Shown here one piece after another: positions 1-64,000 of a stretch of DNA of 64,000 nucleotides. Within the stretch, counting starts at the first letter, position 1. Each line of letters opens with the position of its first letter. The stretch lies in assembly GCF_019891175.1 (NCBI RefSeq), contig NZ_CP072600.1:4340001-4404000 (forward strand), read 5' to 3'. The position numbers were made by a program, and so were the translations under genes. This DNA is from Leptothermofonsia sichuanensis E412 (GTDB lineage Bacteria; Cyanobacteriota; Cyanobacteriia; Leptolyngbyales; Leptolyngbyaceae). Under the pieces are notes generated by a model. It was not told the DNA's origin. It made no database searches and was given only the letters and a program-made list of their open reading frames with translations.

Positions 1-13
1 CTCCTCCTACTCC

Positions 14-754
14 TCATCGACTATAAAACACACGCGAGTCCATCCCTCCCCGACGGAGATACTGGTCAACTTCCTTAGCTTCGTTATAGTCCTTAAAGGG
101 ACCGATTTCCAGATGCCAGCCACGGGGAGCATCTTTCATCTGCATCGCTTCCTGGCGAATACCCAGGCGCATTGCCTGTTGTAACAGGTTAGGCAGTTCC
201 GCCTGGGCACCTGGAATAACAATGAGATAAGGGCTGGACTGGCTGGCAGTGGGCGGGTAGGACACATTATTGTAACCAAGCTCTGCCGTAATTCCTTGCA
301 TCCGTAGAGCCTCAATCCGCTGCCGGGCACTGGCTTCATCGCTATAGGTTCCGACCTGAATCACCGATCGCCCCTGGTATTGCTGGACAAAAGCCCCAGA
401 TTCTATGGTTTGCACCTGTTGCAGCAGATAGGGGCTGTCTCCATTCACGTAGACCACATAGCTGGCGGCACTCCGCTGGGAATCAACTGGAGCCTGGAAA
501 ATTGCCTCTCGCGGCAGGGACGGAGAAGCGGAGGGGGCTTGAGGAACTGGAACAGGCGGTGGGGGCGGGATCATGGACGGTTGATCCCAAAGGTCCTGGG
601 TATACCCGCCTGTAGTAGTCAAAACGAGTGTTGCGATCGCCAGCCCGACGGCAAGCCCGACCCGCCTGACACTCGCCTGATTTTTCCCCTGGAACCCGAT
701 GCTGGCAGGCAATCCCATCTCTGGATCACCTTGATGCTGCCGATGAACCGTCAT
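14..754 (-). CDS. Secreted SPOR-like repeat protein
   Basis: Protein of 246 residues. The N-terminal 35 or so residues are basic and then hydrophobic (LAVGLAIATLVLTTTGG), a signal peptide or membrane anchor, followed by a proline-rich linker (PPPPPVPVPQAP). Two repeats follow that look like SPOR modules: the first contains SVIQVGTYSDEASARQRIEAL, the second HLEIGPFKDYNEAKEV. SPOR domains bind denuded peptidoglycan strands, so an envelope or division-site role is inferred. I chose the ATG at 754 over an upstream one at 793 because a strong GGGAGGGG ribosome site lies eight bases before it. The stop codon is intact near the window edge. The exact family is not recognised. Confidence 0.75.
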   Translation of the reverse strand: MTVHRQHQGDPEMGLPASIGFQGKNQASVRRVGLAVGLAIATLVLTTTGGYTQDLWDQPSMIPPPPPVPVPQAPSASPSLPREAIFQAPVDSQRSAASYVVYVNGDSPYLLQQVQTIESGAFVQQYQGRSVIQVGTYSDEASARQRIEALRMQGITAELGYNNVSYPPTASQSSPYLIVIPGAQAELPNLLQQAMRLGIRQEAMQMKDAPRGWHLEIGPFKDYNEAKEVDQYLRRGGMDSRVFYSR

Positions 755-848
755 GATGAAAACCCCTCCCGGTTTCACTTTGCTGCAAGCCATGTTACAC
801 GCGGAATTGGCGATGGCACGTCAATTTTTTGGAGAGAGGAGTAGAAAC

Positions 849-1355
849 TTAAGGAGGCTGGCTATCGAACAGTCGCCTGTTTAGAATACCAGTCATAAGG
901 CCCACTAATCCGCCTGTAGTTGCTACAGTAATGAGATCCAGGGGAGCCAGGCTGTTTTTTGCTATGACGGGCAGATGCCACACCAGAACGCCAACAACCA
1001 GACCAACCATCATCCGAGGTATAGGGAAATGGATTTCTTGCTGCAATACACCCTGACGCAGAGGATCAAAGAGCCGTTTCAGGAGGTAAATTACTCCAAT
1101 AGCAACTCCCAGATTCAAAAGTACGAAAATTGGCAAGCCATCTGTTGGAATACCTAAGCTCTGTAAAACAGTCAAAACGGCGAATGATGGCAAGATTATC
1201 AGAATCAATAGGGAGGAGGGTAAAGTTATAAACAGGAGGATTATCCCATTCATGCCAAACCAGAACCACCGGGATCTGAGACTTACTGGCATCAAACTGG
1301 TTTGGACAATCGCAAAGGCGACAGCATAGAGCAATGCTGATGGCGCAGTGGCCAT
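849..1355 (-). CDS. Small polytopic membrane protein
   Basis: 168 residues with about four hydrophobic segments (residues 6-22, 33-65, 75-91, 112-128 and a last one near 140-157). There is no enzyme signature. The gene lies upstream of the SPOR-like gene, same strand, separated by a short gap, so co-transcription is possible. I do not recognise the family. The reading frame, hydrophobicity pattern and ATG start support a real gene. It may be a conserved cyanobacterial protein of unknown function. Confidence 0.65.
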   Translation of the reverse strand: MATAPSALLYAVAFAIVQTSLMPVSLRSRWFWFGMNGIILLFITLPSSLLILIILPSFAVLTVLQSLGIPTDGLPIFVLLNLGVAIGVIYLLKRLFDPLRQGVLQQEIHFPIPRMMVGLVVGVLVWHLPVIAKNSLAPLDLITVATTGGLVGLMTGILNRRLFDSQPP

Positions 1356-1510
1356 AAACTAATACTAAAGTTGACCACAGATACTTTGCTCCCAACTCTA
1401 TTTAATCGTCATTGAAGAAAATAAAAGCTGAAAATACCTTGCCACCCCAGTGCTGTTTGCCTTGTTCTCGCTCGTGTGTGTGTTTGATGGTTGACCAACT
1501 CCATTGGTCA

Positions 1511-1682
1511 AAAATAACCCGCCAGTTTTGGCTTCAACCAGAAAGACACAGGCACACTAAAAGCATATCCGAAAACTTCCTCAGTCTGGATTTGAACTTT
1601 GTCCATTGGAGCTTTTCGGATAGGCTTCAAGAACTTCCTGTCCCTTCGCGCCTTTGTGGTGAAAAACTTCTGTCGCAATGCA
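1511..1682. repeat. Composite repeat: CACAAAG-type arms around a 69 bp hairpin
   Basis: The outer arms (starting near AAAATAACCCGCCAG, ending near TTCTGTCGCAATGCA) are shared with a second copy at 17253-17426 in the opposite orientation. Between the arms, 1559-1627 is an inverted-repeat hairpin element (TATCCGAAAA ... TTTTCGGATA). The core points the same way on the plus strand in both copies although the arms are inverted, so the core is flipped relative to its flanks. The rest of the 1356-1709 gap holds no convincing gene. Confidence 0.7.
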
Positions 1683-1709
1683 TCAGGGCGCTCTCTGCCC
1701 ATTTTTACT

Positions 1710-3038
1710 CTATTGGGGGCTAACCTTGCCAATAACCTCCAGCTTTCCATCATCCGTCACTTGCCAGACATCATAGCTGCCAACCACATCGCCATTTTCA
1801 TCAATATCGACATTGCCACTGGCCCCCTGATAGTTGATCTCCTGTCCACTCCGGATCAGCTTTAAGGCTTCGCAAACATCCGTCACCTCGGTTCCAGGCG
1901 CATTAGCCACATCCCGAATTTTGCTGCTGATCCCCTCTCCTGTATTGACTTTTGCAGCTTCCGCTGCCAGTACCAGTAAAGCTGCTGCATCCCAGGAATG
2001 GGGGACATAGGCACTGATGGGCCTGCCTTTCTTCTCCTGCCAGAGTTTTTTCAGGGCCTCTAATGCTTTACCATCCGCACCGGGAACTGTGCCCATTGCC
2101 CCTACCAGGATGAATTTGCCGTCGGCAGTCTTACCCACTTGTTCAGGGAAATCGGGGGAGTACACGCCATCGGTCAACAGAATCTGTACCCCTTTACTCA
2201 GCCCCTGTTCAAACGCAGACTTCAGCAGCAAACTACCTGTCTCAGCATAAAGGACGGCGGCTACAGCATCTGGATTTCCAGAAAAAGCTGCCTGAACTTC
2301 CGTATCGAATGTGGTTGCTTTGGGATCATAGCGAGTCGGTCTGTTCGCATTTGTGATGGTTCCACCTGCTTTTTGAAATGCCTGGACAAACTCACGCTCA
2401 AAGCCAACTCCATAATCGTTGTTAATCACAATGGTGGATGCCTTTGTCGCCCCCTTTTCCTTCGCCAGTTTTGCAAGTGCCTGCGCCTGGTAGGTATCGG
2501 GCGGGGCTGTACGTGCCCAGTAGCCCTGAAATTCGCCTTTTTTTGCCCGCTCAGTAAAAACAGGGCTGGTGCTGCCAGGGGAAATTAGCATGACTCGATT
2601 GCGCACAGCAACCGGAATCGCTGCCGTTGAAACACTGCTGGCAAAGGAGCCAACAACCCCTGCCACCCTTTCGACTTCAGCCAGCCGGGTCATGGCTTCC
2701 AGTCCTGCTTCTGGGCTGGTCTGGTCGTCTGCGTTAGGAACCAGCGTCACGGGAGCGCCATTGACTCCGCCACATTGATTGACCGTTTCCACCAGCAGGG
2801 GAACCGCATCCAGCATTGGCTGCCCGATCGAGGCAAGGTCGCCTGTTGCGGGGAGTAAGGACCCAATCTTCAGCCCACCTGTCCCCCCGGTAGCTGGTGA
2901 ACTTCCTGGCTGGGGAGGGGTGGTTTCCTGGCAGGCTGCTGCAAAAAAGCCAGCCGCCATTGCCAGTGTTGCCAGAATGACGGCTTTTCCGGGTTGAAGC
3001 GGGGTGGGTTGAAGGGGGCTGGAAGTAAATCGTTTCAT
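1710..3038 (-). CDS. ABC transporter substrate-binding lipoprotein (branched-chain amino acid/LivK type)
   Basis: 442 residues. The N-terminus has a basic stretch, a hydrophobic core and a lipobox FFAAAC, so it is a lipoprotein of the periplasmic side. The body is a type 1 periplasmic-binding fold: GLKIGSLLPATGDLASIGQP near the start, then NQCGGVNGAPVTLVPNADDQ and VAGVVGSFASSVSTAAIPVA, typical of Peripla_BP_6 receptors for branched-chain amino acids, amides or urea. The ATG at 3038 is preferred because an AGGAG lies 12 bases upstream; an ATG at 3068 would precede this site. No permease or ATPase genes of the HAAT type adjoin, so the ligand cannot be told from context. Confidence 0.85.
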   Translation of the reverse strand: MKRFTSSPLQPTPLQPGKAVILATLAMAAGFFAAACQETTPPQPGSSPATGGTGGLKIGSLLPATGDLASIGQPMLDAVPLLVETVNQCGGVNGAPVTLVPNADDQTSPEAGLEAMTRLAEVERVAGVVGSFASSVSTAAIPVAVRNRVMLISPGSTSPVFTERAKKGEFQGYWARTAPPDTYQAQALAKLAKEKGATKASTIVINNDYGVGFEREFVQAFQKAGGTITNANRPTRYDPKATTFDTEVQAAFSGNPDAVAAVLYAETGSLLLKSAFEQGLSKGVQILLTDGVYSPDFPEQVGKTADGKFILVGAMGTVPGADGKALEALKKLWQEKKGRPISAYVPHSWDAAALLVLAAEAAKVNTGEGISSKIRDVANAPGTEVTDVCEALKLIRSGQEINYQGASGNVDIDENGDVVGSYDVWQVTDDGKLEVIGKVSPQ

Positions 3039-3136
3039 GGGATCCCTAAACTCCTGACTTTCCATCACGATCGCACTGAGTATTAAGAATTAAACGATAC
3101 CATTCTCGTGAACGTCGATCCGGAAAAAGAGGATTT

Positions 3137-3257
3137 TATAATCTGAACCTTCACCCCAGAAGTCCAGAGAACACCAGGCCATTCCTCTGTGCCCTCTGCG
3201 CCTCTGTGGTAAAACTCTAAGATTTTCGGTTTATAGAATTGAAATTTACTCCCCTTC
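3137..3257 (-). repeat. CACAGAG-family hairpin repeat
   Basis: Reverse-orientation member of the dispersed CACAGAG family. It has the TTATAA-type end at left, a core of alternating CCAGAG/CTCTGTG blocks, and a right end TTTTCGGTTTAT. It lies between the divergent binding-protein and LD-carboxypeptidase genes, so it sits in their shared upstream region. Confidence 0.65.
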
Positions 3258-3286
3258 ATTGAAAGCTGCGACAGGCGATCCGTCCG

Positions 3287-4180
3287 ATGAAACTTTGTAA
3301 ACCTCCCACTCCCTTAAAGCCGGGTGACCTGCTACGGGTCATTGCTCCCAGTGGCACATTGCGAGAGCTAGAAGCGTTTTACAACGGGATAGCCGTCTGG
3401 CGATCGCGGGGCTACCGGGTTGAACTGACCGCTGGCTTTGACCATCGTTGGGGCTATCTGGCGGGCACCGATGCAAACCGCCGGTTTCAGCTTCTCACCG
3501 CTCTGAATGACCCTGAATGTCGCGGCATCCTTTGTGCCCGGGGTGGTTATGGAGGGGCGCGGTTACTGGAAGATTGGGTCTGGCATCTGCCGGAACCCAA
3601 ATGGCTGGTGGGATTTTCTGACATCACTGGCCTGTTGCTGAGTCTCAGTTACCAGGGAATTTCTGGCGTTCATGGTCCCTTATTGACGACACTGGCGGCT
3701 GAACCGGATTGGTCTGTTAACCGGCTGTTTGACTGGGTAGAGGGGCGATCGCTCCCCCCCCTCCAGGGAACAGGCTGGGGCGGAGGCAAGACCACAGGAA
3801 TCCTTCTACCTGTCAACTTAACCGTGGCAACCAGCCTCCTGGGCACCCCGATTCAGCCCGATTTAGCCGATGTGATTCTGGCCATCGAAGATGTGGGAGA
3901 AGCTCCCTATCGAATTGACCGCATGTTGACTCAGTGGCGACTGGGTGGTTTTTTCAAGCCAGTTAAAGGAATTGCCATTGGACGCTTCAGTCAGTGCAAC
4001 CCACCCGCCACCATTCCCAGTTTTACGGTTGAGGAAGTGCTGCGCGATCGCCTGGGTGACCTGGGCATCCCGATTGTTTCTCAGCTTCCTTTTGGGCATG
4101 ACGGAGAAAATGCGACCCTCCCGGTTGGTGTCCGGGTTGAATTAGATGGTGATTTGGGGACCCTGAGGATTGAGGATTAG
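3287..4180 (+). CDS. ldcA: LD-carboxypeptidase (peptidase family S66)
   Basis: 297 residues, the usual length for muramoyl-tetrapeptide carboxypeptidase, which removes the terminal D-alanine from cytoplasmic murein tetrapeptides during wall recycling. Family landmarks are present in order: VIAPSG (residues 18-23), CARGGYGGARLL (83-94), the nucleophile elbow GFSDIT with Ser111, GVHGP (127-131), AIEDVGEAPYRIDRML (199-214) with the catalytic glutamate, and FGHDGENATLPVG with His271. The Ser-Glu-His spacing fits the family. It starts with ATG after a repeat-containing gap and appears monocistronic. Confidence 0.93.
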   Translation: MKLCKPPTPLKPGDLLRVIAPSGTLRELEAFYNGIAVWRSRGYRVELTAGFDHRWGYLAGTDANRRFQLLTALNDPECRGILCARGGYGGARLLEDWVWHLPEPKWLVGFSDITGLLLSLSYQGISGVHGPLLTTLAAEPDWSVNRLFDWVEGRSLPPLQGTGWGGGKTTGILLPVNLTVATSLLGTPIQPDLADVILAIEDVGEAPYRIDRMLTQWRLGGFFKPVKGIAIGRFSQCNPPATIPSFTVEEVLRDRLGDLGIPIVSQLPFGHDGENATLPVGVRVELDGDLGTLRIED

Positions 4181-4189
4181 ATGAACTCG

Positions 4190-4258
4190 AAAACTCAGAG
4201 TTTGACCACAGAGACACAGAGGGCACAGAGGCATGGCCCGGTGTTCCCTGTTCTCTGC
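4190..4258. repeat. CACAGAG-family repeat, partial
   Basis: Just after the ldcA stop: TTTGACCACAGAGACACAGAGG and a second arm ending CCCTGTTCTCTG. Only part of the usual flanks can be seen, so this is a decayed or truncated member of the CACAGAG hairpin family. Confidence 0.55.
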
Positions 4259-4270
4259 CGTACCGTGAAT

Positions 4271-4441
4271 TTAGGGGATTCGGGCGATCGCGGTTGATGG
4301 GGAGATGGGCATAGACGATGAAGAAACGGGTTGCCCACTGGAATTCAGGAAGGCAGCCTGTCCGCCAAATGTGTTGGCAGTAATGAAAATTGCCAGGGTA
4401 GCGCCAACCGCAGTTCCCAGTCTGTAGATGGTATGCATCAT
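4271..4441 (-). CDS. Small hydrophobic protein, 56 residues
   Basis: Short reading frame beginning MMHTIYRLGTAVGATLAIFI and ending in a Ser/Pro-rich tail (SSSSMPISPSTAIARIP). A near-perfect ribosome site TAAGGAG lies five bases before the ATG, which is the main support for translation. It has one hydrophobic segment (residues 7-31) that could be an export signal or a membrane anchor. Conservation elsewhere is unknown to me. It could be a small exported peptide; no function is inferred. Confidence 0.55.
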   Translation of the reverse strand: MMHTIYRLGTAVGATLAIFITANTFGGQAAFLNSSGQPVSSSSMPISPSTAIARIP

Positions 4442-4594
4442 GGAACTCCTTACAGGTAGACTGCCAGGAAAAGAGACGTTGCGGACAAAATGGTATTAAT
4501 TCCGCTTTCTAGAGCATCAGTTCAGAATTCCAGGAAATCGGATTTCTGTACCGGCGTTTTAGAAGATCAGGGCTTGGAACCTTTTGACCCGGTG

Positions 4595-4990
4595 TTATGG
4601 CTGCTTCTGCCAGCGGCGGACAAACTCCTCTAAGGTTCTGGCAGGAATCTGGCTTTGCAACCATTGCAGGGCTTCAGCCTGATGGGGCAACGTTTGGGGG
4701 TTATAGAGTAAGCAGAGATCATCCAGGCGGATGGGCAGTTTTCTGGTGTGTAACTGTTTCCAGACAATAGAGCCAATCACCCCATCCGGTACCAGCCCGT
4801 AATTTTTCTGGAAATGAACCACAGCCGCTTTAGTCACTGGACCAAAGAAGCCATCAACTAACAGATTGGCTCCCCTCTCATTCAGCAGCTTCTGTAGTTC
4901 AACCACTGCGGTCCCAAAATCTCCTTCATACAGAGCTGGATGAACAACATTGGCAGCCATTTCTTCAGAAAACTCATGGGTCGCGCTCAT
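4595..4990 (-). CDS. Peptidoglycan-binding domain protein (PG_binding_1)
   Basis: 131 residues. Residues 20-80 are a PG_binding_1 module: GDFGTAVVELQKLLNERG, then VDGFFGPVTKAAVVHFQKNYGLVPDGVIGSIVWKQL. This three-helix module binds wall peptidoglycan and is often fused to hydrolases; here it stands alone with a C-terminal helical extension of unknown role. No signal peptide is visible, which is odd for a wall-binding module. The ATG at 4990 is preceded by GAGGTTTTCA. It is transcribed away from a purine-rich tract. Confidence 0.8.
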   Translation of the reverse strand: MSATHEFSEEMAANVVHPALYEGDFGTAVVELQKLLNERGANLLVDGFFGPVTKAAVVHFQKNYGLVPDGVIGSIVWKQLHTRKLPIRLDDLCLLYNPQTLPHQAEALQWLQSQIPARTLEEFVRRWQKQP

Positions 4991-5056
4991 TGAAAACCTC
5001 TGGATTGAACAAGAGCCTGGGGTGGATATGTTTCAGGTTAGGAAAGGATAGGGAAG

Positions 5057-5145
5057 AAGTCGGGAAGAGGGAGATAAAGAGAAGAGAGGAGAGAGAAGAG
5101 AGGAGAGAGAAGAGAGAAGGGAGAAGAGAGAAGAGAGAGGGGGGA
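5057..5145 (+). repeat. Purine-rich GAGAGAAGAGAGG tract
   Basis: About 90 bases almost purely A and G on the plus strand, built from repeated GAGAGAAGAG and GAGAGGAG units. A similar tract lies at 6131-6203. Such mirror-like polypurine runs can form triplex DNA and are prone to slippage. It lies upstream of the peptidoglycan-binding gene. Confidence 0.85.
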
Positions 5146-5152
5146 AGGGGTA

Positions 5153-5250
5153 AAACTCACCACAGAGGGCACGGAGAACACCGGGCCATGCCTCTATGCC
5201 CTCTGTGTCTCTGTGGTAAACCTCTGAGGTTTTCGGTTTATTTAATCCAC
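5153..5250 (-). repeat. CACAGAG-family hairpin repeat
   Basis: Reverse-orientation copy: ACTCACCACAGAGGGCACGG on one arm and CCCTCTGTGTCTCTGTGG on the other, followed by the family's right flank GGTTTTCGGTTTATTTAATC. Lies immediately downstream of the gene ending at 5274. Confidence 0.75.
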
Positions 5251-5273
5251 AACCTTCAGGGATACTCCACCTT

Positions 5274-6071
5274 TTATTCGCTATAGGAAAATATTTCCTG
5301 TTCTGCCCCAAACACATAATCGTAGTCGAATGCGAGGGAGTGGGCATGGCGGATGATGGAGAACCCAAAATTTGTGGTGGTTTCTGTTGTGAAGGTGGCG
5401 ATCGCCAGTTCCACCAGTTTCTTATCCCCAATCACAGGTCTCTGCACATAGTAATCGCGTCGAGCAAAGAACAAATGTTCGTCTCTGGGAACAATGATTT
5501 TATTAATTCTATGGGCGTGTTGAATGGGTTTGATATAAGTCTGAATAAATTCATCCTGGTTCCTTTGTAAGCGATAGAGCTTTTCATGTTCATACCAGGT
5601 CATCCGAAACATCATTTTAATCAGTTCAAATCCCAGAATGTAGTTGAATACGTTGTTGCGCTCTTCAGTACTCATAACTAACCGCAGCGCTGATTCTAAA
5701 TACAAATCTGGCTGTCGGCGCACATCCTGAGCGGAATGAATGTAAAACTGGCGGATATAACTTCTCAATGAAGCCGTAGTTAATTCGGTATCAATCCGAA
5801 ATTCCCTTAAATAATCTCTAACTTTTTGTTTTGTATCACGGTCTTCCAGAACTTTTGAAATCAACCCATCTGCGGTGTAGTCATCTAAAAACTCGGCTCG
5901 CATTTCTGGTGTAGCCGCCACCATTAAATGACATAGCGATAACAGATATCGTCGCTGGATCCAGGGCAAACTTTCTGCCCACCGTTTGGCTTCTGGGGGC
6001 AGTCTGGAAAGCATACTTTCAGAACCGATTGGATGAGACAACAGCTTGTCTTCGTCCAGGTGTGTATCCAT
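5274..6071 (-). CDS. Conserved hypothetical protein, 265 residues
   Basis: Soluble, charged, mainly helical protein with no signal peptide. Notable stretches are LPWIQRRYLLSLCHLMVAA, FNYILGFELIKMMFRMTW and a C-terminal block HRINKIIVPRDEHLFFARRD. I recall no named family; the composition and lack of low complexity fit a conserved cytosolic protein. The ATG at 6071 is chosen over a TTG at 6095. Purine-rich tracts flank it on both sides (5057-5145 and 6131-6203). No catalytic motif is evident. Confidence 0.65.
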   Translation of the reverse strand: MDTHLDEDKLLSHPIGSESMLSRLPPEAKRWAESLPWIQRRYLLSLCHLMVAATPEMRAEFLDDYTADGLISKVLEDRDTKQKVRDYLREFRIDTELTTASLRSYIRQFYIHSAQDVRRQPDLYLESALRLVMSTEERNNVFNYILGFELIKMMFRMTWYEHEKLYRLQRNQDEFIQTYIKPIQHAHRINKIIVPRDEHLFFARRDYYVQRPVIGDKKLVELAIATFTTETTTNFGFSIIRHAHSLAFDYDYVFGAEQEIFSYSE

Positions 6072-6130
6072 AGGAGAATATAAAGGATAGTCCAATGGGT
6101 GTCTCTAGTGTGCCCACAGGAATTCAGGGT

Positions 6131-6203
6131 GAACAGGGGAGGGGGGAGGGGAGAGGAGAGAGGGGAGAGGGGAGAGGAGAGAGAAGAGAGAAGAGAGGAG
6201 ACG
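6131..6203 (+). repeat. Purine-rich GAGAGG tract
   Basis: Second purine-only tract on the plus strand with GGGGAGAGGAGAG units, between the hypothetical gene and the EAL gene. It has the same base bias as 5057-5145 but a different unit order, so the two look like independent slippage expansions of a similar seed or remnants of one repeat. Confidence 0.8.
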
Positions 6204-6251
6204 TGACGGGGATTCTCCCTATTTTCCTTTTCTTTGATTCCAAGCCCTGAC

Positions 6252-7340
6252 TCAACCGGCATTGGAAAATTTGAGTGACTCCAGGGACTTCAGCCGTGGG
6301 GTTCGTTCGGGTAATGCCAGCCCAAAGCCCTGACCATAATCCACCCCCAGTTCCCGGCAAAAGTCAATATCCTCTATCGTTTCCAGTCCTTCTGCCAGTA
6401 CAGTAACCCCCAATTCATGAGCAGACTGGAGCAGGCTTTTGAGCAAAATTTGCTTGAGATGATAACGGCTGCACCCGGCAATCAGTTGCCGGTCTAACTT
6501 AATTACATCTGGACGAAACTCCAGAAAGAAATGATCGGTTGAGACACTCCCACACAGGTCATCGATCGCAAACCGGAACCCCCAGCGCCGCAATTCAGCC
6601 ACCACCTGGCGTAATTCTAACTGGCTTGCCAGAACTTCCACTTCGGTTAGCTCAAACACAATTTGTTGGGGGGATACACCCAGGTCAAGCACTTGCTGAA
6701 AGCTGTGTTCCAGGGACTGAAAATCGCCTGTAATTGCGTTGGGCAGAACGTTGATAAAGAACCAGGGTCGGTTTTGTGGGGTTGTGAAGTGAGCAGCCAG
6801 CACCTGAGCGATCGCCTGAAAGCAACTTGCACGAGCCAGTTCATCAAATTCACGGGTCAGATCCATACACAGGGCGGCATCGATTAACTGTTGTCCATTA
6901 AAGGATTGCCCCTGATCAGTCAGAGCGCGGGCGAGGCACTCATAGGCAACTACCTGCCCCTGTTGCAGATCAAAAATAGGTTGATAGTTGAAGAAAAGCT
7001 GCTGCTTTGCCAGGACTTGCAGAAACCAGGCGTACTTAACCGAGTCGGTAATGGTACTTAAGGAAGGGGCATCCAGAAACTCAACTAACAGGGCAGGCGA
7101 GTCCAGCGGCGATCGCGTAATACAGTACCGTGAACGGGTCAAACTGGAGTCGGAAAACGCCTGACTGACTTGCAGAAACAGACGGGAAAGTTGGGAACCC
7201 TCCACAGCCGCATAAAAAAGCTGTGGTACCGAGGGAACTGACTTAAACCCCAATCGATGCAAGCAGTGACTGGCGTCCAGGTCGTTTGGATGAATGATGA
7301 GCTTGAGTGGACTGGTCAGCAAGGATACAGGACACACCAC
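6252..7340 (-). CDS. EAL-domain protein with altered signature
   Basis: 362 residues. The C-terminal 240 are an EAL domain, the fold that hydrolyses cyclic di-GMP. The EAL tripeptide reads ECL (residues 134-136, in AYECLAR). Metal and catalytic positions that can be placed are present: Asn197 (FINVLP), Glu230 (FELTE), Asp260-Asp261, Lys281 (VIKLDR), Glu317 (LAEGLE) and Gln337 (DYGQGF). Loop 6, normally DDFG, reads DDLC. The domain may be active, weak or a binding-only sensor. The N-terminal 105 residues match no domain I recognise. The start is uncertain: GTG at 7340 or 7337. Confidence 0.85.
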   Translation of the reverse strand: MVCPVSLLTSPLKLIIHPNDLDASHCLHRLGFKSVPSVPQLFYAAVEGSQLSRLFLQVSQAFSDSSLTRSRYCITRSPLDSPALLVEFLDAPSLSTITDSVKYAWFLQVLAKQQLFFNYQPIFDLQQGQVVAYECLARALTDQGQSFNGQQLIDAALCMDLTREFDELARASCFQAIAQVLAAHFTTPQNRPWFFINVLPNAITGDFQSLEHSFQQVLDLGVSPQQIVFELTEVEVLASQLELRQVVAELRRWGFRFAIDDLCGSVSTDHFFLEFRPDVIKLDRQLIAGCSRYHLKQILLKSLLQSAHELGVTVLAEGLETIEDIDFCRELGVDYGQGFGLALPERTPRLKSLESLKFSNAG

Positions 7341-7579
7341 AGGGACATTCCTTGGCCTAAGGATTGAGACTGGACAGTCTTATAAAGAGTCTCATAAGAA
7401 GAACAGGACTTAGCCTTGCGTAACCGATTTTCAGGGAAAGCGATCGCCCGATCAGGAGAAGCAGAACATCTCCCTGGAGACGAGGCTACTATAGCCTACT
7501 ATGCCCCTTGCTTCCCTAAAATTTTTGACCGAACTTTCATCAACGGGGAATGATAGAGAAGTCAGTCGGGTGAACAGGC
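7341..7579. other. Divergent promoter region
   Basis: Gap of 239 bases between the leftward EAL gene and the rightward OGT fusion gene, so it must contain both promoters. A purine-rich segment and two HIP1-like CGATCGC sites are seen. No operator could be assigned. Confidence 0.4.
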
Positions 7580-10500
7580 ATGGACTATCAGCGTTTTATC
7601 ACAGAATTGCCCAGTCTCTACCACCATTGGGGGCAGGCGACTGTCTGTCCCAAATCCGGGCAGTTCCAGGCAATGCTGGAGCAAGTGGGAGGGATGACAA
7701 CGGCCAATGTCCTCCAGTTATTGAACTTTGCGGTTGCCTGCATGGAGCCGGGGGATGTGTACTGTGAAGTGGGTTGCTGGCATGGCTCTACTTTGATTGG
7801 AGCACTGCTGAACCACCCAACCTGTATGGCCTATGCCGTGGATAATTTCTCAACGCTGGATCCCCAGGGTGAAAATCAGGAAAAGCTGATGCGAAATCTG
7901 TCCAGATTCAATCTGGAAGCGCAGGTGTTTTTCTGTAATCAGGATTTTGAGGCATTTTTTGCAGATCTCCGGGAATTGCAAAGTGACGATCGCATCGGAG
8001 TATATTTCTATGACGGTGCTCATGATTACCGCTCACAGTTAATGGGCCTGTTGCTGGTCAAACCTTTTCTGGCAGAGCAGGCGTTGATTATTGTGGACGA
8101 TAGCAACTGGGACAGTGTGCAGCAGGCAAACTGGGACTTTATTGCCAGCCATCCCGAATGCGATTTGCTGTTAGATTTGCCCACCCCCCAGAACGGCCAT
8201 CCCAGCTTCTGGAATGGGGTCCACGTCCTGAGCTGGAATGTCAATACCCGTCACCCCTATGATGGCTCAACCCTGGCACAAAAGCGCAAAAGCAGGCTGT
8301 TGCAGGCAATTTGTGCCATCCCACCCCTGGCTGAACCGACTGAAATGATTGATCTGGAGGCACTCCGCCGGGAAGCCAGTCGGTTGCAGACCACTGGACA
8401 ATTCCCTGCCGCCGAACAGGTTTACCGGGCAATCCTGCAACATAATAGCCACCTGGGAAGTGTCTGGCACGAGTTAGGGGTGGTCTGCGTTCAAATGAAA
8501 CAGTATGAGAATGCGCTGGATGCCTTTGCAAAAGCGGTGGAGCTTGATCAGTCCAATGCACTTTACTGGTACAACCTGGGAGTAGTCTATGAAGCTGTGG
8601 AACACATTCCCAATGCGGCCAGTGCCTATCAACAGGCGATCGCCCTGGATGCCCAGTTTCTCAATGCCCATCACAAACTGGGACAGCTTGTTCTCACCCA
8701 CGGGGATCCGCACCAGGCAGAATTAATTTATCAAAAGGCAATCTCGATTGACCCTCGGAACCTGGACAGCTATCTGAGCCTGGGCAATGCCCTGTTGATT
8801 CAAAAGAAAATTGAGGCGGCGATCGCCGCTTACGAAGCCGCGCTGCAACTGGCTCCCCATGAACCCGGTGTGCGTCAGAACCTTGAGTTTGCCCGCACAC
8901 TTCTGGAAGATGAGGTCCAGGCCTGTATTTTCGCGGGCAATAGCCTCCATGAGCGCCAGCGCTATCGGGAAGCCGCCGTTCACTACCAGCGGCTCCTGGA
9001 GCTTGAGCAAGCAGATGTGACCGTTTACACCATTCTGGCAGAGTGTTATGAGCGCACCCAGCAACAGGATGCTGTCATAGCCGTTTGCCAGCAGGGCATC
9101 CACCGCCATCCGGCTGAAGCTGAACATTTACATCTGCACCTGATCCGAGCCTTGCGAGAAACCAATCGCACCCAGGAGGCGATCGCCCAATCCATTCAGT
9201 CTGCGCAACAGTTCCCCAAAAATCCCTATTTTCTATTTCAGCAGCATCTCCTGCTGCCCCTGCTCTACCACAGTACAGAAGAAATCCATTACTATCGCCA
9301 GCACTTCACCCAGGGCTTATCAACCCTGCTCCAGACAACACCGCTGCCATCCAGTCAAATCCTGCTCCGGGAAGTCCTCAGCCGCCATACCAATTTTCTC
9401 CTGGCGTACCAGAACAGGAATGATGTGGAGCTACAGAAACAGTACGGACAGTTTGTCCATCAAGTGATGGTTGCCAATTATCCAGAGTGGGGACCGGGGA
9501 CCGGGGATCGGGGACCGGGAACCAGGGTTCAGTCCCCGCCACCTAACAAAATCCGGATTGGCTACATTTCTGGTTGCATGTGGGAGCACACCGTCGGCAA
9601 ACTGATGATTGGCTGGTTGCGACACCATAACCGGGAACAGTTTGAAATTTACAGCTATTCTCTATCTGACAAAAATGATGGGTTGACTTACCAGTTTCGG
9701 CAATACAGTGATGCTTTCCATCAAATTCCTGACAATTTAGAAGCCATCTGTCGGCAAATTCTGGCAGATCAGCCCGACGTGCTTGTATTTTTTGACCTGG
9801 GTTTGCAGCCTTTGATGACTCAAATAGCCGCGCTGCGGCTGGCACCAGTGCAATGTACGAGCTGGGCGCACCCGATCACGTCTGGTCTGCCAACCGTGGA
9901 CTACTTCCTCTCCAGTGACCTGATGGAACCAGACAACGCTCAGGATCACTACTCCGAAACGCTGGTTCGGCTACCGAATATTGGGATTTCCTTCACCAGG
10001 CCTGAGGTTCCGGAGCCAACCAGACGCCGGGCAGACTTTCAGCTCCGGGAAGACGCCGTAGTCTATTTGACCAGCCAGATGCTATGCAAATATTTACCGG
10101 AACAGGATCGGGTACTGGCGGCGATCGCCCGGCGGGTGCCGAATGCCCAGTTTGCGTTTGTTGCCCGTCCCAACGCGACCGTTGCTGATCAGTTTCAGCA
10201 TCGCCTGAAGCAGGCATTTGCTGCCGTGGGGCTGGACAGCGACCACTACTGCGTCATGCTATCTCAACTGGACCAGATCGACTACTGGAGTTTGAACCAG
10301 CTATCCGATGTTTTCCTGGATAGCTTTGGCTGGTCAGGCGGCCACACCACCCTGGAGGCGATCGCCTGCAACCTGCCGATTGTCACCTGCCCTGGAGCTT
10401 ATATGCGAGGACGCCACTCCTACGCCATCCTCACCATGCTGGGCATCACAGATACCATTGCCCATACCGAAGCAGGGTACATTGATATTGCTGTGCGGCT

Positions 10501-10645
10501 GGGGCAGGACCCTGTCTGGAGAGCCGACATCATTCACCGCATGATTGACCGTCATCCCCACCTGTACGATGACATAACCTGCGTGGCTGCCCTGGAAGAT
10601 TTCTATCGCAGAGCCAGAGCATCGGTTCAGAAAATACCCCATTAG
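7580..10645 (+). CDS. Methyltransferase-like / TPR / O-GlcNAc-transferase-type fusion protein
   Basis: 1021 residues in three parts. Residues 1-230 resemble a class I SAM methyltransferase of the Methyltransf_24 type (DVYCEVGCWHGSTLIGALL, then AVDNFSTLDPQ and GVYFYDGAHDY). Residues 255-525 are TPR repeats (for example VWHELGVVCVQMKQYENAL and YWYNLGVVYEAVEHIPNA). Residues 655-1015 are a GT41 O-GlcNAc-transferase/SPINDLY catalytic region (IRIGYISGCMWEHTVG, then DVFLDSFGWSGGHTTLEAI and CPGAYMRGRHSYAIL). It probably glycosylates protein, with the N-terminal domain acting on a sugar or peptide; this is inference. A G-rich tandem repeat (9487-9526) encodes the linker before GT41. The stop overlaps the convergent CPBP gene by three bases. 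Confidence 0.85.
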   Translation: MDYQRFITELPSLYHHWGQATVCPKSGQFQAMLEQVGGMTTANVLQLLNFAVACMEPGDVYCEVGCWHGSTLIGALLNHPTCMAYAVDNFSTLDPQGENQEKLMRNLSRFNLEAQVFFCNQDFEAFFADLRELQSDDRIGVYFYDGAHDYRSQLMGLLLVKPFLAEQALIIVDDSNWDSVQQANWDFIASHPECDLLLDLPTPQNGHPSFWNGVHVLSWNVNTRHPYDGSTLAQKRKSRLLQAICAIPPLAEPTEMIDLEALRREASRLQTTGQFPAAEQVYRAILQHNSHLGSVWHELGVVCVQMKQYENALDAFAKAVELDQSNALYWYNLGVVYEAVEHIPNAASAYQQAIALDAQFLNAHHKLGQLVLTHGDPHQAELIYQKAISIDPRNLDSYLSLGNALLIQKKIEAAIAAYEAALQLAPHEPGVRQNLEFARTLLEDEVQACIFAGNSLHERQRYREAAVHYQRLLELEQADVTVYTILAECYERTQQQDAVIAVCQQGIHRHPAEAEHLHLHLIRALRETNRTQEAIAQSIQSAQQFPKNPYFLFQQHLLLPLLYHSTEEIHYYRQHFTQGLSTLLQTTPLPSSQILLREVLSRHTNFLLAYQNRNDVELQKQYGQFVHQVMVANYPEWGPGTGDRGPGTRVQSPPPNKIRIGYISGCMWEHTVGKLMIGWLRHHNREQFEIYSYSLSDKNDGLTYQFRQYSDAFHQIPDNLEAICRQILADQPDVLVFFDLGLQPLMTQIAALRLAPVQCTSWAHPITSGLPTVDYFLSSDLMEPDNAQDHYSETLVRLPNIGISFTRPEVPEPTRRRADFQLREDAVVYLTSQMLCKYLPEQDRVLAAIARRVPNAQFAFVARPNATVADQFQHRLKQAFAAVGLDSDHYCVMLSQLDQIDYWSLNQLSDVFLDSFGWSGGHTTLEAIACNLPIVTCPGAYMRGRHSYAILTMLGITDTIAHTEAGYIDIAVRLGQDPVWRADIIHRMIDRHPHLYDDITCVAALEDFYRRARASVQKIPH
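9487..9526 (+). repeat. In-frame GGGGACC tandem repeat
   Basis: Five imperfect seven-base units of the GGGGACC/GGGGATC kind, encoding Gly-Pro-Gly-Thr-Gly-Asp-Arg between the TPR and GT41 domains. Such units are usually intergenic in cyanobacteria. The run keeps the frame and serves as a flexible linker. Confidence 0.75.
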
Positions 10646-11559
10646 CGACCAGTCGGGTTGCTATTGCCTCCGGGCAGAAAATTTGGAGATTTGCGGCGGA
10701 GGAAAAAGAAGTAGTAGAATGCGATCGCCTGTACCAGAAACAGGAAAAACTCGATCCGGGCATCGGGGTGAACGGTGCGGGTGAAAATAGCCGGAGTATC
10801 GAGGGCTGAAACCTGATCTCTAACCAGAATTGCCAGAAATAAATTGTTGGCAGCGTGGCAACCGATCGCCAGTTCCAGGGAATTGTCTCTCAAGGTCACC
10901 ACTGCCAGAAAGACCCCAAAGGCGATGTAGGTGAGGGCAAGCCAGATAAAGCTATTGGTAACGGTCACTTCTGGATTGCCCAGGTGCAAGATGCCAAAGA
11001 TCAGGCTGGAAATGCCAATGAGTAACCAGCGATTCCGAATCACCAGACTCAGGCTCTGGAGCATATATCCCCGAAACAACAGTTCTTCTGCGGTTGTTTG
11101 AATTGGGGTGAAGACCAATACCAGGGGCAAAAACAGTAGCCATTTCTGCCAGTCCACCGTGAAGTCGAAATGGGAAGGGGCGATCGCTGCCTCAACCAGA
11201 TAGGTAACGACAATCAGGAGCAGCCAGAGGCCTCCTCCCTGAACAATCCGCTGCCGACTGACACTGGCATCTGGACGAATCAGCGATCGAAACCGCCGCT
11301 GGTGAATGACTGTAATCACCAGGTACAGTCCCAGCGCTAAAAAGCAAAATGACAGGCTGAACACCACATACTGTAAAAACTGATCCTCCCCCGTGGGGAC
11401 AGCAAGAATATTATCAGTCAACTGATCTGCCGCCAGCCACATCAGTAAGGGGATGCTGCCCAGAACCAGCCAGAAAAAAATAATCAGCAGAAAGCCGAGT
11501 AAGTAGCGCCACCAGGCATTTTTACCCAGTCGAACTGCATTAAGATATTTTGCGCTCAC
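10642..11559 (-). CDS. CPBP family intramembrane metalloprotease
   Basis: 305 residues, about eight membrane segments. The three CPBP (CAAX/Abi) motifs are present: EELLFRGYML (Glu-Glu-x3-Arg) near residue 155, FGILHLGN near 188, and GCHAANNLF near 232, which supply the zinc-binding glutamate, histidines and asparagine. In eukaryotes this family cleaves after prenylation; in bacteria roles include bacteriocin immunity and envelope processing, and the substrate here is unknown. It converges tail to tail with the OGT-type gene, the two stop codons sharing bases in TTAG. Confidence 0.88.
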   Translation of the reverse strand: MSAKYLNAVRLGKNAWWRYLLGFLLIIFFWLVLGSIPLLMWLAADQLTDNILAVPTGEDQFLQYVVFSLSFCFLALGLYLVITVIHQRRFRSLIRPDASVSRQRIVQGGGLWLLLIVVTYLVEAAIAPSHFDFTVDWQKWLLFLPLVLVFTPIQTTAEELLFRGYMLQSLSLVIRNRWLLIGISSLIFGILHLGNPEVTVTNSFIWLALTYIAFGVFLAVVTLRDNSLELAIGCHAANNLFLAILVRDQVSALDTPAIFTRTVHPDARIEFFLFLVQAIAFYYFFFLRRKSPNFLPGGNSNPTGR

Positions 11560-11682
11560 CGTCCGATTTCACTTGTGGGGTTAGTCTATGGTCTCTAGAC
11601 TATAAACTAATCGCTCTGGTGTTACTGTGTCTGGGGATGAATTTACGAATGTGAATTGATCTGAGGTGTCGTCCTGAAACAG

Positions 11683-11816
11683 AACCACAAAGACCCATTG
11701 GCGCAGCCTGCTCATAGGGCATAGAGTACTAAGAGCTTACTTTGTGTCCTTTGCGCCTTTGTGGTGAGTTTTACAGGTTGCGACATTCTCGATCCTGGAG
11801 TTGAATGACACTGAAT
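11683..11816. repeat. CACAGAG-type remnant followed by a GAATGACACTGA end
   Basis: A CACAAAG/CTTTGTG arm pair spans 11683-11775, ending GTGGTGAGTTTTACAGG. Right after it, 11802-11816 reads TGAATGACACTGAAT, which matches the terminal repeat of the GAATGNCACTGA elements. No other end is seen, so this is a remnant. The 11560-11968 gap holds no gene. Confidence 0.5.
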
Positions 11817-11874
11817 CAATTGCAGCTAAGGAACAAGAATTAAATAACTTGCAAGATCTGTGTTGCCCTCACTT

Positions 11875-11910
11875 CCCTTCCCCTCTCCCAAATTTGGCAG
11901 AGGGGAAGGG
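11875..11910. terminator. Strong hairpin CCCTTCCCCTCT / AGAGGGGAAGGG
   Basis: A perfect 12 bp stem with a 12-base loop (CCCAAATTTGGC). It lies about 60 bases beyond the stop codon of the leftward SLH gene. There is no long T tract, so it could be a transcript-end or mRNA-stability hairpin rather than a classical terminator. Hairpins of this make are common between cyanobacterial genes. Confidence 0.5.
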
Positions 11911-11968
11911 ATTGGGGGTTGAGGGCCTGAAAGAGCATCCAATTACCGAAGTGATTAAATCCACCATC

Positions 11969-13384
11969 CTAAGGGGTTGCTGGAGAGGTGGGTACCACTA
12001 TCCCATTGGAAGTAGCCGGGCTGGGAGTTTCATAGACCGGAACTGGATCGGCAGGTACCGGAGCCAGTTCGGGGTCTGGAATCGCGGGACTGACAGGGGC
12101 GGTGGGGCGCTCCATCAAGGGTGGCGTGGGGGAAGCGGCAGGAGTTGGGGAAGCGTTTCCGGGAGTTGCTGCAACAACGTAGGGAGACGGGATGACTGGC
12201 ATTTGCCCCGCATTGACCAGAGCTTGATAGACAAAGGCAGCAACATCGGCGCGGGTAGCAGTGCGATTGGGATTCAGCTCGTGCACACGCGGATAATTAA
12301 CCACTACTTTTTTCTCAGTTGCGGCTGCGATCGCCCCGCTTGCCCAGTCAGGGATTTGACCAGCATCGTGGTAATAGGACAGCACATCCCCGCCCGTACT
12401 GCTGTAATTTAACCCACTGGATAGGGCAACCAGTACTTCTAACCGGGGAATATTCTGGTTGGGCTTGAAGGTGTCATCGGGATAGCCAGACATAAATCCA
12501 ATCGCATAGGCGGTCTCAATTGCTGCCGTCCCCCAAAAGTTGGGGGCGACATCCTTGAAGGATGCCCCCCTCCGTTCACGCTTCGGGGGCAAGGTAGCAA
12601 AGGCTTTGTTGACAATTGCCGCGAACTGGACCCGCGTTACCGGATCATCCGGGCGAAACGTCCCATCCTCTGAAAAGCCGCTCACAATCCCTCTTGCCGC
12701 AAGGGCATCAATGTAATCTCGTGCCCAGTGGGACTGGGTATCCGCAAAGGCAGAGAGGGTGATTTCGGGTGGGAGGTTATTGCTGGTCAGGTAAACATGC
12801 CCCAGTTCTCTGTTGTCCTGGGTTCGTTTGGTCAACCGCCAGCCTGGACTTAACTGGATTTTGGCAAACTGTCCAGCGGCAGGAATTCCATTGGTTCTGC
12901 CAACCTCCAGTACAGTTGCATCCCGATCTCTCAGGTTAGTTGCAATCAACACCAGATCATTTTCCCGTCGAACAACGTTAAGGCTATAGACCAGGCCAAA
13001 ATCCCGCCCTGCCATCCGAACAGAATAACCGTTACTGTCCGTACTGCGTCCACAAATTCCCGTAAAGTCAAATTCCAGCAGCAGCGGATCGACAATGACC
13101 GGGTTGGCTCCACTTTCACGCCAGCAGGGGCGCGCACTGGTCAGTTGCTCTAGGACAAGAAGCTGGTAGGCACTACCACCACCATAGGGGGCTGCGATCG
13201 CCACAAAGCTGTTCTGATCAACTTCCTTTTGCCCAAAAACTCTGGCGATCGCGGCATTTGAAGCCGCCATTATTCCCAGGCAGGCAACTCCCAGAACCGC
13301 CATGGCTTGAACTCCCAGATTTTTAACTCTCTGAGATTTAATTTCTTGAGATTGAACTCCCTGAGGATGGAGGAGCCTGGTCAT
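11969..13384 (-). CDS. DUF3747 and SLH-domain envelope protein
   Basis: 471 residues from the ATG at 13384. An N-terminal hydrophobic segment (MAVLGVACLGIMAASNAAIA) acts as a signal peptide. It is followed by a DUF3747-like domain (FVAIAAPYGGGSAYQLLVLEQ, CWRESG) and then three SLH modules (FADTQSHWARDYIDALAARG; FKDVAPNFWGTAAIETAYA; YYHDAGQIPDWASGAIAAA). A Pro/Thr-rich tail closes it. SLH modules anchor proteins to pyruvylated wall polymers; in cyanobacteria they also link outer-membrane porins to peptidoglycan. The open frame extends another 97 codons upstream, but that part covers repeat DNA, so I reject it; GGGGTGATAG precedes the chosen ATG. Confidence 0.85.
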   Translation of the reverse strand: MTRLLHPQGVQSQEIKSQRVKNLGVQAMAVLGVACLGIMAASNAAIARVFGQKEVDQNSFVAIAAPYGGGSAYQLLVLEQLTSARPCWRESGANPVIVDPLLLEFDFTGICGRSTDSNGYSVRMAGRDFGLVYSLNVVRRENDLVLIATNLRDRDATVLEVGRTNGIPAAGQFAKIQLSPGWRLTKRTQDNRELGHVYLTSNNLPPEITLSAFADTQSHWARDYIDALAARGIVSGFSEDGTFRPDDPVTRVQFAAIVNKAFATLPPKRERRGASFKDVAPNFWGTAAIETAYAIGFMSGYPDDTFKPNQNIPRLEVLVALSSGLNYSSTGGDVLSYYHDAGQIPDWASGAIAAATEKKVVVNYPRVHELNPNRTATRADVAAFVYQALVNAGQMPVIPSPYVVAATPGNASPTPAASPTPPLMERPTAPVSPAIPDPELAPVPADPVPVYETPSPATSNGIVVPTSPATP

Positions 13385-13609
13385 ATCTATCACCCCTGTC
13401 TGAAATAAAAATCGTTTCTTTGGTTGACGACCGGCAGGCGTTGCCAGTGCCCGCAAAAATCCTACCTTACATGACAGAAATTCAACCAACATCCTCCTGA
13501 GGAATGTGAATTGATCTGAAGTGTCGTCCTGAAGCAGACCTCTAAAGACACATTGGCCCAGCCTGCCCGTAGGGCATAGATTACCAGGAGCCTGCCCGGT
13601 GTCCTTTGT

Positions 13610-13747
13610 GCCCTTGGAGCGTGGATTAGATAAACCAAAGAATTTAACATTCTCCCACAGGGGCAGAGGATACACAGGAATTACTCTGTGTTCTCGGTGT
13701 CTCTGTGGTGAATTTCAGGTTATAAAATTCACGTTCCTTTGTGGGGA
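13610..13747 (+). repeat. CACAGAG-family hairpin repeat
   Basis: Almost full-length copy: left end GCGTGGATTAGATAAACC, arms with CCACAGGGGCAGAGG and GTCTCTGTGGTG, right end TTTCAGGTTATAAAATTCAC. A related partial unit with GACACATTGG and GTCCTTTGTGCC lies just upstream (13500-13610). Confidence 0.75.
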
Positions 13748-13757
13748 GTTTTACAGG

Positions 13758-14780
13758 TTATTGATACTCCCCAATCCGCTGGTACCCCACCTCTTCATAG
13801 GCAGCCAGTTGGAGCTTCAGGTACTGGTTCTGGTCTTCAATTTCCTTCAGTTCTGCCAGCCGCTGGGCGATCGCTCGTGTAAAGTTGTCAGAGTCAGGTA
13901 ACTGGTCAGCAATCCAGGAGGTATCAATTTCAATGTCGATCATCTTTAAGGTGCGGCGATATTCCCGGATAAGTCGATAGTTGTTAGTAATTTGCTGCTT
14001 CAAAATACCAATAGCACCCGTTGCCCGGTAAATCCGAACTGAATAGAGGTCGCGATCGACGTTCAGCATTTTTTGCTTCAGGTCTTCTATCTGCTCAATT
14101 AAAAACTGAGTGGACTGACACTCATGATTCAACTCCTCCACCCGATGCTCCAGTTTGGCTTTGTGAGCCAGCAGTTTTTGATCCGCCATTAACCGATGTC
14201 CCTCGCGTCCGTGGGCTTGCAGCGGCGGGCTGTTGAGCCGGGCAGTATCTGTTGCTTTCAAAATCAGTAAGGACGCCAGCGCACTACCTGCTGCCGTCAG
14301 GAACAGACTAAACCCAGCCACATAGGAGACAACTAACAGCCCAAGCATAACCGTTCCCAGAACCACCGTTAAATAGCTGGTACTGGGGATGGGGGTTGGC
14401 AACAGATAGCGCTTACCTGTCGTGTGGTTGGTAATTACCACCAGTTTTTTCATGACATAGCCCTGCAAGGTGTAAAGGGCAGAGACTATATCTCCGTGTT
14501 GTACAGGTAGGTTATCGATTCTACCCGGAACAGAAAACTGGAGAAGTTTCAGATTGCGATCGGGGGTAGTGATCTGCAAGGTATAGTGCCGTCTGTATAA
14601 CGTGGGCAGCTTTGAAGACAGATGGAGCAGGGTTTCGTAGATAGACGATCGCCTGGACAGCTTGCCATAAACAACCCCGTACCGGCTCTTACAAAAGGCA
14701 CAGGTCACTTGAGCAGTTGCGCTCTTCAGATCAGAAATGGGACGGGAGCAGGTGGGGCACTGTAGGGACGGTTTCATCAA
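13758..14780 (-). CDS. Zinc-ribbon membrane protein with coiled coil
   Basis: 340 residues. Residues 8-33 form a zinc ribbon, CPTC then CAFC, 22 residues apart. A soluble beta-rich domain follows (to about residue 130), then two membrane segments (about 134-175) and a long charged coiled coil (about 200-330) containing LEHRVEELNHECQSTQFLI. The arrangement suggests a membrane protein with both ends in the cytoplasm, perhaps a scaffold. No enzyme motif is seen and I do not know the family. The gene follows gatC on the same strand after a 243-base gap, so it is likely separate. Confidence 0.75.
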   Translation of the reverse strand: MMKPSLQCPTCSRPISDLKSATAQVTCAFCKSRYGVVYGKLSRRSSIYETLLHLSSKLPTLYRRHYTLQITTPDRNLKLLQFSVPGRIDNLPVQHGDIVSALYTLQGYVMKKLVVITNHTTGKRYLLPTPIPSTSYLTVVLGTVMLGLLVVSYVAGFSLFLTAAGSALASLLILKATDTARLNSPPLQAHGREGHRLMADQKLLAHKAKLEHRVEELNHECQSTQFLIEQIEDLKQKMLNVDRDLYSVRIYRATGAIGILKQQITNNYRLIREYRRTLKMIDIEIDTSWIADQLPDSDNFTRAIAQRLAELKEIEDQNQYLKLQLAAYEEVGYQRIGEYQ

Positions 14781-15023
14781 GCATTACTCCCAGGACAAAA
14801 GCACATCAGGCTTTTTGGATCTTAATACCCTGAACCTGTAGACTGGTAAGCAGCGTAATACCGTTTAACAAACGCAAAGGAATAGAGAATTCTAATCAAC
14901 CATCACTTCCAGGCAGATCCTTACTGATTCTGTCAGGGAAATTTTGCCGGGTTGCACCCTTAAAACCCCATAAACTGGTTTTTCTGAGTTTAGACGACCA
15001 GGCAAAGTTCCTCTGATGAACCC
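14781..15023. other. Gap with no recognised feature
   Basis: Between gatC and the zinc-ribbon gene, both leftward. Presumably carries the promoter of the zinc-ribbon gene. No repeat, hairpin or small gene stood out. Confidence 0.4.
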
Positions 15024-15314
15024 CTACTCTGGATTGATAATCTTAGGAACCTTAAAGAAGTCACCATCCCGGTCAGGGGCACAATCCAGAATCGCTTCCC
15101 GATCTGGATAGGGCTGAAGCACATCTGCACGAGTCACATTACTGACATCGATCGCCCTGGTAGTAGGTGGTACATCACTGGTATCCAACTCGCTCAATTG
15201 CTCAAAGTACTGCAAAATGTCACTTAATTGAGTGGTGAACTGTTCCTCTTCTTCAGGTGTCAGTTCTAACCGGGCGAGATGGGCAACTTTATGAACCTGA
15301 GCACGATCAAGCAT
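15024..15314 (-). CDS. gatC: Asp/Glu-tRNA amidotransferase subunit C
   Basis: 96 residues from the ATG at 15314, the normal GatC length. GatC stabilises the GatA-GatB amidotransferase that makes Gln-tRNA(Gln) and Asn-tRNA(Asn) by transamidation. The family pattern is clear: [20 protein letters not shown], then [19 protein letters not shown] and a C-terminal [15 protein letters not shown] with FFKVPKII. An in-frame ATG 24 codons upstream would add a tail absent from homologues. gatA and gatB are not in the window, as is common in cyanobacteria. Confidence 0.93.
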
Positions 15315-15447
15315 TGTCTTGGGGATGATGGGTGACTGTCTGGAGATGGTGCTGAATAGCCGCATGAATTGAGAGTCGCAATTCATACAACCTTCAATTC
15401 AGATAATTCAGACTCAAAGTCAGCAACGCTCTGTCTGGAGGATTGGA

Positions 15448-15969
15448 TTAAAAATAAACATCCATTTGAGACCGTCCCGTTGTCTTGAGCCAGTTCTGAG
15501 CCTCAATGTAGTTGTTGGGGGCAAGACGAATTGCCCGTTTCCAGTAATCAGCAGCTTTGGTAAAAAAGGCTTCCGCTTCGTCGTCGTTGCCCGCTTCTTT
15601 CTCCCGTTCTCCCAGGTAATGAAAAATAACTGCCACATTATTCAATGCCTGGGGCATTCTGGGATTCAAATCCAGCGCCTGATGATACAGATCCAGAGCA
15701 ACCTCATGCTCCCCATTGCTGGCATGGATCAGCCCCATATTGTAGAGAATATAGCTGCGATCGTAGGGATCCTCTTCCAGCCTCAGGGCTTCCTCATAGT
15801 TTTCCAGGGCTTCTGCATATTCCCCATCTGCCTGGGCAGACATGCCATCACGATAGTAAGCAAAGGCTTCCTTCGCTTTCTGGTTAGCAGGCAGAATCTT
15901 GAGGATGATGTCTGCCATGACAGTAAAGCTCTTGTCAATGAAATTATCGTTCCGTTGTGTTCTTGGCAT
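15448..15969 (-). CDS. ycf3: Photosystem I assembly protein Ycf3
   Basis: 173 residues, the canonical length, opening [20 protein letters not shown], a signature N-terminus. Three TPR units follow at about residues 35-68, 72-105 and 120-153 (for example [19 protein letters not shown] and [19 protein letters not shown]). Ycf3 is a thylakoid-associated chaperone that assembles PsaA and PsaB into the photosystem I core. The gene stands alone, divergent from the PAS gene across 560 bases that include a palindromic site. Confidence 0.97.
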
Positions 15970-16175
15970 AGGTCACTCGGCGATCGCGCCTGGAGAACAA
16001 GTAACTTGAAAAATGTTGATGAACCCCTATTAGTTTAGCGCCGACAAGGACCCACAGGATAGTCCACATCGGCTAGAAATCTGGGGAATTTTTCGGTGTC
16101 TCCCCGGAAGAAACCTGAACGACTCTCCTCCCGGTCATCCGGGAAGTTACGGAGGTGTTCCGGGAAGCTACGGAG

Positions 16176-16210
16176 GAAAATCGGTGATTCCTATCACCCG
16201 ATCGGGTGAT
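16176..16210. promoter_or_regulatory. Operator-like palindrome cluster
   Basis: A perfect 18 bp palindrome, ATCACCCGATCGGGTGAT, spans 16193-16210. Immediately left, TCGGTGAT forms a third half-site with the first arm. The cluster lies between the divergent ycf3 and PAS genes. This arrangement suits binding by a dimeric regulator, though the regulator is unknown. Just upstream, CCGGGAAG-TACGGAGG is repeated twice in tandem (16138-16176). Confidence 0.45.
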
Positions 16211-16450
16211 CCAGCGCAACCTGCAATGTGCATCTAAATCACATATAAACCGGACAACATTCACACGAGAGTCCTGTCTTTGTCACCCTACTTGAGGAAG
16301 AAATTGTTCATAGTAAAGCCCAGGGTGCAATAGAGGCATGGCAGAGAGTTGGATATTGTGTAATTTCCTCTACGTAAGAATACGTGCCGGTTGGTTGAGA
16401 GGGATGGTGTGCATTCTTTCCAAAATTCAAGCCAGTGCTGTTACAGGCAA

Positions 16451-16489
16451 AAAGCCAGGGATCCGGCTACCACACCATGCCCTGGCTTT
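16451..16489 (+). promoter_or_regulatory. Leader hairpin before the PAS gene
   Basis: A 10 bp perfect stem, AAAGCCAGGG with CCCTGGCTTT, and a 19-base loop, ending 40 bases before the PAS-gene ATG at 16530. It could be part of a 5' untranslated regulatory structure or an upstream terminator. No known riboswitch consensus was recognised. Confidence 0.4.
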
Positions 16490-16529
16490 ACTCCATCATC
16501 GCTATTAGGACTAGAGGAGCTAATTTCTC

Positions 16530-17156
16530 ATGGTAAGCAAAGTCCCCCTGAATATTCAAACGTGCAGTCAGGTTGCTGAAGTGTCCCCTCCGGTTGCCAG
16601 CCTGGGAACCAATCCCTCCCATCTCAACCACGACTATGCCGAGGCAGATATCCTGCGCCTTTCTACCTTTTTCAGGAGCAACCCCAATCCTATCCTGGTA
16701 TTCAGCCCGGATGGCAACGTGGTAAAGACAAATCCGGCAGCAGTACGAATGCTCAAGCGGTTGCACATGGGTGAATTGGATCTATTACCGGAGGATCATG
16801 CCCAGATTGTGCAGTCATGCCTGGATGGCCGGATGCGAGAGTATGCGATCGAAGTCAACACCCACAATCGTGTATTTGCGTTGACCTATCACCCCCTCCC
16901 TGCCTTCAAGCTGGTCTATCTATACGCGATTGAAATCACCGAATTCAGACGGGCAGAGGAAGACCTGTTACGGATGGTTGCCAGTACGCTGACCCTGGCA
17001 AAGCAGGCAGTTCTACGCTTGCAAGCATTTCGTAAAACGCCGCCCCAATCAGTCAAGCCATCTCACCAGCAAACGGACCTTTCTGAGATGTTTGTGGCCA
17101 TGGATGGTTGTGTCTTTACATCCAGTAATCGTTTCGGTGAGTGGGACCTGGACTAG
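16530..17156 (+). CDS. PAS-domain protein
   Basis: 208 residues. Residues 40-145 fit a PAS sensor fold: LSTFFRSNPNPILVFSPDG, VKTNPAAVRMLKRL, then ALTYHPLPAFKLVYLYAIEI and TEFRRAEEDLLRM, the usual PAS-to-helix exit. No output domain (kinase, GGDEF, HTH) follows, so it may act by protein-protein contact or be a truncated kinase. The stop TAG falls exactly at the edge of a 94 bp MITE: its TA is the target dinucleotide. The sequence across the other MITE edge (TA then G) would also give TAG, so the pre-insertion gene probably ended at the same place. Confidence 0.8.
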   Translation: MVSKVPLNIQTCSQVAEVSPPVASLGTNPSHLNHDYAEADILRLSTFFRSNPNPILVFSPDGNVVKTNPAAVRMLKRLHMGELDLLPEDHAQIVQSCLDGRMREYAIEVNTHNRVFALTYHPLPAFKLVYLYAIEITEFRRAEEDLLRMVASTLTLAKQAVLRLQAFRKTPPQSVKPSHQQTDLSEMFVAMDGCVFTSSNRFGEWDLD

Positions 17157-17249
17157 TGGTTCGTCAACCTTGTAATTGTGAGTCTGGGGTCAGAAAAAGG
17201 TTATTATTTTGTGGGTTTTAAACCCCCAAAATAATTCTCGATAGACCAT
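17156..17249 (-). mobile_element. MITE of the IS630 (62.3 kb) type
   Basis: 94 bp between TA dinucleotides at 17154-17155 and 17250-17251. Ends read GTGGTTCGTCAACCTTG and, on the other strand, ATGGTCTATCGAGAATTATT. Read in reverse it aligns along its whole length with the element at 24245-24337. It carries no gene. It sits on the stop codon of the PAS gene. Confidence 0.8.
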
Positions 17250-17252
17250 TAG

Positions 17253-17426
17253 TGCATTGCGGCAGAAATTTTTCACCACAAAGGCACAAAGGGACACAAA
17301 GGTTCTTAAAGCCTATCCGAAAACTTCCTCAGTCTAGGTTTGAGCTTTGTTCATTGGGGCTTTTCGGATAGGCTTTTAGTGCGCTCTGTGTCTTTGTGGT
17401 TGAAGCCAAAACTGGCGGGTTATTTT
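17253..17426. repeat. Composite repeat, second copy
   Basis: Inverted counterpart of 1511-1682: outer arms TGCATTGCGGCAGAAATTTT and AACTGGCGGGTTATTTTC. The 70 bp core hairpin (17308-17377, AAAGCCTATCCGAAAA with TTTTCGGATAGGCTTT) is in the same plus-strand orientation as in the first copy, hence inverted relative to its arms. CACAAAG and CTTTGTGG arms surround it. Confidence 0.75.
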
Positions 17427-17441
17427 CGGCAACCTGCACTA

Positions 17442-17636
17442 GTGACGGGAAATGCACCTCATCGCAAAGAAAGGTTTCATCTTCAGAGACTGGAGCTATC
17501 AAGGGTTCTGGTGTTTCAGGAGGATGAAACCCTGTTTGCCATCGAAGGGTTTATCGTTGCCGTCTATCTGTGCGTTGACCATCATTGCGAATCGTTACTG
17601 AGTCTCGATGCCTGGGTGGATGTGCTCCTAATATAA
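17442..17636 (+). pseudogene. Possible transposase remnant
   Basis: An open stretch reading MTGNAPHRKERFHLQRLELS and later ETLFAIEGFIVAVYLCVDHH, which recalls the N-terminal region of IS4/IS5/IS982-type transposases (a helix with a short acidic turn). It stops after 64 codons with no catalytic part. This is a weak assignment; it could be chance. Otherwise the 17427-17670 stretch is empty. Confidence 0.25.
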
Positions 17637-17670
17637 ACATTCACGAAGCTGCTGCTCACTTTTCTAAAGA

Positions 17671-18096
17671 TTGCAGGGTGTATCTGGCACGGGTTTTGAG
17701 AGTGGTCAGGCCGATATCGCCACTGCCCGTCGTCCTGATATTGTCGTTTTAGATGAAACCGTCATTGCCAGCGAACCGCTCTGGGAAAAAGAACCCGTGA
17801 TTACCCTGGGGCGATCCATCAAGCTCATTGTTGAAGTGGTTAGTACCAACTGGGAAACCGATTATGCCCGAAAAGTTGAAGAATATGCCCTTTTCGGAAT
17901 TCCCGAATATTGGATTGTGGATTATCGAGGACTGGGTGGAGTTGCCTTTATTGGAAAACCGAAACAACCAACCTTTACTGTCTGCAAACTCAATGAAGAC
18001 GAATATATCCAGCAACAATATCGTTTAGGAGAACCGATCGCCTCTAGCCTCCTGCCAGGTTTCCAGATTCGCCTGGATGATATCCTGCCCCGCTAG
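17671..18096 (+). pseudogene. Uma2-family endonuclease, N-terminally truncated
   Basis: 141 residues of a Uma2 (DUF820) PD-(D/E)XK nuclease-like protein: ARRPDIVVLDE, IKLIVEVVSTNWETDYARK, VEEYALFGIPEYWIVDYRG and the C-terminal LLPGFQIRLDDIL. Intact members are about 190 residues; the first 45-50, including the usual YxxLPE-type opening, are missing and an in-frame stop lies just upstream of the TTG at 17671. The catalytic core survives. These genes are abundant in cyanobacteria and linked to mobile DNA, but their role is unsettled. Confidence 0.7.
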
Positions 18097-18175
18097 CCTG
18101 CCGATTCTGATGGGTTTCCATCAATCAGGCATGGCTGACTGAACGAACTGAACTCTTGCCAGAGGAAGCTTGAAA

Positions 18176-18418
18176 ATGACTACAGTGGCCATCGATCGCC
18201 TCACCTTGAAACTCTCTGGTCTTTGCCCACACCAGGGACAACACCTCGCCCAACTCCTCACCCAAAGGCCTGCCCATGCCTCTCTACCCACGGCATCCAC
18301 CCCTGACTTTGATCGCCTAAACATCCAGAGCACCGCCCAACCCCACGACAACCTCGATCGCTCTTCCTTAAGCCCTATCGTTTCAGAGCGCCTCAACCAG
18401 TTACTCAAAGCGGGGTGA
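18176..18418 (+). CDS. Small hypothetical protein, 80 residues
   Basis: Begins MTTVAIDRLTLKLSGLCPHQ, preceded by AGAGGAAGC nine bases upstream, a good ribosome site. The opening IDRLTLKLSGL followed by GQHLAQLL resembles a small protein I associate with contractile injection-system loci, but no other such gene lies nearby, so the link is weak. The rest is polar with many Ser, Pro and Gln residues. It may be an orphan or a relic. Confidence 0.5.
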   Translation: MTTVAIDRLTLKLSGLCPHQGQHLAQLLTQRPAHASLPTASTPDFDRLNIQSTAQPHDNLDRSSLSPIVSERLNQLLKAG

Positions 18419-18679
18419 ATGTTCCCCCATTTTCACTCACATCTGACAGATCACATCTGACAGACATGCATTATCTGAGTTGGAATAACAGATTTCATAT
18501 TCCTTTCATACAACGCCTGGACTCCTGCCTTCAATGCCCAAACCTGGCAGGCAGATCCCTATACAGAACTGATCTATGTGAGCATCATGCATTGAGAGCA
18601 TCAAATCTTTGCTCACGCTGTTTACGCATAAATCCATCACACAGCAAGGACAAAACCCTGAATAGATAGCTGCTGCCGC

Positions 18680-19447
18680 TCATTGCGGCTGCTGGCAGGT
18701 TGAAAGCCCGGTGCTCTCCGCCAGGCTGATCAATCCCAGATGATCTGGATTTTCCAGCAGCAGGTGAGCAACCAGTAATCCGGCAACACTCCAGGTCTGG
18801 TAAAGGCGGGCTTCCTGGCCAATCAATCGCCCATTGCTGCCGTCGTAGTATTCGGGGAAGCGGTCCTGAATCAACTGCTTCTGGGCAAGGGCGATCGCCC
18901 GCTCTGCCAGGTCTATTCTGCCTGTTTTCTGCGCCGCTGCTGTGAACAGCCAGAGCAAAACGGGCCAGTTCCCGCCATTGTGATAGGACCAGGGGCGATT
19001 TTTGGGATCACAGCCGGTTACAATCCGCCATTCCTCCCCTTCCAGGGCGGGAAAGAACAGCTTAACCGGCATATACCCCATCAAATCCTGCCAGCGCTGC
19101 TCAAACAGCGTCATGATCGCTTGAGATTCCTGGGGGCTGGCAAGGGACACCACCATTGCCAGCAAATTTCCCAGGGCAAAAAAGTGAAAGTCCATCTGTC
19201 CCGGTCCCAGATTGCCTGCCAGATAGCCGCCCTTTTCTGGCAACCAGTCCGTTAGCCAGGCAGGAATCGATTCTGGATAGATGTTGAAAGTATTGGCAAT
19301 TTCCAGCCCAAACTCCTCCCCCCTGTAGCGATAGATTTCTCGCAGGCGCTTCAAGTCAAGCCAGTAATATTCCCGCACATGGTAGTGCAACGCGCCTGAG
19401 CGATTCTGGATCTTGTGCCGGTAGGAGTCTCCCACCCCATCTGGTAA
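18680..19447 (-). pseudogene. GH100 alkaline/neutral invertase, 5' part removed by an IS
   Basis: The C-terminal 250 or so residues of a glycoside hydrolase family 100 sucrose invertase: [60 protein letters not shown] and [20 protein letters not shown] are family hallmarks. GH100 invertases split sucrose to glucose and fructose in the cytosol. Intact proteins are about 450-480 residues; the N-terminal half is gone. The break lies at the TA dinucleotide where the IS630 copy begins (19448-19449). The remaining frame opens without a good start, so it is probably not functional. Confidence 0.88.
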
Positions 19448-19454
19448 TACCAAT

Positions 19455-20024
19455 TTAAATGGGGTTCAGGGCAGATAGGGCATTCAGGATGAAGGAATAT
19501 CCTGTGATCGAAGCAATAACTTCTGGAGTCAATTGAGCCAGGAGTTGATCGACCTTCGCTTGGAGTTGCTCTAGCGTTTTGAACGAAGCCCACTTCAAAT
19601 CTGCCTTGAGGTATTCCCACAACCTTTCAATCGGATTTAACTCTGGGCAGTAAGCAGGTTGAAACAATAAAATCACATTCTCTGGCACCACTAAATCTTT
19701 ACTGCTGTGAAAACGCCCGTTATCCACTTGTAGAATGTTGAGACTATCGGGGTAGGCTTTGGAGAACTCCTCGAGGAACGCTTGATAGCAAGCAGTATCC
19801 ACATGGGAGAATTGCAAGAAAAACGACTCTCCGGTTGCTGGTTCGACGGCCCCATAGAGCCAAAACGCTTTGAACAACCATAGCCATTGCCCAATCGGTT
19901 TGATACCACAAGCAGTAATCAAGCGCCCAATCAGGGTTTTGAGTCCAAAGCGACTTTCATCCTGAGCAAAATAACGGATAGGACGCTCCTCCTGGATGAC
20001 TTGCCGAGCATACTGGCTCAACAA
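19455..20024 (-). CDS. IS630-type transposase, C-terminal reading frame
   Basis: 189 residues with the DDE catalytic residues: [13 protein letters not shown] (first Asp), [14 protein letters not shown] (second Asp) and [16 protein letters not shown] (Glu). It overlaps the upstream OrfA by seven bases at a run of seven A residues, TTTAAAAAAAC, where a minus-one ribosomal frameshift would join the two frames. Protein identical to that at 36441-37010. Without the 5' end the element cannot make full transposase. Confidence 0.9.
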
Positions 20025-20399
20025 CTCCAGGTCATCTGCAAGGTTTTTTTAAATGATTCGCGCCGTTCACAATCCTGCTTGATATTTTGCGGACGAGCCA
20101 CTTTCAGCTTCGCTTGGAGGCGATAGCGCGTCATTTGGTATACCGCATGATACTCCGCTTCGACACCCAACTCCTCCGCTAACCACTGTTGCACAGCTCC
20201 ATAACTGGCAAATCCATGTTCCGAGTTCTTTAATCGCTTAGCCAGTGCCTCTTCCGCCCATTGTGGAATCTTGCGGACACCGCCAGACGACACTTTACGT
20301 TCCAGCATGGCACTCACCCCACCTTCCCGATACTGCAATAACCATCTCCCTACTGTATTGCGATGTTTCCCGATCGCCTTGGCAATCGCACCAATGCTG
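20018..20399 (-). pseudogene. IS630-type transposase OrfA, truncated
   Basis: HTH-containing N-terminal part (NTVGRWLLQYREGGVSAML, then EWAEEALAK-like helices). Its first codons are replaced by the IS3-type element at 20399/20400; the matching copy at 35.98 kb continues further upstream (VETPKDKERLQVLYWLKQEK). Ends in the slippery A7 run shared with OrfB. Confidence 0.85.
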
Positions 20400-20483
20400 T
20401 ATGATGTACCCCGAAAACTAGACAGAGGAATAAGATAGAGTCGCTGCCCGCAGAACCAGTCGAACTACGGAGACAATCAAGGT

Positions 20484-20774
20484 ATGCAGCGCAAACAACA
20501 CAGTGCAGAATTCAAAGCCAAGGTCGCTATCGAAGCGATCAAAGGACTGAAAACGGTGAACGAACTGGCAACCGAACACGGGGTACATCCGACGCAGATC
20601 CACCAGTGGAAGAAACAAGTCCTTGACGAACTGCCCGGCATCTTCTCATCCCGGCGTGCCCAAAGCCAGAAGGAACAGGAGGACTTAACGGCAAGCCTGT
20701 ATCAGCAGATTGGGCAACTCAAAGTCGAGTTGGACTGGTTGAAAAAAAAATCTGGCATTGTCGCTCGATCATAA
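20484..20774 (+). CDS. IS3-family transposase OrfA
   Basis: 96 residues: MQRKQHSAEFKAKVAIEAIK, then a helix-turn-helix (VNELATEHGVHPTQIHQWKK) and a C-terminal leucine-zipper-like coil (LYQQIGQLKVELDWLKKK). This is the DNA-binding half of an IS3/IS150-type transposase. The run of A residues after TTGG near 20741-20751 is the usual frameshift site into OrfB, which overlaps by 17 bases. OrfB is truncated, so transposition cannot occur from this copy. Confidence 0.9.
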   Translation: MQRKQHSAEFKAKVAIEAIKGLKTVNELATEHGVHPTQIHQWKKQVLDELPGIFSSRRAQSQKEQEDLTASLYQQIGQLKVELDWLKKKSGIVARS

Positions 20775-20914
20775 ACGCCAACTGGTGGAGCCAAATCATT
20801 CCGACATTAGTGTGGCACGTCAATGCGAATTGCTCGATTTAGCCCGCTCCAGTTGGTACTACAAGCCCGTTGCCGTAGACGCTTACGAGTTGCATCTGAT
20901 GAATCTGATTGATG
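20758..20914 (+). pseudogene. IS3-family transposase OrfB fragment
   Basis: About 52 codons of the start of OrfB (HKRQLVEPNHSDISVARQCE, LLDLARSSWYYKP). The catalytic rve domain is absent because IS1 begins at 20915. Confidence 0.85.
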
Positions 20915-20942
20915 GGTCGTGTTCTAGACTTGTTGTTTTAGG

Positions 20943-21410
20943 TTAGATAGCAAAACCAAACTCATAACGGTTAATAAATAGCCCAATCACAATGTCATGC
21001 ATCAGAATGGACTTAGAAAAGCAAATAGTTTTGCGAGCTAATCGCTTCAAGCGCGTGCGTAAAGTCAAATGCTTACGCTCAATCTTCTGCGTGTTCTGTT
21101 TGCCAACGGTATGAAGACTTGGGTCAAGCTGCCGCTCATAGGTTCCCCAACCATCTGTGTAAAACTGCATAATTCCAAACGGTTCTAATAACGCTTTGAG
21201 TTGGAGGAATGCTTCATCTTGATGCGTCGCCAACACATAAGCTAATATTTTTCCACTGTGATGGTCAATTGCATGCCATAACCAACGTTGCTGGGCTTTA
21301 GACTGGACAAAACTCCACATTTCATCGGCTTCTGCCTCTGTATCTTCCCACTGGCAAAGCTTTACGATGCTTTGAGCGGGTTCCAACTCAGCCAGTTTGA
21401 GTTCATTCAC
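20943..21410 (-). CDS. IS1 transposase InsB-type frame
   Basis: 155 residues, the catalytic half: EADEMWSFVQSKAQQRWLWH, DHHSGKILAYVLATHQDEA, MQFYTDGWGTYERQL and IERKHLTLRTRLKRLARKT, the DDE residues of IS1. Overlaps InsA by four bases, with expression of the fused transposase expected from frameshifting on the A-rich run at about 21428-21436. Protein identical to that at 61284-61751. Confidence 0.92.
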   Translation of the reverse strand: MNELKLAELEPAQSIVKLCQWEDTEAEADEMWSFVQSKAQQRWLWHAIDHHSGKILAYVLATHQDEAFLQLKALLEPFGIMQFYTDGWGTYERQLDPSLHTVGKQNTQKIERKHLTLRTRLKRLARKTICFSKSILMHDIVIGLFINRYEFGFAI

Positions 21411-21727
21411 GGCTTTGAGTTGACGATCTTTTTTTTTAATTCCTCAATCACCGTCGTTGGACTAATGTGAAGGACACGGGCAGTGTCTCGAATCCCACTC
21501 CCATTCATTGCCATATCGCTGATTTGTTGCTTGACTTCAGGCAGATACCCTTGATAGGTGTATTGCAAAATAAAGGTGCGCCGATGGCATCCTGAGTTTT
21601 GACAAAAGTAGCGCTGTTTGCCGTCTGGTGTTGTGCCGTGTTTGATCACCTCAATCCCATCACACACAGGGCAGTGAATTGGTTCTAATACCATAACTTG
21701 AGTTCCCGCAACTACTGACTTCTCCAT
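21407..21727 (-). CDS. IS1 InsA-type protein
   Basis: 106 residues with a zinc-finger-like N-terminus (PIHCPVCDGIEVIKHG and CQNSGCHRR) and a helix-turn-helix (DMAMNGSGIRDTARVLHISP). Differs from the copy at 60967-61287 by one residue, Leu in EELKKKIV against Phe in EEFKKKIV. The single base change alters the frameshift run: TTA plus nine A's here, TTT-A... with eight A's in the other. Confidence 0.92.
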   Translation of the reverse strand: MEKSVVAGTQVMVLEPIHCPVCDGIEVIKHGTTPDGKQRYFCQNSGCHRRTFILQYTYQGYLPEVKQQISDMAMNGSGIRDTARVLHISPTTVIEELKKKIVNSKP

Positions 21728-21772
21728 CTAACCAGTTCTTCGTAAGGAAAACAACAAACCTAGAACATTACC

Positions 21773-21948
21773 CCGCGCTGAAACCCAGTCATCGCTCGGC
21801 AATCTCCCGTTTCTGCTTCCCGTTTCAACCACAGGTCTAAGGTATGGCGACTGATGTTGAACATTCGACAGACATCAACTTTGCGGTGGCCTTGTTTCAC
21901 GGCTTCAATCGCTTTGCAACGCAAGTCGTAGCTGTAGGGGGCGGGCAT
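21773..21948 (-). pseudogene. IS630-type OrfA fragment (second subtype)
   Basis: Reads MPAPYSYDLRCKAIEAVKQG, VDVCRMFNISRHTLDLWLKR and TGDCRAMTGFQRG, the HTH N-terminus of a different IS630-type transposase. It is cut off by IS1 at 21772/21773. Its outer end is probably near 22010 (on the minus strand TATAGCACTACGCATTTGG). No second ORF remains. Confidence 0.85.
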
Positions 21949-22016
21949 AGGTGTTCCTAAACTCTCCTGATGGCTCTATAATAACGTCCTAACCCAAATG
22001 CGTAGTGCTATAGCAG

Positions 22017-22051
22017 GTCTGCACTTTTGCGGTTTAAGCAGAAGTGCAGAC
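22017..22051. repeat. Hairpin GTCTGCACTT...AAGTGCAGAC
   Basis: 14-base arms (GTCTGCACTTTTGC and GCAGAAGTGCAGAC) with one mismatch and a seven-base loop, right beyond the damaged IS cluster. Lacks a T tract. Possibly the edge of another mobile element. Confidence 0.5.
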
Positions 22052-23160
22052 AGCTCATCAAATCCGATAAAATTCTTGCAATTACTAGCTTTTAAGCTCA
22101 TTTTCAGAAAGCATGAAACGATGAGTGGACTAAAATTGGACTAAATTTGACAGCCCCTGGCATTATCGATTTTTATGGGCTTCGCACACGCTTTGCGAAC
22201 GGCTCCCTCCTTTTTCTAGCGTTAGCCGCGCGAAGCGCAGATTTAATGACAGAGAGCATTTCAGGCATCTTAATATGCATCTGCAAACGGTTTCCTGGCC
22301 CATCCGAAAATCTCCTCAGTCTGGGTCTGAGCTTTCACAGATGAGGCTTTTCAACCAGGTTATTAACCAGGCTCCATTCGTCTCATTTTCTTATTTGAGA
22401 CTTGTTTAAGTCCCAAATTAATTCTCTTGCTCTTATTTGAGACGATCTGCCATCACACGATCACCATCCCAGGAATTCAGGTCTCGCAAGTCTCAAATAA
22501 GTCTTAACTCGAGTCTCTCTATAATTTTTAGAATCTCATATGAGACAATCAGTTGAAAATTGACGATAGCGGTAGAGAAACTGGGAGAAATACCACACCA
22601 ATCAAGCCGGGTTTGATTTTGCTTAGAAACAGTTTGTAAACCCGTGTTAAAACCATCCAAACGTTTGCAAATCAAAGACTTCGAGGTTCAGGTCATTCAT
22701 TCTAGAAAACCTTGAATTCCTCGCTTACCAGGCTGTTCATATTTCTTTACAAATAGTTTCTTAGTGCTCACTAACTGAAAATTAAGCGAAGTCGTTTCAT
22801 AACACGACCTAAAACGCGAAGCATCTTTATGAGACAGCCCAACTCACTGACAGATCATTTTCATAGAAATCTCTAACACCAATCAACCATGAAGATGAGC
22901 ATACCCCTGAGTCCGGATAGCCTGTAATTTTGAGTCCGGATAGCCTGTAATTTAGGGATTTTGGTCTTTTAGAGGCTACTCAACTTCATAATGATTTGGT
23001 GTAAGCCTTATCCTGAAGATCGAGCGCATTTAGCTATCATCAGCCATCCATCTCATTTGTCTTAAATGAGTCCAATTATAAGCCTTAAAACGAGTCTCGC
23101 AGTCTCAAATTGGACTGACAGATGCAGATCAGGCTTCAGCGAGTATTGAGGTTGGCAGGT
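22052..23160. other. 1.1 kb non-coding stretch with TTTGAGAC motifs
   Basis: No convincing gene in either strand. The motif TTTGAGAC/GTCTCAAA and near variants occur repeatedly and in both orientations (22391, 22436, 22489, 22512, 22541, 23093, 23102). A 23 bp unit beginning GAGTCCGGATAGCC is tandemly duplicated at about 22909-22954. A decayed copy of the CTATCCGAAAA hairpin is at 22300-22356. GGACTAAAAT is doubled at 22127-22146. Confidence 0.55.
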
Positions 23161-23167
23161 AAAGAAA

Positions 23168-23533
23168 ATGGGGCGAATTCTCAAAAGCGGGCACGGATGG
23201 TGTATCGGTTGGGACACGGATGCCGAAGTCTTCAAAGGACTTGTGGGGACTGATGACTGGGCACTGGAGTTAACTGAAACAGAATTAAATGACTTTTGCC
23301 GCCTGTTTAATCAGTTGTCAGAAACAATGGTGCAAATGAGCCGTGAATTAATGGATGAAGAAGCGATCGCCTGTGAGGCTGAAAGCGATCACATCTGGTT
23401 GGAAGTGGAAGGCTACCCCCATGCCTACAGCCTGCATCTGATCTTGCTGACTGGCAGAGGTGGTGAAGGTCGATGGTCGGCTTCAGCCATTCCCGATCTG
23501 CTGCAGGCAATCCAATCCCTTAAGGTGTATTAG
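23168..23533 (+). CDS. DUF1818 family protein
   Basis: 121 residues, matching the cyanobacteria-specific DUF1818 family: MGRILKSGHGWCIGWDTDAE, LVGTDDWALELTETELNDFC, CEAESDHIWLEVEGYPHAYS and GRGGEGRWSASAIPDLLQA. The molecular role is not known; it is small, soluble and without a signal peptide. The gene is followed 33 bases later by tRNA-Pro in the same direction. Confidence 0.88.
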   Translation: MGRILKSGHGWCIGWDTDAEVFKGLVGTDDWALELTETELNDFCRLFNQLSETMVQMSRELMDEEAIACEAESDHIWLEVEGYPHAYSLHLILLTGRGGEGRWSASAIPDLLQAIQSLKVY

Positions 23534-23566
23534 TCATAACGATTGTGTTATATTTGATGAGCGCAT

Positions 23567-23640
23567 CGGGGCGTAGCGCAGCTTGGTAGCGCACTACTTT
23601 GGGGTAGTAGGGGTCGTGGGTTCAAATCCCGCCGCTCCGA
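23567..23640 (+). tRNA. tRNA-Pro (anticodon GGG)
   Basis: 74 nucleotides without encoded CCA. Acceptor stem CGGGGCG with CGCTCCG (one G-U pair), D arm GCGC...GCGC, anticodon stem CTACT/AGTAG with loop TTGGGGT, giving GGG for CCC and CCU codons, variable loop GGGTC, and T arm GTGGG TTCAAAT CCCGC. All pairings hold. Confidence 0.95.
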
Positions 23641-23646
23641 TAGGAT

Positions 23647-23671
23647 AAAACCCTCTCACTGAGAGGGTTTT
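23647..23671 (+). terminator. Intrinsic terminator after tRNA-Pro
   Basis: Perfect inverted repeat AAAACCCTCTCA with TGAGAGGGTTTT around a one-base centre, seven bases after the tRNA. The right arm itself supplies the TTTT run. Ends the tRNA transcript. Confidence 0.85.
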
Positions 23672-23700
23672 GCCGCTTTAAGAAAAGCTGGATCTGGTAC

Positions 23701-23870
23701 AGCTATTCTCAATCAGGTATCTCAACCTTGCAGCACAAGACTTAAAGGCTCTGTTGGAACAGGTTGCCAGGGGTGAAGAGGTAGTCCTGGTGGAGCAGGA
23801 TAGGGAAGTCGCCCGCCTGATACCCCCTCAGCCAAGGGAGCAATGGCTAGCGAATATAGTTAGCGAATGT
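23701..23870 (+). pseudogene. Phd/YefM-like antitoxin remnant
   Basis: Open frame through YLNLAAQDLKALLEQVARGE, then EVVLVEQDREVARLIPPQ, the usual core of Phd/YefM antitoxins. No ATG or GTG precedes it in frame with a ribosome site, and the C-terminal partner region is degenerate. An intact antitoxin gene of another subtype follows at 23908. Confidence 0.6.
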
Positions 23871-23907
23871 AATATACGGACCTTCCGAAGTTCTCTGCGA
23901 ATTAGGG

Positions 23908-24195
23908 GTGAACCTCCTCCAGGGCATTCGATCGCTCACCGAGTTCCAGCGCAACTCCAGACAGTTCCTTCAGCGTCTTAAGGAAACCAGGAACCCCCTC
24001 GTTCTGACGGTCAACGGTAAAGCCGAAGTCGTGGTTCAGAATGCTGAAGCCTATCAGTCGTTACTGGATCGACTGGAACGGGCAGAAGCGATCGCAGCCA
24101 TTCGCCAGGGACTCGCAGAATTTGAGGGCGGTGAAGGACGAGCGGCACGGGAAGCCCTGGAAGAGCTACGGGTAAAGCATGATATTTCGCGTTGA
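23908..24195 (+). CDS. Type II antitoxin, Phd/YefM family
   Basis: 95 residues from a GTG (MNLLQGIRSLTEFQRNSRQF, LVLTVNGKAEVVVQNAEAYQ, SLLDRLERAEAIAAIRQGL). The N-terminal half is the DNA-binding YefM fold; the C-terminal half (EFEGGEGRAAREALEELR) is the toxin-binding tail. The toxin gene starts within the last codons (ATG at 24179) and is cut by a MITE after 22 codons, leaving the antitoxin without a functional partner here. Confidence 0.8.
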   Translation: MNLLQGIRSLTEFQRNSRQFLQRLKETRNPLVLTVNGKAEVVVQNAEAYQSLLDRLERAEAIAAIRQGLAEFEGGEGRAAREALEELRVKHDISR

Positions 24196-24244
24196 CATCT
24201 CCCCTTCTGCCTTGAATATCGCCTCTCTCCGTCAAATAAAGCTA
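24179..24244 (+). pseudogene. RelE/ParE-type toxin, truncated by a MITE
   Basis: Starts MIFRVDISPSALNIASLRQI, the usual opening strand and helix of ParE/RelE toxins, overlapping the antitoxin end by 17 bases as in intact operons. After 22 codons the frame enters the MITE at 24245 and soon stops. No toxin continuation is seen beyond the element. Confidence 0.7.
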
Positions 24245-24337
24245 GTGGTCTGTCAAGAATTATTTTGTGGGTTGAAAATCCGAAAATAATAACTTCTTCC
24301 TGATTCCAGACTCACAAATACAAAGTTGACAAACCAC
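24245..24337 (+). mobile_element. MITE of the IS630 (62.3 kb) type
   Basis: 93 bp between TA duplications at 24243-24244 and 24338-24339, context CTAG on both sides. Left end GTGGTCTGTCAAGAATTA, right end (minus strand) GTGGTTTGTCAACTTTG. Best-preserved copy of the family. It carries no gene. Confidence 0.9.
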
Positions 24338-24373
24338 TAGTGGCGATCGTATTTAGCTTAATTCAGTGCCCGA

Positions 24374-24835
24374 CTATAGCTGACGATTTTCGTAGCGCCC
24401 AAACCTTTGCCAGTGCTCGTAGGCACTGCGGATCTTTTTGCGTCTAATGGCATCGGCAACATCGGGGTTTTTAGCGAGATAGCTGGCTTCATTGAAGCTG
24501 GGAAATCGTCCTTCATAGCGTCCAAATCTCTGATAGTGGTCACAGGCACTCTTGACCTTTCCCCGTCTGACGGCATCTGCCACATCCGGGTAAGCTGCCA
24601 GATAGAATTGCTCGTCCACATTTTGACAACGACTGAAGCTATCTCGGCGGTCATCCCGATCATAACGGTCATACTGGTCATAGCGATCGCTATTGACTCT
24701 TCTGCCACAAACAATTCTGCCATCGCGCTCCGACTCGACACAGATTCGCTGTTGGGCGAGAGTGGGCATGGCAAAGCCAGCCAGGGTCAATGCAGTAGTG
24801 AACATCAACAGTCCGACAGGTCTAAACGCTTTCAT
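24374..24835 (-). CDS. Secreted protein with YLAxxPDVADA repeats
   Basis: 153 residues. The first 27 are a clear signal peptide ending PTLAQ. A basic/acidic Asp-Arg-Tyr linker (NSDRYDQYDRYDRDDRRDS) follows, then two copies of a 45-residue repeat: FYLAAYPDVADAVRRGK...HYQRFGRYEGR and YLAKNPDVADAIRRKK...HWQRFGRYENR. This repeat occurs in many exported bacterial proteins; its ligand is not known to me. Divergent or separate from neighbours; the MITE lies just downstream. Confidence 0.8.
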   Translation of the reverse strand: MKAFRPVGLLMFTTALTLAGFAMPTLAQQRICVESERDGRIVCGRRVNSDRYDQYDRYDRDDRRDSFSRCQNVDEQFYLAAYPDVADAVRRGKVKSACDHYQRFGRYEGRFPSFNEASYLAKNPDVADAIRRKKIRSAYEHWQRFGRYENRQL

Positions 24836-24854
24836 GGGGAGTTACTTTCCTCTG

Positions 24855-25355
24855 CTAACGAAACTGAGCCGGGCGATAAAGCGGTGATGAGTTGGGGAAA
24901 GGCAGGGTGGCTGTCTGGTTGTCTGCCCGAATGGCGTTCATTTTCTGATTCAGTTCACGGATGCGCCGGGAGAGCAGTCGGATGATATTGACGGCAATGC
25001 CAGGAGTTTCATCAATCGCCTCATACAACTGTTGCTGGGTCAACATTAAACATTCGCAGGGTTCCATCGTGGTCACAGAAGCCGACCGCGGTTCCGCATC
25101 AAACAGGGACATTTCACCAAAGCAAGTGCCCCGTTCAAGCTGAACCAGTTCCTGGTTGTTACTATGGACACGCACACGGCCAGAAACCACAATATAGAGC
25201 GATCGCCCCTCCTGACCCTCTGTAAAGATGGTATGGTTGGCTGGGAATGCCAGTTCATCCATGATGGAAGCCAATCGCACCAGGAAGTCATCCCGTAACT
25301 CTTTGAAGATGGGGACTCCTCGCACAAATATCAATCGATCAACGCTAGTTAACAT
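24855..25355 (-). CDS. Cyclic nucleotide-binding domain protein
   Basis: 166 residues. Residues 15-125 form a cNMP-binding beta roll (FANHTIFTEGQEGRSLYIVVSGRV pattern, then LERGTCFGEMSLFDAEPRSASV, the phosphate-binding cassette with FGEMSLF and Arg). No HTH follows, so it is not a Crp regulator; it ends with a helical, then disordered tail. It lies 127 bases downstream of the transporter-HEAT gene on the same strand, so the two could be one unit in which the nucleotide signal controls the membrane protein. Confidence 0.85.
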   Translation of the reverse strand: MLTSVDRLIFVRGVPIFKELRDDFLVRLASIMDELAFPANHTIFTEGQEGRSLYIVVSGRVRVHSNNQELVQLERGTCFGEMSLFDAEPRSASVTTMEPCECLMLTQQQLYEAIDETPGIAVNIIRLLSRRIRELNQKMNAIRADNQTATLPFPNSSPLYRPAQFR

Positions 25356-25481
25356 AAATTGACTTCGGACATCCTGAGCAATTACCCAGGTTAGCTATAC
25401 AATGCACCGCTGACTGAAACCCGAATTTTGACAGTTTCTTTTAGAATTCCCACCTGATGGCTGCTTAAACCCTATGCCAGC

Positions 25482-28400
25482 TTAAATGGTTTCTAATCCG
25501 GGAACGTTTGAAACGTTAATCCCATTATTGCCTGGGGTTGCAGGATGATTTGCATAAATTGAGGAACTTGTCGCAAAATCCTTTACAATTTGTTTCACTT
25601 GATCGGCTACTAACCGATCCGGGTCATTCTTCAGCATGGGTAGCAGTTTTGCCAGCGCACGAGGAGAGGCTGTTTTCAAGTAGGTTAAAACGGCTTCTCT
25701 GACAAACCCGCGTGGATGGCGCATACAGGCAAGGGTGTGGTCAGCCGTTAAGCTCCAGCGTGCCTGACGTGCCAGGTGGAAACAACAGGCCAGCCCCCAG
25801 TCAGAAATAAAATGGCGCAGGTCAAGCAGACGGCGCAGGCGATCGCTGGGGATCATTGGTTCGTAGCTGACCAGTTCAGACAGGCTTTCCAGTTTGTCTC
25901 GATCAGGGCGGTGATCCAGCAGGCTCAGCAGGGCACGCTTACTGGGAATATCCAGGGTGTTGTCAAGAATTTCTAAACCCCGTGCCACACTGCTGGAAGA
26001 GTGGGATTGCAGATTGAATGCCGCGGCTTTGATCGCACTGATGGGATAAAGAAATTTCAACAGCAAAAACAACCGCTCTTCAGCATCCAGCCGCATGTCC
26101 CGCAGCGATCGCCGTAACAGGTCAGCTTCCAACCCCGATACCCGCTGGGGCGGCAGGTCTAGCAGGGCAGCATACCCCTGACCAATGAACATGATTTCCT
26201 GGTCGATCATCTGTTCAATGCCACTGCGCCCCAGACGATCCAGGGCACTTTCAATACCGATGTCATTGGGCATTTCCAGTAGAATTCGCAGAATATTGCG
26301 GCGATTGGTACCCCAGGCTGTCATCAAGTGAGAAATCAATGCATCCAGGGCTTCCAGGGTGCCAATTTGACCAATGACTTTCCACGCCTGCATCCTGATC
26401 AGATCAGGCTTGTGAGGATCCTCCGCCAGTTCTACCAGCATTGGAATCGCCTCATTTTCCAGCCTGACCAGGGCTTTCATGGCAGCACCACGGGTGGATT
26501 TGTAATACAACCCACGCAGTAGAGAAGGATAGAACTCTTCCAGGTGGGTCGCCGCGATCGCTTCCAGCAGTGCACATCGCACCCGCAAAGACTCATCCTG
26601 CAACAGATTTGGGATATAGAGCCGTAGTGCCTGTAAGTAGAGGGCTTCTCCCAGCGCACGACAGCCCATGACCCGCTCTCGCTCCTGCTTGTGGGTCAGC
26701 ATCAGACGCAGAGTGTTGGTCGCCTCCGCTTTCTGGGTTGGGCTACCCCGACGCAACATTAGAGAAGCCGCCGTGCCCCGCACAATCGGATCCACTTCTG
26801 AGCGGAGATAGGGGCGTAGTTGGCGAATATCTGGATTAGAGTCGGTCAACCAGATATATCGTAAGGCAACAGCCAGCACTTCCGGTGGTGGAGCCTGGTC
26901 AATTAAAGCCCGAACATTCCCCAGATAAGCCGGATTGGGAAATGCCAGCATTTCTTCCAGGCTCTTGCGCTGAAGCGTTGCCGACAGTTTCCCCAGCATC
27001 GGTGCCAGCACTTCACCGACATTTCTGGCATCCAGTTGACTGAGCAATTCAATGCACGCTGCCTTATGAGCGTCGGTTCCAGGCTGCTCCAGGGCTTCTA
27101 CCACTGCCCGCTTCAGTTCCCGCAAATCTACATCTGTACTCAACTGCCCCCGCTCGGCGCTCATAACCAGCAGCCCGACATACTTGGCCCGCAAGAACAG
27201 GATGGTGATTCCCCAGATGACTGCCAGGAAGAAGATAATTGGCAAGATCCAGTCCAGTTTGCCGAATCCTAGTAACCCCAACAAGGCAAATCCGGTTGCT
27301 CCGTTCGACAGCGGTTCTGCTACTCCCCTGACGGTGGCCTGAATTCTGCTCCGCAGTGTATCTGGGATCGGCTGAAACAAAACTGGACCAACACTGGCAA
27401 ACAGAGTGTAATGCAGCAACTCGTCCAAAAATTTAAGCAGAACCAGACTGGCGAACAGCAACGACGGCAGGGATAAGCCAGACATGGCAATTAGCAGTGC
27501 CCCCATGATGCTGATCATGCCGGGTAACACAATTGCTGCCGAGAATACCCCTACCCGTTCAATCACCCGGCTGGATGCCAGCCATTGCATCGCCAGTTCA
27601 AAAATACCCAGGATGCCATTGAATAAGCCGAGAAAACCAGCGATCGCCTCCTCCGAACGCCCCTGCAAGTCACTCAAAAATCGAAAATCAATCAACAGGA
27701 ATAATACCTGCGCCAGGATAAAAAATGTGAACAGCAATATCACGTAGCGCCCCAGGGGACCTCCCTGCAGGCGACGGTTAAGGTAGTCTGGCTGACGCTC
27801 TTCTGTGCGGCGACGCAACAAATCGGGGAAAGCCTGCCGGTATGCCCGACTCAGGTAAAACAAAATAACTGCCCCCACTGCCATCATGAAAAATGACAGG
27901 AGCACAATTGTTCTTAGCCCAAACACCGCAATCAGCGGTTTCAGCGAAAACCCACTTATTACATCGGCGACCAGAATACCACTGCTGATCAGTGGGTAAG
28001 TGCGTTTAATTTCTCGAATATTGAAAAGCTGGTTGGCTGTAATCGATGTATTCAGATCATTGAGAACATAGATTGCTTCCAGCCACAACCGCATCAGGAA
28101 AGTCGTCAGCCCAATGACCGTAACCTGCCATTCCCCCAGCCAGATCGGACTCTTATTCCCTAAACCCAGCCAAAACAGCAGCAGGGGAGTTGCCATCAGC
28201 AGTGCCGTGACCACAATCACCCGCCGCAGAGGCAGTATCCGCTGCAACTGCGAGTAAAGGAATCCCAGTCCTGACCCGATACCGGCACTGGCAATGTAAA
28301 TCCAGGGTAACCCCTCCTCCGCACCGTAGGCTTCCAGGAATAGGGCGATCGCCACCGCCTCAAGCCAAACCAGCCCAATGGAGGTAGTTGCATAGAACGC

Positions 28401-28505
28401 AAACATCATGAATGTGCGTTCACTTTCCTCAGGACGGAGGTTGACCCAGCGCAGAAGCTTCTGCCCTATTTTGCTGTTAAGAAACCACTGGTCTTTGAGT
28501 TTCAT
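25482..28505 (-). CDS. Transporter-like membrane protein with HEAT-repeat tail
   Basis: 1007 residues. Residues 30-435 contain about 12 membrane segments and resemble MFS/nucleotide-translocase (Npt) carriers: FMMFAFYATTSIGLVWLEAV, LNTSITANQLFNIREIKRTY and FASVGPVLFQPIPDTLRSRI. The remaining 550 residues are HEAT-like repeats (for example RELKRAVVEALEQPGTDAHK, ACIELLSQLDARNVGEVLAP, GEALYLQALRLYIPNLLQDE), a cytoplasmic scaffold. Substrate unknown. Its neighbour at 24855 carries a cyclic nucleotide-binding domain. Start ATG at 28505 (MKLKDQWFLNS). Confidence 0.82.
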   Translation of the reverse strand: MKLKDQWFLNSKIGQKLLRWVNLRPEESERTFMMFAFYATTSIGLVWLEAVAIALFLEAYGAEEGLPWIYIASAGIGSGLGFLYSQLQRILPLRRVIVVTALLMATPLLLFWLGLGNKSPIWLGEWQVTVIGLTTFLMRLWLEAIYVLNDLNTSITANQLFNIREIKRTYPLISSGILVADVISGFSLKPLIAVFGLRTIVLLSFFMMAVGAVILFYLSRAYRQAFPDLLRRRTEERQPDYLNRRLQGGPLGRYVILLFTFFILAQVLFLLIDFRFLSDLQGRSEEAIAGFLGLFNGILGIFELAMQWLASSRVIERVGVFSAAIVLPGMISIMGALLIAMSGLSLPSLLFASLVLLKFLDELLHYTLFASVGPVLFQPIPDTLRSRIQATVRGVAEPLSNGATGFALLGLLGFGKLDWILPIIFFLAVIWGITILFLRAKYVGLLVMSAERGQLSTDVDLRELKRAVVEALEQPGTDAHKAACIELLSQLDARNVGEVLAPMLGKLSATLQRKSLEEMLAFPNPAYLGNVRALIDQAPPPEVLAVALRYIWLTDSNPDIRQLRPYLRSEVDPIVRGTAASLMLRRGSPTQKAEATNTLRLMLTHKQERERVMGCRALGEALYLQALRLYIPNLLQDESLRVRCALLEAIAATHLEEFYPSLLRGLYYKSTRGAAMKALVRLENEAIPMLVELAEDPHKPDLIRMQAWKVIGQIGTLEALDALISHLMTAWGTNRRNILRILLEMPNDIGIESALDRLGRSGIEQMIDQEIMFIGQGYAALLDLPPQRVSGLEADLLRRSLRDMRLDAEERLFLLLKFLYPISAIKAAAFNLQSHSSSSVARGLEILDNTLDIPSKRALLSLLDHRPDRDKLESLSELVSYEPMIPSDRLRRLLDLRHFISDWGLACCFHLARQARWSLTADHTLACMRHPRGFVREAVLTYLKTASPRALAKLLPMLKNDPDRLVADQVKQIVKDFATSSSIYANHPATPGNNGINVSNVPGLETI

Positions 28506-28703
28506 TCAGACCCATCACAATGTTGTGAAGCCAATAGAATATCATCTAGGATGCCCTAAACGGCTTCCATTGTAGATACAGTCCGATAAAACCACTCACA
28601 AATTGGCCATTGGCTTATCTCAGAGTTGCTGATTCTGGATGTGAATTAAAAGTTCTGTGAATTGGAGACTTTCCATGCATCCAGCCACTCAGCAATGCCC
28701 ATC

Positions 28704-29252
28704 CTATTTCTTCGGTGCCAGCAGCATCATCATATTGCGCCCTTCTTTCTTGGGAGCCTGTTGCACTTCAGCAAGTTCCTGCAAATCCTCTGCCATTCTC
28801 TTCAGCAGATCCTCGGCAATGTCACTGTGCTGAATCTCCCGCCCCCGAAACATGATGGTTGCCTTGACCTTATCACCATCCTTCAGAAAACGCTTGGCCT
28901 GATTGATCCGCACATTGTAATCGTGCTCCTCAATCTTGTAGCGCATCTTCACTTCTTTGACATCAACGGTATGCTGCTTCTTCTTGGCTTCCCGCGCTTT
29001 TTTTTCCTGCTCAAATTTAAACTTGCCGTAGTCCATGACCCGACAAACGGGTGGGTCTGCCTTGTCACTCACAAGGACGAGATCGAGTTCTCGTTCATCT
29101 GCAATCTGCATGGCTTCCCTGGGGGTCATAATGCCCAGTTGTCCACCATCAGCATCAATCACTCGAATTTTTGGAAATCGAATACGTTCGTTGATTGTGG
29201 GTAAATCGCGATTCGGTCTTCTTTCAGTTCTGTCAATTGGAGGCATTGGCAA
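28704..29252 (-). CDS. infC: Translation initiation factor IF-3
   Basis: 182 residues with the two IF-3 domains. N-domain: [60 protein letters not shown]; linker [15 protein letters not shown]-domain: [42 protein letters not shown]-3 binds the 30S subunit and proofreads initiator tRNA and start codons. ATG at 29252, with an alternative two codons later. The rpmI-rplT genes that follow infC in many bacteria are not here. Confidence 0.97.
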
Positions 29253-29400
29253 AGTTGAACGGTATTATTGATTGACCACTTATGTCATTGTTTGTTTATC
29301 CAGGCTGGCACAGGGATTGCTCCATTGCAAGCACTATTTGACCTGAGTATTGTCGGATTTCAAAGTAACGATAGAAAAGACAGAAACAAACGTCTATAGC

Positions 29401-29494
29401 GGAATAGCGCGGACATAAGAGGTTAAAGATGTCCAACCTCTCAAAGAAGTTGGACATCTGAGCCAGCGCATTCGGCCTAATTCAGTGACATTCA
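29401..29494 (-). mobile_element. GAATGNCACTGA hairpin element
   Basis: About 94 bp, reverse orientation. The right end (minus strand) reads TGAATGTCACTGAATTAGG; the central hairpin GATGTCCAAC...GTTGGACATC is shared with copies at 52133 and 59593. The flanks TCTATAGC at 29393-29400 and 29495-29502 are direct repeats, consistent with a target duplication. Confidence 0.75.
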
Positions 29495-29824
29495 TCTATA
29501 GCAGTTCTCAATTGAGTGAATTACAAGAGTGCGAGGTATAATCAGGCATCCCGAACCTTCATAGAACCCCGCACCTTTGAAAAGGGCTATATCGAAAATA
29601 TTGGTGTTGTATTTAGACATTTTACTCAGTCTGCCCAGATTTCAACTGGATGTTTACCTAAATTACGGTTTTGCTCTGGGAAGGTGAGGGATAAGGGGTA
29701 AGGAGGGAGGTTATTGGTTGTTGATTATTAGGGAGGAAGGGGGAATAAAGAGTTGAAAGTTAAAAGAGTGTTTCTCAGGCTGGAGCTTGGTGACCAGGCA
29801 CAGCAACACTCCGCTTTAACAACC

Positions 29825-29870
29825 AGGGGCAGGAAAATAACATACCCAGGGGCAGGAAAATAACATACCC
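29825..29870 (+). repeat. 23 bp tandem duplication
   Basis: Two exact adjacent units beginning AGGGGCAGGAAAATAACATA and ending CCC. Confidence 0.9.
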
Positions 29871-30031
29871 GGTGATTGAGCTTTCTCCCTTTGGGAGACG
29901 TTTCACAAACGACTTTACTCAGTCCTCAACAGCCCTCTGGTATATCATTAACTTGCAGATTCCCAACATCTAACAATTCCTTTCTCCTCCCGCCTCCCCC
30001 TTCCCTTCTCACTCCTGCCTTCTGACTACTC

Positions 30032-31759
30032 CTAATACTTCCGCTCCTGGGGCTGGAACATCGTGATCACAACTGGCTTATGGCGAATGTCAATTCCGGC
30101 GGGGGAGTAGTAGGCCAGGGTGTGTTTCAGGAAGCTGGCATCGTCCCGGTTAGGATAGTCTTCACGAGCATGGGAACCCCGGCTTTCCTGGCGACTGAGA
30201 GCAGATGTCAGGATGATTTCGCCCACAATCATTAAGCTGCGGAGTTCCAGGGCTTCAATAATTTCAGTGTTCCAGCAGGAGCCTTTATCGTCCAGGCGAA
30301 TCTGACTGTACCGTTGCTGAAGCTCCTTCAGTCTGGCAATTCCTTCCTGCATCACAGTTTCAGTCCGGAAAACACCGCAATATTCGGTCATGCAATCCTG
30401 ATAGTCCTGACGTAGTTGAGCAATGCGCCAAGTTCCAGGTTGGTCGAGCAGGGCTTGAATCTGGCTTCGGACTTCCGTGAGGTAGCGGGCTTCGTTAATG
30501 TCTGGTAGCTTGCGGTTTTGCACGTAGCGGGCGATCTCAGCCCCTGTTCGGCGTCCGTATACAACACATTCCAGCAGTGAGTTGCTCCCCAGCCGATTCG
30601 CCCCATGCACCGAAACACAGGCAGCTTCTCCAGCCGCGAAAAACCCCTCTACCAAGTCATCAGCACTGTTGCGAACCTGCCCATCCGTGTTGACCGGGAT
30701 CCCACCCATAGAGTAGTGAACCGTGGGACGAACCGGGATCGGTTCATGGACCGCATCAACACCCACCAGCCGATGAGCCTCTTCCCAACAAAAAGGAACC
30801 CGACTCATGATCGTTTCTTTGCCCATGTGGCGCAGGTCCAGATGAACAAAGGGACCACCTGCACTGCCATCGGGGTTAATCCCACGACCGGCTCGAATTT
30901 CCCGGGTAATCGCCCGCGAGGTTATATCGCGGGGAGCCAGTTCCATGCGGCTGGGGGCATAGTCTTCCATGAACCGCCTGCCCTGGCTGTTGATCAGGTA
31001 TGCCCCCTCACCCCGGACGGCTTCAGAAATCAGGACTCCAACGGGGTAAAGCCCGGTCGGATGAAACTGGACAAATTCCATGTCTTCCAGGGGCAACCCT
31101 GCCAGGGCGGTCATGGCAAGTCCATCACCCGTCGAAGCGTAATCATTCGATGTCGTGTTATAGACCCGCCCGTAGCCGCCAGTTGCAAACATCACGGCTT
31201 TAGCACGCATGACCGCCAGTTGACCATCCAGAATGCGGTATAGCACCACTCCCTTTGCCTGCCCGTCTTCCAGGATCAACTTCAGCGCATACCACTCGTC
31301 ATAGACAGTGACCCCATAGCGCATCAAATTACTAATCAGCTCGTGCAGAATGGCGTGTCCAGTTTTGTCGGCGGCATAACAGGTGCGGTTATGGGAGTGA
31401 CCGCCAAAAGCCCGTTGAGCAATGCGTCCATCGGGCAGGCGGGAGAACAGGACGCCCATGTGTTCCAGGTCAATCACCACGTCAGGGGCTTCGCGTGTCA
31501 GAATCTCGACGGCATCCTGATCTGCCAGATAGTCCGATCCTTTCACGGTATCGAAAGCATGAGCTTCCCAGGAATCCTCCGGGTCAATGTTTTTAAGGGT
31601 AGCGGCAATTCCGCCCTGGGCAGCAACCGAGTGGGAACGGATGGGATGGGTTTTGGCGACCAGGGCAATGCTGAGACTGGGATCGGTGCGGGCAATTTCC
31701 AGCGCGGCGCGGGAGCCTGCCAGTCCACCGCCAATGATAATGACGTCGTGATTGAGCAT
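30032..31759 (-). CDS. sdhA: Succinate dehydrogenase/fumarate reductase flavoprotein subunit
   Basis: 575 residues. Opens with an FAD-binding Rossmann motif VIIIGGGLAGSRAALEIA; then SHSVAAQGGIAATLKNID, AFGGHSHNRTCYAADKTGH (site of covalent FAD), EFVQFHPTG, RGEGAYLINSQGRRFM and HYSMGGIPVNTDGQV with the substrate-binding His/Arg. It oxidises succinate to fumarate and feeds the thylakoid/plasma-membrane quinone pool. sdhB and an sdhC-type anchor are not adjacent, as usual in cyanobacteria. The ATG at 31759 is followed by MLNHD. Confidence 0.95.
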   Translation of the reverse strand: MLNHDVIIIGGGLAGSRAALEIARTDPSLSIALVAKTHPIRSHSVAAQGGIAATLKNIDPEDSWEAHAFDTVKGSDYLADQDAVEILTREAPDVVIDLEHMGVLFSRLPDGRIAQRAFGGHSHNRTCYAADKTGHAILHELISNLMRYGVTVYDEWYALKLILEDGQAKGVVLYRILDGQLAVMRAKAVMFATGGYGRVYNTTSNDYASTGDGLAMTALAGLPLEDMEFVQFHPTGLYPVGVLISEAVRGEGAYLINSQGRRFMEDYAPSRMELAPRDITSRAITREIRAGRGINPDGSAGGPFVHLDLRHMGKETIMSRVPFCWEEAHRLVGVDAVHEPIPVRPTVHYSMGGIPVNTDGQVRNSADDLVEGFFAAGEAACVSVHGANRLGSNSLLECVVYGRRTGAEIARYVQNRKLPDINEARYLTEVRSQIQALLDQPGTWRIAQLRQDYQDCMTEYCGVFRTETVMQEGIARLKELQQRYSQIRLDDKGSCWNTEIIEALELRSLMIVGEIILTSALSRQESRGSHAREDYPNRDDASFLKHTLAYYSPAGIDIRHKPVVITMFQPQERKY

Positions 31760-31920
31760 GAGTTAGAAAGAGAGGGGAAGGTAAAGGAGATCCCAGGGAT
31801 CTGGGCTGTCAGGTTACCAATTGAGTCTATTGTTTGTCAGAAAAAATTGACAAAAGAGTCCCCCGCCCTTAGCAACAGGGAACTCGCCTGGGAATAAAGC
31901 AATGAAGCAGAGTACCGGTA

Positions 31921-32026
31921 GTCTGTTAAGAATTATTTTGCGGGTTGAAAGCCTCAAAATAAGAATCTCTTTCCATAAGAATCTCTTTCCTATCCCAGAC
32001 TCACCTATACAAAGCTGGAAAACCAC
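31921..32026 (+). mobile_element. MITE of the IS630 (62.3 kb) type, longer variant
   Basis: 106 bp between TA at 31919-31920 and 32027-32028. The left end is shortened (GTCTGTTAAGAATTATTTTG); the right end matches CAAAGCTGGAAAACCAC. An internal unit ATAAGAATCTCTTTCC is duplicated in tandem, explaining the extra length. Its right TA is in the stop codon of the next gene. Confidence 0.75.
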
Positions 32027-32343
32027 TAACTGGCTGCCTGGGCGGGGCGTTGGGGAGACACACCAGATCCAGCAGATGCGCTCGCTTTGTTTGATGCAGG
32101 GTCTACGGCTGCAAGTTCGATGTGATTGAGCAACGTAGTCACAAAGGCAAACAGCAGGAAGGGCAGGGTTAGCACTAAAATTAACCCAACGGTTGCCAGG
32201 GCGTAAATGGGGCGGCTGGCACCCATTAATGCCATTGAGGACGCCAAACTGAGGAAAATAACAATTAACCAGACAATAATCTGACCGTAGATATCGCCGA
32301 AGGTAAGGGTGCAGACTAACCGATATCTCGATATGTTGCTCAT
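32026..32343 (-). CDS. Two-TM membrane protein
   Basis: 105 residues. N-terminal YRLVCTLTFGDIYGQIIVWL and two hydrophobic segments (about 20-42 and 45-70), ending with an Ala/Ser-rich tail. I recall similar short cyanobacterial membrane proteins but no function. The stop TAG coincides with the MITE's flanking TA plus its first G, so the insertion has met the stop codon exactly. Whether a few C-terminal residues were changed cannot be judged. Confidence 0.65.
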   Translation of the reverse strand: MSNISRYRLVCTLTFGDIYGQIIVWLIVIFLSLASSMALMGASRPIYALATVGLILVLTLPFLLFAFVTTLLNHIELAAVDPASNKASASAGSGVSPQRPAQAAS

Positions 32344-32456
32344 AATCTGCCTCTAATGGTTCGCTGTAAATTTGTAATGTAAGGCTTTAATTGCCTGGAT
32401 TGCCATTTCTAAATCTTTTTGAAACTTTTGTTACTCTGCTTTACAATCAACTCCTT

Positions 32457-32526
32457 AAAGTCTATCCGAAAAAACCAATTGTTAAAGCCCAAACCCAGAC
32501 CGAGGAAGGTTTTGGACAGGCTTTTA
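32457..32526 (-). repeat. CTATCCGAAAA hairpin element
   Basis: 70 bp, AAAGTCTATCCGAAAA at left and GGTTTTGGACAGGCTTTTA at right; interior reversed relative to the cores at 1559 and 17308. It lies in the gap before the PIN gene, flanked by TA. Confidence 0.7.
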
Positions 32527-32663
32527 ATCTGAGCAAAGGGTGAATGATGTCTGGTCTAAATCTCAATACGCCCGGTCAAAATTCTGGTCTAAACCGATCG
32601 CTGACCTGATTGGTGTTCGATCTGAGTGCTGAATCAAAGTCCTTTTCCTACCCATACTTCCCT

Positions 32664-33458
32664 ATGGCAGCTTTACCTCCCTTTTTGCTAGTGCTGGACA
32701 TCAGCGCCCTGATGTCTGGGAGCAGACGAGAATGGCAGGAATTCTCGCGGATCGGCAGTTGTTTTGTCCCTGAGGCGGTGCTGGAGGAAATGCGGTTTCT
32801 GTGCGATCGCGCCTCCGATGCAGCCCATGAGCAGACAGCTAGAGAGTTTTTCCGATTTTTCCCTGAAAGTGGGTGGCGAACGACTGCCCTGGTTGAAACC
32901 CATCCATTACTACAACCCGCAGAGGGCCATGCCCTGAGTAAAAAAGCCCGGCTCGCCCTGACAGTGGCTCAAGCCGCCTATGGCTTAGCTCTGCATCGGG
33001 CGGATGGGTTGACTATCTTGGTCGCCAATGATTTGGGGTTAATGCAGCGGCTGCGATCGCTGGAGGTGCATAATCTGTGTGCCATTCCCCTGATGGCTCT
33101 GGTGCAGTGGAGCCGGACTGAGCGCAAACCCCCGGTTGTTGCCCATCAACTGCAAGCGATGCGATCGCCCGTGGGAGCGACGGCTTCGGCACCGGCTAAA
33201 AAATCAGTGAGGGCAGTGTCTCCGATGCAGTCTACTCCCACAGCATCCAGACCGTCCACCCGGCGTCCATCGCCCAGAAAACCATTTCGAATTCCCATTA
33301 CTAAAATCTTTTTTAACTTATTAACCCTGGCAACCGTGGGAGTTATGGGACTGGCAATCTGGCGGGTGGTTCATCCGCCCAGCTTTGCTCAATTCTGGCA
33401 ACAGTTGCCGCTTCAAAATCTACTATCCCCTTCCAAACCGGCCCCAACCGGAAAGTAG
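32664..33458 (+). CDS. PIN-domain protein with C-terminal membrane segment
   Basis: 264 residues from the ATG at 32664 (MAALPPFLLVLDISALMSG); a GTG at 32610 is an alternative. Residues 8-160 fit a PIN nuclease fold: LDISALMSG supplies the first Asp, EAVLEEMRFLCDRA the Glu, and ILVANDLGLMQRL the late Asp. A Ser/Pro-rich linker follows, then one membrane segment (VGVMGLAIWRVVHPPS). PIN domains cleave RNA; being anchored to a membrane without an antitoxin partner, this one is not a typical VapC. The role is unknown. Confidence 0.65.
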   Translation: MAALPPFLLVLDISALMSGSRREWQEFSRIGSCFVPEAVLEEMRFLCDRASDAAHEQTAREFFRFFPESGWRTTALVETHPLLQPAEGHALSKKARLALTVAQAAYGLALHRADGLTILVANDLGLMQRLRSLEVHNLCAIPLMALVQWSRTERKPPVVAHQLQAMRSPVGATASAPAKKSVRAVSPMQSTPTASRPSTRRPSPRKPFRIPITKIFFNLLTLATVGVMGLAIWRVVHPPSFAQFWQQLPLQNLLSPSKPAPTGK

Positions 33459-33477
33459 CTGAGCCATGAGCGTTTAT

Positions 33478-33590
33478 AACCTGAAATTCCACCACAGAGG
33501 CACAGAGAACACAGAGCAATTCCTCCGGTCCCTCCGGGTTTCTGTGATAGAACCTTGAGCTTTTCGGTTAATTGAATCCACAATTCTGAT
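33478..33590 (-). repeat. CACAGAG-family hairpin repeat
   Basis: Reverse orientation: TTATAACCTGAAATTCCACC at left, arms CACAGAGGCACAGAG and TCCGGGTTTCTGTG, right end CTTTTCGGTTAATTGAATCC. Confidence 0.75.
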
Positions 33591-33615
33591 TGCAAAGGGG
33601 GTATCAAGAAAGCGT

Positions 33616-34113
33616 ATGAGAAAATCTCTGATAACGAGAACAGGGTTGCCGTGTCTGCCTATCTCTGGACAATTCCGGGTTGCACCCTTTTTCCTGCGAT
33701 TGCTTCAATTATGTTTTTTGCTGGTTCCGGCGAGTGTTCTGGTGCTGAGTCTGGGGTGGATTCTATCACTGTCTGCGATCGCTGCCCCTCCAGCCCTGCC
33801 GGTCACAGACAGGAGTGAGATCGAAGTGGCAGGCGATGCTGGTAATCAGTCAGCCCAGCTTCCTATCCCCCTGGCAAATAAGCTGCGCCAGGATCTCAGT
33901 CAACGGACTGGTATTCCTGCGAAAACCTTACAAATTGTTGCCGCAACTCGCAAAACCTGGAGTGATGGCTGCCTGGGGCTGGCTCAACCAGGTGAACTCT
34001 GTACGATGGCAATGGTAGACGGATGGCATGTAACGCTGTCCGCCGGCAGTCGACGTTGGGTTTATCGGACAGACACGCGCGGGATGTCCATACGCTTGGA
34101 AAAAAATGGCTGA
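33616..34113 (+). CDS. Secreted hypothetical protein
   Basis: 165 residues. A long N-terminal signal/anchor (FFLRLLQLCFLLVPASVLVL) and Ala-rich cleavage region; the mature part contains a conserved-looking module LSQRTGIPAKTLQIVAATRK, TWSDGCLGLAQPGELCTMAM, VDGWHVTLSAGSRRWVYRTD, with two cysteines that may pair. I recall this module in cyanobacterial exported proteins but no function. The ATG at 33616 follows a weak ribosome site. Confidence 0.7.
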   Translation: MRKSLITRTGLPCLPISGQFRVAPFFLRLLQLCFLLVPASVLVLSLGWILSLSAIAAPPALPVTDRSEIEVAGDAGNQSAQLPIPLANKLRQDLSQRTGIPAKTLQIVAATRKTWSDGCLGLAQPGELCTMAMVDGWHVTLSAGSRRWVYRTDTRGMSIRLEKNG

Positions 34114-34138
34114 AAGCCCTGATGCTTCTGGCAGAGCT

Positions 34139-34205
34139 GACTGTACTAAATTCACCACAGAGCCACAGAGGGCACAGAGGAACGGCTCTGGGTTCCCTTG
34201 CGCCC
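34139..34205. repeat. CACAGAG-family repeat, partial
   Basis: CACCACAGAGCCACAGAGG followed by GGGCACAGAGG and GCGCCCTGTGGTGG. The flanks typical of full copies are missing. Confidence 0.6.
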
Positions 34206-34289
34206 TGTGGTGGAGGGAAGGGTTGGGTTTCGCTGGCGCTCCACCCAACCCCTTACGTTGCTACGTTGTAGAACCTTTAGATTGCTCTA

Positions 34290-34852
34290 CTAGCTGAAGT
34301 AAACATCCCAATCGAGAGGCACTGTCGGCAATTCTACAGCACTGCTAAAGCTGGTGCCGTTCATGCGCCAGACCCCATTTTGACCAGACTGGTAGTTGCG
34401 CAGAACGATATCCAGGCTGCCATTACCCTCTAGGTCGGTAATGCCCACTGGCTCCCAACCGGGGACAGTCGGTAGCAGGCTAACAGATTGCAGGGAAACC
34501 CCGTTCATCTGCCAGATGCCGACCTGTCCAGTGCTGGCATTATGCCAGAGTAAATCCAGGTCATTGTCACCATCAAAGTCGGCTGCTCCGACAATGGACC
34601 AGTTGGGAGGAGCAATGGCCATCAGACTGGAACTGACGAATGCCGCATTGTTCATCGTCCACAGCCCAACCTGACCAGTGCTGATATTCTGCCACAGAAT
34701 ATCGAGGTCGCTGTCACCATCAAAGTCACCGACGGCTGCAATGGTCCAGGAAGCATTCGCATCAGGCAGCACTGAAACAGAACTGAAACTGGTACCACTC
34801 ATCACCCAGATGCCATTGCCTCCAGCGCTGGCATTGCGCCAGAGGATATCTA
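34290..34852 (-). pseudogene. FG-GAP/VCBS-repeat protein, 5' end removed by an IS
   Basis: C-terminal part with three calcium-type FG-GAP repeats: VGDFDGDSDLDILWQNISTG, AADFDGDNDLDLLWHNASTG and ITDLEGNGSLDIVLRNYQSG, each followed by QVG(L/I)W-M-G. Such repeats form beta-propellers in surface adhesins or hydrolases. The frame stays open into the IS630 element at 34853, so the signal peptide and N-terminal domains are lost. DFDGD-DLD loops are conserved and look functional, so the break may be recent. Confidence 0.85.
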
Positions 34853-34859
34853 TACCTTG

Positions 34860-35342
34860 TCAGGGTATAGTTTTTACTTGTTTAAAGGACTGAAAACGCA
34901 AGGTTAACAGTGAATCTAACTCAGGTTTATACGTCGTATGACACTGGTTGAGACAAGCAGTAATCGCCTCCTTAAATGCAGAGAAGTCAGCATAATAAAT
35001 CGAATATAAGCATTGCTTCTTGACAAACTTCCACAAGCGCTCAATCAAGTTGAGATTGGGAGAATAGACCGTTAGATACAACAACTCAATGTTCAATGAT
35101 TGAGCCAACTCCATCACAACCGCACACTTCTGATACCGAGCGTTATCCAACACAAGCGTAATCGGAATGTCTAATCCCAGAGCTGCCAGTTTGTGCAGTA
35201 ATTCACAGACACTTTGAGCGTTGATATAAGTCTCATTGGTGACGGTGATTAACGCATGAGTCACGGCGTTGAGGGCCCCTAAGACATTGAACCGTTGCCT
35301 TCCTGCCCCCGACTTGATAAACAAGCGTTCAAAGCACCACAA
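34860..35342 (-). CDS. IS630 transposase, catalytic frame
   Basis: 160 residues holding two DDE motifs: ITLVLDNARYQKC (second Asp) and YSPNLNLIERLWKFVKK (Glu). The first Asp (VFFVDAAHFVLGA) lies upstream in the same frame, before the listed start, and is reached only by a minus-one shift from the first frame at a run of seven A residues near 35433-35439. Confidence 0.9.
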   Translation of the reverse strand: MWCFERLFIKSGAGRQRFNVLGALNAVTHALITVTNETYINAQSVCELLHKLAALGLDIPITLVLDNARYQKCAVVMELAQSLNIELLYLTVYSPNLNLIERLWKFVKKQCLYSIYYADFSAFKEAITACLNQCHTTYKPELDSLLTLRFQSFKQVKTIP

Positions 35343-35898
35343 AAACCCTAAGTAGGCCCCCAGAACAAAATGGGCAGCATCGACAAAGAAGACGGCTCTC
35401 TGACCTGCTTTTGCCTCTTGCAGTCGTGGGTCTAGTTTTTTTGACGAACTCCTCCTGCGCTTCTACATCAGCTTTGGCGGGCAACATCCCCACTCGCCGA
35501 CAACGCATCCCCATCGATTTGAGAAACACCCTCACTTGCTCCCGACTACGGACAATACCAGTCAGTTCTTCGATCTTGGCGCAAGCCTGCGCTAGGGTCT
35601 TTGGAGGATTTGCCCGGAAGTATGCTTCCAAAGTCTGTTGATGTTGTTTCAGTTCACTCTGGGGTCGATAAAAGGTCAATTCTTTGAGATTGCCGATCCC
35701 CCCAGTTTCATAATCTCGCAGATAGCTCAACAACGTTGGTTTTGTCACCCGAAGCAACCGGGTAATTTCCTGATGCGAGTATCCTTGACTTTTGAGATAC
35801 AACGCTTCCATTTTTTGTTGCACACGCGGATGTGGATGGTGAAAGCGTTCGTAATGTAGTTGCTCAATCTCTTCGGCACTAAAGCTCAGTTGGATCAT
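35329..35898 (-). CDS. IS630 transposase, N-terminal frame
   Basis: 189 residues; the first 150 are the HTH/winged-helix DNA-binding half (HPRVQQKMEALYLKSQGYSH, QEITRLLRVTKPTLLSYLRD, LAQACAKIEELTGIVRSREQ). After EEFVKK the zero frame gives a short nonsense tail, while a minus-one shift continues as KKLDPRLQEAKAGQRAVFFV into the catalytic half. Confidence 0.9.
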   Translation of the reverse strand: MIQLSFSAEEIEQLHYERFHHPHPRVQQKMEALYLKSQGYSHQEITRLLRVTKPTLLSYLRDYETGGIGNLKELTFYRPQSELKQHQQTLEAYFRANPPKTLAQACAKIEELTGIVRSREQVRVFLKSMGMRCRRVGMLPAKADVEAQEEFVKKTRPTTARGKSRSESRLLCRCCPFCSGGLLRVFVVL

Positions 35899-35982
35899 TG
35901 GGAGGCACCGTGCTCAACACTCAACGGTCTACCTCATTTCTACTTTATCTAGAGGGTAAAATCTATACCCCGGCAAAGTATA

Positions 35983-36447
35983 GTCCAACAATTGCAACAA
36001 GTGGAAACACCAAAGGACAAGGAACGCCTGCAAGTGCTGTACTGGCTCAAACAGGAAAAGCCACCCAGCATTGGTGCGATTGCCAAGGCGATCGGGAAAC
36101 ATCGCAATACAGTAGGGAGATGGTTATTGCAGTATCGGGAAGGTGGGGTGAGTGCCATGCTGGAACGTAAAGTGTCGTCTGGCGGTGTCCGCAAGATTCC
36201 ACAATGGGCGGAAGAGGCACTGGCTAAGCGATTAAAGAACTCGGAACATGGATTTGCCAGTTATGGAGCTGTGCAACAGTGGTTAGCGGAGGAGTTGGGT
36301 GTCGAAGCGGAGTATCATGCGGTATACCAAATGACGCGCTATCGCCTCCAAGCGAAGCTGAAAGTGGCTCGTCCGCAAAATATCAAGCAGGATTGTGAAC
36401 GGCGCGAATCATTTAAAAAAACCTTGCAGATGACCTGGAGTTGTTGA
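35983..36447 (+). pseudogene. IS630-type transposase OrfA, 5'-truncated
   Basis: Frame open from the junction: VQQLQQVETPKDKERLQVLY, WLKQEKPPSIGAIAKAIGKH, RNTVGRWLLQYREGG. Related proteins begin about 20-25 residues earlier, so the true start is lost; a GTG or internal start might still be used. Ends shortly after the slippery A7 run (TTTAAAAAAAC) at 36413-36420. Confidence 0.82.
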
Positions 36448-37010
36448 GCCAGTATGCTCGGCAAGTCATCCAGGAGGAGCGTCCTATCCGTTATTTTGCT
36501 CAGGATGAAAGTCGCTTTGGACTCAAAACCCTGATTGGGCGCTTGATTACTGCTTGTGGTATCAAACCGATTGGGCAATGGCTATGGTTGTTCAAAGCGT
36601 TTTGGCTCTATGGGGCCGTCGAACCAGCAACCGGAGAGTCGTTTTTCTTGCAATTCTCCCATGTGGATACTGCTTGCTATCAAGCGTTCCTCGAGGAGTT
36701 CTCCAAAGCCTACCCCGATAGTCTCAACATTCTACAAGTGGATAACGGGCGTTTTCACAGCAGTAAAGATTTAGTGGTGCCAGAGAATGTGATTTTATTG
36801 TTTCAACCTGCTTACTGCCCAGAGTTAAATCCGATTGAAAGGTTGTGGGAATACCTCAAGGCAGATTTGAAGTGGGCTTCGTTCAAAACGCTAGAGCAAC
36901 TCCAAGCGAAGGTCGATCAACTCCTGGCTCAATTGACTCCAGAAGTTATTGCTTCGATCACAGGATATTCCTTCATCCTGAATGCCCTATCTGCCCTGAA
37001 CCCCATTTAA
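36441..37010 (+). CDS. IS630-type transposase, catalytic frame
   Basis: 189 residues identical to the protein at 19455-20024, including [27 protein letters not shown] and [16 protein letters not shown]. Needs minus-one frameshifting from OrfA. The two identical copies, 16.5 kb apart and inverted, are substrates for recombination. Confidence 0.9.
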   Translation: MLSQYARQVIQEERPIRYFAQDESRFGLKTLIGRLITACGIKPIGQWLWLFKAFWLYGAVEPATGESFFLQFSHVDTACYQAFLEEFSKAYPDSLNILQVDNGRFHSSKDLVVPENVILLFQPAYCPELNPIERLWEYLKADLKWASFKTLEQLQAKVDQLLAQLTPEVIASITGYSFILNALSALNPI

Positions 37011-37017
37011 ATTGGTA

Positions 37018-37108
37018 TGAAATGCTACCACAGAGGTACAGAGAACACAGAGCAGTTCTTCTGTGCCCTCTGTGGTAAAACCCTAAGTTTTTCGGTTGAT
37101 TAATCCAC
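37018..37108 (-). repeat. CACAGAG-family repeat, cut by the IS630 copy
   Basis: Starts right after the IS630 right-end TA: ATGCTACCACAGAGGTACAG, second arm CTTCTGTGCCCTCTGTGG, then the family end GTTTTTCGGTTGATTAATCC. The outer end of the repeat is missing on the IS side. Confidence 0.7.
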
Positions 37109-37113
37109 GACTC

Positions 37114-37407
37114 TTAGCTCCAATCTTCCCGCTGTGAGCCGCGCCCTTTATAGACCTGTGCCTCTGCATGAATCTGGCGGGTTTTCTCATGCAGGGTGTC
37201 TTCCGTGAGATGCCATCGGGTGAGAATTTTGTCCAGGTCTGCCTGAATGTCTCTGGCTCCCGGAAAGCCATCGTAACGAATCCGCAGACGTGCTAGTTCT
37301 GCCAGATTATAGTCCGTTGGTTCTCCGGCTAATAGCGCGTTAACAATCTGGCGATCGCTACTCCAGAGCGGATGCTGCTGGTCTTTTTGCTCAAATTTCT
37401 CTGCCAT
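37114..37407 (-). CDS. DUF3288 family protein
   Basis: 97 residues matching cyanobacterial DUF3288: QKDQQHPLWSSDRQIVNALL, AGEPTDYNLAELARLRIRYD, GFPGARDIQADLDKILTRWH and LTEDTLHEKTRQIHAEAQVY. Soluble, charged; function unknown. The last codons run into the flank of the CACAGAG repeat. Confidence 0.88.
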   Translation of the reverse strand: MAEKFEQKDQQHPLWSSDRQIVNALLAGEPTDYNLAELARLRIRYDGFPGARDIQADLDKILTRWHLTEDTLHEKTRQIHAEAQVYKGRGSQREDWS

Positions 37408-37826
37408 AGGGAACTCTTTTGAAGAACCTTTTTAATCAATGGACTGAAGTTCGGCTAGTATCCTAGCAGCCAGCGATTGTCTGAGGTCAAAAGGCAATCA
37501 TCATGGCCAAATATTTGGTGTTTTGATTCTGACTGATTTCAGGCATGGTTGGGGGACATTGGACTGGTTGCGATCGAGAAACTCGTAATTTTTGTTTATA
37601 AACTGGATATTTTTAGTGAACTACTGATATTTTTTCCACTGGGCGATCTGGAGCGATGAAACGTTCGACGGATTCACAGGTTCCATTGAAAACCTGATGA
37701 ATCAAACCGTTCGGTCGTAGCAATCTGGGTATCCTTAGGATAGGAGCAATGGGATCAATGCTTGACCAGCGTGATAAAGTCAATGCTTGACTGACTGGCA
37801 AACCAAGAGGAGTGATCAGCAACACA
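37408..37826. other. Gap upstream of the FtsL-like gene
   Basis: Divergent region between DUF3288 and the FtsL-like gene. A 12-base unit TCAATGCTTGAC occurs twice (37757 and 37780). No gene, RNA or terminator recognised. Confidence 0.4.
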
Positions 37827-38384
37827 ATGTCTAATGCGTATCAAACGAATGCCTATCGAACATCGTCCCAACCGCGGCGATCGTCATCCCGCCGACCTCC
37901 CCTCTATCCAGTGCCTGCCAGGGTCAGTCCAGTTTTCCAGGTTCACCCGTCTTCCAGTTCGGCACCTATTCCTTTTCCCAGGGGCAGATCGGGGGCAACT
38001 GTGCGTCGCCTGCCAGTTCTGCGACCGATGCCTCTATGGTTGCGGTGGCTGATTCGACTGCAACGGGGTTCACTGGTGGTTGTGTTTTTGCTCGCGATCG
38101 CCACTCTGATTGCCTATGGCGGCTCGGTCTACACTCAACATCGCTGGAGCCGCGAATACCGCAAGCTCAAAATTCTCCAGCGTAGTGAACGCGAAATTAC
38201 GGCGGCTGGGGAAACAATGCGAAACTACATTGCCAAACAGGCTGAGCGACCTGGTGCCGGGTTGGTCATGAAAACTCCTGATAACACGATCTTTCTGCAA
38301 CCTGCTCCCAGACGGCAAGAACCCGCCATGAAACCTCCCCAGCCGCCCGTTGAAACCAGAACCCCAAAACCATTGGGCTACTAG
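37827..38384 (+). CDS. FtsL-like bitopic membrane protein
   Basis: 185 residues from the ATG at 37827; a GTG at 37812 is also open but overlaps the AGGAG ribosome site. The first 70 residues are basic and Pro/Ser-rich, then one membrane segment (GSLVVVFLLAIATLIAYGGS) and an extracytoplasmic helix (WSREYRKLKILQRSEREITA). The topology, length and position directly before ftsI match FtsL, which helps recruit FtsI and FtsW to the septum. The sequence is too diverged for certainty. Confidence 0.7.
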   Translation: MSNAYQTNAYRTSSQPRRSSSRRPPLYPVPARVSPVFQVHPSSSSAPIPFPRGRSGATVRRLPVLRPMPLWLRWLIRLQRGSLVVVFLLAIATLIAYGGSVYTQHRWSREYRKLKILQRSEREITAAGETMRNYIAKQAERPGAGLVMKTPDNTIFLQPAPRRQEPAMKPPQPPVETRTPKPLGY

Positions 38385-38476
38385 GGCAGGTTGGCAGAAA
38401 TACCTGTACAGTGCCTTGATGCTCAACTTTAGAATTTATTGGGATTTCGCCTTCATCCTTCTGCCTTCTTGTACTA

Positions 38477-38495
38477 GTGGTCTGTCAAGCATTCT
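38477..38495 (+). repeat. Solo end of the IS630-type MITE
   Basis: CTAG followed by GTGGTCTGTCAAGCATTC, the left terminal repeat of the MITE family, with no matching right end. Lies 22 bases before the ftsI start, so it may have supplied part of its leader. Confidence 0.6.
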
Positions 38496-38516
38496 CAGTT
38501 CCCCTTCGCCTGAACT

Positions 38517-40370
38517 ATGGGCAGTCCTCCCCGTACCCTCCGTTCCCATCGTCCTCGCCGCCTGTCTTCCATGATGGGAAGGCGTGCCTCGCGATCGCCG
38601 GTCGTTTCCCAGGCAGAACCGTCTTCTTTCCGGCTCTTTCTGGTCTGGGGTGTTTTGCTGGCCAGTGCCGGTGGGTTAACCCTGAATTTATTCCGGTTGC
38701 AAGTGGTGCAGGCTCCTGAACTGCAAAAACGCGCCCAGGAGCAACAGATGGTCTACCTGCGACCGTTCGTGCCCCGCCGTCAGGTGATTGATCGCACAGG
38801 GACCGTTTTGGCGCTGGATCGCCCGGTGTATACACTGTTTGCCCACCCAAAACTGTTCAAACAATCGAAGCAAGAAATTGCCGACCAGCTTGCGCCGATC
38901 CTCAATGTCCCGGCAGCCGCCCTGGTCAGGAAATTTGATGAAGACGAAAGTGGCATTCGCATCCGCAATTCTTTATCTGAAAATATTCAGGACCGCATTA
39001 CTCGCCTCCGGTTGGATGGGCTGGAGTTAATTCAGTCTCAACAACGGTTCTATCCCCAGCAAGATTTAACCGCGGATGTGGTTGGCTATGTCAACGATGA
39101 CCAGAAAGGGCAGGCGGGAATTGAACTGAGTCAACAAACTGTGCTGGAACGCACGGCAAAAGAAGTCATCCTGCGGCGAGCGGGCGATGGTTCATTTCTA
39201 CCTGACCATGTGCCCTCTGGGTTTCTCAACCTGGACGCCTTGCAACTTCAGCTAACGGTCGATACTCGCCTGCACCGGGTGGCACTTGATGCCCTGCGTC
39301 AACAGGTAAAGAAGTTTAGTGCCAAACGTGGGGCGGTTGTGGTGATGGATGTGCGGGATGGCTCGTTGCTGTCACTGGTGACAGCTCCTTCCTACGACCC
39401 CAACTGGTACTATAAATATCCGGTTGAGCGGTTTAAGAACTGGGCGATCACCGATCTGTACGAGCCGGGATCTACCTTTAAGCCAATCAATGTGGCGATC
39501 GCTCTAGAAGACGGTTCAGTAAAACCCAACAGCTACTTTCTGGATGAAGGGCAAATCACAGTTGGTGGCTGGCCCATTCAAAACTACGATTTCTCCACCT
39601 CTGGCGGAAGGGGAACGGTGTCCGTGACAGACATCATCAAGTATTCCAGTAATGTGGGTATGGTTCATATCGTCCAGCAGATCAAGCCAGTTGCCTTCTA
39701 CCGCTGGCTCAAACGCCTGGGCATTGGTGAAACAACTGGCATCGATCTTCCTTCAGAGTCGCCCGGTCAGTTCAAAGACCAGGATACTTTCGTCAATTCT
39801 GCCGTAGAACGGGCAACCACTTCCTTTGGGCAGGGATTTTCCCTGACTCCCATCCAGCTTGCTCAGCTCCACTCCACCCTGGCAAACGGAGGCAAACTGG
39901 TCACTCCCCATGTTGTCCGGGGTTTGTTTGATGTCAGCGGTCAACCTTACTGGAAACCCAAATTCCCCGCTCCCCGCACTATTTTTTCCAGAAAAACGAC
40001 TCAGGCGGTTTTATCGATGATGGAAACCGTTGTCACTGAAGGGACTGGCAAAAGTGCGGAAGTACCGGGATACCGCATTGGTGGTAAAACAGGGACTGCC
40101 CAGAAAGCGAACCCTTACGGGGGGTACCTTGAAAACGCCAAAATTACCAGTTTTGTAGGTATCTTTCCCATCGAAGCCCCCCGCTATGTGGTGGTTGCCG
40201 TGGTTGATGAACCTCAGGGATCCGATGCCTTTGGGTCTACCGTTGCAGCTCCGATTGTTAAATCGGTGATTGAAGCCCTGGTGACGCTGGAAGAAATTCC
40301 TCCCAGCAAAAAGGTTACCCCTACCCCTTCACCCAGTCCCGAAGCGGAGGCAGCCGCAGAGGAGCCTTAG
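38517..40370 (+). CDS. ftsI: Division-specific penicillin-binding protein FtsI/PBP3
   Basis: 617 residues. One membrane anchor (residues 39-62), the dimerisation domain (IDRTGTVLALDRPVYTLFA) and a transpeptidase domain with the three active-site motifs: Ser319-Thr-Phe-Lys322, Ser377-Ser-Asn379 and Lys524-Thr-Gly526. FtsI crosslinks septal peptidoglycan. A Pro/Ser/Glu tail follows. Directly follows the FtsL-like gene on the same strand (132 bases), an arrangement seen in many bacteria. Confidence 0.95.
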   Translation: MGSPPRTLRSHRPRRLSSMMGRRASRSPVVSQAEPSSFRLFLVWGVLLASAGGLTLNLFRLQVVQAPELQKRAQEQQMVYLRPFVPRRQVIDRTGTVLALDRPVYTLFAHPKLFKQSKQEIADQLAPILNVPAAALVRKFDEDESGIRIRNSLSENIQDRITRLRLDGLELIQSQQRFYPQQDLTADVVGYVNDDQKGQAGIELSQQTVLERTAKEVILRRAGDGSFLPDHVPSGFLNLDALQLQLTVDTRLHRVALDALRQQVKKFSAKRGAVVVMDVRDGSLLSLVTAPSYDPNWYYKYPVERFKNWAITDLYEPGSTFKPINVAIALEDGSVKPNSYFLDEGQITVGGWPIQNYDFSTSGGRGTVSVTDIIKYSSNVGMVHIVQQIKPVAFYRWLKRLGIGETTGIDLPSESPGQFKDQDTFVNSAVERATTSFGQGFSLTPIQLAQLHSTLANGGKLVTPHVVRGLFDVSGQPYWKPKFPAPRTIFSRKTTQAVLSMMETVVTEGTGKSAEVPGYRIGGKTGTAQKANPYGGYLENAKITSFVGIFPIEAPRYVVVAVVDEPQGSDAFGSTVAAPIVKSVIEALVTLEEIPPSKKVTPTPSPSPEAEAAAEEP

Positions 40371-40371
40371 G

Positions 40372-40481
40372 AGCGTGGATTAAACCTGAAAACCTTAGCG
40401 TTCTACCCCAGGGACAGAGAGGAATTGTTCTGTGCCCTCTGTACCTCTGGAATAAAATTTCAGGCTATAAAATTCTTATCC
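40372..40481 (+). repeat. CACAGAG-family hairpin repeat
   Basis: GCGTGGATTAAACCTGAAAA at left, arms CCCAGGGACAGAGAGG and CTGTGCCCTCTGTACC, right end TTTCAGGCTATAAAATTC. Between the convergent ftsI and VOC genes. Confidence 0.75.
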
Positions 40482-40482
40482 T

Positions 40483-40926
40483 TCATCTCACGCGCTTAAC
40501 TTCTCGAATAAACTCCAGGGGCAACCCATCCGCATCCGCAATAAAAGCGACTTCATAAACCCGATCGCCAATCATCTGTTGTTCCGGTTCTAACAATACC
40601 TTGAGAGGCTTTACCTGGTCGGGCTGCTCCTGGCTGACTTGAACGAAGCGGTGTTTGAGTGTTTCCAGCCAGGCTGGTAAATCATCTGTGATTGGGGTCA
40701 GGTCAAAGGAAAGATGGTAGTAGCCGACGTAATGCTCATCCCCAAAGGCATCGGGAGCTGCTTTGGGTTGAGGGATCTGGATTAACTCAATCCGCCCTGC
40801 CAGACCTTCCATCCAGCAGGCTAACGTATAGCCAGTGGTGAAGCGCTCTCGCACTTCAAAGCCAAGCTGCTCATAAAATGCGATCGCCCGGTGGATATTT
40901 GCGGTCCGAATTGAAACATGATGCAT
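40483..40926 (-). CDS. VOC (glyoxalase/bleomycin-resistance fold) protein
   Basis: 147 residues: MHHVSIRTANIHRAIAFYEQ, LGFEVRERFTTGYTLACWME and VYEVAFIADADGLPLEFIRE. The N-terminal His and the C-terminal Glu sit at the usual metal-ligand positions of glyoxalase-fold enzymes. The specific reaction cannot be told; it could be a lactoylglutathione lyase-like or a ring-cleavage-like protein. Confidence 0.85.
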   Translation of the reverse strand: MHHVSIRTANIHRAIAFYEQLGFEVRERFTTGYTLACWMEGLAGRIELIQIPQPKAAPDAFGDEHYVGYYHLSFDLTPITDDLPAWLETLKHRFVQVSQEQPDQVKPLKVLLEPEQQMIGDRVYEVAFIADADGLPLEFIREVKRVR

Positions 40927-40986
40927 AGTGCCATAGATGTGCTAGCCTGACTTTTCACTCTTCACCCTTCATCCCTCACCTTGCCC

Positions 40987-41730
40987 ATGCATCGGGTTCT
41001 AAAACTATTGTTCATCCGCCATGCCCAATCCACTGGGAACCAGGAAAAACGAATGCAGGGGCATGGGAATTTTGGGCTGTCCGAGACTGGCAGAGAGCAG
41101 AGTGGGAAACTTGCCCGTAGCCTGCTGGCAGAGGGTTGGTTCCCCTCCCACATTTATAGTAGCCCTTTGGTCCGAGCGACCCAGACAACCCAAATTTTGC
41201 TCGACCATTTCCTTGCCGCTCCTCTGCCTGCTGCTGTCAGCGATCTGATTGACGCCGCCACCCCGCCAGTTGACATGCCCGATGGGGAACCCGGTACCAT
41301 CCCGGTGCACTATGCGGATGAACTCAAAGAATTCCAGAATGGAATTTTCCAGGGCTTGACCTGGGCAGAAGCCATGCAGCAGTATCCTGATTTGTGCCAT
41401 GCCTTAGAAGCTTCTCCTGACTGGATTCCAATTCCTGGAGCAGAGACACTGGAAGATGCCCGTCGTCGAGCCAATCAGTTTATTCAACACCTGCTCAGCC
41501 ATCACGCCAACGGCGATCGCATCTGGATCATCACCCATAGCTGGATTTTGCAGCATCTGGTGGCTGAATTATTGGGCTGCGATCGCTCCTGGCGCTTACG
41601 GGCACAAAACACTGCATTGTTTGAATTCTGGATTGACCAATCTCGCTGGCAGCGCCGTGATCACAACCGATTCAACACCGATCTCTGGCAGGTACGCCGG
41701 TTTAATGACTGTCACCATCTGCAAGCTTGA
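40987..41730 (+). CDS. Histidine phosphatase family protein
   Basis: 247 residues from ATG 40987 (a TTG six bases earlier is also open). Opens KLLFIRHAQSTGNQEKRMQG, the RHG-type catalytic motif written RHA here, then LSETGREQSGKLARSLL, IYSSPLVRATQTTQILL and WIITHSWILQHLV with the second catalytic His. Phosphoglycerate-mutase-like phosphatases act on sugar phosphates, phospho-Ser or carotenoid/cobalamin intermediates; the substrate is not predictable. Confidence 0.88.
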   Translation: MHRVLKLLFIRHAQSTGNQEKRMQGHGNFGLSETGREQSGKLARSLLAEGWFPSHIYSSPLVRATQTTQILLDHFLAAPLPAAVSDLIDAATPPVDMPDGEPGTIPVHYADELKEFQNGIFQGLTWAEAMQQYPDLCHALEASPDWIPIPGAETLEDARRRANQFIQHLLSHHANGDRIWIITHSWILQHLVAELLGCDRSWRLRAQNTALFEFWIDQSRWQRRDHNRFNTDLWQVRRFNDCHHLQA

Positions 41731-41951
41731 ATCTGCAAGCTTGAATTTGATCCCATCTCTGACTTACAGTGATTATTTATCGATAACTTGATAGGGTGAA
41801 TCAGAAATTCTTCTCCCTGCCCCTTGAATGGATTGAGTAGGGAACCACCCTTTCAAACGTAGGCCGATCCCTACCAGTTGAAGTATTCTGAATCGAGGTT
41901 CCGTTCAGAAATCGGGGTTATATTTTTTGAAGCTACTAGCCAGATTCAGAG

Positions 41952-42875
41952 ATGAGCGACGAAGCAGACAATATTCTTAAGCAAGCCAGCCAGGGCAGTG
42001 TTGCCGCTATCATTCAAGTCTTGAATGAGAAGTTCGCTGATTTTGGAGTGCGGACCCGTGCGGTTTTTGCCGATGGGATATTGCAGCTTTTGTGTGAAGC
42101 GGCGACGCCAGAACAGTTGGAGCAGTCTATTTTAGTTGAGCGGGTGCGGCAGGCACTGGAAGCGATCGCTCCCCGCAATATTCGTCGGGTCAACATCAAT
42201 AGCCGCATCGTGCGTGAACAGCAGTTGCTATGGCTGGAAGAAATTAATCGCGACCCCAAAAATCAACTCCTCTGGTCCGAGGAAATTACCCTCCGCCGAC
42301 CCCACTTCTTCCAACAGCTTGCCCTTGACTGGAAAACAGGCAGAGGGGCAACGATTAAATCGAAATTGCCCCAATTTTCTGGACCCCGGCGGTTGCGGGA
42401 AAAGCAACAGTTTTGGCGGGGGCTGGTCGGTGGAGCAGGGGTTAGCCTGCTGTTGTTGCTGGTAGGCTGGGCATTCTTTCACAGGTTTGTGGCCCCCCTC
42501 AACCATCAAATCCAGACACAGGCTCCGGTGCCCGCTTCCCCAAACACGGCCAGCCAGATCAGTACACCAACGGCCACCCCTTCTCCTTCTCCTCCTCCAG
42601 CCCTGCCCCAGGGAGATGCCTTTGTGAGAGCCGTCCGGCTGGCCGAGCAAGCCTCTAAGGCTGGAACAACCGCCCAATCCTCAGCCGAGTGGCTGGAACT
42701 GGCCGCACGCTGGCAGCAGGCATCTGATTTGATGGCAAGCGTTCCAGCCAATGATGCTCGCTACCAGACTGCTCAAAACCGCGCGATCGCTTACCGGGAA
42801 AACAGCGAAACGGCACTCCAGCAAGCTCAAAAATACCGCACAGAAGTCCCTGATAATTCAGCTCCGACTGAGTAG
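41952..42875 (+). CDS. Conserved cyanobacterial single-TM protein
   Basis: 307 residues. N-terminal soluble domain (residues 1-150; SDEADNILKQASQGSVAAII, QVLNEKFADFGVRTRAVFAD), one membrane segment (RGLVGGAGVSLLLLLVGWAF), a Thr/Pro/Ser-rich linker, and a C-terminal helical module (FVRAVRLAEQASKAGTTAQS, EWLELAARWQQASDLMASVP) like those repeated in other cyanobacterial proteins. No enzyme motif; the role is unknown. Confidence 0.75.
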   Translation: MSDEADNILKQASQGSVAAIIQVLNEKFADFGVRTRAVFADGILQLLCEAATPEQLEQSILVERVRQALEAIAPRNIRRVNINSRIVREQQLLWLEEINRDPKNQLLWSEEITLRRPHFFQQLALDWKTGRGATIKSKLPQFSGPRRLREKQQFWRGLVGGAGVSLLLLLVGWAFFHRFVAPLNHQIQTQAPVPASPNTASQISTPTATPSPSPPPALPQGDAFVRAVRLAEQASKAGTTAQSSAEWLELAARWQQASDLMASVPANDARYQTAQNRAIAYRENSETALQQAQKYRTEVPDNSAPTE

Positions 42876-43041
42876 GGAACATGAGTAGGGAACGTTGGGT
42901 GCCGTTGAGTTGGGTGCCATTCGATAACAGAATGATTGAAAATCTACAATTCTTCCAACTCTCGATTTATTTCCAGAATCAACAATCCCGATCTATACCA
43001 CGTTGGATTTTGGATTTGCGGCTTTAGATTGTACAAACAGG

Positions 43042-44781
43042 CTACTCAATACTGACTCCCTGTACTGTTTTTGGCCGCGATCGCCGCTCTACAGGAGCTT
43101 CCTGAATTTGTCGTTCCCGGACCCGATGGGCCTGGAAATGTTGCTGCCAGATCTCAGGGGCATCGAGGGTCGCTCCTCCGTGCTGAGTAAGCCGCTGACG
43201 CACCTGGCAGAGCACAGGCGTATTAACACAGGACCCGGCAATAATCACCTGTCCTTTAGTCAGGGCAGGCAATTCCTTCAGTAAATCCCGTCCTGCTGCT
43301 TCCACCCCGTATTTCAGGCTATCCTGATCAACCGGATTGACAATCCGCATAATGAACTGGCTCATGCACTGGGACAGAACATCAGAGTCCAGCTTGCCGG
43401 GCCGCTGGGTAATTAAGCCAACCCCCAGGCCAAACTTACGTCCTTCGCTCAAAATGGTACGTAACACTGCCTTGCAACGAGAGGGTTCATGGGCAGGTGC
43501 AAAGCGGTGTGCCTCTTCCAGCAGGATAAAAACCGGATAGGGCAGATAGTTTTCGTCCTCTGGACCAATCAACTCTTTCAGCGTATTCATGCGGGCCTGA
43601 TTTGCCTGCCGCAAGATGGCGGCACAGATCACCTGCTGCTCTTCCTGGTTAATTTCGTTCATTTGCAACACGGTGACCTGCCCCGGCGCAAACAGCGTTT
43701 TGGGTGGAAGATGCTCAAAAGCATGGAAATAGGGCGATCGCTCCATGCGCTCCAACTTCCATTCCAGGGCTGGTGCCGAGGACCCCTGCTTCTCGTTGCC
43801 CTCCTCATCAATCTGACGGTCTGCTTCATAGACTGCGGCAATTAAATCCTGTACCCCCCAGCGGTACTCCCCGGCTTTATGCTTTCTGACCAGGGAAAAT
43901 GCTTTGCTGAGAATGGATTTCTGGCGCTCGCTCATCTCCGGTAACAGGATCAGAATATCTGAATAATCCAGAGAGGACACCCGAATCCGGATCGCTTCTG
44001 GCTTCAGGATATTGACGGCTGGCGCATAGCCATCCTCCGCCTTAAACGCTGGATGCCCGCGTAATTCAGACAGGGTGTCATATTCCCCGTGGGGGTCAAA
44101 GATTAATACCGCTGCCCGGTTATTCGGTAATAACAGCTCTTCCACCAGCACCCCTGCGGTGTAGGACTTGCCCGAACCCGTACCCGCCAAAATTGCCATA
44201 TGGGTGCTGACTAGCTCTTTGACATCCAGGGCGATCGGCACGGCCTCTGGAGACCTTAATAACAGCGACCCCACCTGGGCGGCGCCAATTGCGCCGGGCT
44301 GTTTTCGATTCAGCACCCGCCGCAATAAAGCATCGTCTGCCAGGTATACCTTTGCCCCTGGGTCGGGGGTCTGACGGGGATTCATAAACCCCAGGCGGGA
44401 ATCGAAATAACCAATTACATCGACCGTCACTTCATAAATTTCGGGGTTGGCATAGGTAAACCCCACCAGGGCTGCGATCGCCTCCGGGCTGATCTCCGTA
44501 TCGGCAAAGATACGATCCGGAAGATGGTCAATCAGACATCGGTTCGAGATCTTGCCCAAAATCTGGAGGGGCACCTGAGAGGATGCCAGCTCTCCAGTCA
44601 CCTCATAATAGACAAACTCACCAATCTTGACCTGTCGATTGTCTGCCGTGATGAACACATACTGATTTCCGTTTTCACCAGGTCCTTTAACGGTTCCAAT
44701 TACCTTTACGGAAGCTGGACTAGAAGCGGATATGTCAGTGAGCTGGGGAACGTTCACTGGAGGGATAGAATCAAACTTCAT
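43042..44781 (-). CDS. HerA-type ATPase (DUF87)
   Basis: 579 residues. The N-terminal HAS-barrel (residues 20-130), Walker A GTGSGKS at 200-206 (ILAGTGSGKSYTAGVLVEEL), RecA-like core LIFDPHGEYDTL, and Walker B FILLEEAHRFAP near residue 425, with the arginine-containing RKFGLGVGLITQRPGKLD. HerA hexamers drive DNA translocation with NurA nuclease in archaea; bacterial members also serve anti-phage systems with Sir2 or DUF4297 partners. No NurA or Sir2 gene adjoins, so a stand-alone role is likely. Confidence 0.88.
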   Translation of the reverse strand: MKFDSIPPVNVPQLTDISASSPASVKVIGTVKGPGENGNQYVFITADNRQVKIGEFVYYEVTGELASSQVPLQILGKISNRCLIDHLPDRIFADTEISPEAIAALVGFTYANPEIYEVTVDVIGYFDSRLGFMNPRQTPDPGAKVYLADDALLRRVLNRKQPGAIGAAQVGSLLLRSPEAVPIALDVKELVSTHMAILAGTGSGKSYTAGVLVEELLLPNNRAAVLIFDPHGEYDTLSELRGHPAFKAEDGYAPAVNILKPEAIRIRVSSLDYSDILILLPEMSERQKSILSKAFSLVRKHKAGEYRWGVQDLIAAVYEADRQIDEEGNEKQGSSAPALEWKLERMERSPYFHAFEHLPPKTLFAPGQVTVLQMNEINQEEQQVICAAILRQANQARMNTLKELIGPEDENYLPYPVFILLEEAHRFAPAHEPSRCKAVLRTILSEGRKFGLGVGLITQRPGKLDSDVLSQCMSQFIMRIVNPVDQDSLKYGVEAAGRDLLKELPALTKGQVIIAGSCVNTPVLCQVRQRLTQHGGATLDAPEIWQQHFQAHRVRERQIQEAPVERRSRPKTVQGVSIE

Positions 44782-44813
44782 TGGCAGTAGCTCTCACACC
44801 TGGCGGTGATCCT

Positions 44814-44945
44814 CATTAAGAATCGTGGGTTCAATCAACCAAAAACCTCAGGACTTTACCACAGAGGCCCAGAGGACACAAAGTTATTCCTTTGGACCTT
44901 CGGGGTCTCTATAGCAAAGTTTCAGGCTATAAAATCCTTCATTCC
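44814..44945 (+). repeat. CACAGAG-family hairpin repeat
   Basis: GAATCGTGGGTTCAATCAAC at left, arms CCACAGAGGCCCAGAGG and CCTTCGGGGTCTCTATAGC, right end GTTTCAGGCTATAAAATCC. Diverged copy between the herA gene and the kinase gene. Confidence 0.7.
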
Positions 44946-45239
44946 TACGCAAACGGTTTCTAATGGTTATAACAGCTTCCGCCAGCAGCAGAACAGATCG
45001 AAGCCAGTCATGCTCTCTATTTCCTGAAGTCGAGATCATACGGATACCCTCCTATGCCAGGCAGTGTAATCTAGAGCAAGCTGGCTGATGTTTTTCTGGT
45101 AAAAAATATAGGTTAAAGCTTTGCCTGCAAACTTTCCTGGAAATTTTCTGCTACGGATTAGCCTCATTCGGGAATCCTAAGTTTGGATGTGCATCGTTCT
45201 CACAACTAGCAGACTAATAAGATCGGGATTCACGATTTC

Positions 45240-47336
45240 ATGAAGGATATGAGACAGGGAACAACGCTTTTCGTGAGCGAAGCCAATCCAGATGGAGGAA
45301 TGCTGTCAAATGTATCAGATTTAACAGATGCTCCAATATCCTCTCTGACCTACTTAATAAAAGCCCTTCTGGCATCAGTCTCTCCTACTTCAGTCATGCG
45401 GAATGATGAAGATTTCGCCAACTTCTGGCACCCCATTTTCAAAATTGCTTCTGTCAGCCGTGATCCCAGCCAGTTTCTGATGAAAATTGCCTCAGCCCTG
45501 GGAGATGCCTTTCAGGTTGATGGTTGTGTCATTGCCCTGCCAGATGCTCAGGTAGCTTGCTGGTCCTGTGGACGGATACAGCCGATTCATGATCTACCTG
45601 CCATTCAGGCAGTGTTCGCGGACGCTGCCTTTCCAGATGAACCCGTTCTTGTAGACAATCTGGAATCCTGCCGGTTGGATAACCTGGATGCGTTTACCCG
45701 ATTACTTCTAGATATCTGGCAGTCGAAGGATGGGGAATCTTCTTTACCGGCTAAGGCTGTTCTGGGAACCCGGATCGAATTTCAAGGAAGAATCAACGGA
45801 CTCATTAGCTTGATTCGCCTGCGCCCTTATGAATGGACCAGTGCCGAGAGCCGGGGGTTAGAGATGGTTGCCCAGCAGGTCGCGATCGCCCTTGCGCAGC
45901 TTCAGATCCAACAGCAATTTGACCAGCAAATGCAGTATCAGGCAGTCATTAATCGCCTGACGATGGCAATCCATAACGCGACTGACCTGCATGAAATCTT
46001 GCAACTCGCTACAGAAGGAACTGCCAATGCCCTCCAGGCAGAAAGAGGGTTGCTATTACAGTTGAAGTACTGGGATCCCCTGTTCAAAAGTCGGTTTCAG
46101 GAACATGTACCCAAGGTGCGGGCACTGGTCACCTGTGAATGGTTTCAGGCAACCAGTGCTGCCCCCTCCACTGAGTCTGCCAGTGCCCTGAATCAGTCTT
46201 TCTGGATTTCAGAATGTGCGCTATGTCAGCATGCGCTGCTTCACCCCAGACATCCCATTGCGGTTGCCAATCCCAGCCAGCTACCCACTGTTGAAAATGT
46301 TCCCGGCATCGCGTCCGTCTTCCTGCTGGAGGAGATGCCCTCTCTGCTTCTTTTTCCACTGGAAAGTCAGGGAACGGTGTTGGGCTTTCTTGTCTTTCAG
46401 CACAGTCAATCCCGCATCTGGCAGCCAGAAGAAATTGAACTGGTGGAACTGGTCAGTGCCCAGGTTAGCACTGCCATCATTCAAACTGAAACACTGAGAC
46501 AGGTCCAGGCACTGGTTGAGAAACGCACGGCAGAACTTCAGCAAAGCCTTTCAATCCAGGCAAAACTCTACGAACGAACCCGACAGCAACTGGAGCAACT
46601 CCGCCACCTGAACCAGTTGAAGGACGAATTTTTGAGTACCGTCAGTCATGAATTGCGAACTCCCCTGACCAGTATGACGATGGCAATCCGAATGCTGCGC
46701 CAGATTGGCCTATCCAGCGATCGCAGTGAGCGTTACTTAGATATCCTGGAACAGCAGTGTGCTCAAGAAACCAACCTGATCAATGATTTGCTGGCACTCC
46801 AGGAACTGGAATCAAAGCAGATTTCGATTCAGTTGGAAGAAATTGATCTGACGGATCTGATTTTGGAACTGGAACAGGGATTTAACCTCAAGTGGGCAGC
46901 CAAGGGGCTAAACCTGGTGCTGGATTTACCGTCCAGACCCCTTAAACTGCACAGCGATCGCGACAGCCTGAACCGGATTTTAACCGAGCTGTTGACGAAT
47001 GCTGGCAAATACTCTGACCCCAACAGTGTTGTTCATCTGAGGGTTACTTGCCAAGCCCAACAGCCCTTTAATAAAGTGATTCTGACCCTGACAAACTCTG
47101 GACCTGGTATTTCTCCGGCTGAACTCCCGTTTATTTTTGATAAGTTCAGACGATGCCAGGGCGTCACTCAAAATGCCATTCAGGGAACTGGCCTGGGACT
47201 GGCGCTGGTCAAATCTCTGGTGCAAATGCTCAATGGCACCATCACCGTCTCGAGCTGTCCAACCGAGACTACAATGCCCTGCACGACCAGTTTTACGCTG
47301 ACTTTACCCCAGTCCCTTGATCTCTCCAGTTCCTAG
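45240..47336 (+). CDS. GAF-domain sensor histidine kinase
   Basis: 698 residues. Two GAF-like sensor regions (about 60-220 and 240-420), a coiled coil, then a HisKA domain with His470 in STVSHELRTPL, and an HATPase domain with the N box LTELLTNAGKYSD, G1 box SGPGISPAELPFIFDKFRR and G2 GTGLGLAL. Soluble; no membrane segment. No cysteine in the usual bilin-binding context (C-H) was found in the GAF regions, so it is not an obvious phytochrome-type photoreceptor. No cognate regulator adjoins. Confidence 0.9.
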   Translation: MKDMRQGTTLFVSEANPDGGMLSNVSDLTDAPISSLTYLIKALLASVSPTSVMRNDEDFANFWHPIFKIASVSRDPSQFLMKIASALGDAFQVDGCVIALPDAQVACWSCGRIQPIHDLPAIQAVFADAAFPDEPVLVDNLESCRLDNLDAFTRLLLDIWQSKDGESSLPAKAVLGTRIEFQGRINGLISLIRLRPYEWTSAESRGLEMVAQQVAIALAQLQIQQQFDQQMQYQAVINRLTMAIHNATDLHEILQLATEGTANALQAERGLLLQLKYWDPLFKSRFQEHVPKVRALVTCEWFQATSAAPSTESASALNQSFWISECALCQHALLHPRHPIAVANPSQLPTVENVPGIASVFLLEEMPSLLLFPLESQGTVLGFLVFQHSQSRIWQPEEIELVELVSAQVSTAIIQTETLRQVQALVEKRTAELQQSLSIQAKLYERTRQQLEQLRHLNQLKDEFLSTVSHELRTPLTSMTMAIRMLRQIGLSSDRSERYLDILEQQCAQETNLINDLLALQELESKQISIQLEEIDLTDLILELEQGFNLKWAAKGLNLVLDLPSRPLKLHSDRDSLNRILTELLTNAGKYSDPNSVVHLRVTCQAQQPFNKVILTLTNSGPGISPAELPFIFDKFRRCQGVTQNAIQGTGLGLALVKSLVQMLNGTITVSSCPTETTMPCTTSFTLTLPQSLDLSSS

Positions 47337-47446
47337 AAGTTCGTCCGTGAATGAGCAGTCTGTTGATGGATGGGCAGACTATCAGCCCTGATTTTTTTGA
47401 TAATGGCAGTCCCACTATCCACAGGTAGACTAGATTGAAACAGCCT

Positions 47447-49135
47447 ATGGCAATGCTGAACCCTGCTGCTACAGCCAAACCGCTCCGCTGGCAACGCACC
47501 AGATATTCTCCACTGGTGCGCCAGATGGATGTGTTTGTATCAGCGGCTCAGTTGATGCTCTATCTATGGTGGGACAATACCACCGCCCGGCGATCCTCCC
47601 GACATCGGCATTTGCGGGCAGAATGGCTGGTCGGAACCTTGCTGGAATTGGGTCCCACGTTTATCAAAATTGGGCAGGCCCTATCCACCCGTGGAGATCT
47701 GCTACCGATTGAATATGTCAAGGCCCTGGGACGACTCCAGGATAAGGTTCCAGCATTTAGCGCGGATGTTGCCGTTTCAATCATTGAATCGGAACTGGGT
47801 GGGTCACTCCCCCAGCTTTACCGGGATTTTGACCCGCAGCCAATTGCGGCTGCCAGCCTGGGACAGGTTCACAAAGCCCGCCTGCATACTGGCGAAGAGG
47901 TGGTTGTCAAAGTCCAGCGTCCGGGACTGGAAAAGTTATTTGACCTGGATTTCAAAATCCTCCGGACATTACTCCGTTCTTGCCAGCGCTATCTGCCCTG
48001 GACCCGGCAATACGACCTGGATGCGATTTATCAGGAGTTTACTTACATTCTCTACCGGGAAATTGACTATATCCAGGAAGCCATGAATGGCGATCGCTTC
48101 CGCTACAACTTCCGTGACCATCCCCGTATCCTGGTTCCCAGGGTGTACCCTGAATACACAACCAAACGGGTATTGACGATGGACTATGTGCCAGGCATTA
48201 AAGTCAACGATCGCCAGAGCCTGGAAGCCTGTGGCATCAACGTCAAAGAAATCAACCAGATTGGCATTTGCTGCTATCTAAAACAATTACTTCAAGATGG
48301 CTTTTTTCAGGCAGATCCCCATCCCGGTAATATGGCGGTCAGCCAGGATGGACGCCTGATCTTCTATGACTTTGGCATGATGGCAGAAGTTCAAGCCATC
48401 GACAAGGATCAGATGGTCAGGACGTTTTTTGCTGTCCTGCGCAAAGATGCGGATCAGGTACTGGATACCCTGACCAGGATGGGATTGGTAGAACCCACCT
48501 CAGATATGACTCCCATCCGCCGGATTATTCGCTTCATCCTGGAGAAATTTACTGAAAAGCCCGTTGAACTTCAGGCCTTTAACCAGATGCGAAATGAGGT
48601 CTACGCCCTGTTTGAGCAACAGCCCTTTCGCTTGCCTGCCAAAATGACGTTCATTCTCAAAGCATTGACCACTCTGGATGGGGTTGCCCGTGACCTGGAC
48701 CCCCAATACAATCTGCTGGCGGCAGCAAAGCCCTTTGTCAAAAGTCTTGCCAGTACTCAAGAGCCAGGTGGCTCTTTGGGGGAACTTGCCAGACAGGCCA
48801 GAGAGTATATTGCATACAGGTTGCGACAGCCAAATGCGACGGAACGAATCATTCAATGGCTTGAAGAACGCCTGGAACAGGGTGAACTGGAGATTCGAGT
48901 CCGCTCATTGGAAACAGAACGTGCCCTGCGTGCCCTTTATCTTGCCATCCGGGCTTTGATCTATGCTAGTTGCACAGGATTTTCTCTGCTGGCTGGCGTT
49001 GTTTTGCTGGTGGGCGGCTATCAGCCCTGGGCGATCGCCGCCTTTGTACTGGCTGGAATCAGTGGCTTATTTTTGCTGCGAGCGTTAATCAACCTGGCAA
49101 TCAAAGAGCGGTTTGACCGACTGGCTGGTAGATAA
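47447..49135 (+). CDS. ABC1/UbiB atypical kinase family protein
   Basis: 562 residues from ATG 47447. Family motifs: KxGQ motif FIKIGQALSTRGDLLPIEYV, Ala-rich loop PIAAASLGQVHKARLHTGEE, catalytic core VVVKVQRPGLEKLFDLDFKI, GFFQADPHPGNM (the catalytic Asp/His motif) and FYDFGMMAEV. Two C-terminal membrane segments (YASCTGFSLLAGVVLLVGGY and AIAAFVLAGISGLFLLRALI). ABC1K proteins act in quinone and prenyl-lipid homeostasis, here probably for plastoquinone or tocopherol metabolism. A terminator follows. Confidence 0.92.
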   Translation: MAMLNPAATAKPLRWQRTRYSPLVRQMDVFVSAAQLMLYLWWDNTTARRSSRHRHLRAEWLVGTLLELGPTFIKIGQALSTRGDLLPIEYVKALGRLQDKVPAFSADVAVSIIESELGGSLPQLYRDFDPQPIAAASLGQVHKARLHTGEEVVVKVQRPGLEKLFDLDFKILRTLLRSCQRYLPWTRQYDLDAIYQEFTYILYREIDYIQEAMNGDRFRYNFRDHPRILVPRVYPEYTTKRVLTMDYVPGIKVNDRQSLEACGINVKEINQIGICCYLKQLLQDGFFQADPHPGNMAVSQDGRLIFYDFGMMAEVQAIDKDQMVRTFFAVLRKDADQVLDTLTRMGLVEPTSDMTPIRRIIRFILEKFTEKPVELQAFNQMRNEVYALFEQQPFRLPAKMTFILKALTTLDGVARDLDPQYNLLAAAKPFVKSLASTQEPGGSLGELARQAREYIAYRLRQPNATERIIQWLEERLEQGELEIRVRSLETERALRALYLAIRALIYASCTGFSLLAGVVLLVGGYQPWAIAAFVLAGISGLFLLRALINLAIKERFDRLAGR

Positions 49136-49170
49136 AAGATTAACGAGCCAGTCTAAAACCTGAATGAAGA

Positions 49171-49204
49171 AACCTCAGAGGTTTTGGAAACCTCCGAGGT
49201 TTTT
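49171..49204. terminator. Bidirectional terminator
   Basis: 14 bp stem with one mismatch (AACCTCAGAGGTTT with AAACCTCCGAGGTT), tri-base loop, then TTTTT on the plus strand. On the other strand the stem is followed by a pyrimidine run. It lies between the convergent ubiB-like gene and tRNA-Glu and can serve both. Confidence 0.8.
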
Positions 49205-49225
49205 AATAAGATTCATCTTTTACAA

Positions 49226-49298
49226 TACCCCCAGGGGAATTCGAATCCCCGTCGCCTCCGTGAAAGGGAGGTGTCCTAGGCCTCTAGACGATGGGGGC
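49226..49298 (-). tRNA. tRNA-Glu (anticodon TTC)
   Basis: 73 nucleotides: acceptor GCCCCCA with TGGGGGT, anticodon stem CTCC/GGAG with loop CTTTCAC (anticodon TTC), T arm GGGGATTCGAATTCCCC, discriminator A. No encoded CCA. In cyanobacteria this tRNA also feeds tetrapyrrole synthesis through glutamyl-tRNA reductase. Confidence 0.96.
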
Positions 49299-49351
49299 GT
49301 ATTGACCAGACCTTTACTAAGGTAACGAATGGCATTGCACTTGTCAACTTA

Positions 49352-49387
49352 AAAGATTGGAAACTTTTGAAAGATTGGAAACTTTTG
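49352..49387 (+). repeat. 18 bp tandem duplication
   Basis: AAAGATTGGAAACTTTTG repeated exactly twice, in the gap before the 49.4 kb gene. Confidence 0.9.
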
Positions 49388-49446
49388 GCAGAGAGGGAGA
49401 GGGACTTTCCAGCGCAGGGGTTAAGTGACCGAAGCAGGTTCGGGGT

Positions 49447-49722
49447 TCACGCCAGTTCCCTTGAATTCCGCAGACGAATCAAATGACGGCGCATTTGAGG
49501 CGATGCCTGCACTTCAGGTACTTCTTTGGCTTCCACCTCAACCTGGAGCGGTTCCATGTACTCATCGGAGCCACAGGCAAAGGCTTCAATCAGCATTTCC
49601 AGGAGCTTGTCGCGATCGCTCAACACTCCCTTTTCCTCAATCAGCCGGAACTTGAGATGAATCTCACATTCATAAATACCCACCTCCGCATTTGTGGGCT
49701 GATACTCTAAATCGTGTTTCAT
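49447..49722 (-). CDS. Small conserved hypothetical protein
   Basis: 91 residues from ATG 49722 (MKHDLEYQPTNAEVGIYECE, IHLKFRLIEEKGVLSDRDKL, LEMLIEAFACGSDEYMEPLQ). An alternative ATG lies 24 bases upstream. Cysteine-poor, acidic, without signal peptide or TM. I associate it loosely with small cyanobacterial proteins of unknown function. The C-terminus is basic (RRHLIRLRNSREL). Confidence 0.65.
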   Translation of the reverse strand: MKHDLEYQPTNAEVGIYECEIHLKFRLIEEKGVLSDRDKLLEMLIEAFACGSDEYMEPLQVEVEAKEVPEVQASPQMRRHLIRLRNSRELA

Positions 49723-49746
49723 TGCTGGAAGCAGACCTACCTGCAC

Positions 49747-50471
49747 TATGGGAGAGTTAAATCTGAGGAGGGATCACCAGGGATTTTTGAACGAATCCCA
49801 AAACAATTGAATCAAACAGAAGCTCCTCATGACATTTCAAACCTAACATCCTCATAAATTAAACCAGATCCGCTAAATAGCTGATAAATAGCTAAGTCTA
49901 AAAATAATTTATTTTCAAGTTTGGTTTCCTTTCATAAATAAGATTTCATATACGGAATCTTCCCTTATATCAAGCCATTCCATTGATACACTTACGGGAT
50001 AAATAACACTGATTTCTGGAGTTAGAAAATGGAATTACATAAATTTTGTATGAGGGAGTTGGGGCTTTCCTTGAAGCAAAATTGAAGACTTCGGATATGG
50101 AGTAAAAGCAGCTAAGCGAACTTTTTGAGGAATTAGCCGTACCGATGAAATCATATTTTATAAAGTACGTATTCTATTTCAGATGAAGGTTTGATTCTTT
50201 ACCTCTGCCGATCAATACTTAGATGCTTTCTAGAGAGCCTGTGGTGAATTTCATTTGAAACCCGAGCAAACCATGAAGCTCGAATTCATTGTTTTTATAC
50301 ACTATCGAGAACTCCTCAGTAACAAATTTTGTTCTGTTTGCTATTTTTGCCGGGAAAACTACTGAGGCATTCTTGTTTCTCGATACCGGATTCTTCCCTG
50401 GGACAGGCAAGATTAGGCTACAGTAAATCCCAGTAAACAAACCCGGTAAGCAAAAAAGGAGCGTCAAGATT
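49747..50471. other. AT-rich gap, nothing recognised
   Basis: About 725 bases, visibly richer in A and T than the neighbouring genes. A weak leftward frame (50219-50482) lacks a start with a ribosome site and overlaps the next gene's start, so I do not call it. No repeat family member was found. Confidence 0.45.
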
Positions 50472-51098
50472 GTGGAGTCCAACCGCCTGTTTTCCCCAGA
50501 GCTGAATTTGCCATCTTCTCAACAGCCAGACGTTCCTCTCGAAACCGCCCCTGTGGAACCTGAGATCAGGACGTTTTATATTTCTCCCTTAATTCGTTTG
50601 ACGCTCCTGAGTCTATACATTGCCTTAACAATTCCCTTGCCCTTTCTATCGCAAGTGGCTGGCTCTGGTATTTCTCCTTATCTACTGGGGGTGGGAATAG
50701 GGTTGGGGGGAATCGCGTTGTATGCGGTTTTGTGTGAGCGGGTCGTTCTGGATGGCGAAACGATTCAGGTCACCTATCCCAGTTGGGTTCCTCACTTCTT
50801 CCGGCGAGGCTGGTCATTATCCTGGACAGAAATTAAAGCGCTTAAACCTCGTTCCACCGGGCAGGGAGGGCTGGTTTACTACGTTCTCAGCCATTCAGGA
50901 CAGGCCTATTTGTTGCCGATGCGCGTTGCTGGATTTGCCCAGTTGGTTCGTCAGATAGAGGCTTTTACTGGCATTGACACTACGGATGTACGACCGCTTT
51001 CCCAGCCCTGGATGTATTTTATTTTGCTGGGGTTTACGATCATGCTGCTGGCCGTGGATGGCTGGGCCATCTGGACAGTGGTGACCCAGTCAATGTAG
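50472..51098 (+). CDS. Membrane protein with PH-like cytoplasmic domain
   Basis: 208 residues from a GTG with AAAAAAGGAG upstream. Two hydrophobic segments near residues 39-90 (LIRLTLLSLYIALTIPLPFL and PYLLGVGIGLGGIALYAVLC), a beta-rich middle (VVLDGETIQVTYPSWVPHFF, LSWTEIKALKPRSTGQGGLV) and a last membrane segment. The middle resembles the bacterial PH-like domain of YcxB/YdbT-type proteins. It is 22 bases before the ABC ATPase gene, so the two are probably co-transcribed. Confidence 0.75.
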   Translation: MESNRLFSPELNLPSSQQPDVPLETAPVEPEIRTFYISPLIRLTLLSLYIALTIPLPFLSQVAGSGISPYLLGVGIGLGGIALYAVLCERVVLDGETIQVTYPSWVPHFFRRGWSLSWTEIKALKPRSTGQGGLVYYVLSHSGQAYLLPMRVAGFAQLVRQIEAFTGIDTTDVRPLSQPWMYFILLGFTIMLLAVDGWAIWTVVTQSM

Positions 51099-51120
51099 GG
51101 AACTGGCCTGGGAAAGGATA

Positions 51121-51972
51121 GTGTGGCATCGGTTTGTAAACTGGAGAAGGGTTTTTAAAGTTATTGAGGACAGCAATTTGCATACGACTCTTTCCCATCT
51201 CCGGCTTGAGGAAGTCCGGTTTGCTCCCAGGCTGGTTTTTTCTAAAAAAGCTGGGGCAACGGCTGGAGTGCAAACAGGTGCAGCGGATCTGCTGAGAGAG
51301 ATTTCGTTCGAGGTGTTTCGGGGCGATCGCGTTGCGATTGTGGGTAGTTCAGGGGCAGGCAAAACCCTGTTACTGCGCCTCCTAAATCGGTTAAGCGACC
51401 CAACGGGTGGGACGATCTATCTGAACAATCGGGACTTGACTCATATACCTGTGATCCAACTGCGTCGTCAGGTCGTGCTGGTATTGCAGGAGTCAAAACT
51501 ACTGGGGATGACGGTACAGAAAGCACTTGAGTATCCGTTAGTGCTTCGGGGATTACCGAAAAAATCAATTCAGCAGCGCGTTGGGGAATGGGTGGAACGG
51601 TTGCGCATTCCATCGGAGTGGTTGGCCCGTACAGAACTGCAACTCTCGGTGGGACAGCGGCAGTGGGTGGCGATCGCCCGTGCCCTGATCCTTCAACCCG
51701 ACCTTTTGCTGCTGGATGAGCCAACCTCTGCCCTGGACGTAGGGCAAAGCGAGTTTTTGATCAGGATACTGCTTGATCTGAATCAGCAAAACCAGACCAC
51801 GATTCTGATGGCAAATCATCAGCTAGAAATGGCAGCCCAGTTTTGCGATCGCGTGCTGCATTTGCATGAGGGCGCCCTGATTCAAGATTTAGTCAAACAT
51901 CAAATTGACTGGGACGAGTTGCGCCAGCACCTTTTGCAGGCAAGACAGCAACAGATTGATGAGTGGGGATAG
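51121..51972 (+). CDS. ABC transporter ATP-binding protein
   Basis: 283 residues. Walker A GSSGAGKT, Q loop VVLVLQESKLLGMTVQKALE, signature reading LSVGQRQW in place of LSGGQ, Walker B LLLLDEPTSALD and the H-loop MANHQLEMAAQF. The Walker motifs are intact; the signature change LSV is uncommon but tolerated in some exporters of the YbbL/FetA or phosphate-like types, which it resembles in size. The start is uncertain: GTG at 51121 or a later TTG. The preceding membrane protein gene might be a partner; no classical permease adjoins. Confidence 0.88.
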   Translation: MWHRFVNWRRVFKVIEDSNLHTTLSHLRLEEVRFAPRLVFSKKAGATAGVQTGAADLLREISFEVFRGDRVAIVGSSGAGKTLLLRLLNRLSDPTGGTIYLNNRDLTHIPVIQLRRQVVLVLQESKLLGMTVQKALEYPLVLRGLPKKSIQQRVGEWVERLRIPSEWLARTELQLSVGQRQWVAIARALILQPDLLLLDEPTSALDVGQSEFLIRILLDLNQQNQTTILMANHQLEMAAQFCDRVLHLHEGALIQDLVKHQIDWDELRQHLLQARQQQIDEWG

Positions 51973-52025
51973 GCTGCCTTCAGCGCAGTCCGGGACAGTG
52001 ATGCCCTCTTTAAATTTCCTCCCAA

Positions 52026-52061
52026 CAAAAAGAGTTTTCCAGCCGTTGGCTGAAAAACTCT
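52026..52061 (-). terminator. Terminator for glnB
   Basis: 14 bp stem AGAGTTTTCCAGCC with GGCTGAAAAACTCT (one mismatch). Read on the minus strand the stem is followed by TTTTTG, a fair T tract, so it fits a terminator for leftward glnB, beyond the inserted repeat at 52133-52224. It may also stop the rightward ABC gene. Confidence 0.7.
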
Positions 52062-52132
52062 GTGATAGCGTGACGAAGCTGGAACTTCATCACGAGAATG
52101 TTTTGAAATGATTTCTTAATGATCCCTTAGAT

Positions 52133-52224
52133 GAATGTCACTGAATTAAGCTGAATGCGGACGCTCGGATCTCCAACTTCTTCAAGAAGCGGGAGATCTT
52201 TAATCTCCTATGTCAGTGCCATTC
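52133..52224 (+). mobile_element. GAATGNCACTGA hairpin element
   Basis: 92 bp, ends GAATGTCACTGAATTAAG and TATGTCAGTGCCATTC. The centre carries the shared hairpin ATCTCCAACTTCTTC/AAGAAGCGGGAGAT. Flanks ATCCCTTAGAT and ACCCCTTAGAT (10 of 11 identical) are target duplications. The right one contains the glnB stop codon. Confidence 0.82.
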
Positions 52225-52229
52225 ACCCC

Positions 52230-52610
<381 letters not shown>

Positions 52611-52642
52611 TCAGCATGACACTTTCTACCATCGCTAAAAGT

Positions 52643-52665
52643 GTATCTTTTGTAGATAAAGATAC
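52643..52665 (-). promoter_or_regulatory. Putative NtcA site upstream of glnB
   Basis: On the minus strand GTATCTTTATCTAC fits the NtcA consensus GTA-N8-TAC exactly (plus-strand coordinates 52652-52665). It lies within a wider inverted repeat GTATCTTT/AAAGATAC (52643-52665). It is 75 bases before the TTG start. NtcA activates glnB in other cyanobacteria under nitrogen limitation. The expected -10 about 22 bases downstream is only weakly seen (TAGAAAGT). Confidence 0.6.
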
Positions 52666-52795
52666 ACTTTTTCTATGACGCGATCGCTCCTTCCGTCAAT
52701 AGCTCACCGAAACCTCTGTTGAGAAGCCAGTTTCAGGAGTCGTCCAGGCCCACCACCGCAAACCAGAAGCCTGCCAGTTCCGTTCTCGCCAGCTC

Positions 52796-53356
52796 TTAGC
52801 GACTGGGTAACAGGGGACGAACGATCAAAAACCCTGTGCCAAAGGCGGTTACCACAATCACTGCAATGGTCAGCACTAACCACCAGCCGCTCAAATCGGA
52901 TGACCGTGGAGAGTCTGGTTTTCGTCTGGGTTGAGGGGGTTGCTCTGTAAACAGAGGCTTTTGAGAGCCAGCCACTTCTGGTTGCTTGCTGTTCCCTGCT
53001 CCAGGTGAGGAGGATGGTTGAGCAGGGGCAGGGGGAGATTCAAAATAGACCTGCAAATCTGATTGGGGAGCTTCAGATACCGGCAGATGACTTTTATGGT
53101 GGGCATCTGCCACCTGCCTCAGTTGCAGAGCGGATTGAACAACCCGCTCAATTTCGACCCGCAGTTGTTGATTCTGCTCGGTTAATTCCTGATTTTGCAA
53201 TCGTAATGATTCCAGGTTAGTCTTCATGGACTGTAATTCAGTTGCCACCTCCCGGTAGAGAGAAATGGGAACTGAAGGTAAGTAGGGATTAGTGGCGGGA
53301 GGTGCAGGGGATTCTGGCACTTTAGCACCGGGTTTAGCGTTTGTTCTAGGAGTCAT
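52796..53356 (-). CDS. Coiled-coil protein with C-terminal membrane anchor
   Basis: 186 residues from the ATG at 53356. Contains LYREVATELQSMKTNLESLR, LQNQELTEQNQQLRVEIERV, a predicted coiled coil, then a Pro/Ser-rich linker and one C-terminal membrane segment (WWLVLTIAVIVVTAFGTGFL). A tail-anchored or bitopic protein; I recall similar proteins in cyanobacteria without a known function. A 12-codon longer start is possible. Confidence 0.65.
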   Translation of the reverse strand: MTPRTNAKPGAKVPESPAPPATNPYLPSVPISLYREVATELQSMKTNLESLRLQNQELTEQNQQLRVEIERVVQSALQLRQVADAHHKSHLPVSEAPQSDLQVYFESPPAPAQPSSSPGAGNSKQPEVAGSQKPLFTEQPPQPRRKPDSPRSSDLSGWWLVLTIAVIVVTAFGTGFLIVRPLLPSR

Positions 53357-53528
53357 AGGTTGAAGGCTAGTTAATCGGGCACAATTATGCATGAAATTGA
53401 GCTAATTGGAACACTTTAATTGCAATTCATCAAAAAGTTGGATTGTGGCGATCGCCCAAACCCATACAGGGCAGACACAGAAGTGCTGCCCTGTAAACCT
53501 ATACCCATGCTTTTACGGTATCGAATTG

Positions 53529-54041
53529 TTACTGATTGCCTGGATCTTCTGCCTGCACTGCTTCGCCCTCAATAAAAGAGCGCAGCATCCAGGCCATTTC
53601 TTCATGGCCTTCCATCAGTCCAGTTAAAAAGTCAGCCGTCCCTTCATCATGGAATTCCTCAGAACACTGGTCAATGTGTTCACGCAGATTGCGGATGATT
53701 AACTCATGGTCGTAGACCAGTTTTTCGACCATTGCCGTTGCCGTTGGAATTGCCTGAGTCTCTTCCTTAAGGGTTGCGTTCTCTAGAAAACCCTGGGCAC
53801 TGCCAATTGGGTAAAAACCCAGCATTCGGACTCGCTCTGCGATCGCATCAATCGTTTCAGTCAATATTTCATACTGTTCTTCCCACAATTCATGCAGAGT
53901 ACGAAACTGGGGTCCAATCACATCCCAGTGAAACTTTTTCGTTTTAATCAGCAGCAAGTAAGCATCTGCCAGATCCCTGTTCAGTAGCTCACAGACCCCT
54001 TTGCGTTGTTTTTCAGAAAGTCCAATGTTGATTTTATGCAT
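53529..54041 (-). CDS. dps: Dps family ferritin-like protein
   Basis: 170 residues. The ferroxidase pattern is placed as His38 (KFHWD), His50, Glu54 (LHELWEEQYEIL), Asp65 and Glu69, spacing 12-4-11-4 as in Dps; position 54 is Glu where many Dps have Asp. Dps dodecamers store iron and quench peroxide, protecting DNA in stress. The N-terminal tail is short, so direct DNA binding may be weak. Single gene. Confidence 0.92.
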   Translation of the reverse strand: MHKINIGLSEKQRKGVCELLNRDLADAYLLLIKTKKFHWDVIGPQFRTLHELWEEQYEILTETIDAIAERVRMLGFYPIGSAQGFLENATLKEETQAIPTATAMVEKLVYDHELIIRNLREHIDQCSEEFHDEGTADFLTGLMEGHEEMAWMLRSFIEGEAVQAEDPGNQ

Positions 54042-54219
54042 AGGAAATTTAGTTCATGGCACAACTCCATCTACCAGTTCAACAGATTCACATGAGATGG
54101 ACATCGACCACGCGGAAGATATCAAACACCACAGGAAGGTAGAGGACAGTATTAGAAAAGACACTGACAATGCTTATTCAGCAATTTGAATTTGAGTTTG
54201 AAATGGTTGAGGTCGGAAT

Positions 54220-54441
54220 ATGTTTGACCTGGTGGAAGCAACAGTTAAGCCGCTTATGCTGAACCATAAGATCCTGGAGGCCGCCTATGAACTCTATCTT
54301 CTGGCACCAGAAGGGAGCTATCCTGTGATTTCCTTAAGAAAGTTGTCTCAACAAACTGGGAAAAGTCCCCTGGAATGTCGGAATGCGATCGTGGAAGCAA
54401 ATCACCTCAAACGATTTCCAGATTGTTCTTTAGAGTTTTGA
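54220..54441 (+). CDS. Small protein with helix-turn-helix-like segment
   Basis: 73 residues: MFDLVEATVKPLMLNHKILE, AAYELYLLAPEGSYPVISLR and KLSQQTGKSPLECRNAIVEA. The second half resembles a winged-helix recognition region. Codon choice and an HIP1 site agree with a genuine gene, but the ribosome site (GAGGTCGG) is modest. No partner gene is recognised. Moderate support only. Confidence 0.5.
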   Translation: MFDLVEATVKPLMLNHKILEAAYELYLLAPEGSYPVISLRKLSQQTGKSPLECRNAIVEANHLKRFPDCSLEF

Positions 54442-54466
54442 TGCTGGACCAATCTCTTTGTTCATT

Positions 54467-54484
54467 TCAGTGCCATTTACCCCC
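54467..54484 (+). repeat. Solo end of the GAATGNCACTGA family
   Basis: TTCAGTGCCATTTACCCC resembles the right end of the family plus neighbouring bases. No left end is seen. It lies 26 bases after the stop of the 54.2 kb gene. Confidence 0.4.
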
Positions 54485-54509
54485 AGATACCATGTCTGAA
54501 TAAGATGAC

Positions 54510-55622
54510 TTATTCTGGCAGAGGGGGTTGGGAAATATCGTCTGTTTCTTTAATCACCAGCGACTCTGACACCGGATCAGGTTGGGGGGAACTGCCCCAG
54601 CGATCGAGGACATCTTCCAGTAACACACGTCGCATCCAGATCTGAAGAACTACCATCAGAGGGATTGCCAGCAACAAACCTAAAAAGCCAAAAATGGTTG
54701 CAAAAAACACCTGTCCCATTAAGGTCAAGGCTGGAAGTAGAGAAACCTGCTGTGACATGACATAGGGAGTCAACAAATTGCTCTCAAGTTGTTGAATCAG
54801 AATGTAAAGACCCAGAACCAGTAGAGCCTTTAGCAATGGGGTGTGGGGGTCGAGTAAAGCGATCAACATGGGGGGTACCACGCTGAAGGTTGGACCAATG
54901 TTGGGAATGAAGTTAAGCAGCCCGGAAAGAATGCCCTGTGCCAGGGCGGCTGGAACTCCAATCAAAATCAGCCCAAGGGTACTAAAAATAGCCACCACTG
55001 CCATGCTGATAAACGCACCAATAATCCAGCGTCCCAGTGCTACTTCACATTCGAGTAAAATTCCATCTACCCGTTGCCGATAAAAAGACGGGAACAGGCG
55101 AATAAAACCCCGGCGGTAATCCAGCGGGTTAACCAGCAACATTAACCCTAAAACAACTACCAGGAGAACGTTCAAAAGATTGCCAAACCAACTGGAAAAA
55201 AGGGCAAAGGATCCGCTTAAGAGCGCATTGATCAGGGGTTGAGCCTGTTGCACCAGGCTTTCCCACCGGGGAACATAGGGTTTGAATGGTCCAGGGACTA
55301 GCTGGAGCAGCCAGCCTTCAATCTTGCTGCTGAATTCCTCACTGCCTAACGGCACTAAGACAAAAAGCTCCTGAAACTGGCGGGCAAACGGCGGTACGAT
55401 CAACCAGAAAAAGATTACTGTTAACACCAGCATAAACAGGATAGAAAGCAGAACGGCTCTTGAACGTTTCATGCCTGCTTTCTGTAGCCGTTGTGCCAGT
55501 AAGTTGAGGCTGTTTGCCAGCACAACGGCTGCAAACACCAGCAGCAGGATTTGTCGAATCTTCCACAGAATATAGAGGGCTGCAATGATTGCCAGCAGCC
55601 CGATCCAATGCCCCAGATTCAC
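54510..55622 (-). CDS. AI-2E family transporter-like membrane protein (PerM/TqsA type)
   Basis: 370 residues, seven to eight membrane segments. Family stretches are GILSGLLNFIPNIGPTFSVV, PTFSVVPPMLIALLDPHTPL and the C-terminal QVFFATIFGFLGLLLAIPLM. The family exports AI-2 or sodium/protons; substrate unknown here. The N-terminal LAIIAALYILWKIRQILLLV fits. It is three bases after the end of the small membrane protein gene upstream, so the two form an operon. Confidence 0.88.
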   Translation of the reverse strand: MNLGHWIGLLAIIAALYILWKIRQILLLVFAAVVLANSLNLLAQRLQKAGMKRSRAVLLSILFMLVLTVIFFWLIVPPFARQFQELFVLVPLGSEEFSSKIEGWLLQLVPGPFKPYVPRWESLVQQAQPLINALLSGSFALFSSWFGNLLNVLLVVVLGLMLLVNPLDYRRGFIRLFPSFYRQRVDGILLECEVALGRWIIGAFISMAVVAIFSTLGLILIGVPAALAQGILSGLLNFIPNIGPTFSVVPPMLIALLDPHTPLLKALLVLGLYILIQQLESNLLTPYVMSQQVSLLPALTLMGQVFFATIFGFLGLLLAIPLMVVLQIWMRRVLLEDVLDRWGSSPQPDPVSESLVIKETDDISQPPLPE

Positions 55623-55625
55623 GGT

Positions 55626-55832
55626 TCACTCCTTGCTTCTATCCTTTTGTTGTTGCCAGCGCCAACCCAGGATAGCAAGCATCAGCAAAACAGGAAACCA
55701 TACGCCCACAAGCGCCGTTGTTGTTGAGGTTGGAATTTGTAGGAGTGGACCACCGTACTTAATGGCGATCGCTAGCCCCGCTGAGAGTACTATTACCTTC
55801 AAGACAAAACCAATCATAGATTGAGAATCCAC
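55626..55832 (-). CDS. Small two-TM membrane protein
   Basis: 68 residues: MDSQSMIGFVLKVIVLSAGL, AIAIKYGGPLLQIPTSTTTA, then a second hydrophobic segment and a basic tail (QQQKDRSKE). Operon partner of the AI-2E-type permease, with three bases between them. Possibly an accessory subunit; no named family. Confidence 0.7.
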   Translation of the reverse strand: MDSQSMIGFVLKVIVLSAGLAIAIKYGGPLLQIPTSTTTALVGVWFPVLLMLAILGWRWQQQKDRSKE

Positions 55833-55960
55833 AGGCGTTGGGTGTTACAGTCCGCATAGGATGCAGGCATCAAGATCTTTATACCCTTTTAGATTGTGGA
55901 CTCTCGTTTGTGAAATGTCTACCAGAACTTGATTTCAGCCATAAACTTACTGAACTTGCC

Positions 55961-56070
55961 AGGAGTCACAAGTCAGAATTCAGAATTCAACGCATCTTCT
56001 GGCTCCTGAATTCTGAACTCCCTCCTGCTATGGCTGTCCTGCCCTGAAAACTGGTGCCACTTTTTGTGCA
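55961..56070. other. Gap between divergent genes
   Basis: Upstream region of the small membrane protein operon and of the TPR gene. Contains CAGAATTCAGAATTC and, inverted, GAATTCTGAAC, an inverted repeat (55975-56020). No gene. Confidence 0.45.
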
Positions 56071-56079
56071 CTAAGGAAC

Positions 56080-56198
56080 GTGGATTAAATAAACTGAAGA
56101 ATTTAGCATTCTACCACAGACGCACAGAGGCCACGCAAAAACTACTCAGTGTTCTCTGTGTCTCTGTGGTGAAATTTCAGGTTATAAAATTCTCATTC
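56080..56198 (+). mobile_element. CACAGAG-family hairpin with 9 bp target duplication
   Basis: 119 bp. Left end GTGGATTAAATAAACTGAAG, arms ACCACAGACGCACAGAGG and GTGTCTCTGTGGTG, right end TTTCAGGTTATAAAATTCTC. The bases CTAAGGAAC occur exactly at both sides (56071-56079 and 56199-56207), so this family moves as a unit. It lies 76 bases before the TPR gene. Confidence 0.85.
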
Positions 56199-56274
56199 CT
56201 AAGGAACACTGGCTTGCATAAGTTCTTACAGTCCAGATAGATGAGTCCTTGAAAGCATTCGAGGAACTATCATT

Positions 56275-57021
56275 ATGTCTCTCAAACGAGTTGGATTTAC
56301 TGCCTGTGTTGCTTTATTAACTGGATGTGCGATTCCTTCCCTGGCAACAGTGGCTCAAGCCTATACAGCTGGTTCAGCGACTTCTGTGCTGGTTGAAACC
56401 ACTGCAAGCAAATTAGCCCAGTCCAGTCAGAGTGAACAGGCTAAACAGTGGTTTGATGAGGGATGGAATTTACTGGATAGTCAAAAACCGGACCAGGCGC
56501 TGGTAATGTTTGATCGGGTGCTTAAGCTATATCCCAATCATGCCCCAACCTGGTTTAGCCGGGGACAGGCATTGTATGGACTGAAGCGTTACCCGGACGC
56601 GATCGCGGCGTTCAAACAGGCATTAAAACTGGATGCTGACCTGGCGGTTGCCTGGGTTGGGCTGGGCAATGCTCTGGATGATTCTGGACAACCTCAAGCC
56701 GCGTTGAATGCCTATGACCAGGCACTTCAGTTAAAGTCAGACAGCGCCTTTGCCTGGTACAACAAGGGGGTAACGTTGGGGCGGTTGAAGCGCTACGAAG
56801 AGGCGATCGCTGCCTATGATAAAGCGATTGCTGTGGAGCCAAAGCATGAAGCTGCCTGGTTCAACCGGGGAATTGCTCTGGCAAGGCTAAAGCGCTATCG
56901 AGAAGCGATCGCGGCATTTGATGAAACACTCAAAATTAACCCAGGAAATGAAAATGCAAAGAAAAATCGAGACTGGTTACAACGCCAGGTGAGCCAGTCT
57001 GCTCAACCCACCGATGTTTAA
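56275..57021 (+). CDS. Exported TPR protein
   Basis: 248 residues. Signal sequence MSLKRVGFTACVALLTGCAI contains a possible lipobox (LLTGC, Cys18). Five TPR units follow, e.g. ALVMFDRVLKLYPNHAPTWF, SRGQALYGLKRYPDAIAAFK, NALDDSGQPQAALNAYDQAL and GIALARLKRYREAIAAFDET. Probably a periplasmic or membrane-bound scaffold. If the Cys is not lipidated, signal peptidase I after AQA is the alternative. A terminator separates it from the convergent gene. Confidence 0.82.
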   Translation: MSLKRVGFTACVALLTGCAIPSLATVAQAYTAGSATSVLVETTASKLAQSSQSEQAKQWFDEGWNLLDSQKPDQALVMFDRVLKLYPNHAPTWFSRGQALYGLKRYPDAIAAFKQALKLDADLAVAWVGLGNALDDSGQPQAALNAYDQALQLKSDSAFAWYNKGVTLGRLKRYEEAIAAYDKAIAVEPKHEAAWFNRGIALARLKRYREAIAAFDETLKINPGNENAKKNRDWLQRQVSQSAQPTDV

Positions 57022-57099
57022 TTAACCATTTGTTTGATTAACTGTTATGTATAGCGATTCTGAATTATAGCCCTTTTCAAGCGTGTGAGAGTGAGAGGT

Positions 57100-57138
57100 T
57101 TTGTGAGAAAGAATTCCACTGGAATTCTTTCTCACAAA
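57100..57138. terminator. Perfect 18 bp hairpin terminator
   Basis: TTTGTGAGAAAGAATTCC and its exact complement separated by ACT. It lies between convergent genes ending at 57021 and 57161, so it is probably a shared terminator; the flanking T/A runs on each arm are short. Confidence 0.7.
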
Positions 57139-57160
57139 GCAAACAGGATCGGGCTACCAG

Positions 57161-58420
57161 CTATTTCGTTTCAGTTACACGCCAACTGAGTTGCAGGTTG
57201 AACCAGAAGTTCCAAAGAGTCACCAGGGCGATCGCCAGCAGATTGGCAAGATAAGCATTGAGCTGCAACCCGTTAAAGAACAGATTCAGCAGTAGAATCT
57301 TCAAGATCAGCCCCATTAAACAGATAGCGTTAAACTTTGCCAGACGCTTAATTCGTTTGCGCCACCCCCGCTGCTTTCCAGCCAGATCCTTAAACGTCCA
57401 GCAATCATTCCAGATGAAGTTATTGATAATGGCAAGTTCAGCGGCAAATATAGCACTTCGGGTCAACCCTAGCCCCAGCACGTCGTAGAGTACATACAGC
57501 ACCCCCATATCCACGACCAGCCCAGTTGCACCCACCAGCCCAAATCGAATAAATCGCCCAAGCGGAAATGAAATCGTCTGGCGAAGCTGCCCTATCTGTC
57601 CGGAGGACAATCGTAACCGTAACAGGTGGTGCAGGTAATCCGTGTACTGTTTCCAGGTAACTTTGCTTTCTCCTGCTTCGCGCTCCTGAAATACATAACC
57701 AACTTCAGCAATCCGTTCAATGTTTCCCCGCCCCAGCACCTCAATCAAAATCTTATAGCCGAGGGGACTCATCACCTGGTCTGCGATCGCCCGGCGGCGG
57801 ACCACAAAGTAACCACTCATGGGGTCTGACACGCGGCTAATGACACGCGGCAATAGAATTAACCCCAGCATCTGAGCACCCCGCGATAAAATCCGTCGGG
57901 TCAAACTCCAGTCGCTCACACCTCCGCCATCAACGTGGCGACTGGCGACTGCCAGGTCGGCTCCAGATTCTATGGATGCCAGCAGTTGAAGCAGCACTTC
58001 CGGTGGATGTTGCAAGTCTCCATCAATGACCCCCAAAACTTCGCCCCTGGCAGCCTGCCACCCACGAATGACCGCTGTGGAAAGACCTCGTTCATCCACC
58101 CGGCGCATCACCCGCAAGTTGGGGTAATCAATCGTAAGTTTCTGTGCCTGCTCCCAGGTCAGGTCTGGACTGTCATCATCCACCACGATTAGTTCATAAT
58201 CATTGGGCATCGCCTGGTCCAGAATTTGACTTAAAACCCGAATGATTTTATCAATGTTGCCTCCCTCATTATAGGTTGGTACAACGAGGGAGAAGTGAAC
58301 TGAAGTCATCAGTCCAGCATTTTTACGAACACCATCTGGAGAGCATTCCTGAGGGAATCTTTGAATCTGGAGGGCACCGGATGGTACGGGTAGAATGCGG
58401 CTGTACTGGTCAGTAATCAT
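57161..58420 (-). CDS. GT2 glycosyltransferase fused to GtrA domain
   Basis: 419 residues. Residues 42-280 are a DPM1-like family 2 transferase: FSLVVPTYNEGGNIDKIIRV, IVVDDDSPDLTWEQAQKLTI, GVIDGDLQHPPEVLLQLLAS and DPMSGYFVVRRRAI. Residues 285-415 are a GtrA-like membrane domain with four helices (FIRFGLVGATGLVVDMGVLY, LAIINNFIWNDCWTFKDLAG). Likely transfers a sugar to undecaprenyl or dolichyl-type phosphate and flips it. An AGGAG six bases upstream supports the ATG at 58420, though the domain itself starts near residue 38. Confidence 0.9.
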   Translation of the reverse strand: MITDQYSRILPVPSGALQIQRFPQECSPDGVRKNAGLMTSVHFSLVVPTYNEGGNIDKIIRVLSQILDQAMPNDYELIVVDDDSPDLTWEQAQKLTIDYPNLRVMRRVDERGLSTAVIRGWQAARGEVLGVIDGDLQHPPEVLLQLLASIESGADLAVASRHVDGGGVSDWSLTRRILSRGAQMLGLILLPRVISRVSDPMSGYFVVRRRAIADQVMSPLGYKILIEVLGRGNIERIAEVGYVFQEREAGESKVTWKQYTDYLHHLLRLRLSSGQIGQLRQTISFPLGRFIRFGLVGATGLVVDMGVLYVLYDVLGLGLTRSAIFAAELAIINNFIWNDCWTFKDLAGKQRGWRKRIKRLAKFNAICLMGLILKILLLNLFFNGLQLNAYLANLLAIALVTLWNFWFNLQLSWRVTETK

Positions 58421-58523
58421 TCAAGGCTCCTGGCTGGCAACGATTGCGCGGTTGCCATGGGTTCATCATAGTCATTCGGAAATCGCAAGACGCTTCATTA
58501 AAATTTATTAAAGAAGGTCGAAA

Positions 58524-58652
58524 TTGTCCACTTTGAATTGTGGATTCATTCAATCAAAAAACTTGGCGTTCTACCACAGAGGCACAGAGAGCACAGAGCC
58601 GTCCCCTGGTGTCTCTGGGGTGAAATTTCAGAGGATAAAATCTTCATTTCTC
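58524..58652 (+). repeat. CACAGAG-family hairpin repeat
   Basis: GAATTGTGGATTCATTCAAT at left, arms ACCACAGAGGCACAGAG and GGTGTCTCTGGGGTG, right end AATTTCAGAGGATAAAATC. It lies in the divergent region between the GT2-GtrA and hydrolase genes. Confidence 0.75.
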
Positions 58653-58804
58653 AGAAATAGGCTGATTGCACTTATAAAATTTTTGAAAAAATTAAATTTG
58701 TTACTGAAACCTGCGATCGCCGCCCCGTTTGATTTATCTTCTCAAATAGGCTGTGATTACCAACAGGCTACCGGGTTTGGGTTCAGTAAAAAGGGGTTAA
58801 ATCG

Positions 58805-59587
58805 ATGTTTAGAGCTATCGTCGAAAATATTGATACCAGTAAACTGACAGTTGAGGAAAAAAATGCTTTTGCGATTCTGGCTAATTTACGGGTTGAGCAG
58901 GTTGACCAGTTAAAGGAATTCATGAAACTGGGCAGACCCGGTGTCATTGGTCCAGGGACACTGGCAGCCTTCCTGAAACTCTGTAAAGACCAGGGATTTG
59001 ACCTTTCGGAAGCGGGCGTCAATGCGTTCAAAGAAAAGCACCGTTTGGGGAATGCAGATCCCCACCGGGGAGTGATCGGTGCCCAAACGGCTGGCGTGTA
59101 TTTCAGGGAAATCAACCTTCAGCGGAGCAACTCCAGGGAAATCAGTTCTAAGGAAACCAGCCAGGGCAGCAGTGACAGTAGCAGAGCGAGTCAGGATTTT
59201 AATCGGGCGATCGTTGCAGCGGCTCAAAGTTTGATGGGAATGTGTACCACCGATGGTCCTGATGGGGGCAGAAATGCCTGTGCCTGGTCCCTCAACCGGG
59301 TGCTGGCACAGGCTGGTATTCCCCCCCTGGGCGACAATCCAAACTATGTGCCGTCTCTGGTCGAAGCTCTGCGAAACAGTCGTGGCAGAGAAGTTTCCAG
59401 GGCTGAAGCAAAGGCAGGTGATCTGGTCGTTGCTAATGGCGATGCCCATATTGGAGTGGGGTTGGATGACGGCTGCCGGACGGTTCTGTCAAACTCGTCT
59501 TCCAGAGGCAGTTTCCGCTGGCAGTCCAATACCGACTTTGATGGCTACTACGGTGGACCCAGTCGAATCTATCGATTACTCAGGTAA
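58805..59587 (+). CDS. CHAP/NlpC-P60-like hydrolase protein
   Basis: 260 residues. The C-terminal 120 look like a papain-fold amidase/peptidase: DGGRNACAWSLNRVLAQAGI with the candidate catalytic Cys, AKAGDLVVANGDAHIGVGLD with the His, and NSSSRGSFRWQSNTDFDGYY. The N-terminal 110 are helical (PGVIGPGTLAAFLKLCKDQG recalls a peptidoglycan-binding or lysozyme-like helix). There is no signal peptide, which suggests export by holin-like or lysis routes, or use against foreign walls. The stop codon lies in an 11 bp target duplication of the following repeat. Confidence 0.75.
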   Translation: MFRAIVENIDTSKLTVEEKNAFAILANLRVEQVDQLKEFMKLGRPGVIGPGTLAAFLKLCKDQGFDLSEAGVNAFKEKHRLGNADPHRGVIGAQTAGVYFREINLQRSNSREISSKETSQGSSDSSRASQDFNRAIVAAAQSLMGMCTTDGPDGGRNACAWSLNRVLAQAGIPPLGDNPNYVPSLVEALRNSRGREVSRAEAKAGDLVVANGDAHIGVGLDDGCRTVLSNSSSRGSFRWQSNTDFDGYYGGPSRIYRLLR

Positions 59588-59592
59588 TCATC

Positions 59593-59683
59593 GAATGGTA
59601 CTGAATGAAGCCAGATACAATCCCTCAGATCTCCACTTCTCGAAGAAGTTGGAGATCTTTGACTCCTTATATCAGTGCCATTC
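59593..59683 (+). mobile_element. GAATGNCACTGA hairpin element with 11 bp target duplication
   Basis: 91 bp, ends GAATGGTACTGAAT and TATCAGTGCCATTC; central hairpin AGATCTCCACTTCTC/GAGAAGTTGGAGATCT-like. AGGTAATCATC is present exactly on both sides (59582-59592 and 59684-59694). The left copy holds the TAA stop of the hydrolase gene. Confidence 0.88.
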
Positions 59684-59819
59684 AGGTAATCATCCAATAG
59701 ACTTAATCAGAAACAAGAAAAGCTATAAATTCTTGACGTAAATCTGTCAATTCCGGCGGTCTTTTCATCAATTCAGCGCATGGACAATTTATTACCGATT
59801 AAGTCTAACGCCTGAAAAT

Positions 59820-60921
59820 TTACACGGCTAAAATTGCTTCCGGCTGTTGAGTCGAAAGGTTTCTCTGATGCACCGGAATTTTAATGATGAATTCAGTGCC
59901 ACTTCCAGGTTGAGAGTGGCACTCGATTGAGCCGCCATGTTTTTCTTTGATGATCTGGTTGCTAATGGACATGCCTAAACCCGTTCCTTTACCCATTGGT
60001 TTGGTCGTAAAGAAGGGTTGAAATACTTGCTCAATGAGATGGAGCGGGATACCAGGACCATTATCCTGAATGTGGACAGCGACCCACTCTGAACTCAGCG
60101 ATCGCGTTTGAATCTGAATCCTGGGCAGAAACTCTGCGTGCGGAGCGATCGACGAGTCTGGAATACCTGCACATCGTTCATGCAACGCATCGATCGCATT
60201 TGCCAGAATATTCATGAACACCTGGTTTAACTGACTGGCATAGCATTCCACTGGTGGTAGTGTTCCATAGTCTTTAATAATTTGAATTTCTGGTGCACCG
60301 GGATCGTGACGTTTAAGCCGATGTTGCAAAATTAGCAGGGTACTCTCCAGCCCTTCATGCAGATCGACTGCCTTCACTTCGGACTCATCCACGCGAGAGA
60401 AATTGCGCAAGGACAGCACAATCTGGCGAATTCGATCTGCACCTAATTTCATTGACCGCATCAGGCGTGGCATATCCTGCTGCAAAAACTCCAGGTCAAT
60501 ATCCTGGATACACGCCTGCACGGGAGTAGGTGGCTCCGGTACATGGGTTTGGTAACACTGAATTAAATTGAGCAAATCCTGGGTATAGCTTTCTGCGGGG
60601 GACAGGTTGCCATAGATAAAATTAATTGGGTTATTGATTTCATGGGCCACTCCGGCAACCAGTTGTCCCAGGGATGACATTTTCTCGCTTTGAACCAGAT
60701 GCAACTGTGCCTGTTTCAGGTCTTCCAGGGCAGTGCTTAATTCAGCGGTGCGTTCAGCAACTTTGGCTTCTAAGGTCTGGTTGAGTTGACGCAGTTGCAG
60801 GTGAATGTTGATCCGTGCCAGCACTTCTTCGTGCTGAATTGGTTTGGTAATGTAATCCACAGCGCCCAGCTTCAGCCCCTTGACTTTATCGACGGTGTCC
60901 GAGAGGGCCGTCATGAAAATA
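59820..60921 (-). pseudogene. Response-regulator/histidine kinase, 5' end removed by IS1
   Basis: The frame opens from the IS1 edge: PIFMTALSDTVDKVKGLKLG, AVDYITKPIQHEEVLARINI is the last third of a receiver domain (with its Lys), missing the phospho-Asp half. A coiled coil then leads to a HisKA-type domain with His91 (GQLVAGVAHEINNPINFIYG), an N box (FMNILANAIDALHE) and G boxes (DNGPGIPLHLIEQVFQPFFT, GTGLGMSI). The kinase half appears complete, and translation could start at an internal ATG (60914), but the sensor receiver is lost. Confidence 0.88.
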
Positions 60922-60966
60922 GGTAATGTTCTAGGTTTGTTGTTTTCCTTACGAAGAACTGGTTAG

Positions 60967-61287
60967 ATGGAGAAGTCAGTAGTTGCGGGAACTCAAGTTA
61001 TGGTATTAGAACCAATTCACTGCCCTGTGTGTGATGGGATTGAGGTGATCAAACACGGCACAACACCAGACGGCAAACAGCGCTACTTTTGTCAAAACTC
61101 AGGATGCCATCGGCGCACCTTTATTTTGCAATACACCTATCAAGGGTATCTGCCTGAAGTCAAGCAACAAATCAGCGATATGGCAATGAATGGGAGTGGG
61201 ATTCGAGACACTGCCCGTGTCCTTCACATTAGTCCAACGACGGTGATTGAGGAATTTAAAAAAAAGATCGTCAACTCAAAGCCGTGA
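60967..61287 (+). CDS. IS1 InsA-type protein
   Basis: 106 residues: zinc-finger-like PIHCPVCDGIEVIKHG and CQNSGCHRR, then HTH. One residue differs from copy 1 (Phe in EEFKKKIV). TTTAAAAAAAAG at 61256-61267 is a probable minus-one frameshift site into InsB. Confidence 0.92.
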   Translation: MEKSVVAGTQVMVLEPIHCPVCDGIEVIKHGTTPDGKQRYFCQNSGCHRRTFILQYTYQGYLPEVKQQISDMAMNGSGIRDTARVLHISPTTVIEEFKKKIVNSKP

Positions 61288-61751
61288 ATGAACTCAAACT
61301 GGCTGAGTTGGAACCCGCTCAAAGCATCGTAAAGCTTTGCCAGTGGGAAGATACAGAGGCAGAAGCCGATGAAATGTGGAGTTTTGTCCAGTCTAAAGCC
61401 CAGCAACGTTGGTTATGGCATGCAATTGACCATCACAGTGGAAAAATATTAGCTTATGTGTTGGCGACGCATCAAGATGAAGCATTCCTCCAACTCAAAG
61501 CGTTATTAGAACCGTTTGGAATTATGCAGTTTTACACAGATGGTTGGGGAACCTATGAGCGGCAGCTTGACCCAAGTCTTCATACCGTTGGCAAACAGAA
61601 CACGCAGAAGATTGAGCGTAAGCATTTAACTTTACGCACGCGCTTGAAGCGATTAGCTCGCAAAACTATTTGCTTTTCTAAGTCCATTCTGATGCATGAC
61701 ATTGTGATTGGGCTATTTATTAACCGTTATGAGTTTGGTTTTGCTATCTAA
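61284..61751 (+). CDS. IS1 transposase InsB-type frame
   Basis: 155 residues, identical to 20943-21410. DDE-type catalytic region (EADEMWSFVQSKAQQRWLWH, DGWGTYERQLDPSLHTVGKQ). Overlaps InsA by four bases. Confidence 0.92.
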   Translation: MNELKLAELEPAQSIVKLCQWEDTEAEADEMWSFVQSKAQQRWLWHAIDHHSGKILAYVLATHQDEAFLQLKALLEPFGIMQFYTDGWGTYERQLDPSLHTVGKQNTQKIERKHLTLRTRLKRLARKTICFSKSILMHDIVIGLFINRYEFGFAI

Positions 61752-61779
61752 CCTAAAACAACAAGTCTAGAACACGACC

Positions 61780-61962
61780 TAATGCTCGATACCCGCCACT
61801 GATACGAGCAGACCAAAGGTTATTACCAACTTTTTTAAAGTGCAAGGATGGATGAAGCGAGTTTTCCTGCCAAAGCCGATAAGCTTTCTGCGCTTGCTCT
61901 TGCATCTCAGGTGAAAGTTCAGCATAGGCTTTCCAAAATTCAGCCGTCGCGAAGGACTTCAT
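61780..61962 (-). pseudogene. RelE-type toxin, C-terminus removed by IS1
   Basis: Begins MKSFATAEFWKAYAELSPEM, QEQAQKAYRLWQENSLHPSL and HFKKVGNNLWSARISGGYRA, the N-terminal two-thirds of a RelE/HigB-like toxin; intact relatives continue for about 35 residues with DTIIWFWIGSHADYD-like sequence. Cut at 61779/61780 by IS1. Overlaps the end of its antitoxin by 23 bases, the usual order for such operons. Confidence 0.8.
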
Positions 61963-62057
61963 CTAGATCCCTCACCTTATTAGTCGCTATATCTGCCTCT
62001 GCTTTCGCGATCAAGTGATCTAGTTTCCCTGCTGCAAAATCCGCTTCAATCTGTCTA
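61940..62057 (-). pseudogene. Antitoxin C-terminal fragment
   Basis: Frame reads DRQIEADFAAGKLDHLIAKA, EADIATNKVRDLDEVLRDG and stop, the usual acidic tail of a small antitoxin upstream of RelE-type toxins. The N-terminus is absent: at about 62058 the frame meets the left end of the IS4 element. With the toxin cut on the other side, the whole TA unit is dead. Confidence 0.72.
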
Positions 62058-62366
62058 TCCCCTCAGTACAGGACAAAACTTGTCAATTGAGGCACACAGA
62101 GGGTTGAAAACTTAGGCGGGAAGGGGTTTCCTAGGAATAACAACAAACCAACGAGACCCCCATGCAACAGATTACCGAATTTCGCCAAGTTTTGCAGCCC
62201 CTCCTCGGTTGGCATGGTGCGCGGCTGGCATTTGTGGCTCAATTTCTGATCGCCCTGCTACGAACCCGTACGGTGAATCTGAGCGAATTGGCTGCTAGTA
62301 GTCTGTCAACTTTGTTTTGATGGATAGATTAGGGGAGAATGGAGAGGCAGATACCTCTTACCAACC

Positions 62367-62843
62367 ATGCCCCAAAAGAGATACATCGTAGCCCTTAGCT
62401 GTGAAGAGCGGGAGACTTTAGAAAGTCTGACAACAACCGGAAAAACATCCGTTTATAAACTCAATCATGCTCGAATTTTGCTGAAAGCTGACATCAACCA
62501 GGAAGGCGGCGGTTGGCGGGATCAAGATATCAGTGATGCACTCGATATTAGGGTATCTACGATTGAACGAGTCCGGCAACGCTTTGTTGCACAGAGTTTA
62601 GAGGCTGCCTTAGGGCGTCAAACTCCAAGTCGAACCAAGCCCCGCTTACTCGATGGCGAACAAGAAGCGCATTTGATTGCGCTGGCGTGTGCCGAGACTC
62701 CTGAAGGACAAGGGAAATGGAGCGTTCGCCTGTTAGCAGACCAACTGGTTGAGTTGGGATATGTAGAGAGCATTTCGCATGAAACCGTGCGGCAAACGCT
62801 GAAAAAAACGAACTCAAACCCTGGTTGCAGGAATGCTGGGTAA
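62367..62843 (+). CDS. IS630 transposase, N-terminal frame
   Basis: 158 residues: QKRYIVALSCEERETLESLT, the helix-turn-helix DQDISDALDIRVSTIERVRQ and the winged region LLADQLVELGYVESISHETV. At CTGAAAAAAACG (about 62800) a minus-one shift would continue as KKNELKPWLQECWVIPPKSN into the catalytic frame, as expected for this family. Confidence 0.88.
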   Translation: MPQKRYIVALSCEERETLESLTTTGKTSVYKLNHARILLKADINQEGGGWRDQDISDALDIRVSTIERVRQRFVAQSLEAALGRQTPSRTKPRLLDGEQEAHLIALACAETPEGQGKWSVRLLADQLVELGYVESISHETVRQTLKKTNSNPGCRNAG

Positions 62844-63503
62844 TTCCGCCGAAGTCCAATGGCGAGTTTGTTTACTACATGGAAGATGTTTTGAGCGTTT
62901 ATACACGCCCTTATGACCCGCGCTACCCGGTCGTTTGTTTCGATGAAACCAGCAAACAATTAGTCCTCGAAACGCAAGTTCCCCTCCCCCCAACCCGGTC
63001 AACCGAAGCGCTATGACTATGAATATGAACGCAATGGGGTCTGTAATCTCTTCATGATTTCTGAACCCTTAGCTGGATGGCGGCATGTAGAAGTCACTGA
63101 ACGGCGCACCAAACAAGACTATGCCAAACAAATGAAATATCTGGTGGATGTGCGTTACCCCGATGCCGAATGGATTACCATCGTGCATGACCAACTCAAT
63201 ATTCATGACCCATCTGCCTTGTATGAGACGTTTGCACCTCAAGAAGCCAAGCGGATTCTAGACAAATTAGAGATTCATTACACACCAAAACATGGCAGTT
63301 GGCTTAACATGGCAGAAATTGAACTCAGTGTTTTAGCCCGTCAGTGCTTGGATCGTCGCATCCCAGATCAAGATACGTTGAAACGGGAAATTGCTGCTTG
63401 GGAAGAACGCAGAAATGATCAATCTCGCACCATTGATTGGCAATTTACGACTGAAGATGCTCGCATCAAACTTAAGCGACTCTATCCCTCAATTCTTTCT
63501 TGA
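62825..63503 (+). pseudogene. IS630 transposase catalytic part with an extra frameshift
   Basis: Frame two reads PPKSNGEFVYYMEDVLSVYT, YPVVCFDETSKQLV (first Asp) up to VPLPP; there the run of C residues (CCCCTCCCCCCAACCC, 62981-62997) shifts the frame. Correctly read, it goes on as PGQPKRYDYEYERNGVCNLF, then the zero frame ATG 63054 continues: WITIVHDQLNIHDPSALYET (second Asp), HGSWLNMAEIELSVLARQCL (Glu). The second shift is not of the usual programmed type, so either it inactivates this copy or it is a sequencing error. Confidence 0.82.
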
Positions 63504-64000
63504 CAAGCTACTAGCTTTTGTGGTTCCGCCCAAATTCCGTCGAACTACAAGCGTCTCCAGCGCTTCTTTAGCGACTTTGATCTCGATTATGCGGCGATTG
63601 CCCGTGCCGTGGTCTGCCTGATGGGGATCCCGCAGCCTTGGGTGCTCGCCATAGACCGCACCGAATGGAGCTTTGGCGGTAGCGTTTTCAACATTCTCAC
63701 CCTGGGCATTTGCCATCAGGGTATTTCCTTTCCGGTGGTGTTTCTGATGCTGGACAACCGCGGCAATTCCAACACCCAAGAGCGCATCGATTTGCTCAAC
63801 GAATTCTTCACGATTTTTGGCGAGGATGTCCGCCTGCGGTGCCTGACGAGCGACCGCGAATTTGTTGGGCGGGAGTGGATTGGCTATTTGCTCGAAGATG
63901 AGCCAATCCCGTTTCGGGGGCGGATTCGCGAAACTGAAACGCTCAGTGATGGCAGCAAAGCCCTGAATGGCCGCGTCCTCTTTGCCGATCTCAAAGCGGG

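What the first reader, a model, noticed from the sequence alone, without database searches (positions are those of the whole stretch)
62298..63511. An IS630 element whose two ends separately match the two ends of a resident MITE family
The left end of the 1214 bp element (GTAGTCTGTCAACTTTGTTT) matches one MITE end (GTGGTTTGTCAACTTTGTAT, on the minus strand at 24337), and its right end (GTAGCTTGTCAAGAAAGAA) matches the other (GTGGTCTGTCAAGAATTA at 24245). MITEs at 24245-24337, 17156-17249 and 31921-32026, plus a solo end at 38477, all sit next to TA. End-specific matching, not just a shared terminal repeat, points to derivation by internal deletion or to cross-mobilisation by this transposase.
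Basis: partly seen in the sequence, partly recalled or inferred. Interest (0 to 1): 0.62.

Follow-up and report, generated by a model that had tools for sequence, protein, structure and literature searches.

The report
Jumping gene shares ends with MITEs
A cyanobacterial jumping gene (an IS630 insertion sequence) has ends and insertion sites that fit two families of tiny non-coding jumping sequences in the same genome, so it is their most plausible mover, but the tiny elements are older, spread more widely and are not shrunken copies of it: an ordinary kind of relationship with one unusual detail, a conserved hairpin at one end of the tiny elements.

Summary
Window 62298-63511 is an IS630-family element of 1214 bp, flanked by TA within CTAG, with at least 29 near-identical full-length copies in the genome. 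The MITE at 24245-24337 (family M1) has about 98 end matches genome-wide.

No other IS630 subfamily found in the genome has matching ends. The IS and a second, recently active MITE family (M2, 107 bp, about 65 copies) insert at the same CTAG sites with TA duplication, so movement of MITEs in trans is plausible. Derivation of M1 by internal deletion of this IS is not supported: M1's interior has no similarity to the IS, M1 copies differ by 16.5% while IS copies differ by under 1%, and M1 or M2 occur in genomes where this transposase was not found. The end-specific match is real but weak: clear for one end (CTTTGT plus inner box), only GAA at the other (P about 0.02; not significant for M2).

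M1 and M2 belong to one MITE superfamily, spread through cyanobacteria, whose 'B' end carries a 9+5 bp hairpin with strong covariation: the more unusual feature. Closest precedents: RUP with IS630-Spn1, Nezha with ISNpu3.

The parts
62296..62297 (.). Left TA target duplication (within CTAG 62295-62298)
   Evidence: copy-free site in host paralogues
62298..63511 (+). IS630-family element, 1214 bp between the TA duplications, C6 variant of the internal C tract
   Evidence: NF033545 IS630 transposase
62298..62325 (+). IS left end: outer box GTAGTCTGTCAA, spacer CTTTGTTT, inner box TTGATGGAT
   Evidence: same layout in relatives L221, L222, L224, L358
62367..62843 (+). Transposase ORF A (158 aa; helix-turn-helix)
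   Evidence: PF13565
62802..62808 (+). A7 tract, likely -1 frameshift site joining ORF A to ORF B; conserved in relatives of 77-94% identity
62825..63503 (+). Transposase ORF B (DDE domain); broken in this copy by the short C tract
   Evidence: intact 240-aa frame in C8 copies
62981..62991 (+). CCCCTCCCCCC tract, C6/C7/C8 among copies; only C8 keeps ORF B open
63484..63511 (-). IS right end: outer box GTAGCTTGTCAA, spacer GAAAGAA, inner box TTGAGGGAT
63512..63513 (.). Right TA target duplication
24245..24337 (+). MITE family M1, best copy in the window; B end at left (24245), A end at right (24337, minus strand); TA at 24243-24244 and 24338-24339
24259..24290 (+). B-end hairpin position of M1 (9 bp + 1-nt bulge + 5 bp, 3-nt loop in the family consensus; imperfect in this copy)
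17156..17249 (-). MITE family M1, A end at left, TA on both sides
31918..32026 (+).
38477..38488 (+). Solo MITE-type end (TAGTGGTCTGTCAA with its TA), no partner end found

Best explanation
The element is a recently amplified IS630-family insertion sequence that targets CTAG and duplicates TA. Its transposase probably recognises a bipartite end (outer box TAGTNNTCTGTCA, inner box TTGAYGG about 22 bp in). The resident MITEs M1 and M2 carry ends of the same CTAG-targeting IS630 group and are type II MITEs: their interiors come from elsewhere. They were not made by internal deletion of this IS; they belong to an older cyanobacterial MITE superfamily whose B end is fused to a conserved hairpin. 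The IS transposase, made by the few copies with an intact frame, most likely moves M2 in trans today, and it or an earlier relative moved M1 in the past. Shown: copy numbers, CTAG/TA insertion, shared target sites, lack of interior similarity, age difference, wider distribution, hairpin covariation. Inferred: trans-mobilisation itself.
For: IS: at least 29 near-identical full-length copies, DDE_3/IS630 models, A7 frameshift site conserved. Precise copy-free sites for IS and M2 at CTAG; IS copy L004 and an M2 copy occupy the same CTAG of one host family, IS copy L026 and another M2 copy the same CTAG of a second family. No other IS630 subfamily found in the genome with these ends. M1 interior against IS: score reached by 21% of shuffles. 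Mean pairwise difference M1 16.5%, M2 6.4% (median 3.7%); IS copies differ at a handful of sites. M1/M2 in relatives, decoupled from the IS. Hairpin covariation 0.387 against 0.161 +/- 0.017 in shuffles and at most 0.146 when slid. ISY100, another IS630 of a cyanobacterium, moves with 30 bp of each end and its transposase protects the 24-bp repeat (PMC2170065), so ends of this length suffice.
Against: M2, the MITE that moved recently, has subterminal sequences that match the IS less well than M1 does, and its end-specific signal is not significant. The same-genus genome G001 has many M2 copies (nine of nine scored candidates, 188 candidates in all) and no detectable transposase of this type, so some other transposase may have done the work there (or it was lost or not assembled; G001 has 380 contigs). 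Most IS copies have a broken ORF B, so transposase supply is limited to about five full copies.
Confidence: 0.62

Rival explanations
1. M1 arose by internal deletion of this IS or a near-identical ancestor (type I MITE).
For: A end matches IS left end through CTTTGT and TTTG; B end shares GAA with the right end; profile test puts A ends with left ends and B ends with right ends in 46 of 46 M1 copies, though these copies are not independent.
Against: No similarity beyond about 25 bp at either end; interior scores like shuffles. The hairpin that forms the B side is absent from the IS and shared with M2 and MITEs of many genera. Signal over composition shuffles only P about 0.02.
Confidence: 0.12
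2. The MITEs were moved by a now-lost or unsampled IS630 relative with TAGTGGT/TAGTGTT ends, and the present IS is a later arrival that does not act on them.
For: MITEs carry TAGTGGT or TAGTGTT, the IS TAGTAGT; other IS630s elsewhere carry TAGTGGT (L227, L249, L389) or TAGTGTT (L224) ends. MITEs without the IS in G001, G010, G057. M1 is much older than the IS burst.
Against: No such element was found in this complete genome, yet M2 moved into host elements that are themselves recent, at 100% identical copy-free sites; the IS is the only compatible transposase found.
Confidence: 0.24
3. The resemblance is coincidence or general IS630 end similarity.
For: B-end match no better than to many IS630 ends.
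Against: 229 against 9 pattern matches genome-wide; the other IS630 subfamilies in the genome whose ends could be determined have quite different ends; identical CTAG sites used.
Confidence: 0.02

Closest known systems
RUP (107 bp) and IS630-Spn1 of Streptococcus pneumoniae
   Same: MITE of about 100 bp with ends like a resident IS630 element, TA target, about 100 copies, insertions into other IS elements, trans-mobilisation proposed from end similarity (PMC2229807, PMC3049150)
   Different: Different host and sequences; here two MITE families, CTAG preference, a covarying hairpin fused to one end, and genomes with the MITE but without the IS
Nezha and ISNpu3-like elements in cyanobacteria (Zhou et al. 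2008, cited in PMC3049150)
   Same: Cyanobacterial MITE proposed to be moved by a resident IS with similar ends
ISY100 (Synechocystis, IS630/Tc1/mariner)
   Same: IS630 transposase needing only short end repeats, TA duplication (PMC2170065)
   Different: 24-bp repeats; not compared in sequence here
Type II MITEs of Anabaena sp. 90
   Same: Cyanobacterial MITEs whose interiors do not come from a resident IS, mostly intergenic, structured (PMC3542288)
   Different: There no IS with similar repeats was found in the genome

Membership tests
IS630 family | DDE_3 / IS630 transposase | tested here: met
   PF13358 E 6e-16; NF033545 139.9 bits against cut-off 100 for the C8 frame
IS630 family | TA target duplication | tested here: met
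   copy-free sites at 100% identity
IS630 family | terminal inverted repeats | tested here: met
   TAGTAGTCTGTCAA and TAGTAGCTTGTCAA
IS630 family | two-frame transposase with -1 frameshift (some members) | tested here: inconclusive
   A7 tract and frame change conserved in relatives; frameshifting itself not tested
MITE | short, non-coding, terminal inverted repeats, target duplication, many copies | tested here: met
   M1 97 bp with TAs, 98 end matches; M2 107 bp, 65 matches, CTAG on both sides in 30 of 38 copies
Type I MITE (internal deletion derivative) of this IS | interior continues to match the parent IS | tested here: not met
   interior score within shuffles
MITE moved in trans by this IS (RUP-like pair) | ends similar to those of the resident IS | tested here: met
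   core 11-13 of 14 and A-end subterminal match; no rival subfamily with such ends found
MITE moved in trans by this IS (RUP-like pair) | transposase acts on the MITE ends | not testable with these tools
   needs binding or transposition assay
Nezha | sequence identity to the Nezha consensus | not tested
   paper and sequence not held

The most novel reading that the evidence does not exclude
The hairpin at the B end of these MITEs (9 bp, one unpaired base, 5 bp, three-base loop, mostly GAA or GCA) is a functional part of a superfamily of IS630-dependent MITEs across cyanobacteria: its 5' arm overlaps the presumed transposase inner box and its 3' arm is an inverted copy of it, kept paired by compensating changes, and acts as a second transposase site, a cruciform signal or an RNA element. 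Related: insertions of the IS and of M1 next to M2 are at the hairpin end in 11 cases and at the other end in none.
Probability: 0.3. Interest if true: 0.6.

Novelty: new member of a known kind. Interest (0 to 1): 0.36.

Why it matters
Claims that an IS moves a MITE usually rest on end similarity alone. Here one closed genome holds the IS (most copies with a broken transposase frame), a recently active MITE family and an older one, all using CTAG, which makes trans-mobilisation directly testable. The covarying hairpin at one end would, if functional, help explain why these MITEs are asymmetric and why they are widespread without their IS.

Tried and rejected
A better-matching IS630 in the genome: searched by DDE_3 (150 loci), ends of the main groups read, none; three single-copy or fragmentary groups had only automatic end calls. 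Copy-free orthologous site for the window MITE in relatives: synteny with the same-genus genome begins 34 bp to the right of the MITE, the left side is not orthologous, so inconclusive. Copy-free site for M1 among held loci: the only hit was a tandem M1 copy. An IS with M1- or M2-like ends in G001, G057, G010: none among 16 DDE_3 loci. Known RNA family for the MITEs: no Rfam match. Terminator-like placement of the hairpin: no clear orientation or convergent-gene bias, from a rough ORF scan only. Composite M2-IS transposition: rejected, because several M2 neighbours differ in sequence and every junction has different outer flanks. An M1 insertion inside a gene, to test by protein: no convincing case. 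M1 and M2 samples were partly gathered by patterns on their B halves, so conservation along those alignments is biased and was not used as evidence. The C-tract differences could be sequencing errors; reads were not available.

Full report
The element. Window 62298-63511 is a 1214-bp insertion sequence with TA at both ends, inside CTAG. ORF A (158 aa) has a helix-turn-helix domain and ORF B a DDE_3 domain; NCBI's IS630 model passes its cut-off with the C8 frame (139.9 against 100 bits). ORF A and ORF B are joined by a -1 step at CTGAAAAAAAC, conserved in relatives of 77-94% identity; I infer a programmed frameshift. A C tract in ORF B is C6, C7 or C8 in different copies (14, 6 and 7 of 28 scored); only C8 keeps the frame, two of the seven C8 copies carry a further 10-bp insertion, so about five full-length copies are intact. 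The window copy (C6) is broken. The genome holds at least 29 full-length copies that differ at only a few sites. The window copy interrupts an IS4-family element whose uninterrupted copies show the CTAG site with a single TA at 100% identity over 122 bp.

The MITEs. Full copies differ from each other by 16.5% on average and many flanking TAs have decayed. A second family, M2 (107 bp), absent from the window, has 65 matches, a median pairwise difference of 3.7% and CTAG on both sides in 30 of 38 copies. One 99% copy sits in a genome of another genus (G015), which suggests recent transfer.

Do the ends match end for end? All four MITE ends and both IS ends share the core TAGTRKYYYGTCA. Read against 22 IS630 relatives, the layout is general for this CTAG group: outer box, about 7-8 bp of spacer, inner box TTGAYGG. 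In the subterminal 16 bp, M1's A end matches the IS left end and its orthologues best (11 of 16; next best unrelated 10), while M1's B end matches the IS right end 9 of 16, no better than many others. A left/right profile test scores the A end as more left-like than the B end in 46 of 46 M1 copies and in 20 of 24 related MITEs of other genomes, but copies share descent; against composition shuffles of the consensus P is about 0.02 for M1 and 0.12-0.20 for M2.

Another IS630 with better ends: 150 DDE_3 loci, at least eight subfamilies, with ends such as TATACCTTGTCAGGG, TATAGCCCTACG, TTACAGC, TAAGTAG, ATACCAATTTAAATGG and TAGTGCAG; none resembles the MITEs. Matching beyond the repeat: it stops at about 25 bp, and the interior scores like shuffled sequence. 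Copy-free sites: the automatic scan gave five for the IS and four for M2, of which L001, L004 and L026 for the IS and L195 and L206 for M2 are unambiguous, 100% over 82 bp; IS copy L004 and M2 copy L206 use the same CTAG in one multi-copy IS630 host, and IS copy L026 and M2 copy L195 the same CTAG in another. These hosts are multi-copy and CTAG is rare (68 in the window against 250 expected from base composition), so repeated hits on one CTAG are not surprising, but they show the same target specificity and recent M2 movement. For M1 no clean copy-free site was found.

Distribution. Among 97 genomes, M1 relatives are in 14 including the own genome and M2 relatives in 17. The IS at about 90% is in only G009 and G017, one copy each. 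G001 (same genus), G010 and G057 have MITEs but no transposase of this type, and none of their 16 DDE_3 loci has such ends. G001, G010 and G057 are draft assemblies of 380-550 contigs, in which IS copies are easily lost, so absence is not certain.

The unexpected part. M1 and M2 share their B side: TAGTGKTCYGTCARGAA followed by a hairpin of 9 bp, one unpaired base, 5 bp and a three-base loop, in the same columns. Over 29 MITEs from own and related genomes, 87.9% of cells pair (73.2% in shuffles), 12 of 14 pairs have changes on both sides, covariation 0.387 against 0.161 +/- 0.017 in shuffles and at most 0.146 when slid. The structure was read from these sequences, which favours it over the slid versions, and related sequences inflate the shuffle test; yet two-sided exchanges at columns 18-20, 24-25 and 31 with their partners are numerous. 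Template switching between hairpin arms can also keep arms complementary without selection; the conserved one-base asymmetry speaks mildly against it, and copies with an inverted hairpin core (for example L345) show that such events occur. No Rfam family matches. The 5' arm coincides with the inner box, so the 3' arm is an inverted copy of it; a second transposase site is one inferred role. Elements next to M2 (IS, M1) abut its hairpin end in 11 cases and its other end in none, leaving M2-M2 junctions aside; the sample is small.

Conclusion. Cross-mobilisation of MITEs by an IS630 of this type is the best reading, as for RUP with IS630-Spn1 (PMC2229807, PMC3049150), with this IS the only candidate found in the genome. 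Internal deletion of this IS is not supported. The kind of relationship is known; the hairpin-bearing B end across genera is the feature worth following.

Noticed in passing
window 62981-62991 and 28 other full IS copies: C tract of 6, 7 or 8 in the transposase gene; most copies are out of frame yet nearly identical otherwise, so broken copies were either moved in trans or mutated after insertion (or sequencing error).
   Followed up: partly
L006, L007, L012, L018, L019, L027: IS copies inserted exactly at the CTAG of M2's hairpin end, six cases with different outer flanks, five with the IS left end adjacent; none at M2's other end.
   Followed up: partly
L329 (genome G015): A single M2 copy 99% identical in a genome of another genus, suggesting recent horizontal transfer.
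   Followed up: no
G047:C3:114936-115204: Three M2-type elements head to tail at 105-bp spacing.
   Followed up: no
whole genome: About 150 IS630-type loci in at least eight subfamilies in a 6.4-Mb closed genome, two of them with some 30-40 copies each.
   Followed up: partly
L073, 1500 onward: A further possible MITE with the same core at both ends, TAGTGGTCTGTCAATCTTAATTTTGCGC...AAGATTGACAAACCAGTA.
   Followed up: no
flanks of M1, M2 and IS copies: Two other repeats, ending ...GGTTATTTTCGGCAACCTGCA and ...ATCCGATTTCTGTACCGGCGTT before CTAG, recur as insertion sites of M1 and M2 (the first also of the IS).
   Followed up: partly
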